64,000 nucleotides of DNA from Blautia sp. BIOML-A1 (GTDB lineage Bacteria > Bacillota > Clostridia > Lachnospirales > Lachnospiraceae). Every line of letters starts with the position of its first letter. Positions within the stretch are counted from its first letter, which is position 1. The translations under genes and the position numbers were made by a program. The notes below the pieces were generated by a model. It had not been told where the DNA came from, did not search any database, and saw only the letters and a list, made by a program, of their open reading frames with translations. Shown here one piece after another: positions 1 to 64,000 of the stretch. The stretch covers positions 1-64,000 of the forward strand of contig NZ_WWVR01000008.1 of assembly GCF_009883055.1 (NCBI RefSeq), written 5' to 3'.

Positions 1-106
1 TTCTATTGAATGATGATTCGTTAAGAATTTTCGAGAATCGTATGTGTTTCACTGTTTAGTTATCAAGGTTCTTTGTTGTCGTCTCGCTGACGACTTGTTT
101 ACTTTA
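1..106 (-). promoter_or_regulatory. Probable rRNA operon leader (antitermination-type)
   Basis: Read on the minus strand this stretch contains AAAGAACCTTGATAACT followed by AAACAGTG, the kind of sequence found just upstream of 16S rRNA genes in Firmicutes, and a small hairpin (78-83 pairing with 89-94). It lies downstream of two tandem consensus-like promoters and contains no open frame. I infer that a 16S gene begins just beyond the left edge of the window; the gene itself is not visible. Confidence 0.55.
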
Positions 107-129
107 TCACATTGTTTTGTTCTTGTCAA
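101..129 (-). promoter_or_regulatory. Promoter proximal to the putative rRNA operon
   Basis: On the minus strand TTGACA (129-124), 17 bases, then TAAAGT (106-101). The -35 is perfect, the spacing optimal and the -10 matches 4 of 6. It points towards the left edge. Confidence 0.6.
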
Positions 130-212
130 CAACTTTTTTCGTTTTTTTCAAAACTTTTCAAATTGTTTAATTTGTTTAGTCAGAAGAAACAATTCTCTGT
201 GACAGCTCAGTT

Positions 213-241
213 AGAATACCACTATAAACCAAATATGTCAA
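213..241 (-). promoter_or_regulatory. Distal tandem promoter of the putative rRNA operon
   Basis: On the minus strand TTGACA (241-236), 17 bases, TATTCT (218-213). A second perfect -35 box 112 bp upstream of the first, same direction, gives the tandem P1/P2 layout typical of rRNA operons. Confidence 0.55.
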
Positions 242-344
242 CACCTTTTTTCACTTTTTTTATTTTTTTGTGTTATACTGATTAATATCTCTTCAAAACA
301 CAGAGATCACATTACAATAATAATAGAAGAAAGAGGTTTCTATC

Positions 345-1736
345 TTGAAAGAACAATCACTATCTCATTCAACAGCAGACACAGCAAATCCTCTGGGATG
401 TGCTCCTGTCGGAAGTCTGATTGCCAAATTTGCAATCCCTGCCATCATCAGTATGCTGGTCAACGCTCTCTATAATATAGTAGATCAGATTTTTATCGGT
501 CAGGGTGTTGGTATGCTTGGCAATGCCGCAACCAATATTGCATTTCCTGTCACCACGATTTCTACCGCAGCGGCCTTACTCCTTGGAATCGGCGGCGCTT
601 CCAACTACAATCTGGAAATGGGAGCCGGCAATGAACGCAAGGCAAGTCAGATTGCAGGAAGTGCTCTGACCACGCTTATCGTGATCGGTGTATCAATAAC
701 CATGGGCATTCTTCTGTTTCTCCATCCATTGCTTATCTTTTTTGGAGCAACAGATAACGTTATGCCATATGCCACCGATTATATCAGCATTATTGCTGTC
801 GGACTTCCATTTTTCACCTTATCCGTCGGAGGCAATCACCTGATTCGTGCTGACCGCAGTCCTACATATTCTATGATGTGTACTCTTACCGGTGCGATCA
901 TCAATACTATTCTTGATCCCTTATTTATTTTCGGTTTTAAATGGGGAATCAAGGGCGGAGCCTGGGCCACCGTCATCGGTCAGATGATTTCCGCATTTCT
1001 GGTCATACTTTATTTTGCAAAATTTCGCAACATGTATCTGGATCGCAGTATGCTGAAACCACAGCTGAAACTGCTAAAAGCAATTGTTTCCCTTGGTCTT
1101 GCCGCCTGCATCAACCAGATTGCAATCGCCGCTGTACAGATCGTCATGAATAATATTCTTCGCTACTACGGATCTGTTTCTGTTTATGGAAGCGATATTC
1201 CAATCGCCTGCGTAGGTATTGTTTCAAAAGTCAACATGGTTTTCCTGTCCATATGTATCGGAATCTCACAGGGATGTCAGCCAATTTGGGGCTTTAATTA
1301 CGGAGCCAGGAAATTTGACCGTGTACGACAGACTTACCGTTATTCAGCAGCCACCTGTACAATTATAGCCACTGCGTTCTTTCTCTGTTTCCAGCTTTTC
1401 CCCCACCACATCATAGGTATGTTCGGTGGTGGAAGTGATCTTTATTTTAAATTTGCCGAAAATTATCTGAGGATCTTTATGCTTCTTACCTTCGCAAATG
1501 GTATCCAGCCAATGTCCTCCAGCTTTTTTACTTCTATTGGAAAAGCAACTCTCGGTATCATTATGTCTCTGACCAGACAGGTTATTTTTCTCCTGCCGCT
1601 GGTTATTATCTTTCCAATGTTTATGGGAATTGACGGCGTAATGTATGCAGGACCTATCGCAGATGCAGCCGCCTTTGTCCTTGCAGTTGTTTTTGCCCGC
1701 AGAGAACTTGGCGAAATGAAAAAAGCAGCATCCTGA
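345..1736 (+). CDS. MATE family multidrug/cation efflux transporter
   Basis: A 463-residue polytopic membrane protein with the length and two-bundle layout (about 12 hydrophobic segments) of the MATE family, which exports drugs or metabolites in exchange for Na+ or H+. The N-terminal half has the family pattern of IPAIISMLVNALYNIVDQIF and a GIGGAS loop; the two halves are related. The start is TTG, supported by AAAGAGG eight bases upstream; no closer ATG has a ribosome site. A TATACT -10-like box lies near 273. It is transcribed away from the rRNA promoters and closed by a strong terminator, so it appears monocistronic. Substrate is not predictable. Confidence 0.9.
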   Translation: MKEQSLSHSTADTANPLGCAPVGSLIAKFAIPAIISMLVNALYNIVDQIFIGQGVGMLGNAATNIAFPVTTISTAAALLLGIGGASNYNLEMGAGNERKASQIAGSALTTLIVIGVSITMGILLFLHPLLIFFGATDNVMPYATDYISIIAVGLPFFTLSVGGNHLIRADRSPTYSMMCTLTGAIINTILDPLFIFGFKWGIKGGAWATVIGQMISAFLVILYFAKFRNMYLDRSMLKPQLKLLKAIVSLGLAACINQIAIAAVQIVMNNILRYYGSVSVYGSDIPIACVGIVSKVNMVFLSICIGISQGCQPIWGFNYGARKFDRVRQTYRYSAATCTIIATAFFLCFQLFPHHIIGMFGGGSDLYFKFAENYLRIFMLLTFANGIQPMSSSFFTSIGKATLGIIMSLTRQVIFLLPLVIIFPMFMGIDGVMYAGPIADAAAFVLAVVFARRELGEMKKAAS

Positions 1737-1753
1737 GTTTAACCGCACCCATC

Positions 1754-1793
1754 AAAGAGGCTGACCGCAATATCGCGGCCAGCCTCTTTTTAT
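1754..1793 (+). terminator. Rho-independent terminator of the MATE gene
   Basis: AAAGAGGCTG (1754-1763) pairs with CAGCCTCTTT (1780-1789), extended inward by a GC-rich stem and followed by a T tract, 18 bp after the MATE stop codon. Confidence 0.85.
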
Positions 1794-1805
1794 AATTGAA
1801 TGCTT

Positions 1806-1866
1806 GTAACTATTCAGAAGGTAGTATCCCGCGAGGCGTTTTGGCATGTTTTTTGCCAAAATCTCG
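1806..1866. repeat. Dispersed repeat pair and hairpin between convergent genes
   Basis: Contains GTAACTATTCAG, related to copies at 16741 and 35451, and AGTATCCCGCGAGG (1823-1836), repeated exactly at 40785-40798. It continues into a hairpin: TTTTGGCA (1839-1846) with TGCCAAAA (1854-1861), flanked by CGAG/CTCG. A 66-codon frame over it is not convincing. The region may also act as a terminator for the convergent DUF3878 gene, but there is no clear T tract. Confidence 0.5.
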
Positions 1867-1934
1867 AGACATGCAAGGCACTTTGATTGCTTCTGTATAT
1901 TCTGTATCATATAATCCTGTAAAATTTCACAAAA

Positions 1935-2921
1935 CTACAGTTTATATTCTTCTATTTCTGTTACTCTGTTTCTTTTCCGTTCCTTCCATATCATAAGATA
2001 CAGTTTATAATCCAGCGAATCACGTGCAATGGTAAAAGGTTCTTCTCTCAGGATTTCTGCACGAATACCCTGCTTTTCTAATTCTGCCTGACGTTTCTTT
2101 ATCTTTTCCAATGTCTTCTGGTACCTCTGCTCCACATCCTCCCCAAAAAAGCGTCTCGGATAACCGGCAGACGCCTGCCTTAGCCGTTCCGTCAGCAGAT
2201 CCGCAATATTCCGGTGTTTCGTCCGATGCAGCATAATCGCAAGTCTCTTCGCCCAGAATTTCGACGGATGTTTTCTATATATACTGAGCAGTTTTGCAAA
2301 AGAAACATCTCCGCATTCTGCCGCCAGTTCTTCCATCAGCTCAATAGCCTCTTTTGATACATCCCACGGGTTTTCACGCGGAACAATATATTTCTCTGGG
2401 ACCGCCGGATAACAGCAGTAATTCAATGGTGGAAATTCTGTAAGCACTGCAAGCTTTTTTTCTTCATCTGTACAGTACTCCGCTCCCAGATAGTCATATT
2501 TATCTCTCAGAATCGCAAACCTGTATTCCAGCTGACGCAGATATTCATATCCTTCTACCCAGAAATGTCCTGTATATGCGTATTCATATAAATGAACTTC
2601 TAAATCCAGCGTTTCAAAAAACAGAGTTACGACCGTATCTCCCTGCCTTACCACCAGAACAAATTCTTCTCCCTGCTTGTTCAAAGACGCTTCCAGTTCT
2701 CCCTCATAATCCGCATGATATTCTCCTGTCATCCGGGCATCACGAAATACAAGAAAACTTTCCACTGCATCATTCATCAGATATACCAGACGTATATCCT
2801 GTCCCTGCGGCACTTCTCTTTTTGAAGTCAAATCTTCTTTTTGTATTTTTTCTGAAAAAATCAGTTCAAACTGGTCCTGTTCCAAAAGCTGTGCCAGTTT
2901 TTTTAGTGTATTTTCTGTCAT
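1935..2921 (-). CDS. DUF3878 family protein
   Basis: A 328-residue soluble, acidic protein of a family largely confined to Lachnospiraceae; I recognise it as DUF3878 by overall sequence, and no enzymatic motif is evident. The N-terminal half is beta-rich; the C-terminal half (about 195-300) is helical and basic (SIYRKHPSKFWAKRLAIMLH), a composition compatible with nucleic-acid or protein binding. It starts 9 bp after the sbcC stop, so it is the third gene of an sbcD-sbcC operon. A role linked to DNA ends is suggested by position only. Confidence 0.7.
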   Translation of the reverse strand: MTENTLKKLAQLLEQDQFELIFSEKIQKEDLTSKREVPQGQDIRLVYLMNDAVESFLVFRDARMTGEYHADYEGELEASLNKQGEEFVLVVRQGDTVVTLFFETLDLEVHLYEYAYTGHFWVEGYEYLRQLEYRFAILRDKYDYLGAEYCTDEEKKLAVLTEFPPLNYCCYPAVPEKYIVPRENPWDVSKEAIELMEELAAECGDVSFAKLLSIYRKHPSKFWAKRLAIMLHRTKHRNIADLLTERLRQASAGYPRRFFGEDVEQRYQKTLEKIKKRQAELEKQGIRAEILREEPFTIARDSLDYKLYLMIWKERKRNRVTEIEEYKL

Positions 2922-2930
2922 TTTTTTATC

Positions 2931-5900
2931 CTAACTGATCTGCCACCTTACACGGCTTCCATTTTCATCCTTGCTTACGATCAACTGATCCTCTATCTCC
3001 TGCTTCAACTCCGTCACATGAGAAATGATTCCTATCAGTCTTGAACCTTCCGCCATCTCCTGAAGCACTTTTACCGCCTGGTTTCGCGAATGTTCATCCA
3101 GGGAACCAAAGCCTTCATCTATAAACATCATATCCAGATTGACTGCTGCTGAACTCTCCTGAATCTGATCTGCCATGCCAAGTGCAAGAGATAATGCCGC
3201 CATAAAGGATTCTCCTCCCGAAAGAGTCCTGACTTCCCTCTCTTTTCCTGTCACTGCAGAATATATCATCAGATCCAGGCCTCTGTTTTTGCCTTCGCCT
3301 GCTTTCTCAATATCGTACATTCTGAATTCAAACTGCCCGGCAGACATCTCCCCGAAACGCCGATTCGCCGCATACAAAATCCGCTCCAGATAATACCTTT
3401 GCACATAAGTTTCCAGATCCATACGTGCTCCGCTCACATTACCTGAGGCCATGCGGTAAAGTGCATCAATTCGTGCATGCTCCTCCAGAATTTCCGTCCG
3501 GTTCTTCAGTCTTCCAAGAAGAATATCCTGAACTTCTGCATTGCTGCTGAATTCCTGTCTGAGATTGTCATACCGTATCTTTACTGCCTGATACTTCTGT
3601 TCCGCTTCCTCTTTTTCCTGCTCCAGTTTCTTAAGGTCCGGACGCACTTCCGTTCCTGCTGCCGCCTGGGCCGCTTCCTTTTGAGCCTGAGCCGCAGCCA
3701 GGTTTTCCCTGTACTGGTTCACAGCATCCTGGAATTCTTCTGCATCCTGCCGGGTATAGGTTTTGATTGTTTCCTGCCAGTTCTCTTCTGCCATTTTTTT
3801 GTTTTTCAGGATAAGCCTGTAATCTCCTTGTGTCTGCTCAGCATGTTCTTTCTGTTTTGGAATTTCTTTCATGTAACGCTGAATCAGTGCTTCTGTCTGT
3901 TTCTTTTCACTGACAGCTTTTTCTAAAGTTTTGGAGGCTTTCTGATACTGTTTTTCTGCCTTGTCTCGGAGTTTTCCTGCTTCTGTCAGGACACTCTCTG
4001 CTTCTCTCTCTGACTCAAATTCCACAGAATTCTTTAATTCTGTCAGAACAGCCTCACATGCCGCAGATTCTTCTGCCAGTTTCTTGCTTTCTTTTTGGCT
4101 TTTATCCAGTTTATCCCGGAGATTTTTCTTTTTGTCCTCAGAATCCTGAAGATTTCTTCGGATTTCTGACATCCGCTCAACCTCCGTCCGGCGTCTAAGA
4201 AGTTCTTTTTCTATCTCCTGGTTCCAGGCTTCTATCGCCTCTTTCATCTCCGGTATTCTGGCATCCTCCAAAAGTGAAGGGATATTCCTGCGTATATGCT
4301 CCTTAAGCTTTTTGACAGCCTCCAGATACGTATCTTTCCTTGTGTCAAACTCAGCCTTTACAGCCTTCGCATTTCCGGCTGCCTGTTCCTGTTTTTCACG
4401 CAGTTTATCCACATCTTCACTCATTTTTTTGAGGTTTTCTCTGGAGATATCCACATCTTCCCCACTCTTTTTGTGCGGATGCGGATGCTCTGTAGAACCG
4501 CATACCGGACATGGCTTCCCGGGCTTCAGTTCATCTGCAAGAAACCCCGCCTGCTCATCCAGAAAATGCTGCCTCTTCTCCTCATATTCACTGTTCAGTG
4601 CCAGATAGCCGTCCCTTGCCTGTATGTAATTTTCTCTGCACTTCAAAGTCCGTTTCCTGCATGCTTCTGCCTGTTTTCCAAGAGATTCTGCATCCTTAAG
4701 TTCCTGCTCGAGCACCTGTTCTTCCTGTTTTTTTGTCTCTGCCAGAACCAGTTTCTTTTCAGACTCAGCCAGTTCTTCTCTCTGTTTCTTCCATATCTGT
4801 TCCTTTTCTTCTAATTCATCCAGTTCCTTCTGCAGATCTGCTCCGGCCTGTTCTGCCTGTCTGCATACACTCTTATAATGTGCTGCTTTCCCTTCCTGTG
4901 TTTTTATCTTCTCAAAAACCTCACAGGATCTTTTTACTTTTTCCTCTGTTTTCGTATACTTCTGCTGCTTTATATCACGTGCAGCTTTTGTTTCTGCCTC
5001 TTCTCTTCTTGCTTTTTCCAGCATTTCTGTCAATAGCGGAAGTTGTCTCTGATGTTCTTCCAGTGTCTTTTCCATTTCCAGAACTGCCTTTTTTGCATCA
5101 TCTGCACGAATGTGTTTTTCATTGATTTCATAGGCATCCCGAATCTGCGTGATCAGGAAAACCTTTTTATCTATCTTGGATTGCATATCCTGATATTCTT
5201 TTATCTTTTGTTCCGCTGCATCAAGCTGGATAAACCAGTTCAAAATCCCCTCTGCTTTTGTGACGGCATCACGTTTTTCATCACGATTCTTTTCTGCTTT
5301 AATGCATTCCTGTTCCATTTCACAGGTGCAGTCTTTCAGCCATATGCACAGTGCTCTCAGACTCTCGAGAAGCTCATTCAGCCCGGAGATCTGACCTGCT
5401 TCTACCAGTTCTTTGCAGGTTCTGAGCTGATCTGCATCCTCATATTCCTCCGATATCCGAATGCGCCCTGCGTCCCCCTGACACTGCGTTTTCAGAATTG
5501 CGATCTCTCGGTCTTTTTCTCTCTTCCTGTTCCCAAGTTCATTCACGATTTCCTGATACATTTCCGTGTTAAAAAGCTTCCGGAATATCACTTTTTTGTC
5601 ATCTGACTTTGCTCTCAGAAGATCCATGAATTCACCCTGTGCTATCATTGCAACCTGCATAAACTGACCTTTTGTAAGACCCATGATCTCCTGCAGTTTC
5701 CTGTCTGTTTCCTTAGATGGATATTCTGTCCCATCCGGCATGACAAGACTTACAGATCCTGTTACTTCTCTCTGTTTTCCCTTTGCCGTACCCCGGGTGA
5801 TCGTCTTCAGGTGTCTTGGGATCCGTCGAACGGTATAAATTTCCCGCTCCTCATCTCTTCCCTCTGCAAAGGTCAGTTCCACAAAAGGCTCCTCCGCAAA

Positions 5901-6119
5901 ATCAACATACTGACTCTGCAGAACAACTCCTTCTTTTTTGTTTGACGAGGAACTTGCCTCTCCATATAATGCAAACACGATCGCGTCAAAAATCGTTGTT
6001 TTTCCTGCTCCTGTATCCCCTGTGATCAGAAACAGATTCTGATTTACTTTCTCAAAGTCAACAACCGTTTCTTTACCATATGAACCAAACGCCTGCATTT
6101 TTAATCTCAAAGGCTTCAT
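2931..6119 (-). CDS. sbcC: Exonuclease SbcCD subunit C (SMC-like ATPase)
   Basis: The ATPase subunit of the SbcCD (Rad50/Mre11-type) nuclease, which cleaves hairpins and blocked DNA ends. Of 1,062 residues, the N-terminal ATPase half has Walker A GDTGAGKTT at 34-42. Two long coiled-coil arms flank a zinc hook with Cys537 and Cys540 (CPVCG). The C-terminal half has the signature LSGGESF and Walker B LDMMFIDEGFGSLDE near residue 1000. Length is normal for the family. The ATG directly abuts the TAG of sbcD, so the two are translationally coupled and the subunits are made together. Confidence 0.95.
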   Translation of the reverse strand: MKPLRLKMQAFGSYGKETVVDFEKVNQNLFLITGDTGAGKTTIFDAIVFALYGEASSSSNKKEGVVLQSQYVDFAEEPFVELTFAEGRDEEREIYTVRRIPRHLKTITRGTAKGKQREVTGSVSLVMPDGTEYPSKETDRKLQEIMGLTKGQFMQVAMIAQGEFMDLLRAKSDDKKVIFRKLFNTEMYQEIVNELGNRKREKDREIAILKTQCQGDAGRIRISEEYEDADQLRTCKELVEAGQISGLNELLESLRALCIWLKDCTCEMEQECIKAEKNRDEKRDAVTKAEGILNWFIQLDAAEQKIKEYQDMQSKIDKKVFLITQIRDAYEINEKHIRADDAKKAVLEMEKTLEEHQRQLPLLTEMLEKARREEAETKAARDIKQQKYTKTEEKVKRSCEVFEKIKTQEGKAAHYKSVCRQAEQAGADLQKELDELEEKEQIWKKQREELAESEKKLVLAETKKQEEQVLEQELKDAESLGKQAEACRKRTLKCRENYIQARDGYLALNSEYEEKRQHFLDEQAGFLADELKPGKPCPVCGSTEHPHPHKKSGEDVDISRENLKKMSEDVDKLREKQEQAAGNAKAVKAEFDTRKDTYLEAVKKLKEHIRRNIPSLLEDARIPEMKEAIEAWNQEIEKELLRRRTEVERMSEIRRNLQDSEDKKKNLRDKLDKSQKESKKLAEESAACEAVLTELKNSVEFESEREAESVLTEAGKLRDKAEKQYQKASKTLEKAVSEKKQTEALIQRYMKEIPKQKEHAEQTQGDYRLILKNKKMAEENWQETIKTYTRQDAEEFQDAVNQYRENLAAAQAQKEAAQAAAGTEVRPDLKKLEQEKEEAEQKYQAVKIRYDNLRQEFSSNAEVQDILLGRLKNRTEILEEHARIDALYRMASGNVSGARMDLETYVQRYYLERILYAANRRFGEMSAGQFEFRMYDIEKAGEGKNRGLDLMIYSAVTGKEREVRTLSGGESFMAALSLALGMADQIQESSAAVNLDMMFIDEGFGSLDEHSRNQAVKVLQEMAEGSRLIGIISHVTELKQEIEDQLIVSKDENGSRVRWQIS

Positions 6120-7268
6120 CTATTTCACCCCCTGAACTGTATGAATCACATCCTGCAATATCTCTTTTTCCTTCTCATCCATATTTTTCAGAAATGAACA
6201 GCACAGTTCATATGGATTCAGCAGGGTCTCTGATTTTAATGCTCTTGCATAGTCTGCCTTTCTCTGATTTTCTCTTCGAATCTCCAGCAGATTCGGAAAT
6301 GCCAGACGAATTCTTTCCTGCATATCGATCACATCCAGATCTTTTTTATCCGTCAGGATCACCGTCACATAATCCTGACTTTTCTCTGCCAGAATCTCTT
6401 CCAGTTCCCCTTTTATCACCCGCACCTGATGCAAAGGATATAGCGGAAGTACAGTCGTTTCGACCTCTCCCTTCGCCCCCATTTCGATCATAATAATGCC
6501 TTTTTGCTGCTGTGCTTCACTCACAGAACAGGCAAGGGGCGTTCCGCAATAACGCCAGTTTTCATTTCCAAGCTTCATCGGTTTATGGATATGGCCCAGT
6601 GCCGCATAATCAAAAATCTCCAGCACATCTGCGGATACTTCATCAATATTTCCAACGGTACGGATCTCTGAATCCATCCGTTCTATTTCTTCCACTTTCT
6701 TTCCAACAGGCAGATAAAACTGATGGCTGACAAGCACATTTCTTTCATCCTGATTGATGTTTTCCCGTTCGATCAGTCTGTGCAGTGTTTCATTATAAGA
6801 AAGATTATTTCCATTTTCATCTGTTCCCACCACCTGTTTCACCATGGATGGTTTTACAAAAGGAAGCAGATAAAAATTCACTTTTCCATACTTATCTTCC
6901 AGCGTAACCTTTTCGATAGATTCATCTTCCGTTCGCGGCGGCTGTCCGATCATGTGCACTTTCTGCCTGGAAAGCACCTTGCGGAAACAATCCACTCTCG
7001 GTGCACTGTCATGATTTCCGCTGATCATCATAATCACCGCAGACGGCACGGCTTCTGTCAGTTCCCCAAGAAACCGGTCAAAAATCTCAACCGCCTCTGC
7101 GGACGGAACCGCCTTATCATAAATGTCCCCTGCGATCACAATGGCATCCGGTTTTTCTTGGGCTGCCGCTTCAACAACTTCCGACAAAATATATTCCTGA
7201 TCTTCACGAAGATCCCTGTTCATCAACTTCAGTCCAATATGTAAATCTGACAAATGAAAAAATTTCAT
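6120..7268 (-). CDS. sbcD: Exonuclease SbcCD subunit D (Mre11-like nuclease)
   Basis: The metallophosphoesterase subunit of SbcCD. All nuclease motifs are present: D8/H10 (SDLHIG), D48 (AGDIYD), N85-H86-D87 (GNHD), a later VSHQ and GHIHKP. At 382 residues it has full length, with a capping domain and the C-terminal SbcC-binding region. First gene of sbcD-sbcC-DUF3878. No regulatory site is obvious upstream; the gap to the next gene holds only a bidirectional terminator for the galactosidase operon. Confidence 0.95.
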   Translation of the reverse strand: MKFFHLSDLHIGLKLMNRDLREDQEYILSEVVEAAAQEKPDAIVIAGDIYDKAVPSAEAVEIFDRFLGELTEAVPSAVIMMISGNHDSAPRVDCFRKVLSRQKVHMIGQPPRTEDESIEKVTLEDKYGKVNFYLLPFVKPSMVKQVVGTDENGNNLSYNETLHRLIERENINQDERNVLVSHQFYLPVGKKVEEIERMDSEIRTVGNIDEVSADVLEIFDYAALGHIHKPMKLGNENWRYCGTPLACSVSEAQQQKGIIMIEMGAKGEVETTVLPLYPLHQVRVIKGELEEILAEKSQDYVTVILTDKKDLDVIDMQERIRLAFPNLLEIRRENQRKADYARALKSETLLNPYELCCSFLKNMDEKEKEILQDVIHTVQGVK

Positions 7269-7438
7269 ATTTATTTCCCTTTCCAGCGATGCTGCTCACT
7301 TTGTTTCCTTCTTCTATCATATCATCTCAGTACTTTTGCCGCATCTTTTTCTTTTCGTTATTTATCGGTCTTTGTTTATCTTGTATTTTTCATTTCTTCT
7401 TTTATCTTTTGCACAAATCAGAGGCTTTAAAATAGCAA

Positions 7439-7475
7439 GAAAAAAGTTCCTGACAAAATGCCGGGAACTTTTTTC
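7439..7475 (-). terminator. Terminator of the galactosidase operon
   Basis: AAAAAGTTCC (7441-7450) pairs with GGGAACTTTTTT (7463-7474), A-rich on one side and T-rich on the other, so it can act in both directions. It lies 12 bp after the GH42 stop codon on the minus strand. Confidence 0.8.
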
Positions 7476-7486
7476 TGTCTTGCTTT

Positions 7487-9511
7487 TTATTTTCTCCTTT
7501 TCAGTATCCTTGTCTGCAGCGGAGCCATGACTTCGCTCTCGGTTCCATAGAGCAGTTCATACTCTGCCGGAACAGCAACCGTCTGTGGTTTGCGTGCATA
7601 GTTCTGGATGAAGAGGTATTCGGTATCTTCGCTCTCTCTTACCGTTACGGAAACGCCTTCCGGAATGAATTCAACTGGTGATTTCAGGCCGGCTTCTGCT
7701 GCTGCTCTGCCGTAGAAGTCCTGATAGAATCCAAGTTCCATATCCGCGCATACATAGTATACATGACCTTTACCAAATGCTTTGTGTGTCAGCACCGGAT
7801 ATCCCTGATAGAAGTCCTCGCCGTAGCGCATCAGTACTTCTGCATCGGAAACTTCAACCAGTTCGCAAAGGTTTTTGCAGGTATATACATTGCTGATCTT
7901 AAGATGATTTCCGGTTTCCGGAATTGCGTGGTTTTCTTCCCAGTCATACAGAGCATCGATCTCTGCACTGCGGATTCCTGTTACGTCCATCAATCCATAT
8001 GGCGTTCCGTCAAGGAAGCACTTGTCTGTTCCGTCTACCAGTCCGGACCAGTAGGAAAGCACCAGAGTTCCACCGTTTTCTACATAGGTGCGAAGTTTTT
8101 TCTCGTATCCGTCTTTGAACATATATGCCATCGGAGCTGCCAGAACTTTGTAGTCTGCAAGGTCATGTTCCATTGCGATAACGTCAACATTCAGGCCTTG
8201 TTCTCTCAGTGCACGATAGTTCTTCTGCACGTTTTCACGATAATGCATATCTACATTTCTCGGTCCCTGCACATCCGCAATTGCCCAGTCGTTTTCACGG
8301 TCATAGAGAACAGCTGCCTGTGATCTCATAGTGGTTCCAACCGTCTCCTGGATCTGTTCCAGAACTTCTCCGACTTCTGTTACTTCGTGGAAAACACGGG
8401 TATCATCTTTGCCATAATGGTCGATCACTGCACCGTGGAATTTCTCGGAAGCACCCTGGCTCTGGCGGAGCTGGAAATACAGCACGCTGTCAGAACCGTG
8501 AGCAACTGCCTGCAAAGATCCTGCCAGAAGCATTCCCGGTTTCTTAAGTTTATTGATCGGTTTCCAGTTCGTCGCAGATGGACAGGATTCCATAAGAAGG
8601 AACGGTGCTTTCTTGATGCTGCGCATCAGATCGTGCTGCATTGCCGCATCAACAGCTGTGATATATTCCTCTTTTTTGTGCCATCCCGGATAGTTATCCC
8701 AGGATACAATATCCAGAACATCCTTGAATTTCTTGTAATCCAGACCGTCATAATCATACATCAAGTTTGCGGTTACAGGAAGTTCAGAACCACCCGCACG
8801 GATCGCATCGACCTCATTCTTGATAAAGTCAATCGTCTGATCGGTGACAAAACGTTTCCAGTCAAGCTTCAGTGCATGAAGTTCATTTTCCCCTTTTGTG
8901 GACGGGCTTTCAATCTGGTTAAAGCTGTTGTAAATATGACTCCAGAATGTGGTACACCAGCTCTTGTTGAGGTTTTCGATCGTGCCGTATTTCTCTTTCA
9001 GCCATTCACGGAACTTTGCCTGGCACAGCGGGCAGTGACATTCTCCACCGAACTCATTGGAGATGTGCCACAGCATAACTGCCGGATGGTTGCCGAATCT
9101 CTCGGCTAATTTCTTATCGATCGCATGGACTTTTTCTCTGTATACCGGAGAGGTAAAACAATGATTATGTCTGCCTCCGAAGAATCTTCTGGTTCTGTCC
9201 GGATCCATACGAAGGACTTCTTCGTACTTGTCTGCCATCCATTTTGGTCTTGCTCCTGACGGAGTTGCAAGAATGGTATAAATCCCCTCTTTATAGAGAT
9301 TATTGATAATTTCTTCCAGCCAGTCGAAGTTATATTTTCCTTCTTCCGGTTCAAGAACAGCCCAGGAAAAAATCCCTACCGATACAGTGTTGATATGTGC
9401 TTTTTTGAAATATTCGATGTCTTTCTGAAGGATATCCGGGCGGTCAAGCCACTGCTCCGGGTTATAATCTCCACCATGAAGGTAACGTCCGTATTTCATC
9501 TGTTTCGCCAT
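7487..9511 (-). CDS. GH42 beta-galactosidase
   Basis: A cytoplasmic family-42 glycoside hydrolase (no signal peptide) releasing beta-linked galactose from short oligosaccharides. The (beta/alpha)8 domain has the acid/base Glu153 (HISNEFGG) and nucleophile Glu308 (LLMES); Cys118, Cys158, Cys160 and Cys163 form the family's structural zinc site. A trimerisation domain and a C-terminal beta domain follow; 674 residues is normal. The ATG follows AGAGGAGAC and lies 11 bp after the GH2 stop, so the two galactosidases are co-transcribed. Together with the upstream ABC importer this suggests uptake and cytoplasmic cleavage of galacto-oligosaccharides; the exact linkage is not predictable. Confidence 0.93.
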   Translation of the reverse strand: MAKQMKYGRYLHGGDYNPEQWLDRPDILQKDIEYFKKAHINTVSVGIFSWAVLEPEEGKYNFDWLEEIINNLYKEGIYTILATPSGARPKWMADKYEEVLRMDPDRTRRFFGGRHNHCFTSPVYREKVHAIDKKLAERFGNHPAVMLWHISNEFGGECHCPLCQAKFREWLKEKYGTIENLNKSWCTTFWSHIYNSFNQIESPSTKGENELHALKLDWKRFVTDQTIDFIKNEVDAIRAGGSELPVTANLMYDYDGLDYKKFKDVLDIVSWDNYPGWHKKEEYITAVDAAMQHDLMRSIKKAPFLLMESCPSATNWKPINKLKKPGMLLAGSLQAVAHGSDSVLYFQLRQSQGASEKFHGAVIDHYGKDDTRVFHEVTEVGEVLEQIQETVGTTMRSQAAVLYDRENDWAIADVQGPRNVDMHYRENVQKNYRALREQGLNVDVIAMEHDLADYKVLAAPMAYMFKDGYEKKLRTYVENGGTLVLSYWSGLVDGTDKCFLDGTPYGLMDVTGIRSAEIDALYDWEENHAIPETGNHLKISNVYTCKNLCELVEVSDAEVLMRYGEDFYQGYPVLTHKAFGKGHVYYVCADMELGFYQDFYGRAAAEAGLKSPVEFIPEGVSVTVRESEDTEYLFIQNYARKPQTVAVPAEYELLYGTESEVMAPLQTRILKRRK

Positions 9512-9522
9512 GTTGTCTCCTC

Positions 9523-12500
9523 TTAAAGTCCTTTAAATACAAAGGAAAATTCCATCTTTTTATCGGTTTCCAGTAAATATTCTTCGTGTGTGCGTGCTCC
9601 CCAGCTGTCATCTCCACCGATTCCCATCTGGTCTTTTGCAACACGTACAACAGTGTAATGAACCTCCGGAAGTTCGTATGGATGCATTGCATTTTCCATC
9701 TCATGCGGAGTGTATGGAAGTGCTGAGAACATCATTGGACCATTGTTCTCATCCATCTCAAAGAGCATTCCTCTTCCCTTGCGGTCAGTTACTTTTGCCC
9801 AGCGCACTTCTTCTTTTGCACCACATTCCTGCGGAACCATATATCTTGCAATATTGTCTGCGACTTTGTTTGCATACATGCCAAGTTTTGCTCCTTTTTT
9901 ACGGTCAGAATAGGTCTCTGCCTCTCCAAGTCCGTACCATTCCACACGATCATAATCTGCATTAAATTTAAAGATCACACCAAATTCCGGCATGTCGCCA
10001 AGCTCTTTGACCGGGTCATAAGTAAGGGTTGTCTTTACTCTTCCATCACCGAACACTTCATAAGAAATACTGCATTCACTGAGCGGGGTTGTCGGCATAA
10101 GATAGGTGTATGTTACTTTCACTGTCTTTTCATTTACTTCTACCTTCGGCATATTTCCCGGTCCGTATGGTCCCTTGCGGAAGTCTTTGTGGCTCAGATA
10201 CATGCTGGCAAGTTTCCACTGTCCGTAGCGCATTCCCATAAGATTTCCACAGTCGTTGTCAGTTGGTGCACGCCAGAAGTTTGGTTTCGGAATCGCCTCG
10301 ATCATCTCTTTTCCGGCATATTTATAGGATACCAGTCCGCCGTTTAATACAGAGAAAAGCACTTCAAAATGTGTGCCTCTGACACCGATATTGTGTGTAC
10401 TGTGGATTATTTCCACACCTTCCGGGCAGACCTTTTTCGGTTCTTCCACCTTGTATACATACTGTCCAAAAGCCACCTCATGTCCTGCTTCTGCCCATAC
10501 TTTATCTTCTTTCAGATGGAAGGAGACTGTCACTGCATATTCGCCTGGTTTCTCTTCTTTTGCAAGAGGAAGTGCATAAACTTCTTCACTTAACGGAGCA
10601 ACTGCTGTCGCAAGAGACGCTTTACGGATTACTTTACCATTCTTTGCAACTGTCACTTTGCAGTCAAACATATCTGTATTTACAAACAGATTTTTGTTGA
10701 TGACTTTTACGCTGTCTGCACTGACTTCTGCAGTGATGTTCTGATAGTTAAATTTGACTTCCTGCATCTTCGGAGAAGCATCTCTGTTTCCGCCATATGC
10801 GATACCATTTCCACTGAAATTGTAGTCTGTCGGACGTTCTCCGAAGTCACCGCCGTATGCCTGAAATTCTTTGCCGTATCGGTCTTTTTTGTAGATAGAC
10901 TGATCAATATAATCCCAGATAAATCCACCCTGATACTTCGGTTCTGTGTCGGTCAGGTCTGTATATTTGTGCATTGCACCACAGGAATTTCCCATTGCAT
11001 GTGTATATTCACAGCAGACAAACGGTTTGGAGTCGTCCTTTGCAAGGAACTCTTTGATTGCTTCTACAGACGGATACATCTGGCTTTCCATATCACTGGT
11101 ATCGTTGTATCTGCGGTCATGGCAGACTCCTTCATAGTGAACCAGGCGGGTTGGGTCTGCCTTATGGAAGAACTGTGACATTTCAAAAATATCCTTTCCT
11201 CCAAAGGACTCATTTCCGCAGGACCAGATCAGAATCGCTGCATGATTCTTATCTCTCTGATACATGGAGTTTGCACGGTCAAGCATCATATCCAGCCATT
11301 CCGGTTTGTCATGAGGAACGACATAGGTATAGTCTTTTGTAAACTCTGCTGTGTCCCAGGAACCATGAGATTCCAGATTTGTCTCATCGATCATATAGAT
11401 TCCATACTCATCGCAGAGTTCATAGATCAAAGATGCATCCGGATAATGGCAGGTACGGATCGCATTGATATTGTTCTGCTTCATGATCTTAAGGTCTTTG
11501 CGAAGCTCTTCTTCGGAAACATGACGTCCGCTCACAGAACTGAATTCATGACGGTTGACACCCTTGAATACAATACGTTTTCCATTCAGTGTCATAATGC
11601 CGTCTTTCATCTCGAATCGTCTGAATCCAACTTTCTGCGGAATCACTTCCTGAAGTTCTCCGGCCTCGTTATAAATCTCCAGTGTCAGGTCGTAAAGCTG
11701 CGGATTCTCTGCACTCCAGAGTATCGGATTTTCCACTTTCCATGAATAAAGCTCTTCTCCATCGAGTGCTTTTTCATCTTCGACTACAGTCTCTCCATCT
11801 TTGGAAAGAACGATTTTTACTGTACCTTTACCCCAGGTATTTGTTCTGATCTCAAGTGCTGCTGCACCTAAAGTTTCATCCGGGATTGCACGGATCTGAA
11901 GATCATAAACATGAACTTCCGGTACTGTATAAAGATAAACATCTCTGTAAATTCCGGAGAAACGGAAGAAGTCCTGATCCTCACACCAGCTGCTTGCTGT
12001 CCATTTGAACACCTGTGCTGCAAGTTTGTTCTCACCTTCTTTTACATACTCGGTCAGTTCAAATTCTGACGGTGTAAAAGAATCCTCACTGTATCCGACA
12101 AAGTGTCCGTTAAGCCATAATGCAATGCCGCTCTCTGCTCCCTGAAAGGAGATAAAAAGACGTTTCCCCTGCATTTCTTCCGGCACCTCAAAGTATTTCA
12201 CATAGCTTGCAACCGGGTTAAAATGCTCCGGAATCTCTCCCGGATGAATGTCTTCGTGACCTTCCCACGGATACTGTACGTTGGCATACTGTGGTGCATC
12301 ATATCCTTCCATCTGGATATGTGCCGGCACGCGGATATCATCCCAGTCTCTGCAGCAATAGTCTTCTTTTTCGAATCCCGGAATTGCACTTCCATAGTTA
12401 CGGGCATAGTGGAATTTCCAGATTCCGTTGAGATCATAACGGAAGGAAGTTTCTTTTTCCTTCGCTTCCTCTCCATCTCTGTAATATGTATGGTCAGAAT

Positions 12501-12567
12501 GTGCGTCCATTCTTCCATCTTTGAAATACTGTGGATCCTTTACTAAAGAATAATCAAAAGTTTTCAT
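9523..12567 (-). CDS. lacZ: GH2 beta-galactosidase (LacZ type)
   Basis: A five-domain family-2 beta-galactosidase of 1,014 residues. Visible are the jelly-roll sugar-binding domain, the catalytic barrel with acid/base Glu in SCGNESFGG and nucleophile Glu in CCEYTHAMGNS, and the C-terminal small-chain domain. I take the ATG at 12567, with AGGAGGA eight bases upstream; the frame is open 29 codons further up but that part has no ribosome site and crosses a terminator hairpin. First gene of a pair with the GH42 enzyme. Only 28 bp separate its start from the terminator of the importer operon, so its expression must depend on read-through or a promoter overlapping the hairpin. Confidence 0.95.
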   Translation of the reverse strand: MKTFDYSLVKDPQYFKDGRMDAHSDHTYYRDGEEAKEKETSFRYDLNGIWKFHYARNYGSAIPGFEKEDYCCRDWDDIRVPAHIQMEGYDAPQYANVQYPWEGHEDIHPGEIPEHFNPVASYVKYFEVPEEMQGKRLFISFQGAESGIALWLNGHFVGYSEDSFTPSEFELTEYVKEGENKLAAQVFKWTASSWCEDQDFFRFSGIYRDVYLYTVPEVHVYDLQIRAIPDETLGAAALEIRTNTWGKGTVKIVLSKDGETVVEDEKALDGEELYSWKVENPILWSAENPQLYDLTLEIYNEAGELQEVIPQKVGFRRFEMKDGIMTLNGKRIVFKGVNRHEFSSVSGRHVSEEELRKDLKIMKQNNINAIRTCHYPDASLIYELCDEYGIYMIDETNLESHGSWDTAEFTKDYTYVVPHDKPEWLDMMLDRANSMYQRDKNHAAILIWSCGNESFGGKDIFEMSQFFHKADPTRLVHYEGVCHDRRYNDTSDMESQMYPSVEAIKEFLAKDDSKPFVCCEYTHAMGNSCGAMHKYTDLTDTEPKYQGGFIWDYIDQSIYKKDRYGKEFQAYGGDFGERPTDYNFSGNGIAYGGNRDASPKMQEVKFNYQNITAEVSADSVKVINKNLFVNTDMFDCKVTVAKNGKVIRKASLATAVAPLSEEVYALPLAKEEKPGEYAVTVSFHLKEDKVWAEAGHEVAFGQYVYKVEEPKKVCPEGVEIIHSTHNIGVRGTHFEVLFSVLNGGLVSYKYAGKEMIEAIPKPNFWRAPTDNDCGNLMGMRYGQWKLASMYLSHKDFRKGPYGPGNMPKVEVNEKTVKVTYTYLMPTTPLSECSISYEVFGDGRVKTTLTYDPVKELGDMPEFGVIFKFNADYDRVEWYGLGEAETYSDRKKGAKLGMYANKVADNIARYMVPQECGAKEEVRWAKVTDRKGRGMLFEMDENNGPMMFSALPYTPHEMENAMHPYELPEVHYTVVRVAKDQMGIGGDDSWGARTHEEYLLETDKKMEFSFVFKGL

Positions 12568-12593
12568 TCTTATCCTCCTGTTATTGGATTTTG

Positions 12594-12669
12594 CAAAAAA
12601 AGGATGCCGCATAATCTGTACGGGACATATTATGCAATATACCCACTGGACCACGCAGCATCCTTTTTT
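12594..12669 (-). terminator. Terminator/attenuator between importer genes and lacZ
   Basis: A long hairpin: GGATGC (12657-12662 region) pairs with GCATCC (12602-12607 region) with A and T tracts outside, and an inner stem GCATAAT/ATTATGC. Read on the minus strand it ends in seven T residues 28 bp before the lacZ start. It stops importer transcription at least partly and sits where a lacZ promoter would be expected. Confidence 0.75.
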
Positions 12670-12750
12670 AGTTCATTGTTGTAATCTCTCCCGAATTACT
12701 CCATTGCTTCGCAATTTCCGTAATTCTGTAAACATTCGAAATCCGCTGAT

Positions 12751-13578
12751 TTACTTAACCGCTCCGGTAATACCTTCAGCGAACTGTTTCTGCAGTACGA
12801 AGAATACGACCATAGTCGGAATGGAACAGAACAATACGCCGCACATCAGCATACCATAGTCTGTTACATAACCTGTGATCAGGTTGGCGATCAACATTGG
12901 CATTGTCATCGCTTTGTTATCAGTCATGATTACCTTCGGCCACAGGTAAGAGTTCCATGCATTCATGAAGGTAATAACTGCTGCAGCTGCATATGTAGAT
13001 TTCATAGTAGGAATGAACATCTGGAAGAAGATTCTTACTTCGCTCAGTCCATCAATACGAGCTGCCTCGATAATATCTACAGGGAAGGATCTTGCGTTCT
13101 GACGGAACATCATGATCATAAACGGTGTAGAAATGATCGGAAGGATAAAACCAACTGCTGTATTCAGAAGTCCTGCTTTGGAGAACATCTTGAATAACGG
13201 AACCATGGTAGCAACCTGAGGAACCATCATTGCCAGAAGCAGAACGGAGAACAGTCTGTCTTTTGCCTTATCATGATAAACTTCAAAACCATATCCTGCG
13301 ATAGAGCAGATCAGCAGACAGATCACGGTTGTGAGGATCGCATAAAAGAAAGAGTTTCCAAGTGCTCTCCACAGTGGCTGCTGAGCTGTCAGATTATGGA
13401 AGTTTTCCATAAAATAGCTTCCCGGAATAATTCGTCCACGAGATACATCTGTTGATGTATTTGTTGCAGCTGAGATCATCCAGTATAACGGAAATACCGA
13501 AATAAATGACACGATGATCAGAAAAATATAGGTAGGAATCAATCTTCTCTGAATTGCTGATTTGTTTTTCTTAGTCAC
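12751..13578 (-). CDS. Carbohydrate ABC transporter permease (MalG type)
   Basis: Inner-membrane subunit of a CUT1-type sugar importer, 275 residues, six predicted membrane segments, with the cytoplasmic EAA loop (EAARIDGLSEVRIF) that docks the ATPase. I prefer the GTG at 13578 because AGGTGA lies five bases upstream; the GTG three codons earlier overlaps that ribosome site. It overlaps the end of the partner permease by a few bases, indicating coupled translation. The substrate is inferred from the galactosidases downstream. Confidence 0.9.
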   Translation of the reverse strand: MTKKNKSAIQRRLIPTYIFLIIVSFISVFPLYWMISAATNTSTDVSRGRIIPGSYFMENFHNLTAQQPLWRALGNSFFYAILTTVICLLICSIAGYGFEVYHDKAKDRLFSVLLLAMMVPQVATMVPLFKMFSKAGLLNTAVGFILPIISTPFMIMMFRQNARSFPVDIIEAARIDGLSEVRIFFQMFIPTMKSTYAAAAVITFMNAWNSYLWPKVIMTDNKAMTMPMLIANLITGYVTDYGMLMCGVLFCSIPTMVVFFVLQKQFAEGITGAVK

Positions 13579-14470
13579 GTGTATCACCTACTTTCAAGTT
13601 GATAAATGCAAGTACAGCTACCATAATGAATATAAGGAATGACATTGCTGATGCATATCCAAAATTCGGTACGTTGATAAAACATGTATTGTAAACATAA
13701 TGGGACATTGTGATCGTTGAGTTCGCCGGACCACCTTTTGTCAGGTTGACAGACTCATCAAACAGCTGCAGTGTACCATTGATAGACATAATAAATGTCA
13801 TGATAATTGTCGGTTTCAGAAGCGGAACAGTAATCTTCCAGAAAGTCTTCCAGCCGTTGGCACCATCAATCTTTGCTGCCTCATATACAGAATATTCAAT
13901 ATTCTGAAGGCCGGCAAGATAGAATACCATGTTGTATCCTGTCCATCTCCAGATCAGGGCCAGGATGATAACAACCTTGGCACTGGCGGAATTTCCCAGG
14001 AAGTTATAGCCGGTAGATAAGATTCCAAGTTTGATCAGAATACTGTTGATCAGACCATCTGTAGCAAACATGGAACGGAAGATCAGTGAGTAGGAAACCA
14101 GAGATGTTGCACATGGAAGGAATACACATGTACGGAAAAATCCCTTGAATCTCAGGTCTTTATTGTTAAGAAGCTGTGCAAGTAAGATTGCAAGTACCAG
14201 CATGATCGGCACCTGAATGATCAGATACAGAAAGGTATTGGCGATTGACTGCTGAAATACCTTATCAGCCATAATACGTTTATAGTTACTGAAGATCGGT
14301 TCTGCGAACCGCATATTTGCTCCGGCACCTGTCTGTAAAGAAATGATAAATGCACGGATCATAGGATAAAAACTCATGATAGCGATCATCAGTGTTGCCG
14401 GTAACAGGAATATCCATCCGGCAGCTCTCTGTTTTGCTATCAATGTCATGCCTTTTTTCTTGGAATTCAC
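13571..14470 (-). CDS. Carbohydrate ABC transporter permease (MalF/LacF type)
   Basis: Partner permease of the sugar importer, 299 residues, six membrane segments, EAA loop YEAAKIDGANGWKTF. The GTG start is backed by AGGGGGAG. It follows the binding protein and overlaps the second permease. No ATP-binding subunit is encoded in the locus; such importers in Firmicutes usually share a multitask ATPase of the MsmX type encoded elsewhere. Confidence 0.9.
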   Translation of the reverse strand: MNSKKKGMTLIAKQRAAGWIFLLPATLMIAIMSFYPMIRAFIISLQTGAGANMRFAEPIFSNYKRIMADKVFQQSIANTFLYLIIQVPIMLVLAILLAQLLNNKDLRFKGFFRTCVFLPCATSLVSYSLIFRSMFATDGLINSILIKLGILSTGYNFLGNSASAKVVIILALIWRWTGYNMVFYLAGLQNIEYSVYEAAKIDGANGWKTFWKITVPLLKPTIIMTFIMSINGTLQLFDESVNLTKGGPANSTITMSHYVYNTCFINVPNFGYASAMSFLIFIMVAVLAFINLKVGDTRD

Positions 14471-14576
14471 AGGAACTCCCCCTTTCGAAGCTCAGTTTTG
14501 ACGCACGACGGAGGACTGCAAGCAGTCCCCCGCCTTCATTAGCTGCAATTTGTGTTTACTTTTAGTCCTGATCAGA

Positions 14577-15863
14577 TTACTCTGTCATCTTGAATGCAAG
14601 TGTATCCTGTGCTTCCTGAAGAGCATCCTCTACAGATGCACCATTTACGATATTAATAACTGCTGTGTTGACACATTCTCTTGATTCATAGTGGTACGGT
14701 GTTTTTGTGAACTCCGGAATATGAGAAGAGTATTCTACAATTGTTGAGAAGATTGGCTGTCCACCGAAGAATTCATTTGGCTCATTGTAAACTTTAGACT
14801 CACCAGCCGGCAGATAACAGGAGATTGCACCTGATGCCGGAAGGATTGCATCATAGAAGTCTGTGCTGGAACCAAAGGTACTTGCAAGGAAGTCTTCTGC
14901 GAGTTCTACGTTCTTGCAGTTGGATGTGATATACCAGGAAGATCCACCGTTGTTTGCATAGTTTGTAGCGCTCTCTACATCGTCAACTTTCGGCATTGTT
15001 GTAATCTGCCACAGACCCTTCTGGTCTTCTGTAGACATCAGAGTAGCTGTGATCCAGTTACCATTTACGATACCAGCAGCCTCGCCGCCTGTAATTGTTG
15101 AGATATATTCATCCCAGTTGTTTACCAGTTTAACAACATCATTTTTAACAAGATCTACATAAAGATTGATGCATTTCTCTGCGACATCATTTCCAACGAT
15201 ATAAGCTTCGCCATCTTCGTTTACGAAGTTAGCTCCACAGGACTGCATCATCATCATCAGAGTATCACCGCCTGTAGCTTCGCTTGTAAGGAGGTATTTG
15301 CCTGTTTTTTCATGAAGGTCTTTACCGATTTCCATGAACTTGGACCATGTGATGTCTGTCAGGTCATCCAGTGTGTATCCTGCTTCTTCAAGGACATCTG
15401 TACGATAGCATGCAATAACAGCACCGTTATCAAACGGAACACCGTAATGTGTGTCATCTACCATGGAATAGGACTGTTTCAGTTTTCCGAAATCATCCCA
15501 GTTAACATCCATATCTTTCAGATCTGTGAAAGCATCCGGATAGCTCTTCAGGTATTTCTGGAAGCTGTTGTCCTGCATAAGAACGATGTCCGGAAGTGTG
15601 CTGTAGTCACCTGCATTAGCTGCTGTTGTCAGTTTTGTCTGGCAGTCATCAGAAGATGTCTCAATAACGTCTACTGCAAATCCATCATGATCTTTTGCAT
15701 ACTGCTCACCAGCCATCTGCATGGATTTGATGTTGAAGTTCTGGTCCCATGCCCATACGGTTAATGTGTTGTCATCGTCTGCTGCATAAACAGATGTAGC
15801 AGTTCCTGCGAAAGATGCTGCCATAATACCGGTCATCAGCACTGCAAGTAATTTTTTCTTCAT
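14577..15863 (-). CDS. Extracellular sugar-binding protein of ABC importer
   Basis: A 428-residue family-1 solute-binding protein. A Sec signal peptide (charged KKK, hydrophobic core, cleavage after SVYA near residue 28) is followed by mature sequence starting ADDD and the typical LTVWAWDQ first strand. Unlike most such proteins in Gram-positives there is no lipobox cysteine, so membrane anchoring is not explained. ATG with AAAGGAGGA upstream. First gene of the importer operon; likely ligand is a beta-galactoside from the downstream enzymes. Confidence 0.92.
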   Translation of the reverse strand: MKKKLLAVLMTGIMAASFAGTATSVYAADDDNTLTVWAWDQNFNIKSMQMAGEQYAKDHDGFAVDVIETSSDDCQTKLTTAANAGDYSTLPDIVLMQDNSFQKYLKSYPDAFTDLKDMDVNWDDFGKLKQSYSMVDDTHYGVPFDNGAVIACYRTDVLEEAGYTLDDLTDITWSKFMEIGKDLHEKTGKYLLTSEATGGDTLMMMMQSCGANFVNEDGEAYIVGNDVAEKCINLYVDLVKNDVVKLVNNWDEYISTITGGEAAGIVNGNWITATLMSTEDQKGLWQITTMPKVDDVESATNYANNGGSSWYITSNCKNVELAEDFLASTFGSSTDFYDAILPASGAISCYLPAGESKVYNEPNEFFGGQPIFSTIVEYSSHIPEFTKTPYHYESRECVNTAVINIVNGASVEDALQEAQDTLAFKMTE

Positions 15864-16195
15864 ATTACATTTCCTCCTTTTATTAAGCGTATTCTTTATT
15901 CTCCGAATTGCTTATGAACCGATTATAGCATCCGATTCAATAGGATAGTTTGCATAACCGTGCACATAATGTGCATTTTCGACCATTTTGTATATTTCGC
16001 ACTATTCATATGCTTCATTTTTGAATTTTTTGTTCGTTTTTCGTATTTCCTCATTTTTTGTCGTACTTTTTCAATAAAAAAATCTTCTCTTTTTGCCAGA
16101 TTGCACATATTCATGCGGCTCAAGAGAAGACTTTGTTTCTATTTCATAAATTTAACATTCATTTTTTGTACATATTTTACATATTTTATGAGCTT
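15864..16195 (-). promoter_or_regulatory. Regulatory region of the importer operon with palindrome
   Basis: AT-rich, no credible gene. On the minus strand a perfect -10, TATAAT (15927-15922), has a poor -35 at the expected place, as is usual for activator-dependent promoters. Just upstream is the perfect 15-bp palindrome TGCACATAATGTGCA (15961-15975), and the half-site TGCACAT recurs at 16102-16108. These are candidate sites for the AraC-type regulator encoded 800 bp upstream. Confidence 0.5.
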
Positions 16196-16708
16196 TTATG
16201 CAAAATAGACCTTTTGCGGGTGCTGCGTCTTTATGGTATGCAGCATTTCCTCCGTCAGATCAAGAAGAAGTTTTATTTTATTCCCATCCTCAGTGACGAT
16301 CATCGTGTAATACGGAACATCATCATCATAAGATGTGTAATCATATTTTTTTATTTTTTCTGTTCCGCCATTTTTCTTATATCTGGCAACACTTTCATGC
16401 CAGTGAGGTGCTGTCACCTCCATATTTCGAAGTTCCAGAATATGAGCTGTTTTGCGGTATTTTTTGCCATAGATCACATCGATCGTAAGCACATCATTCT
16501 CAAGCGTATACTCATAATCCTTTCTGCTGAAAATATCATAAACAAAATAAAGTCCCGCCAGAAGAAAACCTGCCAGCATGAAGGACTGCGAAATCGTGAT
16601 TCCAAGCACCACGAAGAACACAGCAAAAATAACCATTACTTTTCGCAGAATTCCCGACATGCTCTTTTTCTTCCGGGATACCTGCTCCACTATCTTATAA
16701 TTGTACAT
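16196..16708 (-). CDS. DUF6106-like small membrane protein
   Basis: A 170-residue protein with two closely spaced hydrophobic segments (about 22-65) near the N terminus and a soluble beta-rich C-terminal part (YEYTLENDVLTIDVIYGKK), resembling the DUF6106 family of Lachnospiraceae. I set the start at the ATG at 16708 after GAAAGAGAGAG; a longer frame reaches 16774 without a ribosome site and runs through the dispersed palindrome at 16741. It lies between the AraC gene and the importer operon on the same strand. Function unknown. Confidence 0.6.
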   Translation of the reverse strand: MYNYKIVEQVSRKKKSMSGILRKVMVIFAVFFVVLGITISQSFMLAGFLLAGLYFVYDIFSRKDYEYTLENDVLTIDVIYGKKYRKTAHILELRNMEVTAPHWHESVARYKKNGGTEKIKKYDYTSYDDDVPYYTMIVTEDGNKIKLLLDLTEEMLHTIKTQHPQKVYFA

Positions 16709-16740
16709 AATTCTCTCTCTTTCTGTCTTTTTCATGTATC

Positions 16741-16768
16741 GTAACTGTTCAGTCCTCACACAGTCGCG
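16741..16768. repeat. Dispersed short palindrome copy
   Basis: GTAACTGT (16741) faces ACAGTCGC 12 bases later, an imperfect inverted repeat. Related copies are at 35451-35478 and 29397-29423. All three are intergenic, next to gene ends. Confidence 0.5.
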
Positions 16769-16775
16769 GAACACT

Positions 16776-17714
16776 TTACCATCCCTTTTCGGAATGAATA
16801 TTGAAATTCAAAAGCTGCTGCTCATAATTCTCCGGCCGTTTCCTCCATTCAACCGGAGTAACTCCCATTAAATGCTTGAAATTTCGATTAAATGTCGAAT
16901 TCGTCGTAAATCCACATTTATGTGCAATGTCCGCAACCGGTTCATCCGTTTTCTTCAGAAGATCACAGGCTGTCTGGATCCGCACAGTATTAACATATTC
17001 CAGAGGACTTACCTTCATATAAGATGTAAAAACTCTTCGAAAATGTGTCTCACTGATATGACAGTACTTCGCCAGATCTTCTACTCGAATATCCTCCATA
17101 TAATAATAGGAAACATAATCCAATGCCCGTGTGATCATATTTGTAACTTTTCCTGTTTCTTCTTCCACCCTGTCTTCTTCGGATTGTCTGTTCATTCTTG
17201 CAATTTCTGCCAGGAGCGCACCAAGTACTCCTTTCGCTTCCTCCAGGTAAAACTCCTCTCCGTTTCTCATAATATTTAGGATCTCAAGAACTTTGGCCGC
17301 AATAGACGGATACTCTTCCTCCTGAAAGAATAACGCCCTGGAATATATGCGCTGGATCATTTTTTCTGCTTTGACCGGACTGTCCAGGATTTTTTTCATA
17401 AATCCTTCCACATCTATAAACAGGTATTCCCATTTACTCACTGTTCCAACATCACTGTTTGTCGTGTGTGCATAGTTTGGTGGAATAACCGTAAATTCTC
17501 CTCCGTTAAAAAACACCTTATCTTCTCCCAGGATCATATGTCCCTGACCTCCATAACAATATCCTATTTCCAGATAATTATGAAAATGAAGATAATTCAC
17601 ACCGCTCCCATAGGTCTGAACCCATTTCTGTCCAAGAAGTGCCAGAATAGGACTTCCCTCTGACATCTGGTAATATCGAAACTCTATCTTCGGTTTTTTT
17701 CTTTTTTTTGCCAT
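16776..17714 (-). CDS. AraC family transcriptional regulator
   Basis: A 312-residue regulator with an N-terminal cupin sensor (about 35-110, HFHNYLEIGYCYGGQG and VIPPNYAH) and a C-terminal double helix-turn-helix (about 205-300, ending in FKHLMGVTPVEWRK). The cupin binds a sugar in well-studied relatives. It is on the same strand immediately upstream of the importer and galactosidase genes and is the obvious candidate activator. ATG preceded by GGGGTGAG. Confidence 0.9.
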   Translation of the reverse strand: MAKKRKKPKIEFRYYQMSEGSPILALLGQKWVQTYGSGVNYLHFHNYLEIGYCYGGQGHMILGEDKVFFNGGEFTVIPPNYAHTTNSDVGTVSKWEYLFIDVEGFMKKILDSPVKAEKMIQRIYSRALFFQEEEYPSIAAKVLEILNIMRNGEEFYLEEAKGVLGALLAEIARMNRQSEEDRVEEETGKVTNMITRALDYVSYYYMEDIRVEDLAKYCHISETHFRRVFTSYMKVSPLEYVNTVRIQTACDLLKKTDEPVADIAHKCGFTTNSTFNRNFKHLMGVTPVEWRKRPENYEQQLLNFNIHSEKGW

Positions 17715-17769
17715 TTACTCACCCCGTTTCAGATGTTTACTCATTATTGTACTATAGAATCTCCAACAA

Positions 17770-17806
17770 AAAAAGATTACCTTTTACAAATTCGGCAATC
17801 TTTTTC
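17770..17806 (-). terminator. Terminator of the codB operon
   Basis: AAAAGATTACC (17771-17781) pairs with GGCAATCTTTT (17794-17804) with one mismatch; T-rich on the minus-strand side, 20 bp after the codB stop. Confidence 0.7.
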
Positions 17807-17825
17807 TGTCGCTTATCCAGGATTA

Positions 17826-19094
17826 TTATTTATTTTTGCTGACCATCTCTCCGATCACATAACACAGTGCTGCAACAACCATACCATTGATGGATGCAAT
17901 TCCCCATGTGACCACATTTGCCACGACTGCTCCAAGAACGACACCTGCAACTGCAAACCAGTTGACTGTTACGATCTTAAATGTATCTGTATCGTAAGCT
18001 TTCTTGTTCATAAAATAAGAAACTACCAGAATAATACCAACCGGCGGCAGTGTACAGTTCAGGATGTTCAGCCATCCACAGAAGTTGTAGTACAGCCATA
18101 CAGAAAGCAGTGTTCCGATGACACCGGAGATCAGAACCATCGGTTTCTTTCTCTTATTGAAAATATTTGCAAGACCAAGACCTGCTGTATACAAAGCATT
18201 GTCATTTGTTGTCCAGATATTCAGTCCCAGAACCAGGATTGCAAGATAGAACAGGTTCAGACGAATCATTACTTCAAAAATATCATTTCCGCCAACAAAA
18301 ATATAAGAAATTGCTCCGAAGAAGAACATCAGAGAGTTTCCGATAAAGAAAGCAACTACTGTTGCAATTGTTCCCTGTTTACCGTTTTTGGCAAATCGTG
18401 TAAAGTTCGGTGTCGCAGTTCCTCCTGATACAAAAGAACCAATCGCAAGTCCTGCACCGCCAATCACACTCAGAGATCCGCTGGATACGGCAAACTGATC
18501 AATGATCGTTCCATCTCCCTGTTTTACTGCCATGATCATTGCGACTGTTCCAAGGATTGCAACAAGCGGTACGGCAATATAACTGATGATGGTCAGAGAC
18601 TTGATTCCAAAATATGCAGATGCCGTCATACATGCTCCCGCAAGCAGGATCAATACCCATTCTACTGTAGTACTTCCGCCAAAAAGTTCACGTGCTACCG
18701 GAATCGCAAACATTGCAATACCTACACCAAACCATCCGATCTGTGTGAAGCTTGTTAACGCAGAAGAAATATAAGAACCTTTTTCTCCAAACGCTCTCTT
18801 GGAGAGCAGGTCAAGACTTAAGCCTGTCTCTGCACCTACATAACCAAGCAGCCCTGTATAGACACCAAGGATCGCACCTCCCAGAAGAAGGGCTTTGATA
18901 AATCCCCAGAAATCAAGTCCGGCTGCCATTTCCTGTCCTACCCACATACTTGCGGAAAAGAACGTAAATCCAAGCATGATCATAAACATTGTCATAAATC
19001 TGCGTCGGCTCCACTTCGGAACCGCACACTTTGCATAGTCAATGTCTACAACTCCCTGCTCTGCACTATTTGCTGTTGTCATTTTTTCACTCAT
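17826..19094 (-). CDS. codB: Cytosine/purine permease (NCS1 family, CodB type)
   Basis: A 422-residue permease with about 12 membrane segments. The N-terminal pattern PKWSRRRFMTMF followed by FSASMWVGQEMAAGLDFWGF and GYVGAETGLSLDLLSKRAFG is typical of cytosine permeases of the NCS1 family (H+ or Na+ symport). It follows the phosphoribosyltransferase-like gene by 18 bp in one operon. No cytosine deaminase is adjacent, so cytosine itself as substrate is inferred from family similarity. Confidence 0.85.
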   Translation of the reverse strand: MSEKMTTANSAEQGVVDIDYAKCAVPKWSRRRFMTMFMIMLGFTFFSASMWVGQEMAAGLDFWGFIKALLLGGAILGVYTGLLGYVGAETGLSLDLLSKRAFGEKGSYISSALTSFTQIGWFGVGIAMFAIPVARELFGGSTTVEWVLILLAGACMTASAYFGIKSLTIISYIAVPLVAILGTVAMIMAVKQGDGTIIDQFAVSSGSLSVIGGAGLAIGSFVSGGTATPNFTRFAKNGKQGTIATVVAFFIGNSLMFFFGAISYIFVGGNDIFEVMIRLNLFYLAILVLGLNIWTTNDNALYTAGLGLANIFNKRKKPMVLISGVIGTLLSVWLYYNFCGWLNILNCTLPPVGIILVVSYFMNKKAYDTDTFKIVTVNWFAVAGVVLGAVVANVVTWGIASINGMVVAALCYVIGEMVSKNK

Positions 19095-19112
19095 CTTTTC
19101 TCCCCGTTTAAC

Positions 19113-20204
19113 TTAATCCAGAATATATTTTCGCAGTGCATCCGTAAATTCACCGATACGCTGCTCTGCAAGTTCTTTTAATGTAATATCCTTCATGCTT
19201 TCAATATATCCAAGCTCCTGACGATACAGCCACTTTGCATCCGCCGGGCGGATTTCCTGATAATGATTGGCCTTTACCCAGTCTTCATAGCTGATCGGTG
19301 TCGGATAACCAAGCTTCTCATCCAGAAGTTCCCTGAAATCAATCTTGTCTGCTCTTTCCTTGATTCCTTCCCAGAATTCCAGAACTTCCTCCACATGCTC
19401 ATGGATCTCATAACGTCTTGCACCACCATCATAGATGATACATTTTTCAAAAAGAGGACTGCACATGGAAAGTGTCTCTCTTCTGAATTCAGGTGCAACG
19501 ATACCGCCCTTCCAGTAGAAATCCACATCCGGAAGGTTGATTCCGGAAACACCCTTGTCCTGATATGTGCTGAAGATTCCTTCATAATAAACAGTGATAA
19601 ATCCTTCGAATTCCGGCCAGAATTCACGGATCTCTGCGGTAAGCTTCTCAAGGATATCGATTCCCTTGGTTCCGCCGATTGTAAAAATAATGATATTACG
19701 GAGTCTTGCACCATGATCTCTGTAAAAATCAGTTACATAGCGAAGGCAGTGGATCAGAGTCTCTCCACTTGCAATGATGTCACCGATCATCAGTGTGCTG
19801 TCCGGCACCATAGTAAGTTTGCTGTACTTGATCTCCAGGCCTGCGATCTCTTCTTTTTCAAATACACGCTCACTGGAAAGAAAGCTGATATCGTGAACAC
19901 GGATATGCTCTCTGTAGCATGCCTCTTCCAGAGGATAGTTCAGTGCGCCTCTAAGAATAGAAAGAATATTTGCTGTCGTAACCTTCTTCTGTTCCTTCAG
20001 ATAATAAAGCATCTGAGAAGTGGAAGAAACAAGGCAGTTGTATACCTCATAACCTACTATTTCCGGTGTATTCAGAAGCTTTCTTGATTCTGCTTCAGAA
20101 ATAATATAATACTCATTTTCATAATCTCCGCCTTCCAGACGATAGCAGGCAACACCCTGCTCGTCGAACTCCGGCACCAAAACCACATTGTTCCAGTTTT
20201 TCAT
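19113..20204 (-). CDS. Phosphoribosyltransferase-like protein, unassigned
   Basis: A 363-residue protein. A Rossmann-like core contains STLMIGDIIASGETL (about 155-170), close to the PRPP-binding loop of type I phosphoribosyltransferases, although the usual pair of acidic residues is Gly-Asp here. The flanking regions are long and match no family I can name. Start: ATG at 20204 with GAGGAAAGGGAAAAGG upstream; a GTG at 20237 with AGAGG is also possible. Because it is co-transcribed with codB, nucleobase salvage is the reasonable guess, but no substrate can be assigned. Confidence 0.6.
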   Translation of the reverse strand: MKNWNNVVLVPEFDEQGVACYRLEGGDYENEYYIISEAESRKLLNTPEIVGYEVYNCLVSSTSQMLYYLKEQKKVTTANILSILRGALNYPLEEACYREHIRVHDISFLSSERVFEKEEIAGLEIKYSKLTMVPDSTLMIGDIIASGETLIHCLRYVTDFYRDHGARLRNIIIFTIGGTKGIDILEKLTAEIREFWPEFEGFITVYYEGIFSTYQDKGVSGINLPDVDFYWKGGIVAPEFRRETLSMCSPLFEKCIIYDGGARRYEIHEHVEEVLEFWEGIKERADKIDFRELLDEKLGYPTPISYEDWVKANHYQEIRPADAKWLYRQELGYIESMKDITLKELAEQRIGEFTDALRKYILD

Positions 20205-20249
20205 TTGTACCTTTTCCCTTTCCTCTACATTCTTCACTCAAACCTCTTA

Positions 20250-20316
20250 GTTATTGTTTATTCCATTCACAATAACACATCTACAAAAGAGTATGATGAA
20301 CTGCCCGGAATGTCAA
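20250..20316 (-). promoter_or_regulatory. Promoter and inverted repeat for PRTase-codB operon
   Basis: On the minus strand TTGACA (20316-20311), 17 bases, TACTCT (20293-20288). Downstream, in the expected 5' leader, GTTATTGT (20250-20257) and ACAATAAC (20269-20276) form a perfect 8-bp inverted repeat that could be an operator or hairpin. Confidence 0.55.
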
Positions 20317-20351
20317 GTAGAAAAAGCATTTCCAGACATTTTATTCTACAC

Positions 20352-20394
20352 AAAAAAGATCTCTCTGACATCACTGGCATTGAGATCTTTTTTA
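20352..20394 (-). terminator. Terminator after pflA
   Basis: AAAAAAGATCTC (20352-20363) pairs with GAGATCTTTTTT (20382-20393); 21 bp after the pflA stop on the minus strand, and symmetrical enough to work both ways. Confidence 0.8.
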
Positions 20395-20414
20395 TTTCCA
20401 GTCTTCTGACCGGT

Positions 20415-21152
20415 TTATATCGCTCCCAGAATTTCTCTGGCGTTGTCGATCCGTTCCTTCGAAGGTGGTCTGACACCTTCCAGCGGATAAGGAATTCCTA
20501 GCTGTTCCCACTTAAATACACCAAGTGTATGGTACGGAAGCACTTCGACTCTCTCCACTGTTTTTAAAGTATGGATAAAATCTGCAAGCCTGTGGAGATA
20601 CTCATCTTTATCACTGCCTCCCGGAACCAGTACGTGGCGAATCCACATCGGTTTTCCCATATCTGACAATTTCCGTGCCATTGCCAGAATATTTTTGTTG
20701 GACTGTCCTGTAAGCTTGATATGTTCTTCTTCGTCAATCTGCTTGATATCCAGAAGAACAAGATCAGTATACTTCATAAGCTCCAGCCATTTGGAATAAA
20801 AAGGTTCCTTTTCTGTGTAAGGATTGGCACTGGTATCAAGAGTCGTATGAACTCCTGCGGCCTTTGCCTGACGGAAAAATTCAATCAGGAAATCAATCTG
20901 AAGAAGAGGTTCTCCTCCACTCACAGTGATCCCGCCTTTGTTACCCCAGTAATTCTTATAGCGAAGAGCCTGTTTCAGAAGCTGAGACGGGGTGTACTGC
21001 TGCCCCTCTCCCATTTTCCAGGTGTCCGGATTATGGCAGAACTGGCAGCGCATTGCACATCCACTCAGGAATATCACATATCTGACGCCCGGTCCGTCTA
21101 CTGATCCGAAGCTTTCCAGAGAATGGACATATCCTTTGATTTCTTCACTCAT
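20415..21152 (-). CDS. pflA: Pyruvate formate-lyase activating enzyme
   Basis: A 245-residue radical SAM enzyme that installs the glycyl radical on PflB. Cys32, Cys36 and Cys39 (CX3CX2C in SGCAMRCQFCHNPD) bind the 4Fe-4S cluster; GGEPLLQ and the later ADFIHTL and VLPYH segments are typical. Its ATG lies two bases after the pflB stop and has only a weak ribosome site, so translation is probably coupled to pflB. Operon pflB-pflA ends at a strong terminator. Confidence 0.95.
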   Translation of the reverse strand: MSEEIKGYVHSLESFGSVDGPGVRYVIFLSGCAMRCQFCHNPDTWKMGEGQQYTPSQLLKQALRYKNYWGNKGGITVSGGEPLLQIDFLIEFFRQAKAAGVHTTLDTSANPYTEKEPFYSKWLELMKYTDLVLLDIKQIDEEEHIKLTGQSNKNILAMARKLSDMGKPMWIRHVLVPGGSDKDEYLHRLADFIHTLKTVERVEVLPYHTLGVFKWEQLGIPYPLEGVRPPSKERIDNAREILGAI

Positions 21153-21154
21153 TA

Positions 21155-23410
21155 TTACATTCTGTCGTGGCAGGTTCTGGCAATAACATCCAGCTGCTGC
21201 TCTCTTGTAAGGTCGATGAATTTAACAGCATATCCGGATACACGGATTGTGAAGTTTGCATACTCTTCTTTTTCCGGATGTTCCATAGCATCGATCAGTT
21301 TTTCTTTACCGAATACGTTAACATTGAGGTGATGAGCACCCTGATCAAAGTATCCGTCAAGTACACGAACAAGGTTCTCTGTACGTTCTTCTTCTGTATG
21401 TCCCAGAGCATCAGGGTTGATGGTCTGAGTATTGGAGATACCGTCAAGGGCATCTTCATAGTCCAGTTTTGCAACAGAGTTGAGGGAAGCAAGAAGTCCG
21501 TTCTGCTCTGCTCCGTAGGACGGGTTGGCACCAGGTGCAAGCGGTTCGCCTGCTTTTCTTCCATCCGGAAGGGATCCTGTAGCTTTACCATAAACAACAT
21601 TGGATGTAATGGTAAGAATGGAAGTAGTAGGTTTGGAATCACGATAGGTATGGATGTGTTTCAGTTTCTCAAGGAATGTAGAAAGCAGTGTTGTTGCGAT
21701 CTCATCTGCTCTGTCATCATCGTTACCATAACGTGGGAAGTCACCTTCTACAATGAAGTCTGTTGTGATTCCGTCTTCGTCACGAACAGCTTTAACTTTT
21801 GCATATTTGATAGCGGACAAGGAGTCTACTACGTGAGAGAATCCAGCGATACCAGTTGCGAAAGAACGGTCAACCTTTGTATCGATCAGAGCCATCTCTG
21901 CTGCTTCATAGTAGTATTTGTCATGCATGTAGTGGATCATGTTCAGTGTTCCAACATACAGATGAGCCAGCCAGTCCATCATCTTGTCATATTTAGCAAC
22001 TACTTCGTCATAATCAAGATACTCAGAAGTAATCGGCTGATAGTTCGGTCCTACCTGCTGTTTTGTCTTCTCATCAACACCACCGTTGATAGCATACAGA
22101 AGGCATTTTGCAAGGTTTGCACGCGCTCCGAAGAACTGCATTTCCTTACCTGTCTCAGTAGCGGATACACAGCAGCAGATGCTGTAGTCATCGCCCCATA
22201 CCGGACGCATAACATCATCATTCTCATACTGAACAGAGCTTGTCAGCACGGAGATGTCAGCTGTATATTTTTTGAAGTTTTCAGGCAGTCTTGAAGAATA
22301 CAGAACTGTAAGGTTCGGTTCCGGAGCCGGTCCCATGTTTTCCAGTGTATGCAGGAAACGGAAGTCGTTCTTTGTTACCATGGAACGTCCGTCCTGTCCC
22401 ATACCTGCTACTTCCAGAGTTGCCCATACCGGGTCACCGGAGAACAGCTGGTTGTAAGAAGGAATACGGGCGAATTTAACCATACGGAATTTCATTACCA
22501 TGTGGTCAACAAGCTCCTGAGCTTCTTTCTCTGTAAGAGTTCCGTTAGCAAGGTCTCTTTCGATATAAACATCAAGGAATGTGGAGATACGTCCAACACT
22601 CATTGCAGCACCGTTCTGAGTCTTGATTGCTGCCAGATATCCAAAGTACAGCCACTGGAATGCTTCTCTTGCATTTTTAGCCGGCTCGGAAATATCAAAT
22701 CCGTATGCTTCAGCCATAACTTTCATTCCTTTAAGAGCACGGATCTGATCTGCGATCTCTTCACGAAGCTGGAAGTCATAACGTCTCATACCCTGACGGT
22801 CGCATGCTGCGAAGTCTTTCTGTTTTCCTTCGATCAGAGCATCGATACCATACAGAGCAACTCGTCTGTAGTCACCAACGATACGTCCACGTCCGTAAGT
22901 ATCCGGAAGACCTGTCAGGATCTTGCTGTGACGGGCTAATTTCATCTCTGGTGTGTAGATATCAAATACACCCTGGTTATGTGTTTTGAATTCATAGTTG
23001 TGGAATACGTCTTTGATCTTGTCACTTACCTTGTATCCGTAAGTTTCGCAGGCCTGCTCTGCCATTTTGATTCCACCGTATGGCATAAATGCACGTTTCA
23101 GCGGTTTGTCAGTCTGAAGACCAACAACTGTTTCAAGATCTTTGAGATCTTCGTCGATGTATCCTGGGCCATATGCTGTCAGAGATGTAACAACCTCTGT
23201 TTCCATATCCAGAACTCCGCCTTTGGCACGTTCTTCTTTCTGCAGTTCCTGAAGTTTTCCCCACAGTTTATTTGTTGCTTCTGTTGGTCCTTCCAGGAAG
23301 GAAGCGTCTCCGTCATATGGTGTGTAGTTCATCGAGATAAAGTTACGGACGTCGATTTTTTCTTTCCAACGGTTTCCTTTGAAACCTTCCCACTGTGAAA
23401 AGTTTTTCAT
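21155..23410 (-). CDS. pflB: Formate acetyltransferase (pyruvate formate-lyase)
   Basis: Glycyl-radical enzyme converting pyruvate and CoA to acetyl-CoA and formate in anaerobic fermentation; cytoplasmic, 751 residues. The active-site cysteines lie in a run of three ([10 protein letters not shown]), and the radical glycine is Gly726 (RVSGYAVKF), 25 residues from the end as usual. ATG with AGAGAGGTGC. A well-spaced promoter and a palindromic site lie 95-150 bp upstream. High expression is expected from codon choice and the near-consensus promoter. Confidence 0.97.
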
Positions 23411-23504
23411 TTTGCACCTCTCTAAAATATAATTTATTCCGCGTATGTCCAGTCTAACTTTCTTGACAAAAAGAAAAATAAGACCGGAATCTTATTAGTT
23501 TCAA

Positions 23505-23560
23505 GTGAACACTCCCTTGTTCACGACGCTAGTGTACACTATGGCATATGCCCTTGTCAA
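23505..23560 (-). promoter_or_regulatory. pflB promoter with overlapping palindrome
   Basis: On the minus strand TTGACA (23560-23555), 18 bases, TACACT (23536-23531), followed right at the expected start site by GTGAACA-6-TGTTCAC (23505-23524), a perfect 7-bp inverted repeat. Its position suggests a repressor operator. It does not match the Rex consensus closely. Confidence 0.6.
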
Positions 23561-23674
23561 TTCTTTAACGTATGCTTTTAATTTAGTACAATTTCTGGAC
23601 GTATTTGGATGTTTTTTATCAATATCTTGTGGTTTCATACGTTTTTCAGTCCCATAAAGTTCGTAAAAAAGTAC

Positions 23675-23702
23675 AAAAAAAGCAGCTCTCGCTGCTTTTA
23701 TA
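23675..23702 (-). terminator. Terminator of the TetR gene
   Basis: AAAAGCAGC, loop TCTC, GCTGCTTTT; overlaps the last codons of the regulator gene and runs into a T tract on the minus strand. Confidence 0.75.
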
Positions 23703-24333
23703 TTTCCCCATTCCATACATCAATATGCAGTAGATGAAACAGCAAGGCAAATATGGACTGATAGATCGTTCGTTCCTTAAGTGCTGTACTGTCCATATAT
23801 CCAAGATGCATCTTAACAGCTACAGACACTGTACTGTCAACAATATTGGAAACGATCACTTCAGCATCCATAAGATCAGATACTCCAGACAGTTTCCCAA
23901 GTGTTTCTACATAATCAATAAGCACTTTATATTCCTGCTGGCGGACCTTCAAAATCTCCCTGGTATAACGTGCAGACTGATAAAATCTCCAGTAAAACAC
24001 TGTCCGCTCAGGATCACTCATGAGAAATTTCCAATAAGCACTCCACAAAGTCCAGCACGTTTCTTCTGATTCCTGTGCGGTCCTTTGTTCGGTTGTCTGC
24101 TTCTCGATCAGCGCTTTCATCATCCCTGCAATTTCACTGTCTATCTCAAGAAAAGAGGTTTCCATCAGATCAAAGAGATCTCTGTAACACTGGTAAATAT
24201 ATGGATCGGAAAGTTCACATCCTTTGGACACTTTACGAACAGTAACCCCCTCGATTCCATCTTCTGTTACTACCTTGTACACTGAACGCCGAAGCCTTTC
24301 TCTCAGTTCTTCCCGAGTATATTTACGAGCCAT
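23698..24333 (-). CDS. TetR/AcrR family transcriptional regulator
   Basis: A 211-residue protein with an N-terminal helix-turn-helix (about 10-55; VTEDGIEGVTVRKVSKGCELSDPYIYQCYRD) and a helical ligand-binding domain. ATG after AGGAGGAAGG. Monocistronic, with its own terminator. It is divergent from the TerD-AIM24 pair and upstream of pflB; either could be a target, and nothing in the sequence decides it. Confidence 0.85.
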   Translation of the reverse strand: MARKYTREELRERLRRSVYKVVTEDGIEGVTVRKVSKGCELSDPYIYQCYRDLFDLMETSFLEIDSEIAGMMKALIEKQTTEQRTAQESEETCWTLWSAYWKFLMSDPERTVFYWRFYQSARYTREILKVRQQEYKVLIDYVETLGKLSGVSDLMDAEVIVSNIVDSTVSVAVKMHLGYMDSTALKERTIYQSIFALLFHLLHIDVWNGEI

Positions 24334-24620
24334 TCCTTCCTCCTGTAATTCTGCAACTGGCTGGCTCGTTTACGGCCCCTATAGCTTTGCGTCACTGCGT
24401 TACCACAGTTTTGCCCTTTATAAAGTTAAATTTATCATATCCTAATTTTTTCCTTTTTTCAACTGCTGCGTCAAAAATTAACAAAAATTAATGTAATTAC
24501 AAATTTATTTGCTAAACTCGTTTATCCAATTTTTATAAAAATATTATTACTCCCTCTGCCCCATAACATGATATGATAAAAACAGAAAACAACCTGACAG
24601 TTAACACAGGGAGGTAGATC
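24334..24620. promoter_or_regulatory. Divergent promoter region, TetR versus TerD
   Basis: AT-rich spacer without a gene. TATGAT near 24571 could serve as a -10 for the plus-strand TerD gene; no good -35 is seen. No riboswitch or clear operator was recognised. Confidence 0.35.
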
Positions 24621-25295
24621 ATGCTTCAAATTCCCACCAAAACAAAACCGGCATACAATGCCGGAAATATATTGACGCTCAATCAGAAAAGCCAGTGCCT
24701 TGCTTCACCTGTTGCCCCCGCAAAGCACAGCACTCCACAGCTTCGTAACCTCATCCAGAAGGGCCAGAAAGTCCGGATCGGCATGGTCGGGCAGCTCCCG
24801 CGGCTGCGGGTTGCCCTTGGCTGGAATGTCTCCAATCTTCAGTGTGACATAGACCTTTCAGCCTATCTTCTGGATGCTTCGGGCAAAGTTCCAGGTGATG
24901 ACTGGTTCGTTTTTTATGGACAGACTTCAAGCCCGAACAAAAGCGTCACTCTGCATATCAATGAGTCCTCTTCTGACCGTGAATATGCAGACATTGATTT
25001 TTTCAGACTTGATCCTTCCATCCGCAAGATTGTTTTTGTCCTCACAATCAATGAGGCTCTGGAGCGAAATTTGAATTTCAGCATGGTCCAGGACGCTTAT
25101 ATCCGCATTCTCAATCCGGATTCCGGTCAGGAAATCTACAGTTTTATGCTGACAGATTATTATGACAACGTCACCTCCATGATGCTCGGAGAGATTTATC
25201 TACATAACACAGAATGGAAATTCAATGCCATCGGAAACGGAGTCGCCAGAGATCTTGCCGGACTCTGCCAGCTGTATGGTGTTGAAACAAACTAA
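24621..25295 (+). CDS. TerD family protein with degenerate Ca2+ loop
   Basis: A 224-residue protein. After a 45-residue non-conserved extension comes a TerD fold: GQKVRI, VALGWNV, DIDLSAYLLD, FYGQ, a late DAYIRILN and [18 protein letters not shown]. TerD proteins bind Ca2+ and act in membrane-linked stress and phage responses. Where the two other TerD copies in the window have the acidic GDGxGDDE loop, this one has an unrelated NESSSDREYADID segment, so Ca2+ binding may be lost or altered. Strong ribosome site GGGAGGT. First of two genes with AIM24. Confidence 0.88.
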   Translation: MLQIPTKTKPAYNAGNILTLNQKSQCLASPVAPAKHSTPQLRNLIQKGQKVRIGMVGQLPRLRVALGWNVSNLQCDIDLSAYLLDASGKVPGDDWFVFYGQTSSPNKSVTLHINESSSDREYADIDFFRLDPSIRKIVFVLTINEALERNLNFSMVQDAYIRILNPDSGQEIYSFMLTDYYDNVTSMMLGEIYLHNTEWKFNAIGNGVARDLAGLCQLYGVETN

Positions 25296-25309
25296 CGGGA
25301 GGTAATTTT

Positions 25310-26014
25310 ATGCTTACTTTTGAAACAGTAAATGAACTGACACTCAAGGTCACCAGCACAGGAAATGATACTATCTTTACCAAAGCCGGTGCTTTTATCG
25401 CAGGTGACTGCGGCGGAAATACAAACTATCGCTTCGAAAAGGTTCTCCTCGGGCCACAGAAGAGTCTTGCACAGGCGGCTCTCGGCTCTCTGATGCGCCG
25501 CGTCACAGGCGAGAATATTCCCCTGATGAAAGTTACTATGAACGGACCTTCTGAGACTTTCTATGCAGTAAATGCACAGCATGTTGTTATCTATAAGCTG
25601 GAACCGGGTGAGACTATCTCTGTTGAATCCGAGAATCTTCTCGCATTTACGCAGGACTGCAAATACAGTGTACGCTTTATCGGTGTCGGTGTTTTGTCTC
25701 AGAAAGGTTTTGCCACCACAACACTTACCGGAACCGGAAGTGAAGCCTATGTAGCCATCCTCACCGATGGAAACCCGATTGCCCTCAGCAATGTACAGAC
25801 ACACAATACTATTTCTGTCGATCCGGACGCGGTGATCTGCTGGATGGGCGATGGCTCCTGTGATCCACGCATTACCACAGACGTAAACTGGAAGACCTTT
25901 ATCGGTCAGGCCTCCGGTGAATCCTATTCCTTTGAATGGCACGGCAATCTGCCCGTAACCGTCATTATTCAGCCTTCTGAGCGCAGAGGCGGCATCCGCA
26001 TCGGAATTGATTAA
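25310..26014 (+). CDS. AIM24 family protein
   Basis: A 234-residue all-beta protein of the AIM24 (former DUF124) family, which recurs in bacterial Ter stress modules; the fold is an elongated double beta-helix trimer and no catalytic role is known. Typical are FTKAGAFIAGDCGG near the N terminus and LTGTGSEAYVAI in the second half. It starts 15 bp after the TerD gene behind GGGAGGT and is followed by a terminator shared with the convergent Ca2+ ATPase. Confidence 0.85.
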   Translation: MLTFETVNELTLKVTSTGNDTIFTKAGAFIAGDCGGNTNYRFEKVLLGPQKSLAQAALGSLMRRVTGENIPLMKVTMNGPSETFYAVNAQHVVIYKLEPGETISVESENLLAFTQDCKYSVRFIGVGVLSQKGFATTTLTGTGSEAYVAILTDGNPIALSNVQTHNTISVDPDAVICWMGDGSCDPRITTDVNWKTFIGQASGESYSFEWHGNLPVTVIIQPSERRGGIRIGID

Positions 26015-26041
26015 CATTTCTTTACTATAAAGAACATAAAG

Positions 26042-26074
26042 AAAGCCCTCTGTCACTCGACAGAGGGTTTTCTG
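26042..26074. terminator. Bidirectional terminator, AIM24 / Ca2+ ATPase
   Basis: AAAGCCCTCTGTC (26042-26054), loop ACTC, GACAGAGGGTTTT (26059-26071): 13-bp stem between convergent genes. Confidence 0.85.
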
Positions 26075-26090
26075 GGTTTAACGTAACTTT

Positions 26091-28760
26091 TTATTTACCG
26101 GATTTCACGATTGCTTTTCGTACCATATCCACTGGGATGATCAGTGCACCCAGTACCATGGAGACAAGCAGTGCTTTCAGTGTCAGTGGAGTTGTACTGA
26201 ATACTTCACCACCAATCTGGATCAGAACTGTCTGCATGACAAAGATTGCACCCATGACCAGGACAAATCTCTTATTCTCTCCAATATGCTCAAACAGATT
26301 GAATTTCTCAGATCTGGTATTCAGACTGTTAAAGATGATGGAATAGATAAAGAATGCAAACATAAATGTCTTCTCATAAAGTTCCGGATCAGCACATCCT
26401 GCCGGCATAACTGCCGTTGTGATCCCGCCGATATTCTCCAGAATCAGAATGGAACCAAGTGTGATAAATACCGCACTCACCCCAATTGCAGATTTGATGT
26501 AGCCTGTCAGGATATCATCACTTCTCTTTGCCGGCTGTTCATTCATATAACGATTCAGGATTGGCTCACCACCAAATGCCATAGCTGCCAGCGTATCCAT
26601 GATCAGGTTGATCCACAGGATCTGAACAATGGAAAACGGCTCTGTCCATCCAAGAATCGGTGCAAGAATATTCATCAGCAGAGTACTGATATTTACAGTC
26701 AGCTGGAAGATCAGGAACTTGCCGACAGATTTCGCCATGGTTCGGCTGTTTAATACACAGTCCTTGATGGAAGTCAGACTGTTGTTCAGAATAACAACAT
26801 CTCCTGCCTCCTGTGCAACTGCTGTTCCATCTCCCATTGCAAATCCGATATCCGCCTGTTTCAGTGCCGGTGCATCATTGACACCGTCTCCTGTCATACC
26901 ACAGACATCGTCAAGCTGCTGTGCAATTGTGACAAGACGTTTCTTATCCAGAGGTTTCGCACGACTGACAACACGAAGCATCGGAAGTTTTTTCTTAAGT
27001 TCTTCGTCGGAAAGCTGTTCCAGTTCATCATGAGTAAGAACAACTTCTGTCTTCTCATCCTTGAGGATTCCGGCTTCTTTTGCAATTGCAACAGCTGTTT
27101 CTTCTGCATCACCTGTAACCATAACCACCTGGATTCCGGCATGGTTCAGAACCTCAACTGTCTCAATCGCATCTTTTCTTACGTTATCTCTCAGGCTGAG
27201 AACTGCAAGGAGGATTTTCTGGCTTCCTGTGATCTTCACTACAGAAAGAAGCTTCATGGTTCTCTTTGCCTGTGCAACCATCTGCTCTTCTACTTTTGCC
27301 TTTTCAGAAGGAGTGAAGTCTATAACCCTGCCGTCTTCTGTCATATAATGTGTCACTTCATTGATGATGTTCTCCGTAGCACCTTTCCAGTAAACCGTTC
27401 CATCATTCAATTCTACAGTCGCACATTTTTTCTCGGAATCAAATCCGCTGATTTCCTTTACCTTAGATGCATCAACCTTCTCCGGACCGCCCTTTGTGAT
27501 GGAATAAGTCAGAAGAGCACGGTCCATGTTGTTGCTTCCGATCGCCCTGCCTTCAGAAATCTTTGCAAGGTTATTCAGAGTGATCGCTTCCAGAAAATCA
27601 TTATGTGAAATATGATCAACAATTCTTCCATCTCCCAGCACAAACTCTACCAGAGAAAGATTTCCCTCCGTGATAGTTCCTGTCTTGTCACTGAACAGAA
27701 GATTCATATAAGCAGAATCTGAAAAAGCAGCCTTGTGACTTACAAGGATATTCTTTTTGTACATGGATTCTGTATTCATGGACTGAACCAGACTGTTCAT
27801 CATCGGAAGACCTTCCGGCACTGCCATGATAACGATAGAAGCCATCAGCATAACTGCCTCTGCGATCAGAAGGATCACAAATACAGGTGTGATTGCTTCA
27901 TCTGCACGGATAATGGAAAGGAACACCTGAAGCACACCTGCGATCACAGCTGCTGAAACACCAAGCTTACCGATTCCTCCGGCAACAACCTCAAGCTTAA
28001 GACTGGAAGTATCCTTACGTTCTTCTTCCTCATTGTCATCCGTAAGAGCTTTATTGATCTTACCAAGCTCAGATGCATCACCGATCACCGTTGCCACCAT
28101 ATAAGCTTCCCCACTGGTTACAACAGATCCCATAAATACCTTGTGTGCAGAAGAGTAATCCGTGGATTCTGCCTCTTCCATACTGTCAGCAGCCGTCTTG
28201 GATTCATCACGTGACTCTCCATTCAGTGCTGCCTGGGACACCTTCACATTTCCTTTAAACAAAAGTCCGTCAACCGGAACCTTGTCACCTGCCTGGATCA
28301 GGATCGTGTCTCCCTTTACAATGTCACTTGTCAGGATTTTGACAAGTTTTCCGTTTCGAAATACCTTAGCGTAGGTTTTGTTGTACTCTTCCTGCAAAGC
28401 CTCGCTTCTTGATGTATTTCTGTATTCGGACAGGGTGCTGAATCCTGTTGCAAGTGCAATCGCAATTACAATACTGATAATCTCGATAACATCATTCTCG
28501 CCGCCCAGTGCCGGAACGATCACTCCAAGAATCGCCAAAACGATCTTAAGTACCAGTGCAAGGCAGAGAACCTTGATCCAGATATCATTAAAAGCACCGA
28601 TAAACATAGACCAGAGCGATTCCGCTTCTTTCTTGGCAAGTGCATTCGTTCCATACTGCTGTTTACTCTGTGCAGCCTGTTCTTCCGTCAAGCCCTGTTC
28701 AAGGGTTTTTCTGTTCAGCAGTTCCTTCGTCAGAACTGCTTTGTTTTGATTCTCACTCAT
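26091..28760 (-). CDS. Calcium-translocating P-type ATPase
   Basis: A P2-type cation pump of 889 residues with ten predicted membrane segments. The phosphorylated Asp358 is in FSDKTGT; the TGE-like actuator motif region, MTGDGVNDAPALKQADIGFAMG and the VPEGLP of segment 4 mark it as a Ca2+ exporter. The start is the ATG at 28760 behind GGAGG; the frame extends 39 codons further into the terD gene upstream, without support. It is the last gene of the Ter operon, 16 bp after terD, which links Ca2+ transport to the Ca2+-binding TerD proteins. Confidence 0.92.
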   Translation of the reverse strand: MSENQNKAVLTKELLNRKTLEQGLTEEQAAQSKQQYGTNALAKKEAESLWSMFIGAFNDIWIKVLCLALVLKIVLAILGVIVPALGGENDVIEIISIVIAIALATGFSTLSEYRNTSRSEALQEEYNKTYAKVFRNGKLVKILTSDIVKGDTILIQAGDKVPVDGLLFKGNVKVSQAALNGESRDESKTAADSMEEAESTDYSSAHKVFMGSVVTSGEAYMVATVIGDASELGKINKALTDDNEEEERKDTSSLKLEVVAGGIGKLGVSAAVIAGVLQVFLSIIRADEAITPVFVILLIAEAVMLMASIVIMAVPEGLPMMNSLVQSMNTESMYKKNILVSHKAAFSDSAYMNLLFSDKTGTITEGNLSLVEFVLGDGRIVDHISHNDFLEAITLNNLAKISEGRAIGSNNMDRALLTYSITKGGPEKVDASKVKEISGFDSEKKCATVELNDGTVYWKGATENIINEVTHYMTEDGRVIDFTPSEKAKVEEQMVAQAKRTMKLLSVVKITGSQKILLAVLSLRDNVRKDAIETVEVLNHAGIQVVMVTGDAEETAVAIAKEAGILKDEKTEVVLTHDELEQLSDEELKKKLPMLRVVSRAKPLDKKRLVTIAQQLDDVCGMTGDGVNDAPALKQADIGFAMGDGTAVAQEAGDVVILNNSLTSIKDCVLNSRTMAKSVGKFLIFQLTVNISTLLMNILAPILGWTEPFSIVQILWINLIMDTLAAMAFGGEPILNRYMNEQPAKRSDDILTGYIKSAIGVSAVFITLGSILILENIGGITTAVMPAGCADPELYEKTFMFAFFIYSIIFNSLNTRSEKFNLFEHIGENKRFVLVMGAIFVMQTVLIQIGGEVFSTTPLTLKALLVSMVLGALIIPVDMVRKAIVKSGK

Positions 28761-28776
28761 CCGGTGAATACCTCCA

Positions 28777-29367
28777 TTACACATATCGTCTGCAAAGATC
28801 GCCGATCGATGTGTCCTTTGTACCCTGGCCAATGGCTCCAAATTTCCATTCGCCGTTGTGTCTGTATATCTCTCCAAATATCATCGCCGTCATTCCGGAA
28901 TAATTCTCGGTAAGATCATATTTACACATCTCTTTATTCGTACTTCCATCTACGATTCTGATAAATGCATTTCTGATCATTCCAAAATGCTGCTTTCTCT
29001 GAACTGCAGAATAGATATTTACAACAATCACGATTTTGTCATATTCCTGTGGAACCCTGGACAGTTCAATGAGGATCTGCTCATCATCTCCGTCACCGTC
29101 ACCTGTCAGGTTATCTCCCATATGACGGACAGTGCCTGACTTGTGTGTAAGATTTCCAAAATATACAACATCATTCTTGTCTGTAAATTTACCATTCTTA
29201 AGCAGGATTGCTGTTGCGTCACAGTCAATATCCGCCGCCTTAAAAAGCCCAAATAATCCTGATTTCTGCTCTACCGCATCCCATCCAAGACCTACGAGTA
29301 CATTTGACAGACCTTTACTTTCTTTACTAAGACTGACCTTCTGTCCCTTTTGCAAACTAATTGACAT
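28777..29367 (-). CDS. terD: TerD family Ca2+-binding stress protein (copy A)
   Basis: A 196-residue TerD domain protein: GQKVSL start, VGLGWD, ATAILLKNGK, the Ca2+ loop GDNLTGDGDGDDE (84-96) and GEIYRHNGEWKFGAIGQG near the end. Members are cytosolic, often membrane-associated, and confer tolerance to tellurite, phage or envelope stress. ATG after GGGAGGAG. It lies between the second terD and the Ca2+ ATPase on one transcript. Confidence 0.93.
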   Translation of the reverse strand: MSISLQKGQKVSLSKESKGLSNVLVGLGWDAVEQKSGLFGLFKAADIDCDATAILLKNGKFTDKNDVVYFGNLTHKSGTVRHMGDNLTGDGDGDDEQILIELSRVPQEYDKIVIVVNIYSAVQRKQHFGMIRNAFIRIVDGSTNKEMCKYDLTENYSGMTAMIFGEIYRHNGEWKFGAIGQGTKDTSIGDLCRRYV

Positions 29368-29396
29368 ATTTTTCTCCTCCCGGCAAACTGCCAGTT

Positions 29397-29423
29397 GTTA
29401 CTGTTCACTCCGTTCACAGTATC
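29397..29423. repeat. Dispersed short palindrome copy
   Basis: GTTACTGTTCACTCCGTTCA followed by CAGTATC forms an imperfect inverted repeat (TTACTGT/ACAGTAT) in the spacer between the two terD genes; related to the copies at 16741 and 35451. Confidence 0.45.
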
Positions 29424-29439
29424 TCTTATTCAGGAATTA

Positions 29440-30021
29440 TTATGCAACCTCAATTCCAAAATGTCCGCACAGTGCTGCGAGTCCACCCTGGAACCCACTT
29501 CCGATCGCATTAAACTTCCATTCACCGTTATGTTTGTAAAGTTCTCCTACCACAATTGCTGTCTCAATAGAAAAATCTTCACCCAGATCATAGTGGATCA
29601 GTTCCTGGTTTGTGTCCTTGTCCACGATACGGATATATGCATTGGAAACCTGTCCGAAATTCTGTCTTCTGGCCTCTGCCTCATAGATTGTAACAGTGAA
29701 TGCGATTCTTTCAACATTTGCCGGAACATCTGCAAGTGCGATCTCCATCTCTTCGTCATCGCCTTCGCCGTCACCTGTGCGGTTATCACCCATATGCTTT
29801 ACAGCTCCTGACGGATGTTCCAGGTTTCCATAGAAGACAAATTCCTTGTCTGTCGGGCATTTACCATTGGAACCAAGCATAAATGCTGCTGCATCAAGGT
29901 CAAAGTCTGCACCTGTGTCGAATGCATTGACATCCCAGCCAAGGCCTACCATGATATTCTTTAATCCCGGATTCCCCTTGGTAAGATCTACTTTCTGTCC
30001 TTTTGATAAATTGATTGGCAT
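29440..30021 (-). CDS. terD: TerD family Ca2+-binding stress protein (copy B)
   Basis: A 193-residue TerD protein, closest to classical TerD/Ter[28 protein letters not shown], Ca2+ loop [13 protein letters not shown] (78-90), [20 protein letters not shown] and [18 protein letters not shown]. Very strong ribosome site AAAGGAGGAA. It is 72 bp upstream of copy A, a duplicate with roughly half the residues shared. Confidence 0.95.
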
Positions 30022-30068
30022 AATCGTTTCCTCCTTTATACTTTGATGTTGGATTATTTTAACATGCT

Positions 30069-31205
30069 TTATCTGCCTGCTCCACCATAGGTTTTGAGAA
30101 ATTCCTGCTTGATGTTTTCGAGCCGGGCCGCATCGTCAATCCTCTGTTTTCTGGCTGTTTCCTGAATGTTCTGTGTTTCCTCGATACCGTTGACGATCGT
30201 TCTCCAGGTAGTCTCCAGAGTCTCGATCTTGACAGAGCTTCCGCTTGCCAGTCTGGCTGTCATCTTGGACTGTTCTACGGTATTACGTGCATTCTTGATC
30301 AGCATCTCGTTTGTCTTCTTGTCAAGCTCCGACAGTGCCTCCGCCTGGATCTTCTGACGCTTGAGCATAACTGCCTGGGCCAGTCCCTGCTTAAACACCG
30401 GAAGCGTAACAATGAACGCCGAGTTGATTTTTCTTACAAGGTTCATATTACTGTATGCCATTGTCTTGATCATCGGAATAGACTGTATCGCGATATTCTC
30501 TGCCACCCTCAGATCCTGTGTACGCTGTTCCAGCATCATCAGAGCATTATTCAGCCCTGCCAGTTCCAGCTGTATGGAATTGTCCCCGGTTGCCTCAAAA
30601 TCAGCCTGACGCTGTGCAATATAGGCTTCCAGTTCCCTGCATCCCTGCTCTCCGGCAAGAATATATTTTACAAGCTGATGATAATAATCAACATTTGCAT
30701 CAAACATCTGCTCCAGCTTGCGGTTGGACTGTTTGATCTCACCCTCATACTCACGGAGCTGAACATAGATTTTGTCCACTTCCTCTCCCATGGTATGATA
30801 TTTATCGAGGATTTTTTCGAGCTGTTTCTTCATATTTCCAAACAGTTTGTTAAACAGCCCTGTACTTTCCTTGAGTTCACTCGGATCAAACTTTGACATG
30901 ATCTTTGACAGTGAAGTCAGCATTTCACTGGACTCATCCAGCTGGCTCATGTTCATGCTGTTCAGAACAATATCCGATGCCTTCGCCACCTCCTCGGCAG
31001 CATCTGCTCCAAAACAAACAATCGTTTCCAGATTATTTACTTCGATCGTGCTTACAAGTGCATCCACCTCATCAGAATTTACCAGCGTTTCATTCATCTG
31101 CTTCCTGTCAGCCACAATATCATATGGCTTTACAGTCTCAATCTCTGTCCCCGCCTCTCCTGTCGGTGATGCAGGTGGTGTTACCTTACTGAAATCAAGT
31201 CCCAT
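30069..31205 (-). CDS. telA: Toxic anion resistance protein TelA
   Basis: A 378-residue, mostly helical protein of the TelA/KlaA family (tellurite resistance, YceH of Bacillus). The first 75 residues are variable; long coiled coils fill 85-340 ([22 protein letters not shown] and similar), with the family block [29 protein letters not shown] near 255-285. It begins 5 bp after the yceG-like gene and precedes two terD genes, the standard Ter operon order. Biochemical role unknown. Confidence 0.93.
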
Positions 31206-31210
31206 AACGC

Positions 31211-33478
31211 TTACCCCTTCCTGAATATTCTGTCACGCCATGACGTGCGTGCTGTTAATGAAATCGTATTCCAGTCAGGAACCTGCAGATCATACATATA
31301 AGTTCCTGTCTGATGTTCTTCCATTAATTTCTGGTTAAAATGATTATCTATGTTGTATCCTGTCGGAATAAAGAAAAGCACATCAAATCCCAGCAGGTTC
31401 AGAAAAGCCGTATAAATAGAATCCTCAAGCGTGATCAGTACCTCTGATGTATTAATATATATCAGTTTCGGATTCTTTTTTGTAAAATCAAAATTCTGTA
31501 TCAGACGCGTAACCTGTTTCGGAAGATTCAGTGCAACAGATATGATCGTATATTCTGTTCCATTTTCAAACGTTCCACGGATCAGACGCTGTTCTATCAT
31601 TGTCTCCAGCTTATCCAGAATATAATCCTGCATTTCTTCTCTGAGAAATCCATACGGATATGCCGGATGAGTTTTTATCTTCCTTCGCTGCAGTTTTCCG
31701 TTTCTGAAAAATTCTGCCACATACATTTTAATCGGATTCGGTGATACGGAGGTAAAAAACGGCGGCTGATCGATCACCACTGTTTCCGGAGTCATCAGCT
31801 GCTTGACAGAAATCCAATATTCTTCTATTTTTTGATCCTTCACACCCGATATTTTTGAAAAGATGACCGGCAGGTTTACAACGCCGTCCACTGTACTGAA
31901 ATTAGGACGATATTTCATCTCCGTATTCCAGAGAAGCCTGATCTCCCGATCCATTGTCTGCAATGATATGGTATTTGCCTGGACAAACTGCCTGTCTCGA
32001 AATATCACAGAATCATTGTACATCAGTGTATCCAGTTCCCGTTCTGCATGATACGCCGCCGTTCCTATATGAAGCTGTGCATTCTGTTCCGGAAATCGTT
32101 GCATCACCATAGATGTATCATGATTGATTTCATATAAAAGCGGATCCTCAAGCATGACCGGTTCATTTCGGTCCGGGTGCAGGATCAGGACATCTGCCGG
32201 TACTCTCGCCAGAAATTTTATAAAAAGCACTTCATTGACACTCCGGCAACTGCCCATATGAACAAAACAACCTGTGTCGTTTTTCTTCCAGTTCTTAAAA
32301 AGCTGTCCCTGATATCTTTTGATCCAGCACAGAAGATACACTCCTTTATTCATCAGTCGGTTAAGGCTGATATCCGGTTCAGTTGCCTCCCGCATCATCA
32401 CTTCTGCAAAGGCTCTGCAAAAAACCGCCTGCAGGATCTTACTTGCCGGATACTGAATATTCATCTGGAGATCTGCGATCATCTGCTCTGCCCCTGTATA
32501 ATGAGTCCGGCGGATCTTCATGATCTCATCCGTTGTCGGATTCGGGATACTGCCATTCACAACAACAATCTGCCGCTTCCGGTTCTTTAGTTCCAGATAA
32601 AACTGATACAGTTCATTCGCATAAGTAAGTTTGTCTTCCACACCATTGATCCGAAGATAACAGTTATAAAAAAATCCCTCCCGATCGCCTCTGGCTGCTG
32701 GTTCCTTCAGGATATCCGAAAGACCGCCACCCTCGATCCATGCATTTGTACAGTTGGTAAAACCACCTTCTGAGCCAAATATCTTCTGATTCTGCACGGT
32801 CTTCTCAATATTCTGCCGTAGCTTTGCAAGCGAAAAGTCTGCCGGAATTTCTCCGAAGTTCTCACCTTCGTATCTGTCTGATTTCTGCGACTGTGGATCG
32901 AGCTTCAGATATGATTCATCTCCTGATGGCTGCACCAGAACCACATCACATCCTGCATTGGAGAGAACGCCCAGCAGCAGCAGTTCATAATTGCTGACTG
33001 AACCGACATATAAGATCTTTGGAAGTCGTTCCTGTCCCAGCTGGTTTACGATCCGCTCAAACTTGTAATAGAGCCAGCACATAAACTTGATATACGCATT
33101 CCTGAGCATATTTTCTGTTTTTCCTGATCTTCTCAGTTCCTCCAGTGAATCGTAAATGGAAGCTGCCACATTCTCATTCTGCGAACGGTTCATCCTGGGA
33201 AGCCATTTCTTCAGACTACACATGATAAACCCCATGCCAAGCTGGAAATCATTTCCCATCATTTCATAGTAATAAGCCAGATTCCCCTCTGTAGGATTCG
33301 GTATCTTACCCTCGATGATCACTCCACACTTCCTTGCAGCATCATAATAGTCATATAGAAATTTCCCAATTTCTTCGGAATAACCATTAATACGATAAAA
33401 ATATACTCCCTTTTCCCTGCGCTTCCCCAACTCTGTAAAAAAATCACTGAGGTTTTGAATCTTTTTATGTTCTAACAT
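31211..33478 (-). CDS. YceG-like Ter-operon protein
   Basis: A 755-residue soluble protein of the family typified by Bacillus YceG, always found with TelA and TerD; it has been proposed from comparative genomics to belong to a biosynthetic module. I see an internal duplication: RINGYSEEIGKFL with GKIPNPTEGNLA and a YVGSVSNYELLLLGVL block in the first half match RINGVEDKLTYAN, GSIPNPTTDEI and HMGSCRSVNEVLFIKFL in the second. Start: ATG at 33478 with GAGGTGAG; an overlapping TTG one codon earlier is possible. First gene of the five-gene Ter operon. Confidence 0.8.
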   Translation of the reverse strand: MLEHKKIQNLSDFFTELGKRREKGVYFYRINGYSEEIGKFLYDYYDAARKCGVIIEGKIPNPTEGNLAYYYEMMGNDFQLGMGFIMCSLKKWLPRMNRSQNENVAASIYDSLEELRRSGKTENMLRNAYIKFMCWLYYKFERIVNQLGQERLPKILYVGSVSNYELLLLGVLSNAGCDVVLVQPSGDESYLKLDPQSQKSDRYEGENFGEIPADFSLAKLRQNIEKTVQNQKIFGSEGGFTNCTNAWIEGGGLSDILKEPAARGDREGFFYNCYLRINGVEDKLTYANELYQFYLELKNRKRQIVVVNGSIPNPTTDEIMKIRRTHYTGAEQMIADLQMNIQYPASKILQAVFCRAFAEVMMREATEPDISLNRLMNKGVYLLCWIKRYQGQLFKNWKKNDTGCFVHMGSCRSVNEVLFIKFLARVPADVLILHPDRNEPVMLEDPLLYEINHDTSMVMQRFPEQNAQLHIGTAAYHAERELDTLMYNDSVIFRDRQFVQANTISLQTMDREIRLLWNTEMKYRPNFSTVDGVVNLPVIFSKISGVKDQKIEEYWISVKQLMTPETVVIDQPPFFTSVSPNPIKMYVAEFFRNGKLQRRKIKTHPAYPYGFLREEMQDYILDKLETMIEQRLIRGTFENGTEYTIISVALNLPKQVTRLIQNFDFTKKNPKLIYINTSEVLITLEDSIYTAFLNLLGFDVLFFIPTGYNIDNHFNQKLMEEHQTGTYMYDLQVPDWNTISLTARTSWRDRIFRKG

Positions 33479-33517
33479 CAACTATTCTCACCTCAATATC
33501 AACTTATAGGTAATATT

Positions 33518-33544
33518 GTGACACTCCTCTGATCAAAGTGTCAC
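33518..33544 (-). promoter_or_regulatory. Inverted repeat upstream of the Ter operon
   Basis: GTGACACT (33518-33525) and AGTGTCAC (33537-33544), a perfect 8-bp inverted repeat with an 11-base spacer, 40 bp before the first gene. Candidate operator. The core promoter around it is not clear. Confidence 0.5.
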
Positions 33545-33651
33545 TGTAGATTATTTTATCACACTCAACTTCCAATTACTACTCTTCCAACCTCTTTTTA
33601 CAGAATTTTTAGATAATTAGCTACTGTTTACTCCGTCCCTTCTTCTCCCAT

Positions 33652-33702
33652 AAAATACGAAAGGGTGCCATGCATTCTTCACATGGCACCCTTTCGTATT
33701 TT
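33652..33702 (-). terminator. Terminator of the GH32 gene
   Basis: A 21-bp perfect stem (33652-33672 with 33682-33702), nine-base loop, A/T tracts at both outer ends; the strongest hairpin in this part of the window. Confidence 0.9.
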
Positions 33703-33729
33703 ATCTGTATTTTCACCATTCTTCCGGCC

Positions 33730-35160
33730 TTACTTTATTCCGGTCATTTCTTTTAACTCATATATATATCCCTGGAATTTCTCTGCCTCCAGTTTTACGG
33801 TCTGAGACATTTTTTCCGGATAATATCTTGTAGAAAAAACAATTTCTCCGTGATTCAAATAGATCTCCACTGCCGTTGTATCCACAAGCATACGAAGTTC
33901 TTTCAGGCTTCCTGACGGAAGGATCGCATTGCGTTGTCTTCGCCCTGCGCCGGCCTCTTTGGAGAGCCTTAACCAAACCTTCGGCCCATCTGCCTCCAGT
34001 ATCAGATCCGTTCCAAAGGATATTCTGCATATCCTTGTATCCAGTTTCATTTCCAGCTCAAACGGTCTGAAGACTTCAATATTTTCCTGCGTTTCATCTA
34101 TTCTGAAGTCTCTTCCTCTAAGCACCTTAAGCTCTTCTACCGGATATTGATATAATCTTCCATTATACAGACGAATCTCTCTTGGAACAGTCAGACAATG
34201 CTGCCAGCCCTCTTTCTCTACTGTCGGATTCGTATATTCTCCTTCAACATCCGGAAGTCCCATCCAGCCGATCAGAATTCTCCTTCCCTTTGCGTCCTCA
34301 AATGTCTGAGGCGCATAAAAGTCAAATCCCATATCCCACTCCTGAAACTCTTTCACATCCATTTTTCCGTCTTTCAAAAGGAAATATCCTGACTGATAAA
34401 CATTCTGAAATCTGTATTCTTCGCGCTTCAGCCCCTGTGGAGAAACAGCCAACACCTGCTGTCCTTCTATCTTAAACATATCCGGACATTCCCACATATA
34501 TCCAAATGGTTCTTCTGTAGTGATTTCCCTTTCGTAAGTCCAGTTCTTGAGATTCTCTGATCTGTAGATCAGTACAGCTCCCTGATCATTCTTTTTGCGT
34601 CCGCCGAGTGCCATAAAATAAGCATCATCATCTTTCCATACTTTTGGATCCCTCACATGACGGGTATATGTTTCCGGATAATCCTGATAATCGACCGCTA
34701 CTTCTTTTACGCCAAAATGTATCCCATCTTCACTCTCTACATGAAGGGTACTGGCTTCCCTCCCGTTATTGATGTGATCATAGTCCCCGTCCATTTTGAC
34801 GTTTCCCGTAAAAAAAAGATGTAATTTCTCATCCTCCACTATTGCAGAACCGGAATAGACCCCATGACAGTCATAACTGCTGTCCGGATATAACGGTACT
34901 CCCTCATATCTCCAGGAAACCAGGTCTTCACTGGAATAATGACCCCAGAGCTTCAGTCCTCCCTCTGCATCAAACGGTGAATACTGAAAAAACACATGAT
35001 ATCTTCCTTTAAAATAACATAATCCATTCGGATCATTCAGCCATCCGGTCGGAGGCATCAGATGATGGGTAAGACGCTGTTTCTGAAGTTCTCGATCCAT
35101 TGCTGCGGTTTCTTCGATTTTAATCAGTTCTGCGGCAAGTATGCTTGTTAATGCACTCAT
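33730..35160 (-). CDS. GH32 sucrose-6-phosphate hydrolase / beta-fructofuranosidase
   Basis: A cytoplasmic 476-residue family-32 enzyme splitting beta-fructosides such as sucrose or its 6-phosphate. The five-blade propeller carries nucleophile Asp43 (WLNDPNG), transition-state Asp171 (RDPKVW) and acid/base Glu224 (ECPD); a C-terminal beta-sandwich follows. ATG after CAGGAGGTC. No sucrose transporter or repressor is adjacent, so whether the substrate is phosphorylated is open. A near-perfect CcpA-type site lies 117 bp upstream of the start. Confidence 0.93.
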   Translation of the reverse strand: MSALTSILAAELIKIEETAAMDRELQKQRLTHHLMPPTGWLNDPNGLCYFKGRYHVFFQYSPFDAEGGLKLWGHYSSEDLVSWRYEGVPLYPDSSYDCHGVYSGSAIVEDEKLHLFFTGNVKMDGDYDHINNGREASTLHVESEDGIHFGVKEVAVDYQDYPETYTRHVRDPKVWKDDDAYFMALGGRKKNDQGAVLIYRSENLKNWTYEREITTEEPFGYMWECPDMFKIEGQQVLAVSPQGLKREEYRFQNVYQSGYFLLKDGKMDVKEFQEWDMGFDFYAPQTFEDAKGRRILIGWMGLPDVEGEYTNPTVEKEGWQHCLTVPREIRLYNGRLYQYPVEELKVLRGRDFRIDETQENIEVFRPFELEMKLDTRICRISFGTDLILEADGPKVWLRLSKEAGAGRRQRNAILPSGSLKELRMLVDTTAVEIYLNHGEIVFSTRYYPEKMSQTVKLEAEKFQGYIYELKEMTGIK

Positions 35161-35276
35161 TTCTGACCTCCTGTTATTTTTCGGATTTTGATATCCGGCT
35201 TCATATCTATGGTATCATTATCATTTAATTATCATATGTATTTCATGTATTATATGTAGGTTATTTCATATGTATG

Positions 35277-35290
35277 TGTAATCGTTTTCA
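35277..35290 (-). promoter_or_regulatory. Catabolite-responsive element (CcpA site) for GH32 gene
   Basis: On the minus strand TGAAAACGATTACA fits the consensus TGWAARCGNWWWCA at every position. It lies in an AT-rich promoter region upstream of the sucrase, as expected for glucose repression; a LacI-family sugar repressor operator would look similar. Confidence 0.65.
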
Positions 35291-35394
35291 CTTTCCGCTA
35301 TTATACACTTGCCATCTGCAATTGTAAATACGCATGATGTCACAAAAAGTCATCAGAATCTGTACATTTTAGCTAAATACACCTATAAAGCCAA

Positions 35395-35435
35395 AAACAG
35401 CCCCACAGCATGATGATCATGCTGCAGGACTGTTC
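35395..35435 (-). terminator. Terminator of pgi
   Basis: Nested stem: CAGCATGAT (35406-35414) with ATCATGCTG (35416-35424), outer ACAG.CC with GG.CTGT, ending in a T tract on the minus strand; 54 bp after the pgi stop. Confidence 0.8.
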
Positions 35436-35450
35436 TATAAACTTATATTT

Positions 35451-35478
35451 GTAACTGTTCAATACCCTCACAGTCACC
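35451..35478. repeat. Dispersed short palindrome copy
   Basis: GTAACTGTTCAATACCCTCA followed by CAGTCAC; GTAACTGT faces ACAGTCAC with one mismatch. Lies between the pgi stop and its terminator. Confidence 0.5.
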
Positions 35479-35488
35479 TATATTCTAT

Positions 35489-37069
35489 TCAGATATTCAG
35501 AAGATCACTGAATACCCTAAGTGCTCCATCTGTTTCATGGGCAAGCACACGTTTTGCAAGGACTTTACCAAGCTGTACACCCTCCTGGTCAAAGCTGTTT
35601 ACATTCCACAGGAATCCCTGGAACATAACCTTATTCTCAAAGTGTGCAAGAAGTGCACCAAGAGCTTCCGGTGTCAGCTGCTCACCGATGATGATGCTTG
35701 ACGGACGTCCGCCCTCGAAGTTCTTATTGCGGTTTTCATCTTCTTTACCGCAGGCAAATGCTACGATCTGAGCAGCAACATTGGCACAGAGTTTCTGCTG
35801 GCTTGTGCTGTCCTGGATCACTACATCCGTACCAATCTGACTGTTTTTGAATCCGATGAACTGAAGCGGTACAATGTCAGTTCCCTGATGCAGAAGCTGA
35901 TAGAAGGAATGCTGTCCGTTGGTTCCTGGCTCACCGAAGATAACCGGTCCTGTCACATAATCTACAGGCTCACCAAAACGGTTTACGGATTTACCGTTGG
36001 ATTCCATATCAAGCTGCTGAAGGTGTGCCGGGAAACGGCTCAGTGCCTGAGAATATGGAAGAACTGCTGTGCTTGGATATCCAAGTACGTTACGCTCATA
36101 AACACCGATCAGTGCATCCAGCATAGCCGGGTTCTGCATTACATCTTTGTTTGTTGCAAGTTTATCCTCTGCTGCTGCTCCATCCAGGAACTGTGCGAAG
36201 ACTTCCGGTCCGAATGCCAGAGATAATACAGCACCGCCTACAGCAGATGTGGAAGAATAACGTCCTCCGATATAGTCATCCATAAAGAATGCTGCAAGAT
36301 AGTCATCACTCTTTGCAAGAGGTGATGTCTCACTTGTAACTGCGATCATATGTCTGGATGCATCCAGTCCTGCATTCTTAAGGGCATCTTTTACAAAGGA
36401 TTCATTTGTCAGAGTTTCCAGAGTTGTTCCTGATTTGGAAACCAGTACAAAAATGGAATGTGCAACATCGATAGAGTTCAGGACTGCTGCTGCATCATCA
36501 GGGTCTACATTGCTGATGAACTTCGCTTCCATTTTGAATTTACCGTTTTTCTTTGCCCAGTTCTCAAGTGCAAGATACATTGCACGAGGACCAAGGTCAC
36601 TTCCACCGATACCGATCTGAACAACTGTTGTAAATTTCTCTCCAGCTGCGTTTGTGATTTCTCCGGCATGTACCTTATCTGCAAATTCTGCAATTCTCTT
36701 CTGCTGCTCTGTATAGAAAGCTCTCTTGTCAGCTCCGTCAGCCTCAACTGCATTTCCAAGCTGACCGCGTGTCATATGATGAAGAACAAGACGTTTCTCT
36801 CCTGTGTTGATCACTTCTCCATTGTAAAGAGCTTCAAATTTCTCAGTAAGCTGTGCTTCCTCTGCCAGTTTCTTAAGTCCTTCCAGAACTTCATCGTCTA
36901 CCTTTTTGGCTGCAAAGTTATAGGAAAGTCCCTCTGTCATCGAAACGCTGTAATTCTTTACACGTTCTGCTCCATTCTCTCCTGCCATAACCTCTGCAAG
37001 GTCTACTTTTTTAACTCCTGCAAGTTCTTTAAAAGATGCAAGTGTATCCAGATTGTTCCAGGTAATCAT
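35489..37069 (-). CDS. pgi: Glucose-6-phosphate isomerase
   Basis: A 526-residue cytosolic glycolytic enzyme interconverting glucose 6-phosphate and fructose 6-phosphate. Both sugar-isomerase domains are present: IGIGGSDLGPRAMY with SNVDP and FVLVSKSGTT in the first, GGRYSSTSAVG, then the LQQLDMESNGKS and GEPGTNGQHSFYQLLHQG motifs with the catalytic Glu and His. Ribosome site AGGAA before the ATG. Apparently monocistronic with an unusually long leader. Confidence 0.96.
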   Translation of the reverse strand: MITWNNLDTLASFKELAGVKKVDLAEVMAGENGAERVKNYSVSMTEGLSYNFAAKKVDDEVLEGLKKLAEEAQLTEKFEALYNGEVINTGEKRLVLHHMTRGQLGNAVEADGADKRAFYTEQQKRIAEFADKVHAGEITNAAGEKFTTVVQIGIGGSDLGPRAMYLALENWAKKNGKFKMEAKFISNVDPDDAAAVLNSIDVAHSIFVLVSKSGTTLETLTNESFVKDALKNAGLDASRHMIAVTSETSPLAKSDDYLAAFFMDDYIGGRYSSTSAVGGAVLSLAFGPEVFAQFLDGAAAEDKLATNKDVMQNPAMLDALIGVYERNVLGYPSTAVLPYSQALSRFPAHLQQLDMESNGKSVNRFGEPVDYVTGPVIFGEPGTNGQHSFYQLLHQGTDIVPLQFIGFKNSQIGTDVVIQDSTSQQKLCANVAAQIVAFACGKEDENRNKNFEGGRPSSIIIGEQLTPEALGALLAHFENKVMFQGFLWNVNSFDQEGVQLGKVLAKRVLAHETDGALRVFSDLLNI

Positions 37070-37558
37070 ACTAGATTCCTGCTACTTGAAACATATACAA
37101 CTACGTATATGCCAGATGATTCGCTATAATCTCGCGATTTATAGTTACTGCTTCAATGTGTATGCTTTGGTAATCACTAAGTGATTTACTACTCGCAGAT
37201 CCATGTACACTCCACAGTCGTAAATTCCCGACTAAGCCATCGGTACATACCTATAAATTCATAACTTGATTAGATATAGGTTTTGTCTTCATCTGAAATA
37301 GCTTTTCCTTTCCTAGTTTTTAATATTTTGCCACTTGGTTTTCGTGGACTTATACCATTGCTCAGCTGTTACCATCGGGATTCTATTCCTTAGTTAGCAA
37401 GACTGTTTCAACTTGCACTGGCTTTTTTCCTACAACTCCAGCTGCTGTTACGTCAGCACGAACGAATACCTCGGATTTCAGGTATCTTTGAGTATATTAA
37501 CTCACTATTATAATTGTCTTCAGCTGCTTATACAATTCTCCCTATTAGAAAACATTTC
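37070..37558 (-). ncRNA. Structured ~490-nt leader of pgi; possible IS200/IS605 right-end relic
   Basis: Transcribed from the promoter at 37565-37593 and running to the pgi start with no intact frame. It can form several hairpins: GATACCT-type near 37485, ATGTAC/GTACAT enclosing AGTCG/CGACT (37202-37245), AATCAC/GTGATT near 37175, CTATAA/TTATAG (37124-37144) and CATATAC/GTATATG (37092-37111). The part around 37225 (GTCGGGAATTTACGACTGTG) and the GAAGCAGTAA plus hairpin at 37124-37155 resemble the degenerate 3' end of tnpB and the right-end hairpin of IS200/IS605 elements. I recognise no riboswitch family. Confidence 0.4.
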
Positions 37559-37564
37559 TTTTTT

Positions 37565-37593
37565 ATTATAATACAACTGCATTCTTCAAACAA
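37565..37593 (-). promoter_or_regulatory. Promoter of the pgi leader
   Basis: On the minus strand TTGTTT (37593-37588), 17 bases, TATAAT (37570-37565): perfect -10, acceptable -35, optimal spacing. It predicts a start near 37558 and hence a leader of about 490 nt. Confidence 0.6.
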
Positions 37594-37622
37594 GCATCTT
37601 TACTCTTTTTAGAGAATTATTT

Positions 37623-38309
37623 TCAGTCGCAGATAAGTGTCTGTCTGGAATCTGCGCCATCTTTCTTGAAGTCAGAATTTACGAATTCGATTTTCTTTGG
37701 TTTTATTTTGATAAGGTTCATCGGATGCGGCATTTTTTCCAGAGCCTTCAGTGGAATCTTTCGGAAATCTGCCGCCTGTACATATTCCTGTGAAAATGGC
37801 TCTACAATAGATGCCAGGCCTGTGACCTGCATTCCTTTGAGTTTGCCGAAACCTTCATATTTATCAAAGATGACCAGGCATACGTTCTTGTTCTTTTCCA
37901 GTGCATAAAACTTCTCGCCACCTTCAGAAAAAATCCAGAAGCAGTCGTCATGATACGTATATTCCAGCGGCGTACAGCGCACAAAATCTCCTGCCGCGGT
38001 TGCCAGTGCGCAGGTGTTGTTTGCCTGAATATACTCCTCCACGGTCTTTTTTAGAGCATCCTGATCCAGTTTTTTTGACTGTGCATCTTTTTCTTTCCAG
38101 TAGTTTGCAGCTCTTTCGTATTCCTCGTGAGAAAGATCTGTATTCTCAGGGATTTCCTCATATTCATCTTTGTCCAGACAGAGTGGGATTCCTGTCTTGC
38201 TGTTTACATTGATCCCGCCATACCAGGTTCCTGTCACTTCCAGGATATCGCCAACCTGATAATCCATGGAATAGTCGTCATTTTTCTTGATTACTCTGAT
38301 CTTTGCCAT
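37623..38309 (-). CDS. Pyridoxamine 5'-phosphate oxidase family protein
   Basis: A 228-residue protein. Residues about 75-215 form an FMN-binding split-barrel domain (NNTCALATAAGDFVRCTPLEYTYHDDCFWIFSEGG), the fold of PNPOx-like flavoproteins. The first 70 residues are a small separate domain (YQVGDILEVTGTWYGGINV) of beta character. Such proteins in anaerobes are of unknown substrate. Followed upstream by the RDAC-type protein on the same strand with a 28-bp gap, possibly an operon. Confidence 0.8.
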   Translation of the reverse strand: MAKIRVIKKNDDYSMDYQVGDILEVTGTWYGGINVNSKTGIPLCLDKDEYEEIPENTDLSHEEYERAANYWKEKDAQSKKLDQDALKKTVEEYIQANNTCALATAAGDFVRCTPLEYTYHDDCFWIFSEGGEKFYALEKNKNVCLVIFDKYEGFGKLKGMQVTGLASIVEPFSQEYVQAADFRKIPLKALEKMPHPMNLIKIKPKKIEFVNSDFKKDGADSRQTLICD

Positions 38310-38337
38310 TTTTATGCCTCACTTTTTTGTAGTCGGA

Positions 38338-38589
38338 TTATTTTTTCTCCAGGGTAAACTGTAACTTTTCATCGTCCCAGTATTTTACATTCAGTCCTTT
38401 ATCCAGGAAATACTGTTCGATCACCTGATGCATCTCATCATAACGTCCCTCGCAGGCACAGTTTCCCAGTGGTTCGATCCACAAAGCCTGTGCTCCGCAG
38501 GCATCGCGAAGGTGGAGTTTGAAATTCAGATGTTTTTGTTCCAGTATTCCGTTTACTTCTATGATTTCGTTGAAAGTGATAATTGCCAT
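38338..38589 (-). CDS. RDAC family small protein
   Basis: An 83-residue protein with the hallmark LRDACG motif (27-32) and an NCACEGRY segment; I recognise it as the RDAC family of Clostridia, of unknown function. Strong ribosome site AGGAGGA. The paired cysteines at Cys31, Cys44 and Cys46 could bind a metal, which is inference. Confidence 0.7.
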   Translation of the reverse strand: MAIITFNEIIEVNGILEQKHLNFKLHLRDACGAQALWIEPLGNCACEGRYDEMHQVIEQYFLDKGLNVKYWDDEKLQFTLEKK

Positions 38590-38606
38590 CGTTGTTCCTC
38601 CTGATA

Positions 38607-39083
38607 TTAAATTTTTCTGAATGGGATCTCCTTTCCATCATGTGATAAAACAATTTTATTTTGCTTTAATTCATATTCGAATTTATATATTGGTATTATT
38701 GAATTACCAGTAAAAGGAGCAAATCCAAAATCTGTTTCCAGTGGATTCAGCCACAATGTTACTGTATTATCATTTAATCCGATGATCCATCCTCTGACCC
38801 CTGGATTTGCTGCTTCGGAATCATAAACATCCAAATATGGCTTCTTTTCTGAGCTAATTATAAGGTCGTAACAACTGTTATAATCAAAAACGTCACTGTC
38901 CTCATCGTCCTTGCGAATCTCTGTTCCATCTTCTCTCAGGTTTATTCCTGTGTAATAGCCTGATATTTCTCCCAGTCTTTTCGCATTTACCAGGATTCCC
39001 CCGATACTAAAATAAACGACTGTAATAACAAGTATCACTATTACTGCCACTGTAATAACTATTTTCTTTTTCTTTGTATACAC
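38607..39083 (-). CDS. Membrane-anchored protein of unknown function
   Basis: A 158-residue protein with a basic N terminus (KKKK), one membrane segment (about 8-30) and a soluble C-terminal domain probably outside the membrane. No lipobox and no recognised domain. GTG start with AAGGGGG seven bases upstream. It lies 17 bp before the RDAC gene, suggesting co-transcription. AT-richer than its neighbours. Confidence 0.6.
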   Translation of the reverse strand: MYTKKKKIVITVAVIVILVITVVYFSIGGILVNAKRLGEISGYYTGINLREDGTEIRKDDEDSDVFDYNSCYDLIISSEKKPYLDVYDSEAANPGVRGWIIGLNDNTVTLWLNPLETDFGFAPFTGNSIIPIYKFEYELKQNKIVLSHDGKEIPFRKI

Positions 39084-39179
39084 TGATATCCCCCTTCTGG
39101 TAATTGCAATTTCTGGTTTTATTATAATCTCTCTTTTTGTGAATGTACAAACAAATTTTTGTATAAAAAAATGAAATTT

Positions 39180-39488
39180 TCAGAGAAAAAAAAGAACAAA
39201 TCCGAAAAACGTTTTTGCTAAATTCTCCAATTCTTTACCATTAACATAATAATTTATAAATCCCTCAGTGCTGTATAGCCACAGATCCCCCTCCATATTC
39301 AGCCACTGCGTCAAATCTTCAATGTACACTGATCTTACACTGTCTCCAAAAGCATCACCTCCGCAGATCTTTAAATTTTTAGGAAAATAAGCAGACATGC
39401 CACCGGCACCTCTTCGATATACCAGGCAAAGAAAAAAGCAGCTACTCTCCCTGTCTGTCGGAATTATAGCCGCTTTCTTATCATTCAA
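39180..39488 (-). pseudogene. Fragment of a BspA-type leucine-rich-repeat protein
   Basis: A frame of 102 codons without a ribosome site, 8 bp after the FKBP gene. The segment AFGDS then SVYIEDLTQWLNM and INYYVNGKELENL matches the repeat unit of BspA-like (LRR_5) surface proteins, where SVYI.DL..W and LYLNG..V are conserved. It has no signal peptide or neighbouring repeats, so I read it as the decayed remnant of a larger surface protein. Confidence 0.5.
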
Positions 39489-39496
39489 ATAAAATT

Positions 39497-40351
39497 TTAT
39501 TTTACTTCCACAAGTTCAATCTTGAAGTTCAGTTCTTTACCTGCCATCTCATGGTTTGCATCGAAAGTAATGGTAGTTTCTTCCTTTGCAGTTACCTTAA
39601 CCGGGAATGGCTGTCCATACTGATTAGACAGATATACCTGCTGTCCTACTGTAAGATCCTCGGAACCCGGAAGCTGAGCGATCTCAAGTGTAAAGATTGC
39701 ATTCGGATCCGGCATGCCATATGCTTCTTCTGGCATCAGATGGATTTCTCTGATCTCTCCGACTTCCATACCAGCTACTGCTGCATCGAATCCTTTGATC
39801 ATCTGTCCTGCTCCGCAGATAAATTCAAGCGGTTCTCCACGATCATAAGAAGAATCAAACTGTGTTCCATCGTTAAAAGTTCCCCTATAATGGGTACGGC
39901 AGGTTTTGCCTACGTTCGGGCCTGTAAATGCCGGCTTGTGTGAACCACATCCACCACCGCAGGTTCCTCCGCAGGAATGTCCCTCTTCATGATCGCCACA
40001 GGAATGACCTTCCTCATGGTGATGATGGTCACAGGTTGTTCCTGCTGAAACCAGTTCACCCTTAAGGTAAGACTCTACCACCTCGTCTGTGTTTCCCTGA
40101 GCACCTGAGCATAACTGAACCCCGGCCTCTGCAAGTGCATTCTGTGCACCGCCGCCGATTCCGCCACAGATCAGGACATCAATTCCCTGCTCTGCAAGAA
40201 GTCCTGCAAGTGCACCGTGTCCTGTCCCATTAGAACCGATCACTTCACTGGAAACAACCTTATTATCCTCCACCTCATAAACCTTGAAATTCTCTGTTTT
40301 TCCAAAGTGCTGGAAAACATTGCCGTTATCATAAGTTACTGCAATTTTCAT
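39497..40351 (-). CDS. NifX-like domain fused to SlyD-like FKBP peptidyl-prolyl isomerase
   Basis: A 284-residue fusion. Residues 1-100 are a dinitrogenase iron-molybdenum cofactor (NifX/NifB C-terminal) domain: AVTYDNGNVFQHFGK and ICGGIGGGAQNAL. Residues 107-138 are a His/Cys-rich linker (HHHHEEGHSCGD, repeated GHSCG, CGGGCG) able to bind several metal ions. Residues 145-284 are an FKBP with an inserted IF chaperone domain, as in SlyD (GEPLEFICGAGQMIKGFD, PDPNAIFTLEI). The start at 40351 has GGAGGAC; an upstream in-frame ATG lacks one. A metal-dependent folding or cofactor-insertion role is inferred. Confidence 0.85.
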   Translation of the reverse strand: MKIAVTYDNGNVFQHFGKTENFKVYEVEDNKVVSSEVIGSNGTGHGALAGLLAEQGIDVLICGGIGGGAQNALAEAGVQLCSGAQGNTDEVVESYLKGELVSAGTTCDHHHHEEGHSCGDHEEGHSCGGTCGGGCGSHKPAFTGPNVGKTCRTHYRGTFNDGTQFDSSYDRGEPLEFICGAGQMIKGFDAAVAGMEVGEIREIHLMPEEAYGMPDPNAIFTLEIAQLPGSEDLTVGQQVYLSNQYGQPFPVKVTAKEETTITFDANHEMAGKELNFKIELVEVK

Positions 40352-40885
40352 GTAAAAAGTCCTCCAATTCATACTATATCTATCAGATTAGTATAGCTTG
40401 TTGAGAAGATAAAAGCAAGGGAAGAGTGTTTTTCGGATTTTTCTAAACCACAGGTTCATTGTTTTGCACTGGAAGCTATGCTAATCTTAATGCATCGAAG
40501 GAACACATTCCTTCAAAAGAAGTTTTGCAGAAGGCAGACTTCACAGACGTTTTAAAAAAATCTTATATTAAAATCAGGCGCATACAGCAGCGAAACAAAT
40601 CAGCTTATGAGTTTTCTATTGTTACTCAGGTAATCTTTTATCCATGACACAGATAACTTCTGATCGGAGGTGATCCACGTTGAAGTGGTATAAAGAAAGG
40701 TATTTACGCCAAAAAAACAATACATATATCAGATGAAATCTTACATTGCGTCTCGCTCATAATAATATAAGTCAAGCAGCAGGCAGTATCCCGCGAGGGT
40801 ACTAAACAGCTACGATATAATTTATTAAAAAGTCTGGAAGCTTCTGCAAATCATGACCAGACTAATTCACAGAAAGGAGCAGCAT
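40352..40885. other. Intergenic region with short hairpins and repeat copy
   Basis: No convincing gene. It holds an ATACTA/TAGTAT inverted repeat (40371-40394) at the promoter of the NifX-FKBP gene, the hairpin GAAGGAA-CACA-TTCCTTC (40497-40514), and AGTATCCCGCGAGG (40785-40798) shared with 1823-1836. A small RNA partner for the Ro60-like protein downstream could be encoded here, but no tRNA-like fold was recognised. Confidence 0.4.
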
Positions 40886-42394
40886 ATGTCATTTCTTGAT
40901 AATCTTAAAGAAGAAGCAAGCTTTACAGAGACATTGAACGGGGCAAAAACTCATGCTTCATCCGGCGATGCCTGTCTGGATCTGTTTGCTGTCGCTGGCG
41001 GTATGCGTCATCGTTCATACCGTGACCAGATTCATCTCTTTGATCGTGCTTATATCGAAAATCCAGAGCTGGCAATGAAGCTCCTTTTCTATATCCGCGA
41101 TATCCGGGAGGGCCTTGGTGAGCGTGAGCTTTTCCGCAACCTGATCCGGCATACCGCCAAAACATGGCCGGAATCTGCCAGAAAAAATATTGCTTTAATT
41201 TCTGAATACGGACGTTTCGATGACCTCATGTGTCTGATGGGGACTCCGTCTGAGAAAGCTGTTGTTGAGCTGATCCGCACTCAGTTAAACCAGGACTGTG
41301 AAGCTCTCAAAGAGCGAAAAGCAGGAAATATCAATGCACATATTTCACTTCTTGCCAAATGGCTTCCTTCCATCAATACCTCAAGTGCCCGTAAAAGAGG
41401 ACAGGCAAAAGTTCTCGCCTCTGCACTTGGGATGGGTGCCGGTCAGTACCGCAAGCTTCTTTCCACGCTTCGTGCAAATATTGCCCTGACGGAGCGTTAC
41501 CTCACCAGCCAAAAACTGGACAAAATCAATTATGAAGCGGTTCCGGCAGGAGCAATGCTCAAATATCACAAATCTTTTCATCAGCAGGATGCCGAGCGTT
41601 TTTCTAAGTTCCTGTCAGATGTCGATAACGGTCAGAAATCTATCCACTGTGGTACGCTTTATCCATATGAGATCCTGCGTCCATTAATGTCACATGGCCG
41701 TATACTTCCACATTGCGAACCTGACGCTGCAAATGCTGCTCTGGAAACTCTCTGGAATCAGCAGACTTCCAAAGTATGTGAACAGAATGCAATTTCTGTG
41801 ATCGATGTTTCCGGCTCCATGTATTGCCACCGCTACGGAACTCCAAGTCCGGCTCTGATCTCACAGGCATTGGGGCTGTATCATGCAGAACACTGCACTG
41901 GTACTTTTCACAATACATTCATTACTTTTTCATCGACACCTGAACTGGTGGAAATTCATGGCCGGACACTTGAGGAGAAGCTTCGCTATATCCAGAGCAG
42001 CAAGTGGGAATTTTCAACAAACCTTGAAGCGGTTTTTGATCTGATCCTCCGGACAGCGGTTAATGCTGGCACACCTCAGGAAGAAATGCCTTCCACCTTA
42101 TTCATCATCTCTGACATGGAATTTGACAGTGCGATGAAAAATCCGGATAAAACCATTTATGACAACGCAAAAGCTGCATTTGAAGCCAAAGGCTATCATC
42201 TGCCAGCTGTTGTATTTCATAATGTCAACAGCTGGCAGATGCAGACTCCGGTCAGATCTCACACCAGGGGTACTGCTCTCGCGAGTGGTGCCGGAACCAA
42301 CTCCTTCAACTACAAATTTGATGGAAACATTACCCCGATGGATCACATGCTCCGCGTCTTAACCAGTCCCCGTTATGCAGCTGTGCATGCATAA
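40886..42394 (+). CDS. DUF2828 family, Ro60-like protein with vWA domain
   Basis: A 502-residue protein. The N-terminal half is a helical-repeat region of TROVE/DUF2828 type (DACLDLFAVAGGMRHR, FYIRDIREGLGERELF), the C-terminal half a von Willebrand A domain with a complete MIDAS site beginning at Asp307 (DVSGSM) and later IISDMEFD. Ro60-type proteins bind misfolded or Y-type RNAs; whether this branch does is unknown. Start at 40886 behind AAAGGAG; a frame extension of 11 codons is possible. It is the only plus-strand gene in this part of the window and sits at the edge of the mobile island. Confidence 0.8.
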   Translation: MSFLDNLKEEASFTETLNGAKTHASSGDACLDLFAVAGGMRHRSYRDQIHLFDRAYIENPELAMKLLFYIRDIREGLGERELFRNLIRHTAKTWPESARKNIALISEYGRFDDLMCLMGTPSEKAVVELIRTQLNQDCEALKERKAGNINAHISLLAKWLPSINTSSARKRGQAKVLASALGMGAGQYRKLLSTLRANIALTERYLTSQKLDKINYEAVPAGAMLKYHKSFHQQDAERFSKFLSDVDNGQKSIHCGTLYPYEILRPLMSHGRILPHCEPDAANAALETLWNQQTSKVCEQNAISVIDVSGSMYCHRYGTPSPALISQALGLYHAEHCTGTFHNTFITFSSTPELVEIHGRTLEEKLRYIQSSKWEFSTNLEAVFDLILRTAVNAGTPQEEMPSTLFIISDMEFDSAMKNPDKTIYDNAKAAFEAKGYHLPAVVFHNVNSWQMQTPVRSHTRGTALASGAGTNSFNYKFDGNITPMDHMLRVLTSPRYAAVHA

Positions 42395-42556
42395 CCAGAT
42401 ACTGTACCACTGATATCTCCTCGATATTCACTAATAAAACAAGAAGAGGCCATCTCGGCCTCTTCGTATACCAGCAGGTCTTCCATCTGTACATGGTACA
42501 GATGGCTGAGTGCCAGCAGGTTATCGATTGTAGGAAGACACGCTCCCGTCTCCCTT
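42373..42556 (-). pseudogene. 3' remnant of an XRE-family regulator gene
   Basis: On the minus strand an open frame without a start encodes ETGACLPTIDNLLALSHLYH followed by VQMEDLLVYEE, the typical end of a Cro/CI helix-turn-helix domain (E.G..LP.IDNL.AL...YGV...DLLV) plus a short tail. The homology stops abruptly at about 42556, next to the recombinase gene, so the mobile island has split the gene. The 5' part is not in the window and would be expected beyond its other end. Confidence 0.65.
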
Positions 42557-42588
42557 AATTAAAGATATTGTTGGGTAAAAAAGAAAGG

Positions 42589-44211
42589 TCAGTCGATTTT
42601 GCCGATGAAGCGGTAGTAGATTTCTACTTCCTGCTCACGGCTTCCGTCCTCGCCCTTGACAGCTTCGTGGACGGTTATTTTTTCAATTAGAGTGTTCAGA
42701 AGTTCGGCGGTCAGCTCCACAGGGTTGACATACTGTTTCATCAGGGCAATCCACTTTTCAGCATCCGCTGCGGTCTGTACGGCGGCTTCCATCGTTTCGT
42801 GAAGCTGTCTTATTTTTGTTTCAAGCTCCTTTTGCTCGTTCTGGTACTTCTCGGACAGCATATTGAAGTTATACTCGGTTATGCGTCCGGCAGACCAGTC
42901 CTCATACATTTTAGCAAACAGCCCGTCAACCTCGGCTTTACGCTTCTCTGCCTTTTTCAGCTCCGCAGCCTGCTTTTTCTTCGCAGAGTTTCTTTCCCTG
43001 TCGCTGGCATTGAGCAGGCGTTTCAGCAGATTGTCCTCGTCTTTCTGTGCCAGCATAGACCAGTATTGCAGTCTTGCAAGCACATAGGCATACAGTACAT
43101 CATAGCGGATATAGTGCATGGAACACTGGCGTAATCCCTGCCCGTGCTTGCTGCAATGGTAGTACCCGTATGGGTTCTTATTCTGCTTGTTTTCCCCATA
43201 GGCTAAAGACCATCCGCAGTCTGCACATTTTATCAATCCTGCGAAAATCTGTGTCGTACCGTTTCTGCGTTTCCTGCGTCTGCTTGCAATCAGCTCCTGA
43301 ACTTTTTGGAACACTTCTTCAGAAATGATGGCTTCGTGGGTATTTTCCACACGATACCATTCTTCCTGCGGCTTCCGCACCTTTTTCTTGTTCTTGAATG
43401 AAATGTTGCTCTGCTTGTTGTGAATGCTGTGACCGATGTAGGTTTCCTCTTTCAAAATGCTCTTGACCTGTGCTATCGTCCACGCATAGGCTTTTTCTGC
43501 GGGCGCACCGGCGTAGATATTGGCGAAAGTCCCGTATCTTTCATAGTTCAGCCAGCCGGGGGTAGGTACTTTTTCCTCCACCAGAATCCGTGTAATGCTG
43601 GCGGCTCCACGCCCGTGTACAGCAAGGTCAAAAATCTTCTCTACAATCCAGCGTGTTTCCGGGTCGATCAGAAGATGACCTTTTTTGTCCGGGTCTTTTA
43701 CATAGCCCAGCGGTGCATAGGCTCCATAGTGTGCGCCATTGGCAAATCTTGTGTGCATGGCAGCCTTGACCTTTTTGCTGGTCTGTCGGGCGTGCATTTC
43801 ATTCAGGATGTTTAAGAACGGTGCAAGCTCGCTTTCTCCGTTGATGGTGTCCACATTGTCATTGATGGCAATGTAGCGTACTCCCTTGCTGGGGAAATAG
43901 ATTTCCGTGTACTGACCGGTCAGGATATAGTTTCTTCCCAGACGGGATAAGTCCTTTGTGACAACGCAGTTGATTTTCCCGTCTTCGATGTCATCAATCA
44001 TCCTTTGGAAACTTGGACGCTCGAAATTTGTCCCACTCCATCCGTCGTCAATGTACTCGTCTACAACGGTCAGCCCATGCTCTGCGGCATACTGTCTAAG
44101 CATCATGCGCTGGGTCTGGATACTGCCGCTTTCCCCCTGTAATTCATCGTCACGGCTCAATCTCAAATATAGTGCAGTGTTATAAATCGTTGTATTGTAT
44201 GGTTGTTTCAC
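42589..44211 (-). CDS. Large serine recombinase (TndX/TnpX family), element A
   Basis: A 540-residue integrase. The resolvase domain (1-150) has catalytic Ser19 (YLRLSRDDE), with DDGWSGTNFERPSFQRM and KDLSRLGRNY; then a recombinase domain, a zinc ribbon (CADCGW with C..KHGQGLRQC) and a coiled coil. The family excises and inserts Tn4451/Tn5397-like elements at sites with a GA core. GTG start at 44211 with AGGAGGA; 23 upstream in-frame codons lack a ribosome site. It lies at the end of the element, about 35 bp from the split XRE gene. Confidence 0.93.
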   Translation of the reverse strand: MKQPYNTTIYNTALYLRLSRDDELQGESGSIQTQRMMLRQYAAEHGLTVVDEYIDDGWSGTNFERPSFQRMIDDIEDGKINCVVTKDLSRLGRNYILTGQYTEIYFPSKGVRYIAINDNVDTINGESELAPFLNILNEMHARQTSKKVKAAMHTRFANGAHYGAYAPLGYVKDPDKKGHLLIDPETRWIVEKIFDLAVHGRGAASITRILVEEKVPTPGWLNYERYGTFANIYAGAPAEKAYAWTIAQVKSILKEETYIGHSIHNKQSNISFKNKKKVRKPQEEWYRVENTHEAIISEEVFQKVQELIASRRRKRRNGTTQIFAGLIKCADCGWSLAYGENKQNKNPYGYYHCSKHGQGLRQCSMHYIRYDVLYAYVLARLQYWSMLAQKDEDNLLKRLLNASDRERNSAKKKQAAELKKAEKRKAEVDGLFAKMYEDWSAGRITEYNFNMLSEKYQNEQKELETKIRQLHETMEAAVQTAADAEKWIALMKQYVNPVELTAELLNTLIEKITVHEAVKGEDGSREQEVEIYYRFIGKID

Positions 44212-44318
44212 GGTTAAAAATCCTCCTTCTAAAAGAAACAACCCACGCTTATACAATACTCGCTGGTACAAGTATATCATAAGCGTGGGCTGATTGACAG
44301 TCGTTATTCCGTATTTTT

Positions 44319-44504
44319 TCAGGAAGCGGCGGCAGCGTGCTGGATCACATCTTCCAGCAAGCTGTCAAGCGGCTTCCCATCCTGTGCGAAATGCTCCGAT
44401 ACCTTGATACGGACTTTCCCCATGACAAAATACTGGGTGCCGTCTTTTTCGGTAAGCAGGGTGCCGCTGTTTTTGTTATTGCTCTCGTTTTTGCTTTTTG
44501 CCAT
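44319..44504 (-). CDS. TnpW family transposon protein
   Basis: A 61-residue basic protein resembling TnpW of Tn4451: a Lys/Asn-rich start, then KDGTQYFVMGKVRIKVSEHF and a short acidic helix. Function unknown in the family. It sits between the recombinase and the heptamer cluster, the same neighbourhood as in related elements. ATG preceded by GGAGGTA. Confidence 0.75.
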   Translation of the reverse strand: MAKSKNESNNKNSGTLLTEKDGTQYFVMGKVRIKVSEHFAQDGKPLDSLLEDVIQHAAAAS

Positions 44505-44580
44505 AGGCAGTTACCTCCATAAATGAAATATGCCCGACAAGGGAATGTCAGACAGGTGTACAGCCGCAGACTGTCTCCGT

Positions 44581-44855
44581 GTCAACCAAACCGTGTCAAC
44601 CGGCAGAAAAGACTTTGAAAACAATCCATAGGCGCTCTATTATTACTTTTTACTTTTTCTTTGATTTCTTGGTTGACATGGTTGACAAAGGAGAGAAATG
44701 CCCCAAATATCAGGCTTTTCCCCGTCAACCGGCTGTCAACCAAAGCGTCAACCAAACTGTCAACCGGTGGCTTTTCAGAATGGAAGTTCCATTTGCCGGG
44801 CTTCTTCTTCCGTGATTTCCTGAAAACCGTCCCCCTCCGGCGGAGCTTGGTTGAC
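44581..44855. repeat. Cluster of nine GGTTGAC heptamers
   Basis: GTCAACC starts at 44581, 44595, 44724, 44735, 44747 and 44759, and its complement GGTTGAC at 44671, 44680 and 44849. Four copies are in tandem at 11-12 bp spacing, about one helical turn. All but the last lie in the spacer between TnpW and the VirE-type gene. The arrangement suggests a protein-binding array, such as a replication origin or operator. Confidence 0.65.
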
Positions 44856-46172
44856 ACGCTCCCAGCCTTTTTGAGAACCGTATTTCTTATACCGCTTCGG
44901 GCTTTTGTAGGCTACCCAGCCCTGTATGATGCCGCCCGCAATGCCGGTATTCATAATCTCGCAGATTGCCCGTGTCTCCCAGTCTGCCGGGGAATTTAAG
45001 TTCCCCAGCGCTTCCTCATAAAGCTGCTTGGAACATACCCTGTCGCCGGTGTAGTCCTCCAAATAGGCGTAGATCATGCCGGCCTGTGTGTCTTCCTGCA
45101 TAAAGTCCTGCTGGTGGGCGTTCAGGTATCGGTTCATTTCCATGCTGAATGACAGCTTATACTTCCCACTGCGATAAACCGTCATGGCTTCCGCCCACAT
45201 CTGTTCGATATACGCCCTCGCCGCCGCTTCATCGTCCAGTATGTGAACCTCCGCCCGTTCCGGGTACACCGTCACGGGGAGAAAGCGCCGGTTGCCGGTG
45301 CGGTCACGGGGCAAAAAGTCCTGCCGGTTGGTCGTCCCTCCAAATACACATTGCCGCAGCCGGTCTGCCGGATGTGTCTCATACGGCACTTTGTAGGTTT
45401 CTTTCTGGCGGCTTAAGAATGACTTGATTTCCTCAATACTCTTGGCGTTGGCTGTGGCAATCATCTCCGACATCTCGATAATCCAATGCCCTTGCAGCTT
45501 GCGGTACACATTTTCATCGTCCAGCTTTTTCAAATCGTCTGAAAACCATTCGTCCCTGCCTGCCAGCAGCCGGAAAAAGGTAGATTTCCCGGCTCCCTGA
45601 CCACCAACCAGACAGAGCATGACCTCAAACTTGCTCCCCGGTCTGAATACCCGCCGGATGGCTCCCATCAGGAACAGTTTCAAGGCTTCATAGGTGTATT
45701 CGTCCGTATCGGCTCCCAGAAAGTGATGCAGGGCGTAACGGATGCGCTCTGTGCCGTCCCATTGCAGGCTGTTCAGGTAATCCCTGACTGGATGGTAGCG
45801 GTTTTCATTGGCAACAATCTTGATGGCGCTCTGCACCTTTTTCTCGCTGGTAAGCCCGTAATTTTCTTCCAGATACAAAAGCAGGTAGTTCATGTCCATG
45901 TCGGTCAGCGTGGTACTGGTGCGCTCCCAGCCCAGCGGCTTCACAATGTCAATCTGCTCCGTCAAAAGGTTCAGGCGCAGCGCCCCGCGAAACAGAGGGT
46001 CACGCTGGAACACCGTCAGGCAGTTTCGGATGCTGTTCTTCACGCCGCCTTTCTGCGTCCCCTCTAATGTTTCCCGGATTTCTTCCGGTGTCTGCGCCGG
46101 TTCCATTGTGTCCATCGTCCTTTTGACCGCTTCCTGCGTTTCCGGCGGCAAGCTCTGAAATTCGCTGTTCAA
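44775..46172 (-). CDS. VirE/VapE-type primase-helicase protein
   Basis: A 465-residue protein of the virulence-associated E family, a superfamily-3-like ATPase common in phages and integrative elements and thought to drive element replication. Walker A is GGQGAGKSTFFRLLAG (near 185), followed by a Walker B region LDDENVYRKLQGHWIIEMSE and FGGTTNRQDFLPRDRTGNRRF. The start is TTG at 46172, nine bases after AAAGGAGG, which lies inside the upstream primase gene; the two frames overlap by 173 bp. Confidence 0.88.
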   Translation of the reverse strand: MNSEFQSLPPETQEAVKRTMDTMEPAQTPEEIRETLEGTQKGGVKNSIRNCLTVFQRDPLFRGALRLNLLTEQIDIVKPLGWERTSTTLTDMDMNYLLLYLEENYGLTSEKKVQSAIKIVANENRYHPVRDYLNSLQWDGTERIRYALHHFLGADTDEYTYEALKLFLMGAIRRVFRPGSKFEVMLCLVGGQGAGKSTFFRLLAGRDEWFSDDLKKLDDENVYRKLQGHWIIEMSEMIATANAKSIEEIKSFLSRQKETYKVPYETHPADRLRQCVFGGTTNRQDFLPRDRTGNRRFLPVTVYPERAEVHILDDEAAARAYIEQMWAEAMTVYRSGKYKLSFSMEMNRYLNAHQQDFMQEDTQAGMIYAYLEDYTGDRVCSKQLYEEALGNLNSPADWETRAICEIMNTGIAGGIIQGWVAYKSPKRYKKYGSQKGWERVNQAPPEGDGFQEITEEEARQMELPF

Positions 46173-46740
46173 GCCGCAACACCTCCTTTCCCTGTGCGGC
46201 GATCAATGCCGCTTTTTCTTCTATTTCTCCGTATAACAAAATATCCAAAAGGTATTCTGTGTAGCTTATCCTCTGCAACGCTTCCACAAAAAGAGGATGC
46301 CAGATGGCATCCTGCGGCTGTGGGGCGTGTGCTGTTTTCCAATGCTCCAGCAGGCGCAGATAATCGCATAGCACCCGGAAACAATACCGTTCCGTTTCCT
46401 GAAATCTCTGCTCCGCTGATTTTTGTCGGGGCTGTGACCTGTTGTGACGCTTCCTATCTGGCGGCGCATTGCCGGATTTCTCATAGGAAACGCCGAAGTC
46501 CTCCGCAAGCCTGACCGCAGCTTCCCGTTTCCCCAATCCATGCAGCAAAGCGGCAAAGTCGATCACATCCCCGGAAGCCCCGCAGCCGAAGCAGTAAAAG
46601 CGGCTGTCCACTTTCATGCTGGGCGTGCGGTCATTGTGGAATGGACAGCAGACCATGCCGTTTCTCCCCACCCGGATTCCATAGAATGAAGCAGCCTGCC
46701 GGGTGGTAACAGACTGTTTCACCGCTTCAAATACATTCAA
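46000..46740 (-). CDS. CHC2 zinc-finger DNA primase domain protein
   Basis: A 246-residue protein. The first 90 residues are a DnaG-type zinc-finger: Cys32 and His35 (CPFHNDRTPSM), Cys50 and Cys53 (YCFGCG), then GDVIDFAALL. No TOPRIM catalytic domain follows; instead there is a basic, then helical tail. It probably loads or primes together with the VirE-type partner whose gene overlaps its end. Its ATG is preceded by GGGAGCATTTG. Confidence 0.85.
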   Translation of the reverse strand: MNVFEAVKQSVTTRQAASFYGIRVGRNGMVCCPFHNDRTPSMKVDSRFYCFGCGASGDVIDFAALLHGLGKREAAVRLAEDFGVSYEKSGNAPPDRKRHNRSQPRQKSAEQRFQETERYCFRVLCDYLRLLEHWKTAHAPQPQDAIWHPLFVEALQRISYTEYLLDILLYGEIEEKAALIAAQGKEVLRLEQRISELAAGNAGSGQKDDGHNGTGADTGRNPGNIRGDAERRREEQHPKLPDGVPA

Positions 46741-46787
46741 ATGCTCCCTCCATAAAAATACTGGTAGCGGTAAAGCTGCCGGTTATA

Positions 46788-48260
46788 TCATAGCTCCATC
46801 TCATGTTTCTTTCTCTGTACTGCCTGTGGCTGCTCCCTCCGGCGCAGTGCGGTATCTACGGCGTTCTGCACCTGCCGTAGCCGTATGACTTCCTCCCGGA
46901 GTGGCTTGTGCTGCGGAGACAGTTCGGCATACTCTGTTTTTAACTGTGCGTATTCCTGTTTCCATGCTTTCAGGGCAATGGGTTTTCCGTCCAGTTTTTC
47001 TTTCAAAATACGGCGGGCGGCATAAAACAGCCGTAACTCCGCATCGTGGGATGTTTCAAATTTCTCCCTCTGTTTCTTAAACTTGATATTGTTCAATTCC
47101 GTATGAACAGGTTTTAGCCGCTGGTAATTCTCGCCCTCCCGTATCAATTCCTGCAATTCCTTTATCCGGGCAGATTTCTTTTTCATGGAGTCGCTTAACG
47201 CTTCAAATTCTTCGTTGACAGAGGAAAGACGCTCCTGCAAATCCTCTAATGTGAGCAGCTTGTTTTCCGTCAGATAATTGACGGCTTCGGCAAACTGCTT
47301 TAAGTTTCCGGTTCTGGCTTTATTGCTCCATGCCCCTGCGTTGCGCTGGTTGTAATAAGCGATCAACAGGTCGGCAAGGCTCGGTGTCTGCGGTTTGGAA
47401 AGTTCTTCTTTTACCTCTGCCATCCAGACAAACAGGGCTTTGATCTTCTTCCTCACATCCTGCATGAGCCGGTTGGTGGCTTTAATCCAGCGGTTCAGTT
47501 CCCCTTTCTCGGTGCGGATGCCCTTTGCTTCCATCTGCCGGACATTAGCTCCCTCGTGGACAGTAGGTATCAGGTCAAGCCCCTGCCGCACATAGGAACG
47601 GTGGTCGATACGCACATCCAGCCCTTTTTCCTCAAATTTTGTATTAACGGCAGCCGCCCACTGCTCCCGCCAGTGTTCCAGCGTTTCCGGCTCATGCCAG
47701 TCTGTTGTATGGACAGCGTTAAACATATAATCGCCGTTTTTATCCCGGATTCGGTTTCCATCTTCATCAAGAAGATATTCCCGACGCTGTTTTTGTCCCC
47801 ATGTGCCATCCGGGTTCAAAGGGCGCATGGTTGTCATCACATGAAAATGCGGGTTAGGGATGCCGCCGTCCTCTTTCTCCGGGCTGTGAAAAGCAAGGTC
47901 GGCAATCATGCCTTTTGTCACAAACTGCTCCTGTACGAACTTCCTCGCCAGCTCCATGTTTTCTTCCAGCGTCAATTCATTCTGCATGGCAATATCAAAG
48001 GAATAGGCAAGCTGTGCTTTTGGATGTTTCTCGCAGTTCTCCACAGCATTCCAGAGGGTCGCCCGGTCAAGATATATTTCCGGCGCATGGGGCGGCAGCA
48101 TGATTTCCGAAGCGATCACGCCGCCCTTTTTGGTGTAGTCGCTGACTTCTCCATAGTAGCTGCTGTAAAGACGCTCCCCGGCTCGATAGGCTGCGCTGGC
48201 AATGGCGCTCTGACCGGCGCTGCGCTTGATCTGTGCGATTGAAAAATGATAAAGTGCTAT
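46788..48260 (-). CDS. MobA/MobL relaxase, element A, apparent ATA start
   Basis: Relaxase that nicks oriT for mobilisation. With the N terminus included it has 490 residues: ALYHFSIAQIKRSAGQSAIA at the start, the HUH metal site PNPHFHV, a Tyr-rich YSSYYG segment and a long coiled-coil tail. The conserved first Met codon, ATG in the homologous copy at 50024, is ATA here (48260). The next in-frame usable codon is GTG at 48119, which would remove 47 conserved residues. Either AUA is used or the gene is impaired. The DUF3847 gene ends just upstream. Confidence 0.8.
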   Translation of the reverse strand: MALYHFSIAQIKRSAGQSAIASAAYRAGERLYSSYYGEVSDYTKKGGVIASEIMLPPHAPEIYLDRATLWNAVENCEKHPKAQLAYSFDIAMQNELTLEENMELARKFVQEQFVTKGMIADLAFHSPEKEDGGIPNPHFHVMTTMRPLNPDGTWGQKQRREYLLDEDGNRIRDKNGDYMFNAVHTTDWHEPETLEHWREQWAAAVNTKFEEKGLDVRIDHRSYVRQGLDLIPTVHEGANVRQMEAKGIRTEKGELNRWIKATNRLMQDVRKKIKALFVWMAEVKEELSKPQTPSLADLLIAYYNQRNAGAWSNKARTGNLKQFAEAVNYLTENKLLTLEDLQERLSSVNEEFEALSDSMKKKSARIKELQELIREGENYQRLKPVHTELNNIKFKKQREKFETSHDAELRLFYAARRILKEKLDGKPIALKAWKQEYAQLKTEYAELSPQHKPLREEVIRLRQVQNAVDTALRRREQPQAVQRKKHEMEL

Positions 48261-48262
48261 CC

Positions 48263-48580
48263 TTAGTCACCGCCTTTCTCCTGCCCGGAAATACGGGCGT
48301 GGTTCTCTGTGGCAGACCGGATGAAATGCTCCGCCTGCGGCAGATTCAAAATGCTTTCCATGAGGGAATAAAATTCCGCTTCGGATAGCTCCTTTGTCTG
48401 TGGTGCAATGCTCTCAATAGCTGCCCCACGGGTAATCAGCCGGTGCGTCCTCTGTTTCCGGGAACCGCTTTCCAGATACGCCTGCCGGTTTTTCAAACGC
48501 TGCATTTTCCGTTTTTCCTGTTCCAGCAGGACAGTGGTTTTTTCATATTCCTGCTTCAACTGTTCCAAAGATTTTTCCAT
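48263..48580 (-). CDS. DUF3847 family mobilisation-associated protein, element A
   Basis: A 105-residue protein with a coiled coil (1-45, LEQLKQEYEKTTVLLEQEKRK), the family motif RKQRTHRLITRGAAIES and a helical end. DUF3847 proteins always precede MobA/MobL relaxases in such elements and probably act as the accessory nicking protein. Start at 48580 behind AAAGGATG. A homologue is at 49990-50349. Confidence 0.85.
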   Translation of the reverse strand: MEKSLEQLKQEYEKTTVLLEQEKRKMQRLKNRQAYLESGSRKQRTHRLITRGAAIESIAPQTKELSEAEFYSLMESILNLPQAEHFIRSATENHARISGQEKGGD

Positions 48581-48699
48581 GTTCTCACATCCTTTGCTGA
48601 TAAGATAAAGAAAGACCATCCGCAGACAGTCCGTGTGTCAGTGCTTCTATAAAACCCGATGAAAAGGGAAAACCGCAGAGCGGATTTCTCTTTGCGGCG

Positions 48700-48888
48700 A
48701 GTACACAGGGGATAGCCGCTTTAGCGGCGCAAGGGGGTGTAGCCACCTTGTCGGAGCGAAGCGAACGCAGGCCTCGGATTGCTGATTTTATCAGCGGCAG
48801 AGGTAAGCTCCGCAGGACGCACGATACATGGTCTTTAGACTATGTATAGAAGTGCGCCCTTAGTTCCTAAGGGATTTTGCCGTTTCCG
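48700..48888. other. oriT-like region 1
   Basis: Non-coding. Contains GGGATAGCCGC, a short inverted repeat and GGCGCAAGGGGGTGTAGCCA then CCTTG (48726-48750), then AAGCTCCGCAGGACGCAC and AGTGCGCCCTTAGTTCCTAA. All these blocks recur in the same order at 50508-50676. Its position directly upstream of DUF3847 and the relaxase is that of oriT. Confidence 0.65.
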
Positions 48889-49070
48889 GCAGTCTTGTCC
48901 TTTTTCTTGGAACGCTTGGAAAGATACTTCGGGCAGTCAACCACAACCGCCCGGAAGCTCTGTTTACATTCGTGCTGGCATTTCCGGCACAGTTCGTTGT
49001 AAGTGATACGGCTGCGGTCATTTAAGAAGAAAGACCATTCCAACCGCCGCTTGTTACTCATTCTTGCCAT
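48867..49070 (-). CDS. Small conserved element protein, Cys/Lys-rich
   Basis: A 67-residue basic protein with a Cys-X2-Cys-X3-Cys pattern (LCRKCQHECKQ) and another Cys further on, possibly a small zinc ribbon. Strong ribosome site AAAGGAG. Its 3' end overlaps the distal edge of the oriT-like region. I do not know a named family for it. Confidence 0.6.
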   Translation of the reverse strand: MARMSNKRRLEWSFFLNDRSRITYNELCRKCQHECKQSFRAVVVDCPKYLSKRSKKKDKTAGNGKIP

Positions 49071-49217
49071 AACCGGCTCCTTTCTCCGTTTCTATCTGAT
49101 GTACGCAGATAGGCTGTTTTGATGTAGCGTCTCGGTATCATTTTTAAGTTTTTTTCCCTCTGTATGCCCCTTTGGAAAGTGCGGCAGTATTGCAAGTCAG
49201 GGAATGATACCTCACGC

Positions 49218-49442
49218 TTATTTGTCGCTTCCCGGTACGGTTTCGGAGCCTTTTGCCATCCATTCAAAGAAAGCAATTTTGCTGACCTTGATAAGTCTGC
49301 CCCTGCGGAACGCTGGAAAGCCGGGTGTGTGTACCAGCTCATAGGCGCTCGCTCTTGAAATTCCCATAATCCACTGAATGTCCGCCACATCCAGAACCAG
49401 CGGTAAATCCTCGTAGCTGTTCAATCTCTTTTTATCGTTCAT
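49218..49442 (-). CDS. Excisionase-like helix-turn-helix protein
   Basis: A 74-residue protein with a winged-helix DNA-binding domain of the MerR/excisionase type (LVLDVADIQWIMGISRASAYELVH, then FPAFRRGRLIKVSKIAFFEWM). Such proteins direct excision by the element's recombinase or act as regulators. Start at 49442 behind GGGAGGA. It lies at the presumed right end of element A. Confidence 0.8.
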   Translation of the reverse strand: MNDKKRLNSYEDLPLVLDVADIQWIMGISRASAYELVHTPGFPAFRRGRLIKVSKIAFFEWMAKGSETVPGSDK

Positions 49443-49562
49443 TCTGTTCCTCCCATAAATCAAATAATATCAATGTTAGCTTGTGATGCGGTGATTTGCT
49501 TTAATTCTTGCAGTATACTTTCGTCATGTTGACCATCCGTATCAAAGGCCACGCGGAACACT

Positions 49563-50024
49563 CTATTTGCCGTTCTGCTCGATGGGGCGGATGGGGCAAA
49601 GCACATGAAAATGTGGATTGGGTATGCCGCCGTCCTCACGGTCTGGCTGGTGTACGGCGAAGTCAACCACCATGCCACGGCTCACAAAGTTCTCCAACAA
49701 AAATTGCCTTGCAAGAGCGATGTTTTCCTCAAGGGAAAATTCATTCTGCAAGGCAATGTCAAAGCTGTATGCAAGCTGGGCGTTCTTTCCACGCTCGGCT
49801 TTTTCCACGGCGTTCCATAGCGTCTGGCGGTCTGCGTATTCGGGCGGTGCATGGGACGGCAGGAGAATGTCGGAGCAGATCACGCCGCCCTTGCGTGTGT
49901 AGTCGCTGTACTCGCCGTAATACTCGCTATACAATCGCTCCCCGGCACGGTAGGCGGCAGAAGCAATAGCGGACTGTCCTGCGCTTCGCTTAGTCTGCGT
50001 GACGCTCAGATGAAATAGTGCCAT
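49563..50024 (-). pseudogene. Truncated MobA/MobL relaxase, element B
   Basis: The first 153 residues of a relaxase very similar to the one in element A, starting with a normal ATG (MALFHLSVTQTKRSAG) and including the HUH site PNPHFHV. Homology stops at IRPIEQNGK, where TAG follows; the remaining roughly 330 residues are absent. The break coincides with the presumed right end of element A, so insertion or recombination removed the rest. It keeps the catalytic domain core but lacks the helicase-like tail. Confidence 0.8.
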
Positions 50025-50349
50025 CGGCTTTCAACTCCTTTTCTCTGTTCGCTTGGTTGGTGTGAGTAATCGCCATGTGACGGACGGCTCGCTGGACTTC
50101 TGCCAGAGAAAAGATGTATTCCATCAGCTCTGTCATTTCTGTGCGTGTGAGATCTTTGACCTCCGGGGCAAGGCTCTCAATCGTGCCGTCCAGATTGCAA
50201 AGACGATGGGTGCGTTTCTGCCTTTCGCCTTTCTCCAGATATTTCTTTCTGTTCTCAAGACGGTTGAGCTTGTGCTTCTCCTGTGCAAGCTGCGTCTCGG
50301 CTCGTTCCTTTTCGGCTCGGAGCTGTTCAAGGGTTTTCGGTTTTGTCAT
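49990..50349 (-). CDS. DUF3847 family mobilisation-associated protein, element B
   Basis: A 119-residue homologue of the protein at 48263: coiled coil (LEQLRAEKERAETQLAQEKHK), RQKRTHRLCNLDGTIES, and a helical end. It overlaps the start of the truncated relaxase by 35 bp, unlike the element A copy. Start at 50349 behind AAAAGGAGG. Confidence 0.85.
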   Translation of the reverse strand: MTKPKTLEQLRAEKERAETQLAQEKHKLNRLENRKKYLEKGERQKRTHRLCNLDGTIESLAPEVKDLTRTEMTELMEYIFSLAEVQRAVRHMAITHTNQANREKELKADGTISSERHAD

Positions 50350-50501
50350 TGTGATTGACCTCCTTTTTTGATTTTTGGGATAAAAAAAGACCGTCAACTT
50401 TTCGCAGATTGCGACCAGTCAACGGTCTAATTTTCGGTATTCGGTTTTTTCAAACTTGCTGGCGGCGAACAACAGTTATGTTGTTTGCGGACGGCAAGTC
50501 C

Positions 50502-50680
50502 ACAAGGGATAGCCGCATAAGCGGCGCAAGGGGGTGTAGCCACCTTGACGGAACGAAGTGACGAAACATTCTCGGTCGAGCAGTTTTCTTCTGCTGACCG
50601 GGAATGAAGCTCCGCAGGACGCACTACTCTCGACAGAGAGTATAGAAGTGCGCCCTTTAGTTCCTAAAGGGATTTTCTTC
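50502..50680. other. oriT-like region 2
   Basis: Non-coding, with GGGATAGCCGC, GGCGCAAGGGGGTGTAGCCA then CCTTG, AAGCTCCGCAGGACGCAC and AGTGCGCCCTTTAGTTCCTA in the same order and spacing as at 48700-48888. Flanks differ, marking it as an independent copy belonging to element B. Confidence 0.65.
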
Positions 50681-50729
50681 TGACCCAAATTATATAAAAT
50701 GTAGATCAAGACATTTCTAAGAGGTACTC

Positions 50730-51344
50730 TCAGATTTTCACAACATAAGGTTCATCTTCAATAATACCCTGATCGTGGGTAACAATGATAACCGTTTTAC
50801 CTTCTTCATTGAGTTCGTGCAATAACCTCATAACAATATCTCTATTTTTCTTGTCAAGTGAGCCAGTAGGTTCATCTGCCAAAACAACAGAACATTTTTT
50901 CATCATAAGACGAGCTAAAGCAACTCTCTGTTGTTCACCACCGGAAAGCTGATAAACTTTTTTGTTAACTTCCTTTGATAACCCCACACGATTAAGAGCT
51001 TCTTTAAGTGATACTTTAGTTCGGCTTGATTTTTTAATCAAACTTAAATTTTCTTTAACTGTCTTATTTTCAAGCAGTGCAAAATTCTGAAAAAGAAACC
51101 CCACTGTATCCGCAAAAAAACTGTTTTTATTTTTAAGCCGGGTAATATTCAGCCCTTCGATTATGATACTGCCGCTATCCGGTTTTTCGATACCACCAAT
51201 CATATTGAGTAAAGTGCTTTTTCCACTGCCGCTATCGCCGCTGATTACTACAAAACTTCCATCCGGAATTTCTAAATTAAAGTTAGAGAAAATTATTTTC
51301 TCTCCAAATGCTTTATTTAAGCCACGAATTATAATCATAAACAT
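50730..51344 (-). CDS. ABC transporter ATP-binding protein (lactococcin-972 type)
   Basis: A 204-residue ATPase with Walker A SGDSGSGKSTLL, Q-loop FLFQNFALLE, signature LSGGEQQRVALA and Walker B CSVVLADEPTGS. Its small size and its partner fit the putative bacteriocin-export group associated with lactococcin 972. It overlaps the permease gene by 10 bp. The cassette is clearly AT-richer than the flanking element DNA. Confidence 0.88.
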   Translation of the reverse strand: MFMIIIRGLNKAFGEKIIFSNFNLEIPDGSFVVISGDSGSGKSTLLNMIGGIEKPDSGSIIIEGLNITRLKNKNSFFADTVGFLFQNFALLENKTVKENLSLIKKSSRTKVSLKEALNRVGLSKEVNKKVYQLSGGEQQRVALARLMMKKCSVVLADEPTGSLDKKNRDIVMRLLHELNEEGKTVIIVTHDQGIIEDEPYVVKI

Positions 51345-53299
51345 CCACCTTTCAAGGACTTTGAGATATTTGTTTTTTCAACCCACATAACATTTGTGAA
51401 AATGATTGCCATTTCAATAATGGTGAGCAATGCTCCAACCAGTAAAGCAATCCCGACACTTGCGTTAGATATAAAAAGCGAAACAATGCAAATCAATATC
51501 ACAACGGCTATATTTTCTAAGAGATTAACGGAAATAAATCTTTTGTGCCTTTCATAAAAGCGATAGCCCAAAACCTTTTTGAGGGAGATTTCCATCGCAT
51601 TAAGTCTAAATTCCATTTTCACTTCAGATATGATGATAGCGATATCTAACAGCAATACTAATACGCAAAGAGAGCTTATAAAGCCAATCAGTTTCACGAG
51701 GAAACTATGACTATAAGTATAATCCTCCCCGACATTCGTCAGCATAAAATAGTGTGGACCAAGCTGTTCTGCATATTTTTTCGCAGCATTACGAATTGTG
51801 CTTTCATCGCATCCGTAGATCACCTCACCATTATATGTTCCTGTTTCGATATAACTTCCATTCAAAGCAACAGCCTCATTTGCCTGATAAATAACAATCG
51901 GATTTGTTGCTCTTGACAATCCGTCAATAGCCTCTTCTCTGTTCGAATTGAGATAATAAAATTGCTCTCTGCCAGAATATTCTTTATAAACAACACGCAG
52001 TTCTTCTGCATTTGGGGTAAGAGAGTCAATTTCCTCTTTTGCGATATCTTTGTATGATTCCGCATTTTTTCCCTTTGGCACGAAGACCACGATATCCTCT
52101 TTTTCATCATCTTCAGTAAGCATATCAGAAAACCCTTGCAGCATATCTCTGGCATTATGATTTACAAAAATATAATTATCCGTATCGCTTATCCGGCTGC
52201 CTATGCAGACCACCGGATTTATAGTGTTGTATTCATTTTCGTAAAGGTCATTCCAAAATTCGCTCTCTTTGGATTCCTCCTCATTTTCTTCAAAAGGAGG
52301 TTCAATCTGCATAACTCCAAAATAGTAATCATTATAATGATTTTCTAAAAGAGTAGTGTTTGTAAGTAAATTACCTTGAATGCTACTGAGATTTGTAGTT
52401 ATTGTAAAAATCGTCATAGCAGTAGCAAATACTTTAAGACCGTTCAGAAGATAAAACATACCTTTTTTATCTGAAGCATTGGCAAAGGCTTTTTTTACAT
52501 CAAAGCGGACAAAAGCAGCATAAGGAATTACGGAAAGAACTGCTCCGGCACAATACACTGCCAAAATGAGATGATCTTCATACGCTCCCGATATAAATTG
52601 AGAAACAAGCAACTTTGCTAAGACGAATAATGCAGCATATGAAATCATATCAGCCACTACAGCTTTTAGAGCAATCACAGCAGCATTTTCGCCCAGAGAA
52701 GCTCGTACAACTACTTCCTTTTGTCTGCGTATCACCTCAATCATATTAAGTACAATCATCAATATGGCAACCAGGCCCCAAACAATGAACATCATATCAG
52801 TTTCGGTTGATTGCCAAAACTCTGGCTGCGATATAGAATATTCTTTTGCCAAATCTTGATATGTGGCAATAATGTCATCATCGTCACCGATATAGCTGAC
52901 CATTATTTCCTGTCCATTGCCTGTGTTTTTTGCTTCTCTAAAATCTTCAAATTCTATTACGGTGATTCCGCCTATCAAAGCCGTATATGTTTTTTCCTCA
53001 ATATCCATTGTGCTTTTAAGACTATCCCGAACAACGGTATCATCACCATAAATATAAAGTCTTGTCTGATAATTAGAAACTCTCTGATTAAAAGTCGAAA
53101 AAATATGAACACCATGCTTCTCAGCTGTATCTTCTGCATTGGCTAAAAATGAATCCATATCGTCATTAGTAGTTGTGTATCTGGACGATAAATAATAAGC
53201 ACCATTAAAGTTCCAGAGCATATTTTGATATACTTCAGCTTGCATAACAAAAGCAAAAATAATCGTAATCAACAGCAATATATTTCTTATATGTTTCAT
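51335..53299 (-). CDS. Bacteriocin-associated integral membrane protein (DUF1430 type)
   Basis: A 654-residue membrane protein with one N-terminal segment, a large external domain, three segments around 170-270, a further one near 290, a second external domain and a C-terminal group of four (535-645). This matches the bacteriocin-associated seven-membrane-segment family that pairs with a small ABC ATPase for export of, or immunity to, lactococcin 972-like peptides. AAAGGAGG precedes the ATG, which overlaps the stop of a 25-codon frame. Confidence 0.85.
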   Translation of the reverse strand: MKHIRNILLLITIIFAFVMQAEVYQNMLWNFNGAYYLSSRYTTTNDDMDSFLANAEDTAEKHGVHIFSTFNQRVSNYQTRLYIYGDDTVVRDSLKSTMDIEEKTYTALIGGITVIEFEDFREAKNTGNGQEIMVSYIGDDDDIIATYQDLAKEYSISQPEFWQSTETDMMFIVWGLVAILMIVLNMIEVIRRQKEVVVRASLGENAAVIALKAVVADMISYAALFVLAKLLVSQFISGAYEDHLILAVYCAGAVLSVIPYAAFVRFDVKKAFANASDKKGMFYLLNGLKVFATAMTIFTITTNLSSIQGNLLTNTTLLENHYNDYYFGVMQIEPPFEENEEESKESEFWNDLYENEYNTINPVVCIGSRISDTDNYIFVNHNARDMLQGFSDMLTEDDEKEDIVVFVPKGKNAESYKDIAKEEIDSLTPNAEELRVVYKEYSGREQFYYLNSNREEAIDGLSRATNPIVIYQANEAVALNGSYIETGTYNGEVIYGCDESTIRNAAKKYAEQLGPHYFMLTNVGEDYTYSHSFLVKLIGFISSLCVLVLLLDIAIIISEVKMEFRLNAMEISLKKVLGYRFYERHKRFISVNLLENIAVVILICIVSLFISNASVGIALLVGALLTIIEMAIIFTNVMWVEKTNISKSLKGGCL

Positions 53300-53373
53300 T
53301 TAAAATTCTTAAACCTCCTTTGAATAGGTAACAGACACACGATTGCCCAAAATACTAATATGGATTTTTTCAT
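53296..53373 (-). pseudogene. Remnant of a bacteriocin precursor: signal peptide only
   Basis: A 25-codon frame, MKKSILVFWAIVCLLPI then QRRFKNFK, whose TGA overlaps the permease ATG. The first 17 residues look exactly like the start of a lactococcin-972-type signal peptide, but no mature peptide follows; the frame runs straight into the permease ribosome site. An internal deletion of the precursor gene is the simplest explanation. An extended -10 (TGGTACAAT) lies about 55 bp upstream. It could alternatively be a coupling leader peptide. Confidence 0.5.
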
Positions 53374-53514
53374 ACAACCACATTCTCTTGTTAGATTCTA
53401 ATTTTCCGTTTTCTTTATTCGCATAAATTGTACCATAAAACTCGTGAACAATTCTACCGCAACTTTGGACTACATGAGAAAAGTCCGAACAGTTTTCTGC
53501 CCGGACTTCCTCGC

Positions 53515-53859
53515 TCAATCATAAATCAATTCCACTTTCACAATCTCCTCTGCCTGTGCCTTGCAAGCGTTCATCTGCCGCACCCATTCCATTTGGTTTT
53601 CGGCTTTCAGTTGCTCGGTCACGCCGTTTTGCTCTGCCAGTGACCGCACGATCAGCTCCATGCGGTTTCGTGCTGTTTCGTCAATCTCGGCGCAATGCTC
53701 AAAGAGCTTGTCGGATAGCACCAGCTCATTGAACAGTATCGGACGGTGCATTTCCAGATACGCCTTGCGAAGTCTGCCGTAGTGTCCGAGGGGCTTGGTC
53801 TTGCGGATAATGATGTTTGGGATAAGATAATCGCCGTTCTGTGTGTAAGTGATATTCAT
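53515..53859 (-). CDS. TnpV family transposon protein
   Basis: A 114-residue protein matching TnpV of Tn4451: NITYTQNGDYLIPNI, GHYGRLRKAYLEMHRPILFN, then EQNGVTEQLKAENQMEWVRQ. Role unknown; it always follows the large recombinase. Its ATG overlaps the recombinase stop by four bases. Together with the recombinase and mob genes it defines element B as a Tn4451-like unit. Confidence 0.9.
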   Translation of the reverse strand: MNITYTQNGDYLIPNIIIRKTKPLGHYGRLRKAYLEMHRPILFNELVLSDKLFEHCAEIDETARNRMELIVRSLAEQNGVTEQLKAENQMEWVRQMNACKAQAEEIVKVELIYD

Positions 53860-55742
53860 GCTGTTTGTACTCCTTTCATCGGCTCTCTCTGCGGTAAACT
53901 GCTGACAGGGACGAACACGCCCTTTGCAATGTCCTCCGCACGAATGGCGGCTTTCTTGGCTTCGATTTCTGCCTTTTTCCGCTTTTTGATTTTGTCCTCG
54001 TATCGCTTCTGTGCTCCGCTGGCTTTCCGCTTCAAGTAGTTCTGGTGGAGCCTGTCCTTGCGTTCCTCACGCTTGCGGATTTCCTCTAATTCCTCCGGGG
54101 TAAGCTCCACTTCGCCAAACGCAGGGGGAACGAAACGACCCACGAAATTGAAGTAAATCTCGACCTCCTGTGTGGTCTGAATACTGCCCTTGCGGTCACG
54201 CTCATGCACAAGGATTTTCTCAATAAACTCATTGAGCATGGCAATGGTCAGCTTGTCGAAGTTCTCATATTTGTCAATCAGAGCGATAAAACGGTCAGCG
54301 TCCTTTTCGTGCTTCTCATAGCTCTTGATAGCCTTTTCCAGAGCAGAGATTTCAGCGGTAAGCTCGGACTGTTCCTTTTCGTATTGAGCGTCCAGAGTGG
54401 CGTATCTGCTGTCGGACAGCTTGCCTAAAATGTTGTCCTCATAGATTTTGCAGAGCAGGACTTCCAGCTCGGAAACTCTCTGCTTTGCTGTGGCAAGGCG
54501 TGTGCGCTGTTTTCTGACCTCTGCCGTCTGCTGGCTGGACTGCGCTTCCTGCACCACACGGACAAACTCGGCTCGGTCATGCTTGGCATACTCGGCAATA
54601 GCTTTGAGCATTTCGGAAACAAGGGACAGTACCACATCTTCATTGATACGGTGCTGTGTCATGCAGAGCTTTCCAACTGGGACTTTGCTGTATTGGGAAC
54701 AGGTATATTGAGAAATGCGCTTGCCGTTGTTGGTGCGGTGGACATACATCTTGCCGCCGCAATCGGCACAATAAAGCAAGCCTGTGAGGGGAGCTGCTTC
54801 GCCCCAGCCGTCCGGGTAGCGTCTGACATTCCCACGGATTTTCTGCACAAGGTCAAAGGTCTGCTGGTCAATAATGGCTTCGTGCGTATTCTCAAAAATC
54901 GTCCATTCGTCCTCCGGGACATAATGGCTTTTCTTGTCCTTGAAGTGCTTTCGGGTCTTGAAATTGATGGTGTGTCCCAGATATTCACGCTTTTCAAGAA
55001 GGTTGCAGATGGTGGAAGAACTCCAGCCGTACACATCTTTGAAAGTCTTGTTTTTGTTCACGCCCTCGCCGTGTTGGGCAAGGTAAGCAGACGGAATAAG
55101 CACCTTTTCCGATTTCAGTTTGCTGGCGATCTGATACGGACCGTAGCCGTCAATCGTCATGGCAAAGATGCGCTTGACCACATCAGCGGCTTCGGGGTCA
55201 ACCAACCATTGGTCTCTGGCTTCGTTCCAGAGATAGCCGTAAATGACCGTGCCTGTGAGGTGCTTGCCGGACTTGCCTTTTGACTGGAAAGTGGAACGGA
55301 TTTTACGGCTGGTGTCTCTGGCGTAATACTCGTTCATAATGTTGCGGAAAGGGGTAAAATCATCGTCCCCTCTGGCACTGTCCACGCCGTCATTGATGGC
55401 GATAAGGCGAACGCCACGCTGACGCAGGATTTCCATAATCTGACCGACTTTCAGATAGTCACGACCCATGCGGCTCATGTCCTTGATGCACAAATACTCC
55501 ACATTCCCGGCTTCCACTTCTTTCATCATTGCTAAAAATCCGGGACGGTCAAAGCAAGTACCACTAATACCATCGTCCGTGAAATGGACAATGTTTGTAA
55601 AGCCCTGCCGTGCGGCGAACTCCTCCAACATAGCCTTTTGATTGGAAATGGAATTGCTCTCACGCTGTTGGTCATCATCTTTGCCAAAGTCATCACGGCT
55701 CAGTCGTTCGTACAGAGCTGTGATTTTCTCATTTTTTCTCAT
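53856..55742 (-). CDS. Large serine recombinase (TnpX family), element B
   Basis: A 628-residue recombinase with catalytic Ser15 (YERLSRDDFG), DDGISGTCFDRPGF, KDMSRMGRDY, a recombinase domain, a zinc ribbon (CADCGGKM with CSQYSK..VGKLC) and a long coiled coil, plus a Lys/Glu-rich C-terminal extension of about 90 residues beyond the usual end. The start at 55742 follows AAAGGAG. The frame stays open upstream into a coupling-protein gene, which is a fusion by insertion and not the native start. Confidence 0.93.
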   Translation of the reverse strand: MRKNEKITALYERLSRDDFGKDDDQQRESNSISNQKAMLEEFAARQGFTNIVHFTDDGISGTCFDRPGFLAMMKEVEAGNVEYLCIKDMSRMGRDYLKVGQIMEILRQRGVRLIAINDGVDSARGDDDFTPFRNIMNEYYARDTSRKIRSTFQSKGKSGKHLTGTVIYGYLWNEARDQWLVDPEAADVVKRIFAMTIDGYGPYQIASKLKSEKVLIPSAYLAQHGEGVNKNKTFKDVYGWSSSTICNLLEKREYLGHTINFKTRKHFKDKKSHYVPEDEWTIFENTHEAIIDQQTFDLVQKIRGNVRRYPDGWGEAAPLTGLLYCADCGGKMYVHRTNNGKRISQYTCSQYSKVPVGKLCMTQHRINEDVVLSLVSEMLKAIAEYAKHDRAEFVRVVQEAQSSQQTAEVRKQRTRLATAKQRVSELEVLLCKIYEDNILGKLSDSRYATLDAQYEKEQSELTAEISALEKAIKSYEKHEKDADRFIALIDKYENFDKLTIAMLNEFIEKILVHERDRKGSIQTTQEVEIYFNFVGRFVPPAFGEVELTPEELEEIRKREERKDRLHQNYLKRKASGAQKRYEDKIKKRKKAEIEAKKAAIRAEDIAKGVFVPVSSLPQREPMKGVQTA

Positions 55743-55770
55743 AACTTGCGCTCCTTTCTTCGGTTTTAGG

Positions 55771-55827
55771 TTGTGTGTTCTAAGAGACTTCCCAACTGCT
55801 TGATTAAGAAGTCTTTTAGAGCATACA
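55771..55827. repeat. Terminal inverted repeat of element B at its insertion junction
   Basis: About 21 bases on each side pair as TTGTRTGYTCTAARAGACTTC and its complement (55771-55791 with 55807-55827); the three differences are all transitions that would still pair in RNA. The repeat lies between the recombinase start and the point where coupling-protein homology ends (55829), as expected for a recombinase-binding attachment site. Confidence 0.6.
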
Positions 55828-55829
55828 AC

Positions 55830-57053
55830 ACCTGCCGCCAGTTTGTATTTTTTGTACTGTCGCACAGCAAAGTGTTCCGGGTTTTCTGCCTCCAATTCCT
55901 CAAACAGCTCGTCCACCGCATTTTTAAATTCCTCATCATCCTCTCTTGCCTCAGAAGCATTGATAAATTCAAGCAGTGTGGCAAAATTCTGTTCGTCCTC
56001 CGGTGCTTCATAATAGATGTACCCAATCAGGGCACAATACAGAAGCCTTTCGGCCTTTACCCAAAAATCTTCGGAAGATTTTTCTCCTTCGCCTTTGGTA
56101 TTGGCAATGATGGTATTGACCAGCTTTAAGATGTCTTTTTCACTGCGGATATAGCGGAAGGGATTATAATGCATACTTTTTTTGAAATTTATGGTATTCA
56201 ACACTTTAATCCGGTATGGTTCATAAATAACCTTTCCCTGTTTATCCCTGACTGGCTTGCCGTTTTTCATCTTCGGTGTACCACGGCGGAGCATTTTCCC
56301 GCACTCCACCAGAATCGTCCCCTTCGGATCAGTTACAACATAGGAAACATTGGATGGCATCTGCATTAAATTCGGCTTTACATAGAACCTTGTTTTACCG
56401 GAACCGGAACCGCCGATAATGATTACATTTTTGTTTCTTGCATATTTAGGCTGTTTCGGGCGGCTGTTCATGGTAAGCCGTTCCGTCTGTGTCAAAAGGA
56501 TATTATTTTCAAACACTGGATCAATAAAAGGTGCGATGTCTTTCTGGTTTCCCCATCGGGCAGAACCGTATTCCTCTCCCTGCCGGAATTTCTTTGCATT
56601 TTTCCCTTTCAGGTACACCATTGCCTTAATCACTACAGTGGTAATCATCCCAACTGCCATATCAAAGATATGGAGACTGAGAATTGGATTTGAGAACGCC
56701 ATCTGGAAATTCAAAAACAGCACCCCCAGACGTTCTATTGCGGATTCCCCAACACAGAACCGATACAGCCATGCCAGCTTATCTGCCAGGTAAAAAACAA
56801 TTACATAGGGAATATTCATCATAAGCAGACGTTTCTTATCCACCGCAGGCATCTGTCCGGCAATGTCCTGTCCTATTTTTTTCAAAACTGTCATAACTTC
56901 TGACTCCGGCTTCTTTTTATGCTTCCTGCTCAATGTTCCTGCCCCCGATTCTTCTGTTTCATCTTTTCCCTCTGCCTGTGCTTTGCCACACGTTCCATTG
57001 CCAAATACAGTTTCTTCCGGACAGATACTTTTTTGCTTTTCTTTAACTGCCAT
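55830..57053 (-). pseudogene. VirD4/TraG type IV coupling protein, truncated by element B
   Basis: The N-terminal 408 codons of a conjugative coupling ATPase: two membrane segments, GSARWGNQKDIAPF, Walker A GGSGSGKTRFYVKPNLMQ, SYVVTDPKGTILVE and FWVKAERLLYCALIGYIYYEA. Homology ends at QYKKYKLAAG (55830), where element B begins; Walker B and the C-terminal third are missing. The native start may be the ATG at 56894, after the PcfB stop, since the longer frame overlaps pcfB by 124 bp. The host conjugative element is probably non-functional unless element B excises precisely. Confidence 0.85.
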
Positions 57054-57439
57054 CCGGTATATTCCTTAAAAGCGGCAGTTATGGAATCCACTTCTTTCGC
57101 CTTAAAAAAGACATAATATTTCGGAGGTTCTGCCGACCTGTCTTTCTTCAGGCAGTAGTCTATATCATATTTTCTGGCATATTTTTCAAAAGACCGGATA
57201 TTCCCATCTGTAACCTCAATATTAGAAAGCTCCTGATTGTGTGCTTTCAGTTTTTCCATGCTCTGTTTCCCATGATATACGGTTTCTTTTTTCTGCCCCT
57301 TTCCAGAAATTTTTTGCCGCTTTTGGGACTGTTCCATCTTCCTGAGCAGCTTCTGCAGCGATGCTTTTAAAATCTGTGCAGAAATTTTCCCTCCCCGTAT
57401 ACACAAAGACACCACCTTTTCATTTACTTCATCCTGCAA
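56930..57439 (-). CDS. PcfB family conjugation protein
   Basis: A 169-residue protein of the PcfB (DUF3801) family, partner of the PcfC/VirD4 coupling protein in relaxosome docking. Typical is the EVNEKVVSLCIRGGKISAQI start and SIEKYARKYDIDY-like central block (RSFEKYARKYDIDYCLKKD, YYVFFKAKE). I favour the TTG at 57439 with GAAGGTGA upstream; a GTG at 57448 is the alternative. Its end overlaps the annotated coupling-protein frame. Confidence 0.8.
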   Translation of the reverse strand: MQDEVNEKVVSLCIRGGKISAQILKASLQKLLRKMEQSQKRQKISGKGQKKETVYHGKQSMEKLKAHNQELSNIEVTDGNIRSFEKYARKYDIDYCLKKDRSAEPPKYYVFFKAKEVDSITAAFKEYTGWQLKKSKKVSVRKKLYLAMERVAKHRQREKMKQKNRGQEH

Positions 57440-57713
57440 GACAATCACCTTCCTTCTCCCTGACTGCTTTCTTCTGTTTTATTTCCAGCAGAATCTTCTG
57501 CAGGCAGTACCCGATGCAAGGAGAATATCTTCCATAAGGGCATCCCTCACAGCACCAAGTCTCCTCTTTCTCTTCAAAAGGTTCCTCCGGCAAAAGCCGA
57601 TAATAGCATTCTTCTTTGGAACATCCATTCTTCCGGCTATTCCAAAAATAACAGTAAGAGCAGTCCTTTGGCTTATCCTCTGCATATTTCTGATTATCCG
57701 CTTTCTTCTGCAT
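57429..57713 (-). CDS. Cysteine-rich small protein of the conjugative element
   Basis: A 94-residue protein with twelve cysteines (CSYCYFWNSRKNGCSKEECYY, WCCEGCPYGRYSPCIGYC), suggestive of one or more zinc or iron-sulphur sites. Ribosome site AGGAGAG. Overlaps pcfB by a few bases, so it is co-translated with it. I know no named family. Confidence 0.6.
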   Translation of the reverse strand: MQKKADNQKYAEDKPKDCSYCYFWNSRKNGCSKEECYYRLLPEEPFEEKEETWCCEGCPYGRYSPCIGYCLQKILLEIKQKKAVREKEGDCLAG

Positions 57714-57840
57714 CCTGTTTTGCTCTCCTGTCCAATTCTTCCAATCTCCTGTCCTCCTCTGCCCCTACACGAATACAGCAATATAGGCTAACTGCTATGA
57801 CCACTGCAGCTCCGCCGATAATAATTCCAATCATCTCCAT
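57694..57840 (-). CDS. Small single-pass membrane protein
   Basis: A 48-residue protein: a membrane segment (IIIGGAAVVIAVSLYCCI) followed by a charged helix (EEDRRLEELDRRAKQ). Start at 57840 behind AAAGAGGTG. It overlaps the next gene by 20 bp and begins just after the adhesin terminator. Probably part of the conjugation gene set; function unknown. Confidence 0.55.
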   Translation of the reverse strand: MEMIGIIIGGAAVVIAVSLYCCIRVGAEEDRRLEELDRRAKQDAEESG

Positions 57841-57861
57841 ACACCTCTTTCGTCCATCAAC

Positions 57862-57907
57862 AAAAAAACAGGGTGTTTCCAAAATGACCAGCACTTCGGA
57901 AACACCC
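57862..57907 (-). terminator. Terminator of the adhesin gene
   Basis: GGGTGTTTCC (57871-57880) pairs with GGAAACACCC (57898-57907); on the minus strand it is followed by TGTTTTTTTG. It lies 12 bp after the adhesin stop. Confidence 0.85.
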
Positions 57908-57919
57908 AATATTTCTTTT

Positions 57920-60900
57920 TTATTTTTTCTTTTTTAACAGGAACAGTGAACCCCCTGTTCCGCACAATGCAAGACCAGCAAGAAGCAGCCACAGCCGTAT
58001 ATTGCTATCATCACCTGTTTTCGGTGTGTCTGTCGGCTTTGAAGGTTCCTGCGGTGTCTGCGGCGTTTCCGAAGGTTTCTTTTCATCCTTCATGGATACC
58101 TTCTGAATCTCTCCGGTATCTTTTACAGAAAACTCCACATCCTCCGCTATCAGATATCCTTCCGGTGCTGTTTCCTCTCGCAGTATATAATCTCCAATCG
58201 GAAGTTTTTCCATATAATGCGGCTTGTCTGTAGAAGTCCAGCTTTCCACCGCATTTCCATCTTTATCAAGCACCGTCATTTTTGCCCCCGGCAATTCTTT
58301 CCCCGAAATATCCGTTTTGGAAATCTCAACCTTTGTCACATCGTCTTTCATTTCCACTTTCTGAACTTCTGCAGTATTTTCAACAGTGAACGTAATACTT
58401 TCCGCTGTCACATAACCATCTGCCGGAAGTGTTTCTGTCAGAGTATATTCTTTGCCGACTTCCAGTTCTTTGATAATGTGCGGCTCCGTACCGGATGTCC
58501 ACTCATCTACCACAGTTCCGTCCTGATCGGTTACTTCCAGTTTTGCACCCGGTAACTCTTCTCCTGTGGTAAGGTCAGATTTTGTGATTTCAAAGATAGT
58601 TGCCTCATTTTCAAAGGTGTGCTCAAAAGTAACTTCCGGCACATCCGCTCCAGCATACTCGAAAGTAAATTCTTTTACTTCTTCTGTCGTAACAAAACCT
58701 GCAGGTGCTTTTACTTCCTTCACATAGAAGCTGCCACCTACCGGAAGATCTGCAGTAAAGAAGATTTTTCCATCCTTGTCAGTCGCTTTCTGCTCCATAA
58801 TGGTATCTGCTTTTACAAGCACATCACCGTCAGTATTCTTAATATCTTCTTTGGCACAAAGGGCAAATACGCCGCCCTCCAGCACACGGTCAGAATCTTT
58901 CTCTTTTTTGGTTACGATCACTTTTGCTTTCTGACGGCTGTTCTGCCATTCAGAATCGAAAGTTACCACCGGAGTATCCTGATCACGATAAGTCAGATCA
59001 ATGTCTCTCGGCTCTCCGTCCAACACAAAACCATCGGCTGTTTCTTTTTCTACCACATAGTATTTTCCAAGCGGCAGGTCATCGGTTCTTGCAATGCCAA
59101 GTTCATCGGTTTTGATGGTTGCTACCAGTTCATCCTTTTTGTAATAATCATCACTTTCTCCGTCAGCGGCTTTAATATCTTCTCTGGCATAAATTTCAAA
59201 GGTAACGTCTTTCAAAGAGCCTGTCACATAACCCCAGATGGAATCCATTGCTCCTGCAACCATGTCATTCCAGCTCACTTCACTTAAGAATTCACCTTTT
59301 TTGTTGATGATGATACGTCCAATCGGAACGTCATCCTTCATTTCCACTTTCTGAATCTCTGCAGTATCCGTGATTGTAAATTCCACTTCTTCTGCTTTTA
59401 AGTAGCCATATGGCGCAAATTCTTCACGCAGGATATAGGTTTCCCCGACATGCAGACGTTTGATGATATGCGGTTCCCCTTTTACGGAAGTCCATTTATC
59501 AATTTCATTTCCATCTTTATCAAGAACCGTTAGAGTTGCACCATCCAGTTCCACGCCTGTGGTAAGGTCAGATTTTCTAAACTCAACCGTTGTAGGCTGA
59601 TTCTTAAAGATTTCTTTCAGGCGGACAACTTCTACATCCTGACCCTGATAAGAAACAGTCACTTCGATAATCTCATCAGAAGAAACAAATCCGTCCGGTG
59701 CCTGTAATTCTTTGATATAGTAGCTTCCAAATGGTAAATTCTGTTCAAAAATTGCTGTTCCATCTTCGCCTGTGACGGCTGTACAAAGCTGCTCATCTGC
59801 TTTCACAATCACTTTTCCCCCGGCTTTGATGTCTTCTTTTGCATATAAACCAAACTCTGCTCCGGCGATGGTGCTGCCATTTTCCGCATCCTGTTTTTCC
59901 ACGGAAATTTCCACTTTCTGACGCTCATTGATGAACTCTACGCTTTCCACCACGGCAGGAGTATCCTGATCCACATAGACAAACTGCACATTCTGCTCTG
60001 CTTTCTTATGTACAAAACCATCCGGTGCTGTTTTTTCTACAACCCTGTAATTTCCAAGTGGAAGATTTTTGATTGTGGCACTTCCTGTTTCATCTGTTGT
60101 AAGCTCTGCCACCAAAGTATCTTTGGCATACTCTAAAATACGGTTTCCGGCATCGTCTTTCTGAAAATCTGCAGTATAAATATCTTCTGCAGCGTAGATT
60201 GCAAAGACTGCTCCGGCAAGGTTTTCCATCTCATATTTGAAGTCCTTTCCGTAGTCTTTCAGAACTTCACCTTTTTTCACTACTGTAAGTTCCCCTTTTA
60301 CCGGATGATTTTCATAAACCACTTCGATAATGGCATCTCCTGAAACCGGTTCAATCTGATACAGAGTATCGCTATCTACTTTAATTTCCGCATAATTCTT
60401 GTTGATGGTATATCCATCGGGCGCTGTCACTTCTTCAATACGATAATGACCGATTTTCAAATTCTGCGGAAGGATTAAATATCCATCAGCATCGGTAAAA
60501 TAGGATTTATGTACAATAGTAGTCGGATAGGTCGTTACCTGTTCTACATATTTCTCATTATCCATATCGTAAATCTTAAATTCTGTTCCAGCAGCCAGCA
60601 CTGTTTTCTTTGTTTCATCGTCCTGTTTCGTGATTTTCAATTTGGCAGAAAACTCATCATCCAAAAGCACACGCCATACCTGCGGCTCTGTCGGCTTATG
60701 CTCTGTGATTCTTACAATAAAATCATCCACTGGTTTATAATTATGCGGTGTCGTTGTCTCTCTTACCACATAAGTTCCATATGGAAGTGGAATGGATACT
60801 GCATAGCCTTTTTTATCGGTAAAGATTTCAGTTGCCCCATTTTCTCCAAGTACCACCGGAGTAACGGAATCAAAGTCATAAGTTCCATCTTCTTTCACAG

Positions 60901-63862
60901 TTAAAGAAGATACCAGATAAGCAGTAAATCCTGCGCCTTCAAGAAGTGCTGCATCGGTATTCCCGTTATTTGCAGCCTTAATAATCTGGAACGGCTGCTT
61001 CTTGACCTGCTCTAAGGATGTACAGCTTCGTTCCACCACAGCCACTAAATCCCCTTCATAATCACAGACAAGATCATATTCATTTTTATCTGTCAGATAA
61101 CCTGTCGGCGGTGTAATTTCTTTCACAAAATATTTACCGAGATACAGGTTTTCTGCAACTGCTTCCCCTTTTTCATTGGTTGTCAGTGATGCCACCTTAT
61201 CCCCGGCTTTATAAATCACACCTGTTGCCCCATCCGGATGTACGATATCTTCACGTGCATACAAACCATATACTGCTTTTTCCAATGTGGCATCGCCCTG
61301 CGGTTCTGCTTTGTTTGTTTCTGCATCTTTTTTCTTCAGGAAAATCTTTGCTGTCACACGTTCATTTACAAATGTATGGGAGAAAGAAACGTCAGCTTCG
61401 CTGTCATTGGTATATGAAAATTTAAAAGAATATATATCTTCTTTATTTCTCTGATACCCGGACGGAGCCTGTTCTTCTTTTACATAGTAAGAATTTCCAA
61501 TCGGAAGATCCGCTGTAAATATCGCTGTCCCATCCTCACCTGTGACTGCCTTTTCAATCAGAGAACCTTTCTTCACAACCACAATGCCGTCTGCGTTTAC
61601 AATATCATTTCCGGCATACAAACCGAAAATACCGCCATCCAAAGGTTTTTCTGTATCCTTATCTTTCTTTACCACGGATACTTTTGCTTTCTGTCTGTCA
61701 TTGATAAAAGTAGTCTCTGAAAATACCGCTTCTGCATTCTGCCCTGCATAAGATAACGTCACTGTCTTTTCTTCTTTTGCGTTATAAAAGTTTTCTGGTG
61801 CCTGCATTTCCTTCACAATATAAGTTCCGAGATGGAGATTTTTTAATACTGCCGCACCGTTATCTCCCGTTATCAGATGCTCTTTTACCAGCTCGCCTTT
61901 CTTATATACCTGTGCCCCATAAGCGGTCATTATATCCTCTCCTGCATATACAGAATAAACAGCACCTTTTTGTCGGCGTTTCTCATAGCGGAACACAATG
62001 CCTTTCTCGCTTAAATCTGCACCCGTCAATACCTGTCCCTCTTTATATACAGTGAGCTCTCCAAGCTGTTCTTTATCCGGAACAGTTACAGAAGTAGACT
62101 GATTTGCTACAAGTTTCACATTATATGCGGATGTATTGATACGATACCCGGTTGGTGCCGTAATCTCTTTTAAATATACCGTATCTTGTGTTTTCACAAT
62201 TTCCACAGAGGCCGTACCGTTCTTATCTGTCTTTGGCATCTCCTTGATAAGCTGTGTACAGTTTTTATCTTTATAAATGCCGAACACTGCACCGGACAGT
62301 TTCGCATCCTCTTTTTCAGAATCTACTTTTACAACCTGAACTTTTGCAAGTTCCAGCCATGTAACCTGAAAAGAAGCCGTAGTTTCTTCCTCTATTCCCT
62401 CTCCAAAAACCAGTGCCAGATTTTGCGTATCGGAACCTGTGGTAATTTTATAAGCAGAATAATCCTTTGTTATGCTTCCTTTCATCTTTGCAGACCAGTT
62501 TTGTCCCACATCTTCCGTCTGGGTCAACGGCGCTGAAAGAAAAAACGTTGTACCTCCTTTTACTACAACATCTGCCCCTGCATTGCTGATTTTTCCTGTG
62601 GATACGTTATGAAACTTTACGCCCTTTGGCAGTTTCATGGTAATGGACTGTCTGCTGTCTGCCTGAAACGTTACTTCTTTTGTTCTCTGGATATTTCCAT
62701 CTACATAAGCAGTTACTTTGTCATCTGAAAATGCCATAGCCGCATCCGGGATTTCCGGCTGGCTGACCGCATAACTATATAATTCTTTTGCCAATGCGAT
62801 TCCGGTATCATTCGCCCCATAAAAAGCATCTTCACTTCCCTCTGCATAGGATGCCGCAAGATGTGTCACGACAAATCTTTTTCCGGCTGAAAAATCGGGA
62901 TATTTCTTATCAAAAAAACAATCCTCTCCGCTTGCATTTGTCCCATAATAACACACTTTGGACAATTCTTTGCCGTCTCCCAGTTTTGTAATTTCATATA
63001 CTCCGCTGCCCGGTCCCGGCTTTGACGGCTGGATGCAGTATGCGGTTGCCGTCACGCTTCCAAACTTTACGGTAAACGGACAAGTCAGGTAGGAACCCAG
63101 ACCATAGTCTGCATAATAATACCAGCCGCCGGAACTTACCTCTACCTGTGATGAACGCAGCATTTTAGGATTGTATGCAGTAAAAGTAACCGTTTCTCCT
63201 TCCTCCAATGCCAAAAGGTCCACATTCCCTGCAATCATATGGTTTTTAAACTGTTCCATAACATCTAAAAGTTTCAGGCCACTTTCCTCATCATAAGTGT
63301 CCTGCCCTTTTAATGCTTCTAATGCCTGATTCAGTTCTGTTTCCGAAAGTTTTTTCTTATGCGAGTCCGTCTCGCCTTCCTCTGCATCCTCTCCCCCGGT
63401 CTGATCATTTCCGTCAGAATCCTGTGCATTTTTCTCTTTATGGATTTCCGCTGACGGCTCTCTTACCACAATATTTCTTTGCACATGATAAGACGGATGA
63501 CCACTGACAGGCTCTACAAAATACACTGCATGATACGTATCTGCTTTATTTCCATCAAATGCCTGTCCATTCTGGTTCTTTGCCTCGTGGTACGTGACCT
63601 TTACTTTTTCCGGATGAATCTTCATTCCTGAGAAATCACTTTTCACGTCAAAACCCGTTCCTGCTTCTACTTCATAATCTTCCGCCGTTACAATCTCATC
63701 TTCAGCAAGGGCACCCTTTACTTTTTCCATGTCAGGATATTCTGCTTCGTAAGCCGCTGGCTCCGCTTCTGCCGCATAAGTGGTAACTGGCTGCATAATA
63801 GAAGAAATGATTGTCAATGCCGAGAGAAATCCCGATACGATTCTCTTTGATTTCCCTTTCAT
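57920..63862 (-). CDS. Giant SpaA/CnaB-type surface adhesin with thioester domain
   Basis: A 1,980-residue wall protein: signal peptide (1-30, cleavage after TYAA), a thioester-type domain with Cys276 in AYCIQPS and a HLAASY motif, a second all-beta domain, then about 13 CnaB-like repeats of 80-110 residues (each starting like VVKKDKDTEKPLDGGIFGLY), a TPKTG sortase motif, membrane segment and KKKK tail. CnaB repeats usually carry Lys-Asn isopeptide bonds, giving a stiff stalk; thioester domains attach covalently to host or partner surfaces. Encoded beside pcfB, so it may promote mating contact. ATG after AGAGAGG. Confidence 0.92.
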   Translation of the reverse strand: MKGKSKRIVSGFLSALTIISSIMQPVTTYAAEAEPAAYEAEYPDMEKVKGALAEDEIVTAEDYEVEAGTGFDVKSDFSGMKIHPEKVKVTYHEAKNQNGQAFDGNKADTYHAVYFVEPVSGHPSYHVQRNIVVREPSAEIHKEKNAQDSDGNDQTGGEDAEEGETDSHKKKLSETELNQALEALKGQDTYDEESGLKLLDVMEQFKNHMIAGNVDLLALEEGETVTFTAYNPKMLRSSQVEVSSGGWYYYADYGLGSYLTCPFTVKFGSVTATAYCIQPSKPGPGSGVYEITKLGDGKELSKVCYYGTNASGEDCFFDKKYPDFSAGKRFVVTHLAASYAEGSEDAFYGANDTGIALAKELYSYAVSQPEIPDAAMAFSDDKVTAYVDGNIQRTKEVTFQADSRQSITMKLPKGVKFHNVSTGKISNAGADVVVKGGTTFFLSAPLTQTEDVGQNWSAKMKGSITKDYSAYKITTGSDTQNLALVFGEGIEEETTASFQVTWLELAKVQVVKVDSEKEDAKLSGAVFGIYKDKNCTQLIKEMPKTDKNGTASVEIVKTQDTVYLKEITAPTGYRINTSAYNVKLVANQSTSVTVPDKEQLGELTVYKEGQVLTGADLSEKGIVFRYEKRRQKGAVYSVYAGEDIMTAYGAQVYKKGELVKEHLITGDNGAAVLKNLHLGTYIVKEMQAPENFYNAKEEKTVTLSYAGQNAEAVFSETTFINDRQKAKVSVVKKDKDTEKPLDGGIFGLYAGNDIVNADGIVVVKKGSLIEKAVTGEDGTAIFTADLPIGNSYYVKEEQAPSGYQRNKEDIYSFKFSYTNDSEADVSFSHTFVNERVTAKIFLKKKDAETNKAEPQGDATLEKAVYGLYAREDIVHPDGATGVIYKAGDKVASLTTNEKGEAVAENLYLGKYFVKEITPPTGYLTDKNEYDLVCDYEGDLVAVVERSCTSLEQVKKQPFQIIKAANNGNTDAALLEGAGFTAYLVSSLTVKEDGTYDFDSVTPVVLGENGATEIFTDKKGYAVSIPLPYGTYVVRETTTPHNYKPVDDFIVRITEHKPTEPQVWRVLLDDEFSAKLKITKQDDETKKTVLAAGTEFKIYDMDNEKYVEQVTTYPTTIVHKSYFTDADGYLILPQNLKIGHYRIEEVTAPDGYTINKNYAEIKVDSDTLYQIEPVSGDAIIEVVYENHPVKGELTVVKKGEVLKDYGKDFKYEMENLAGAVFAIYAAEDIYTADFQKDDAGNRILEYAKDTLVAELTTDETGSATIKNLPLGNYRVVEKTAPDGFVHKKAEQNVQFVYVDQDTPAVVESVEFINERQKVEISVEKQDAENGSTIAGAEFGLYAKEDIKAGGKVIVKADEQLCTAVTGEDGTAIFEQNLPFGSYYIKELQAPDGFVSSDEIIEVTVSYQGQDVEVVRLKEIFKNQPTTVEFRKSDLTTGVELDGATLTVLDKDGNEIDKWTSVKGEPHIIKRLHVGETYILREEFAPYGYLKAEEVEFTITDTAEIQKVEMKDDVPIGRIIINKKGEFLSEVSWNDMVAGAMDSIWGYVTGSLKDVTFEIYAREDIKAADGESDDYYKKDELVATIKTDELGIARTDDLPLGKYYVVEKETADGFVLDGEPRDIDLTYRDQDTPVVTFDSEWQNSRQKAKVIVTKKEKDSDRVLEGGVFALCAKEDIKNTDGDVLVKADTIMEQKATDKDGKIFFTADLPVGGSFYVKEVKAPAGFVTTEEVKEFTFEYAGADVPEVTFEHTFENEATIFEITKSDLTTGEELPGAKLEVTDQDGTVVDEWTSGTEPHIIKELEVGKEYTLTETLPADGYVTAESITFTVENTAEVQKVEMKDDVTKVEISKTDISGKELPGAKMTVLDKDGNAVESWTSTDKPHYMEKLPIGDYILREETAPEGYLIAEDVEFSVKDTGEIQKVSMKDEKKPSETPQTPQEPSKPTDTPKTGDDSNIRLWLLLAGLALCGTGGSLFLLKKKK

Positions 63863-64000
63863 TCGCTAAGTACCTCTCTTTCTTTGTTTTTTGCCATTCT
63901 AATACTGTCCTGTTTCAAAAATTTTTCCTAAGTTCCCATATCTCTTTACCTCCTTTTTTACTTGTACTGCCCATAACAGTACATGAATACAGGGAACTTC
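63863..64000 (-). other. Upstream region of the adhesin
   Basis: Contains the ribosome site GAGAGGTAC before the adhesin ATG. Another AGGAGG-like stretch at 63950-63957 (minus strand) may belong to an upstream gene outside the window. No promoter is clear. Confidence 0.4.

Follow-up and report, generated by a model that had tools for sequence, protein, structure and literature searches.

An ORF-less IS607-type element with a TnpB guide RNA probably lies inside the Shine-Dalgarno sequence of pgi in Blautia

The pgi leader and the element within it

The window analysed here (the whole 64,000-nt stretch at positions 1 to 64,000 of contig NZ_WWVR01000008.1 from Blautia sp. BIOML-A1) encodes a glucose-6-phosphate isomerase, pgi, on its reverse strand. 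The initial annotation had described a perfect TATAAT ahead of this gene and a long non-coding leader, and both are present, the leader extending for about 490 nt downstream of the pgi promoter. The -35 hexamer matches the consensus at three of six positions with a spacer of 17 nt, and the promoter is therefore absent from the list generated by our promoter scan, which requires four of six -35 matches. Hairpins are found in the leader, as had been claimed, but its folding energy is not significant when taken alone (z -1.91, with 7 of 100 shuffles equally stable). The features identified at the locus, all on the minus strand, are as follows.

35489..37069, minus strand: pgi, glucose-6-phosphate isomerase (PF00342, E 9.3e-128)
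37059..37078, minus strand: presumed 20-nt guide, made up of the spacer and first pgi codons (from its position after the right end; length from PMC11061315, excerpt)
37079..37126, minus strand: right end, a palindromic CATATAC..GTATATG followed by AAGTAGCAG, common to the compact copies
37079..37265, minus strand: guide-RNA scaffold, of inferred extent, by analogy with the 187-nt ISFba1 scaffold (PMC11061315, excerpt)
37145..37218, minus strand: RAGATH-18 RNA (RF03064; 64.4 bits, E 1.6e-10, gathering 44.9)
37327..37489, minus strand: internal folded RNA domain, unclassified (from covariation and the scores of models R2 and R3)
37490..37537, minus strand: left end (TnpA-binding end), with the same motif order after AGGAG as in the tnpB-bearing loci L083, L272, L273 and L274
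37079..37537, minus strand: whole ORF-less IS607-type element, 459 nt (ends placed from other copies and relatives' pgi leaders)
37538..37550, minus strand: left flank TTCTAATAGGGAG, which contributes the upstream portion of the split Shine-Dalgarno sequence (from the sequence and relatives' leaders)
37565..37593, minus strand: pgi promoter, with -10 TATAAT at 37570-37565 and a weak -35 TTGTTT at 37593-37588 (read from the sequence)

A search against RNA family models returned RAGATH-18, a TnpB-linked RNA, as the only Rfam match above gathering in the leader stretch, and this RNA is complete within the element. Since RAGATH-18 forms the core of the IS607-type TnpB guide RNA (PMC11061315, excerpt), the leader holds the guide-RNA core of an IS607-type TnpB. 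This bears out the earlier suggestion that a TnpB-type transposon contributed its right end and guide RNA to the leader, the segments quoted in its favour lying in or beside the RAGATH-18 match, while reassigning the element from the IS200/IS605-like group named there to the IS607 family. The guide had been placed from about 37115 downwards; with the right end of the element at 37079, the published scaffold layout would instead put it at about 37078 to 37059, running across the pgi start codon. In ISFba1 the scaffold is 187 nt long and a 20-nt guide was the most active (PMC11061315, excerpt).

The window was found to lack tnpA and tnpB, in line with the absence of tnpB noted previously, as a tblastn search with two TnpBs and two TnpAs yielded a single 33-residue match with E 0.77. 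Because 10,258 of 16,029 RAGATH-18 RNAs (64%) adjoin IS607 TnpBs (PMC11061315, excerpt), a tnpB neighbour is not universal. Read in the direction of pgi transcription, the locus consists of AATAGGGAG, the element from AATTGTATAAG to AAGTAGCAG, and then GAATCTAGTATG at the start of pgi. The boundaries, with AG before the left end and CAG closing the right end, are of the IS607 type without target duplication, as described for CsISt1 (PMC4227781, excerpt). Just upstream of the guide RNA (window 37251-37313, minus strand) there is a strong Shine-Dalgarno-like AGGAAAGGA followed by an ATG and a 13-codon ORF. Tiny, variable ORFs of this kind were also seen in several other copies and may be remnants of the start of a lost gene. 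Translational coupling via a leader ORF was considered and set aside, as the distance between the end of a small ORF and the host start varies and none of these ORFs is conserved (14 copies).

To place the element relative to the native translation signals, we compared the pgi loci of relatives (the best 80 of 582). A Shine-Dalgarno (SD) core lies within 20 nt of the pgi start in 79 of these 80 loci, and reads AGGAG in 46; many of the leaders are short, for example AAGGAGGAATC..ATG. Predicted pairing with the 16S tail amounts to -4.3 kcal/mol across the junction as it now stands and to -10.8 kcal/mol once the flanks are rejoined, against a median of -10.85 kcal/mol for native pgi SDs in 54 scorable leaders. 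Judged by these energies, the element is located inside the pgi SD and splits it, with an AGGA left at the right junction 7 nt before the pgi ATG. Of these best 80 among 582 loci, 76 include 600 nt or more upstream of pgi, and in none of the 76 did blastn (E 1e-3) find the element. A leader conserved ahead of pgi among relatives was therefore not borne out, an ancestral riboswitch-like role is unsupported, and a riboswitch was rejected as the identity of the leader.

IS607 TnpBs have been assigned the target-adjacent motif (TAM) AGGAG in 18 of 22 strains and GAGGG in the other 4 (PMC11061315, excerpt), whereas the corresponding position in the window reads GGGAG. As single TAM changes abolished cleavage by ISFba1 in the same study (PMC11061315, excerpt), the guide may be inactive on the window allele.

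Compact copies, their sites and their full-length relatives

The initial annotation had also entertained a decaying relic with tnpB gone; what is found is neither a decayed tnpB nor peculiar to pgi, but an ORF-less element that has both a left and a right end as well as an internal RNA domain and a guide RNA, and that recurs at many other sites. A blastn search of 299 genomes from the family of G001 (the [Ruminococcus] faecis genome of locus L001) gave matches in 31, mostly across the guide RNA alone. R1, a sequence model of the 5' domain, matched 7 of 397 family genomes and, in a second, overlapping draw, 6 of 299, all of them within the matching genomes of the first draw. When R2 was applied by genus, copies were identified in 1 of 1, 1 of 6 and 0 of 1 genomes, the last of these (G247) having only copies cut by contig ends, and a pattern scan of an order-wide sample detected copies in 1 of 392 genomes. 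Further copies are present in Butyrivibrio virus Ceridwen (one phage record) and in IMG/VR contigs.

Copies, whether complete, partial or decayed, lie ahead of hisS (L085), rpoA (L092), rpmI and rplT (L087), efp (L250), the trigger factor gene tig (L254), thiI (L097), and genes for a 3-hydroxyacyl-CoA dehydrogenase (L251), an ABC ATPase (L242) and a protein with ODP beta-lactamase and flavin-reductase domains (L084), together with phage genes that include a tail-fibre-like (L081) and an excisionase-like (L241) gene. Among these, rpoA, rpmI, rplT and hisS are generally regarded as essential genes. Each start of the successive operon genes rpmI and rplT has a decayed copy before it (L087, 1490-1754 and about 2009-2332). 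Ahead of hisS, L264 and L265 have a right-end relic, TGAGTGGCAG, in the order SD, short CCACTC/GAGTGG hairpin, start codon; in a sister genome (G209), a compact copy occupies the hisS SD that corresponds to this relic. In addition, two IMG/VR phage contigs carry two compact copies apiece before different genes, both insertions being common to both contigs (L142 with L240/L256, and L200 with L238).

We then measured placement relative to host genes, counting a site as positive when an ORF of 60 or more codons (40 or more where a contig end truncates it) starts at +3 to +13 from the right end. An ORF start was found 4-11 nt after the right end in 19 of the 21 compact copies with a visible right end; in L234 and L257 an ATG follows, but without a long ORF. 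Random points of the same loci passed in 616 of 8400 cases (7.3%), and AGGAG sites in 440 of 1792 (window plus 80 pgi loci, with the pgi SDs themselves included). tnpB-bearing elements pass the same test in 19 of 23 cases (of 25 tnpB-type loci, 23 have a recognisable right end). At the left junction, by eye, 13 of 15 readable compact copies have AGGAG, the window has GGGAG and L142 has AAGAAG. The empty site corresponding to L084 is provided by L268, which reads AAAAAAAGGAG directly followed by GACGCATTGATG; the left flank of L084 itself is partly deleted, SD included. In sister phages, exact-pattern scans and blastn did not find empty sites. The copy L258 (genome G676) and the viral-contig copy L219 are identical across 354 nt, while their flanking sequences differ.

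Eleven TnpB-like places were noted on the Peptoclostridium acidaminophilum plasmid NZ_CP007453.1 (L261, L262). The two RAGATH-18 elements examined there have right ends 8 and 10 nt before an ATG, and SD placement is thus not confined to one family.

Several loci harbour fuller relatives of the compact element: L083, L272 and L273 encode both tnpA and tnpB, and L274 encodes tnpB with a broken tnpA. In all four, AGGAG precedes a left end that opens with a few variable nucleotides and then reads TAAGTAATT, as in the compact copies; right ends of tnpB-bearing elements read AGTGGCAG or AGTAGCAG. In L083, L272 and L273, tnpA occupies the place that the internal domain takes in compact copies, and the domain is absent from all four of these elements. 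Among the R1 matches in the 397 family genomes, we noticed no full element with an internal domain. By this comparison of layouts, the tnpA-tnpB block is replaced in compact copies by a conserved folded RNA domain. Genome G676 possesses two compact copies (L258 and L259) alongside the full relative L272, the TnpB of which is 92% identical to that of L083. Apart from the window's genome, TnpB relatives were identified at E 1e-20 in five of eight compact-bearing genomes and were not found at that threshold in the other three.

MITE-like non-autonomous elements need no ORF to move, have the ends of full elements and occur in several copies per genome. On the evidence of their shared ends, lack of an ORF of their own and multiple copies, the compact copies are best described as non-autonomous (MITE-like) IS607 elements; identical copies at different sites are a further common feature. 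Unlike such elements in general, they have kept the TnpB guide RNA complete and contain an internal RNA fold that is conserved. IS607 TnpA uses a 2-bp GG for the exchange, creates no target duplication and occupies the left end starting at about bp 8 (PMC6188088, excerpt), which fits the variable first bases of the left ends. The dinucleotide shared at the exchange here appears to be AG, as described for the IStron CsISt1 (PMC4227781, excerpt).

A conserved internal RNA domain

The structure of the internal domain, of about 160 nt, was derived from A2, an alignment of 11 copies with the window among them. Standard pairs are formed in 97.6% of its cells, and 18 of 32 pairs have changed on both sides, compared with at most 3 when the structure is slid along the alignment, a lenient control because the structure was derived from the same A2 sequences. 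None of 500 shuffles reached this double-changed number; the count of pair types was no higher than in shuffles (395 of 500). The main helix is formed across copies by AAACAC/GTGTTT, AGTTGT/ACAGCT, AATCAT/ATGATT or AACTAC/GTAGTT.

Two models were built on the same alignment, one structured (R2) and one of sequence only (R3); as they were calibrated differently, comparison of their scores is indicative only. The window, itself 1 of the 11 training rows, scored 170.3 bits with R2 and 117.8 bits with R3. Among decayed copies outside the training set, R2 and R3 gave 65.7 and 36.8 bits for L247, and 33.2 and 13.7 bits for L250, while L254 and L251 scored 46.2 and 22.3 bits with R2 and had no match with R3. 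When the main helix was put to a null test copy by copy, the result was not significant in eight of nine decayed copies, and in the ninth, L109, another helix was found. For this reason the model scores alone were used for decayed copies, and persistence of the main helix was not accepted as demonstrating selection at the host level.

Against Rfam, the domain gives only a few weak matches, all of them below gathering. As a control we used L260, an IS607 element of a Selenomonas plasmid, which we take to be SrISt1. It scores 74.7 bits for RAGATH-18 and 49.7 bits (E 6.2e-10) for the group I intron, just below the gathering value of 50. Given that the control matches RF00028 whereas the domain does not, a group I intron was rejected as the identity of the domain, though not as an analogy. 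RF00028 matched none of 60 family genomes, two of which (G024 and G055) bear compact copies, and matched 3 of 14 control genomes. A weak helix crossing the main helix (A2 columns 27-30 with 96-99) gave rise to the idea of an HDV-like ribozyme, in which a catalytic cytosine is expected at that position. This candidate was also rejected, since the crossing helix shows no double change and the expected cytosine is, by eye, absent in most copies.

Proposed mobilisation in trans and possible fates of the pgi transcript

The explanation that we favour, and consider probable, is that a non-autonomous IS607-family (RAGATH-18) element lies inside the pgi SD, is mobilised in trans and targeted to SDs, and encodes a guide RNA directed at the empty form of its own site. 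A TnpA from another element would move the compact element, exchanging at an AG dinucleotide, and the pgi promoter would then transcribe it. TnpB, likewise supplied in trans, would load the element RNA with the pgi start as its guide and would cut empty pgi sites having a suitable TAM, which would favour retention of the element. Placement at SDs would follow from the identity of the target/TAM, AGGAG, with the SD core. Since only about one AGGAG site in four is followed by an ORF start, targeting is probably supplemented by the survival of those insertions that are tolerated, and part of the SD placement could be due to survival instead. pgi itself would be translated by way of the weak AGGA at the right junction, from mRNA freed of the element by the internal domain, as in IStrons, or by both routes; such removal would restore the SD.

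These two routes to translation divide the main alternatives. It is quite conceivable, if short of likely, that no rescue takes place at the RNA level and that pgi is translated through a weakened SD, the AGGA composed of the terminal AG of the element and the flanking GA, with the domain serving the element alone. This AGGA may suffice at its distance of 7 nt from the ATG, and tnpB-bearing elements lie at SDs without the domain; however, L081 (-0.2), L142 (-0.4), L247 (-0.8), L259 (-0.8) and L097 (-0.9) are left with almost no SD, and decayed copies retain their domain pairing scores. We give a tentative and slightly lower rating to an ORF-less IStron, in which a new or very reduced self-splicing domain would remove the element from pgi mRNA and join AGGGAG to GAATCTAGTATG; excision by the internal domain is, correspondingly, possible without being likely. 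The covariation of the domain and the group I intron that precedes the genes of the RAGATH-18-bearing Selenomonas element are consistent with this, as are CsISt1, with its insertion after AG and its terminal CAG, and the existence of the ORF-less BcISt1 (PMC4227781, excerpt). Furthermore, SD energies after rejoining range from -7.7 to -14.5 in 10 of 11 computed copies, compared with -0.2 to -6.5 unjoined. Against splicing, the domain and the 60 family genomes lack a group I match although the control has one, tnpB-bearing elements without the domain split SDs too, rejoining gives L142 no SD (-1.9), and the left end or SD has been lost in some old copies (L087, L097, L084). We regard as rather unlikely the more far-reaching proposal that the domain belongs to a novel class of RNA, self-splicing (or ribosome-bridging), through which a TnpB-guided transposon without genes can occupy the SDs of essential genes, the AGGAG TAM and the SD niche being the same motif by evolution.

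A foldable spacer, by which the folded element would draw the upstream SD near the start codon for the ribosome to bridge without splicing, seems improbable: the hisS relic in L264 and L265, with its SD, CCACTC/GAGTGG hairpin and start, speaks for it, but the two ends of the folded 455-nt stretch (37079-37533) do not pair with each other in the predicted fold and a 459-nt bridge would be extreme. Least probable of all is a domesticated riboregulator or guide RNA controlling pgi, since, although the element constitutes the pgi 5' UTR with its internal fold intact, it is absent ahead of pgi in 76 of 76 relatives (from the best 80 of 582), unrelated genes follow related elements, and the element itself interrupts the target of its guide.

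A 2024 paper in Science reportedly deals with IS607 IStrons and their group I introns and guide RNAs. Relative to IS607 TnpB systems such as ISFba1 (PMC11061315, excerpt), the non-autonomous element favoured here is alike in its RAGATH-18 core, in right-end position and, for most copies, in its AGGAG-type left flank, but lacks tnpA and tnpB, has an extra internal RNA domain and, in the window, follows GGGAG. It shares with group B IStrons (IS607 plus group I intron), including CsISt1 and the ORF-less BcISt1 (PMC4227781, excerpt), a layout of left end, RNA domain and 3' end, AG/CAG boundaries and the occurrence of ORF-less forms; however, its domain is not recognised as group I, splicing is here putative, and group B IStrons are mostly intragenic whereas the compact elements are at SDs. 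The excerpted text of Tourasse 2014 (PMC4227781) does not mention SD or ribosome-binding placement, nor does that of Ren 2024 (PMC11061315) mention Shine-Dalgarno or ribosome, and within the open-licence literature, including excerpts of PMC13418256 and PMC6188088, we came across no description of IS607 or TnpB elements placed at SDs. Our reading would make the ribosome-binding site the biological target to which the AGGAG TAM of IS607 TnpBs corresponds, with gene-less elements carrying guide RNAs ahead of genes for RNA polymerase, ribosomal proteins, a tRNA synthetase and glycolysis. It also exposes an unclassified conserved RNA domain with splicing, bridging and element-only functions as candidate roles, and suggests a conflict between guide RNA and host protein, which would share the same transcript.

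Elsewhere in the window, a c-di-GMP-I riboswitch (24349-24425, minus strand; 63.9 bits) precedes a gene for a TetR-like regulator (23698-24333) and, further downstream, a pflB-like formate acetyltransferase gene (21155-23410), both genes being named by eye.
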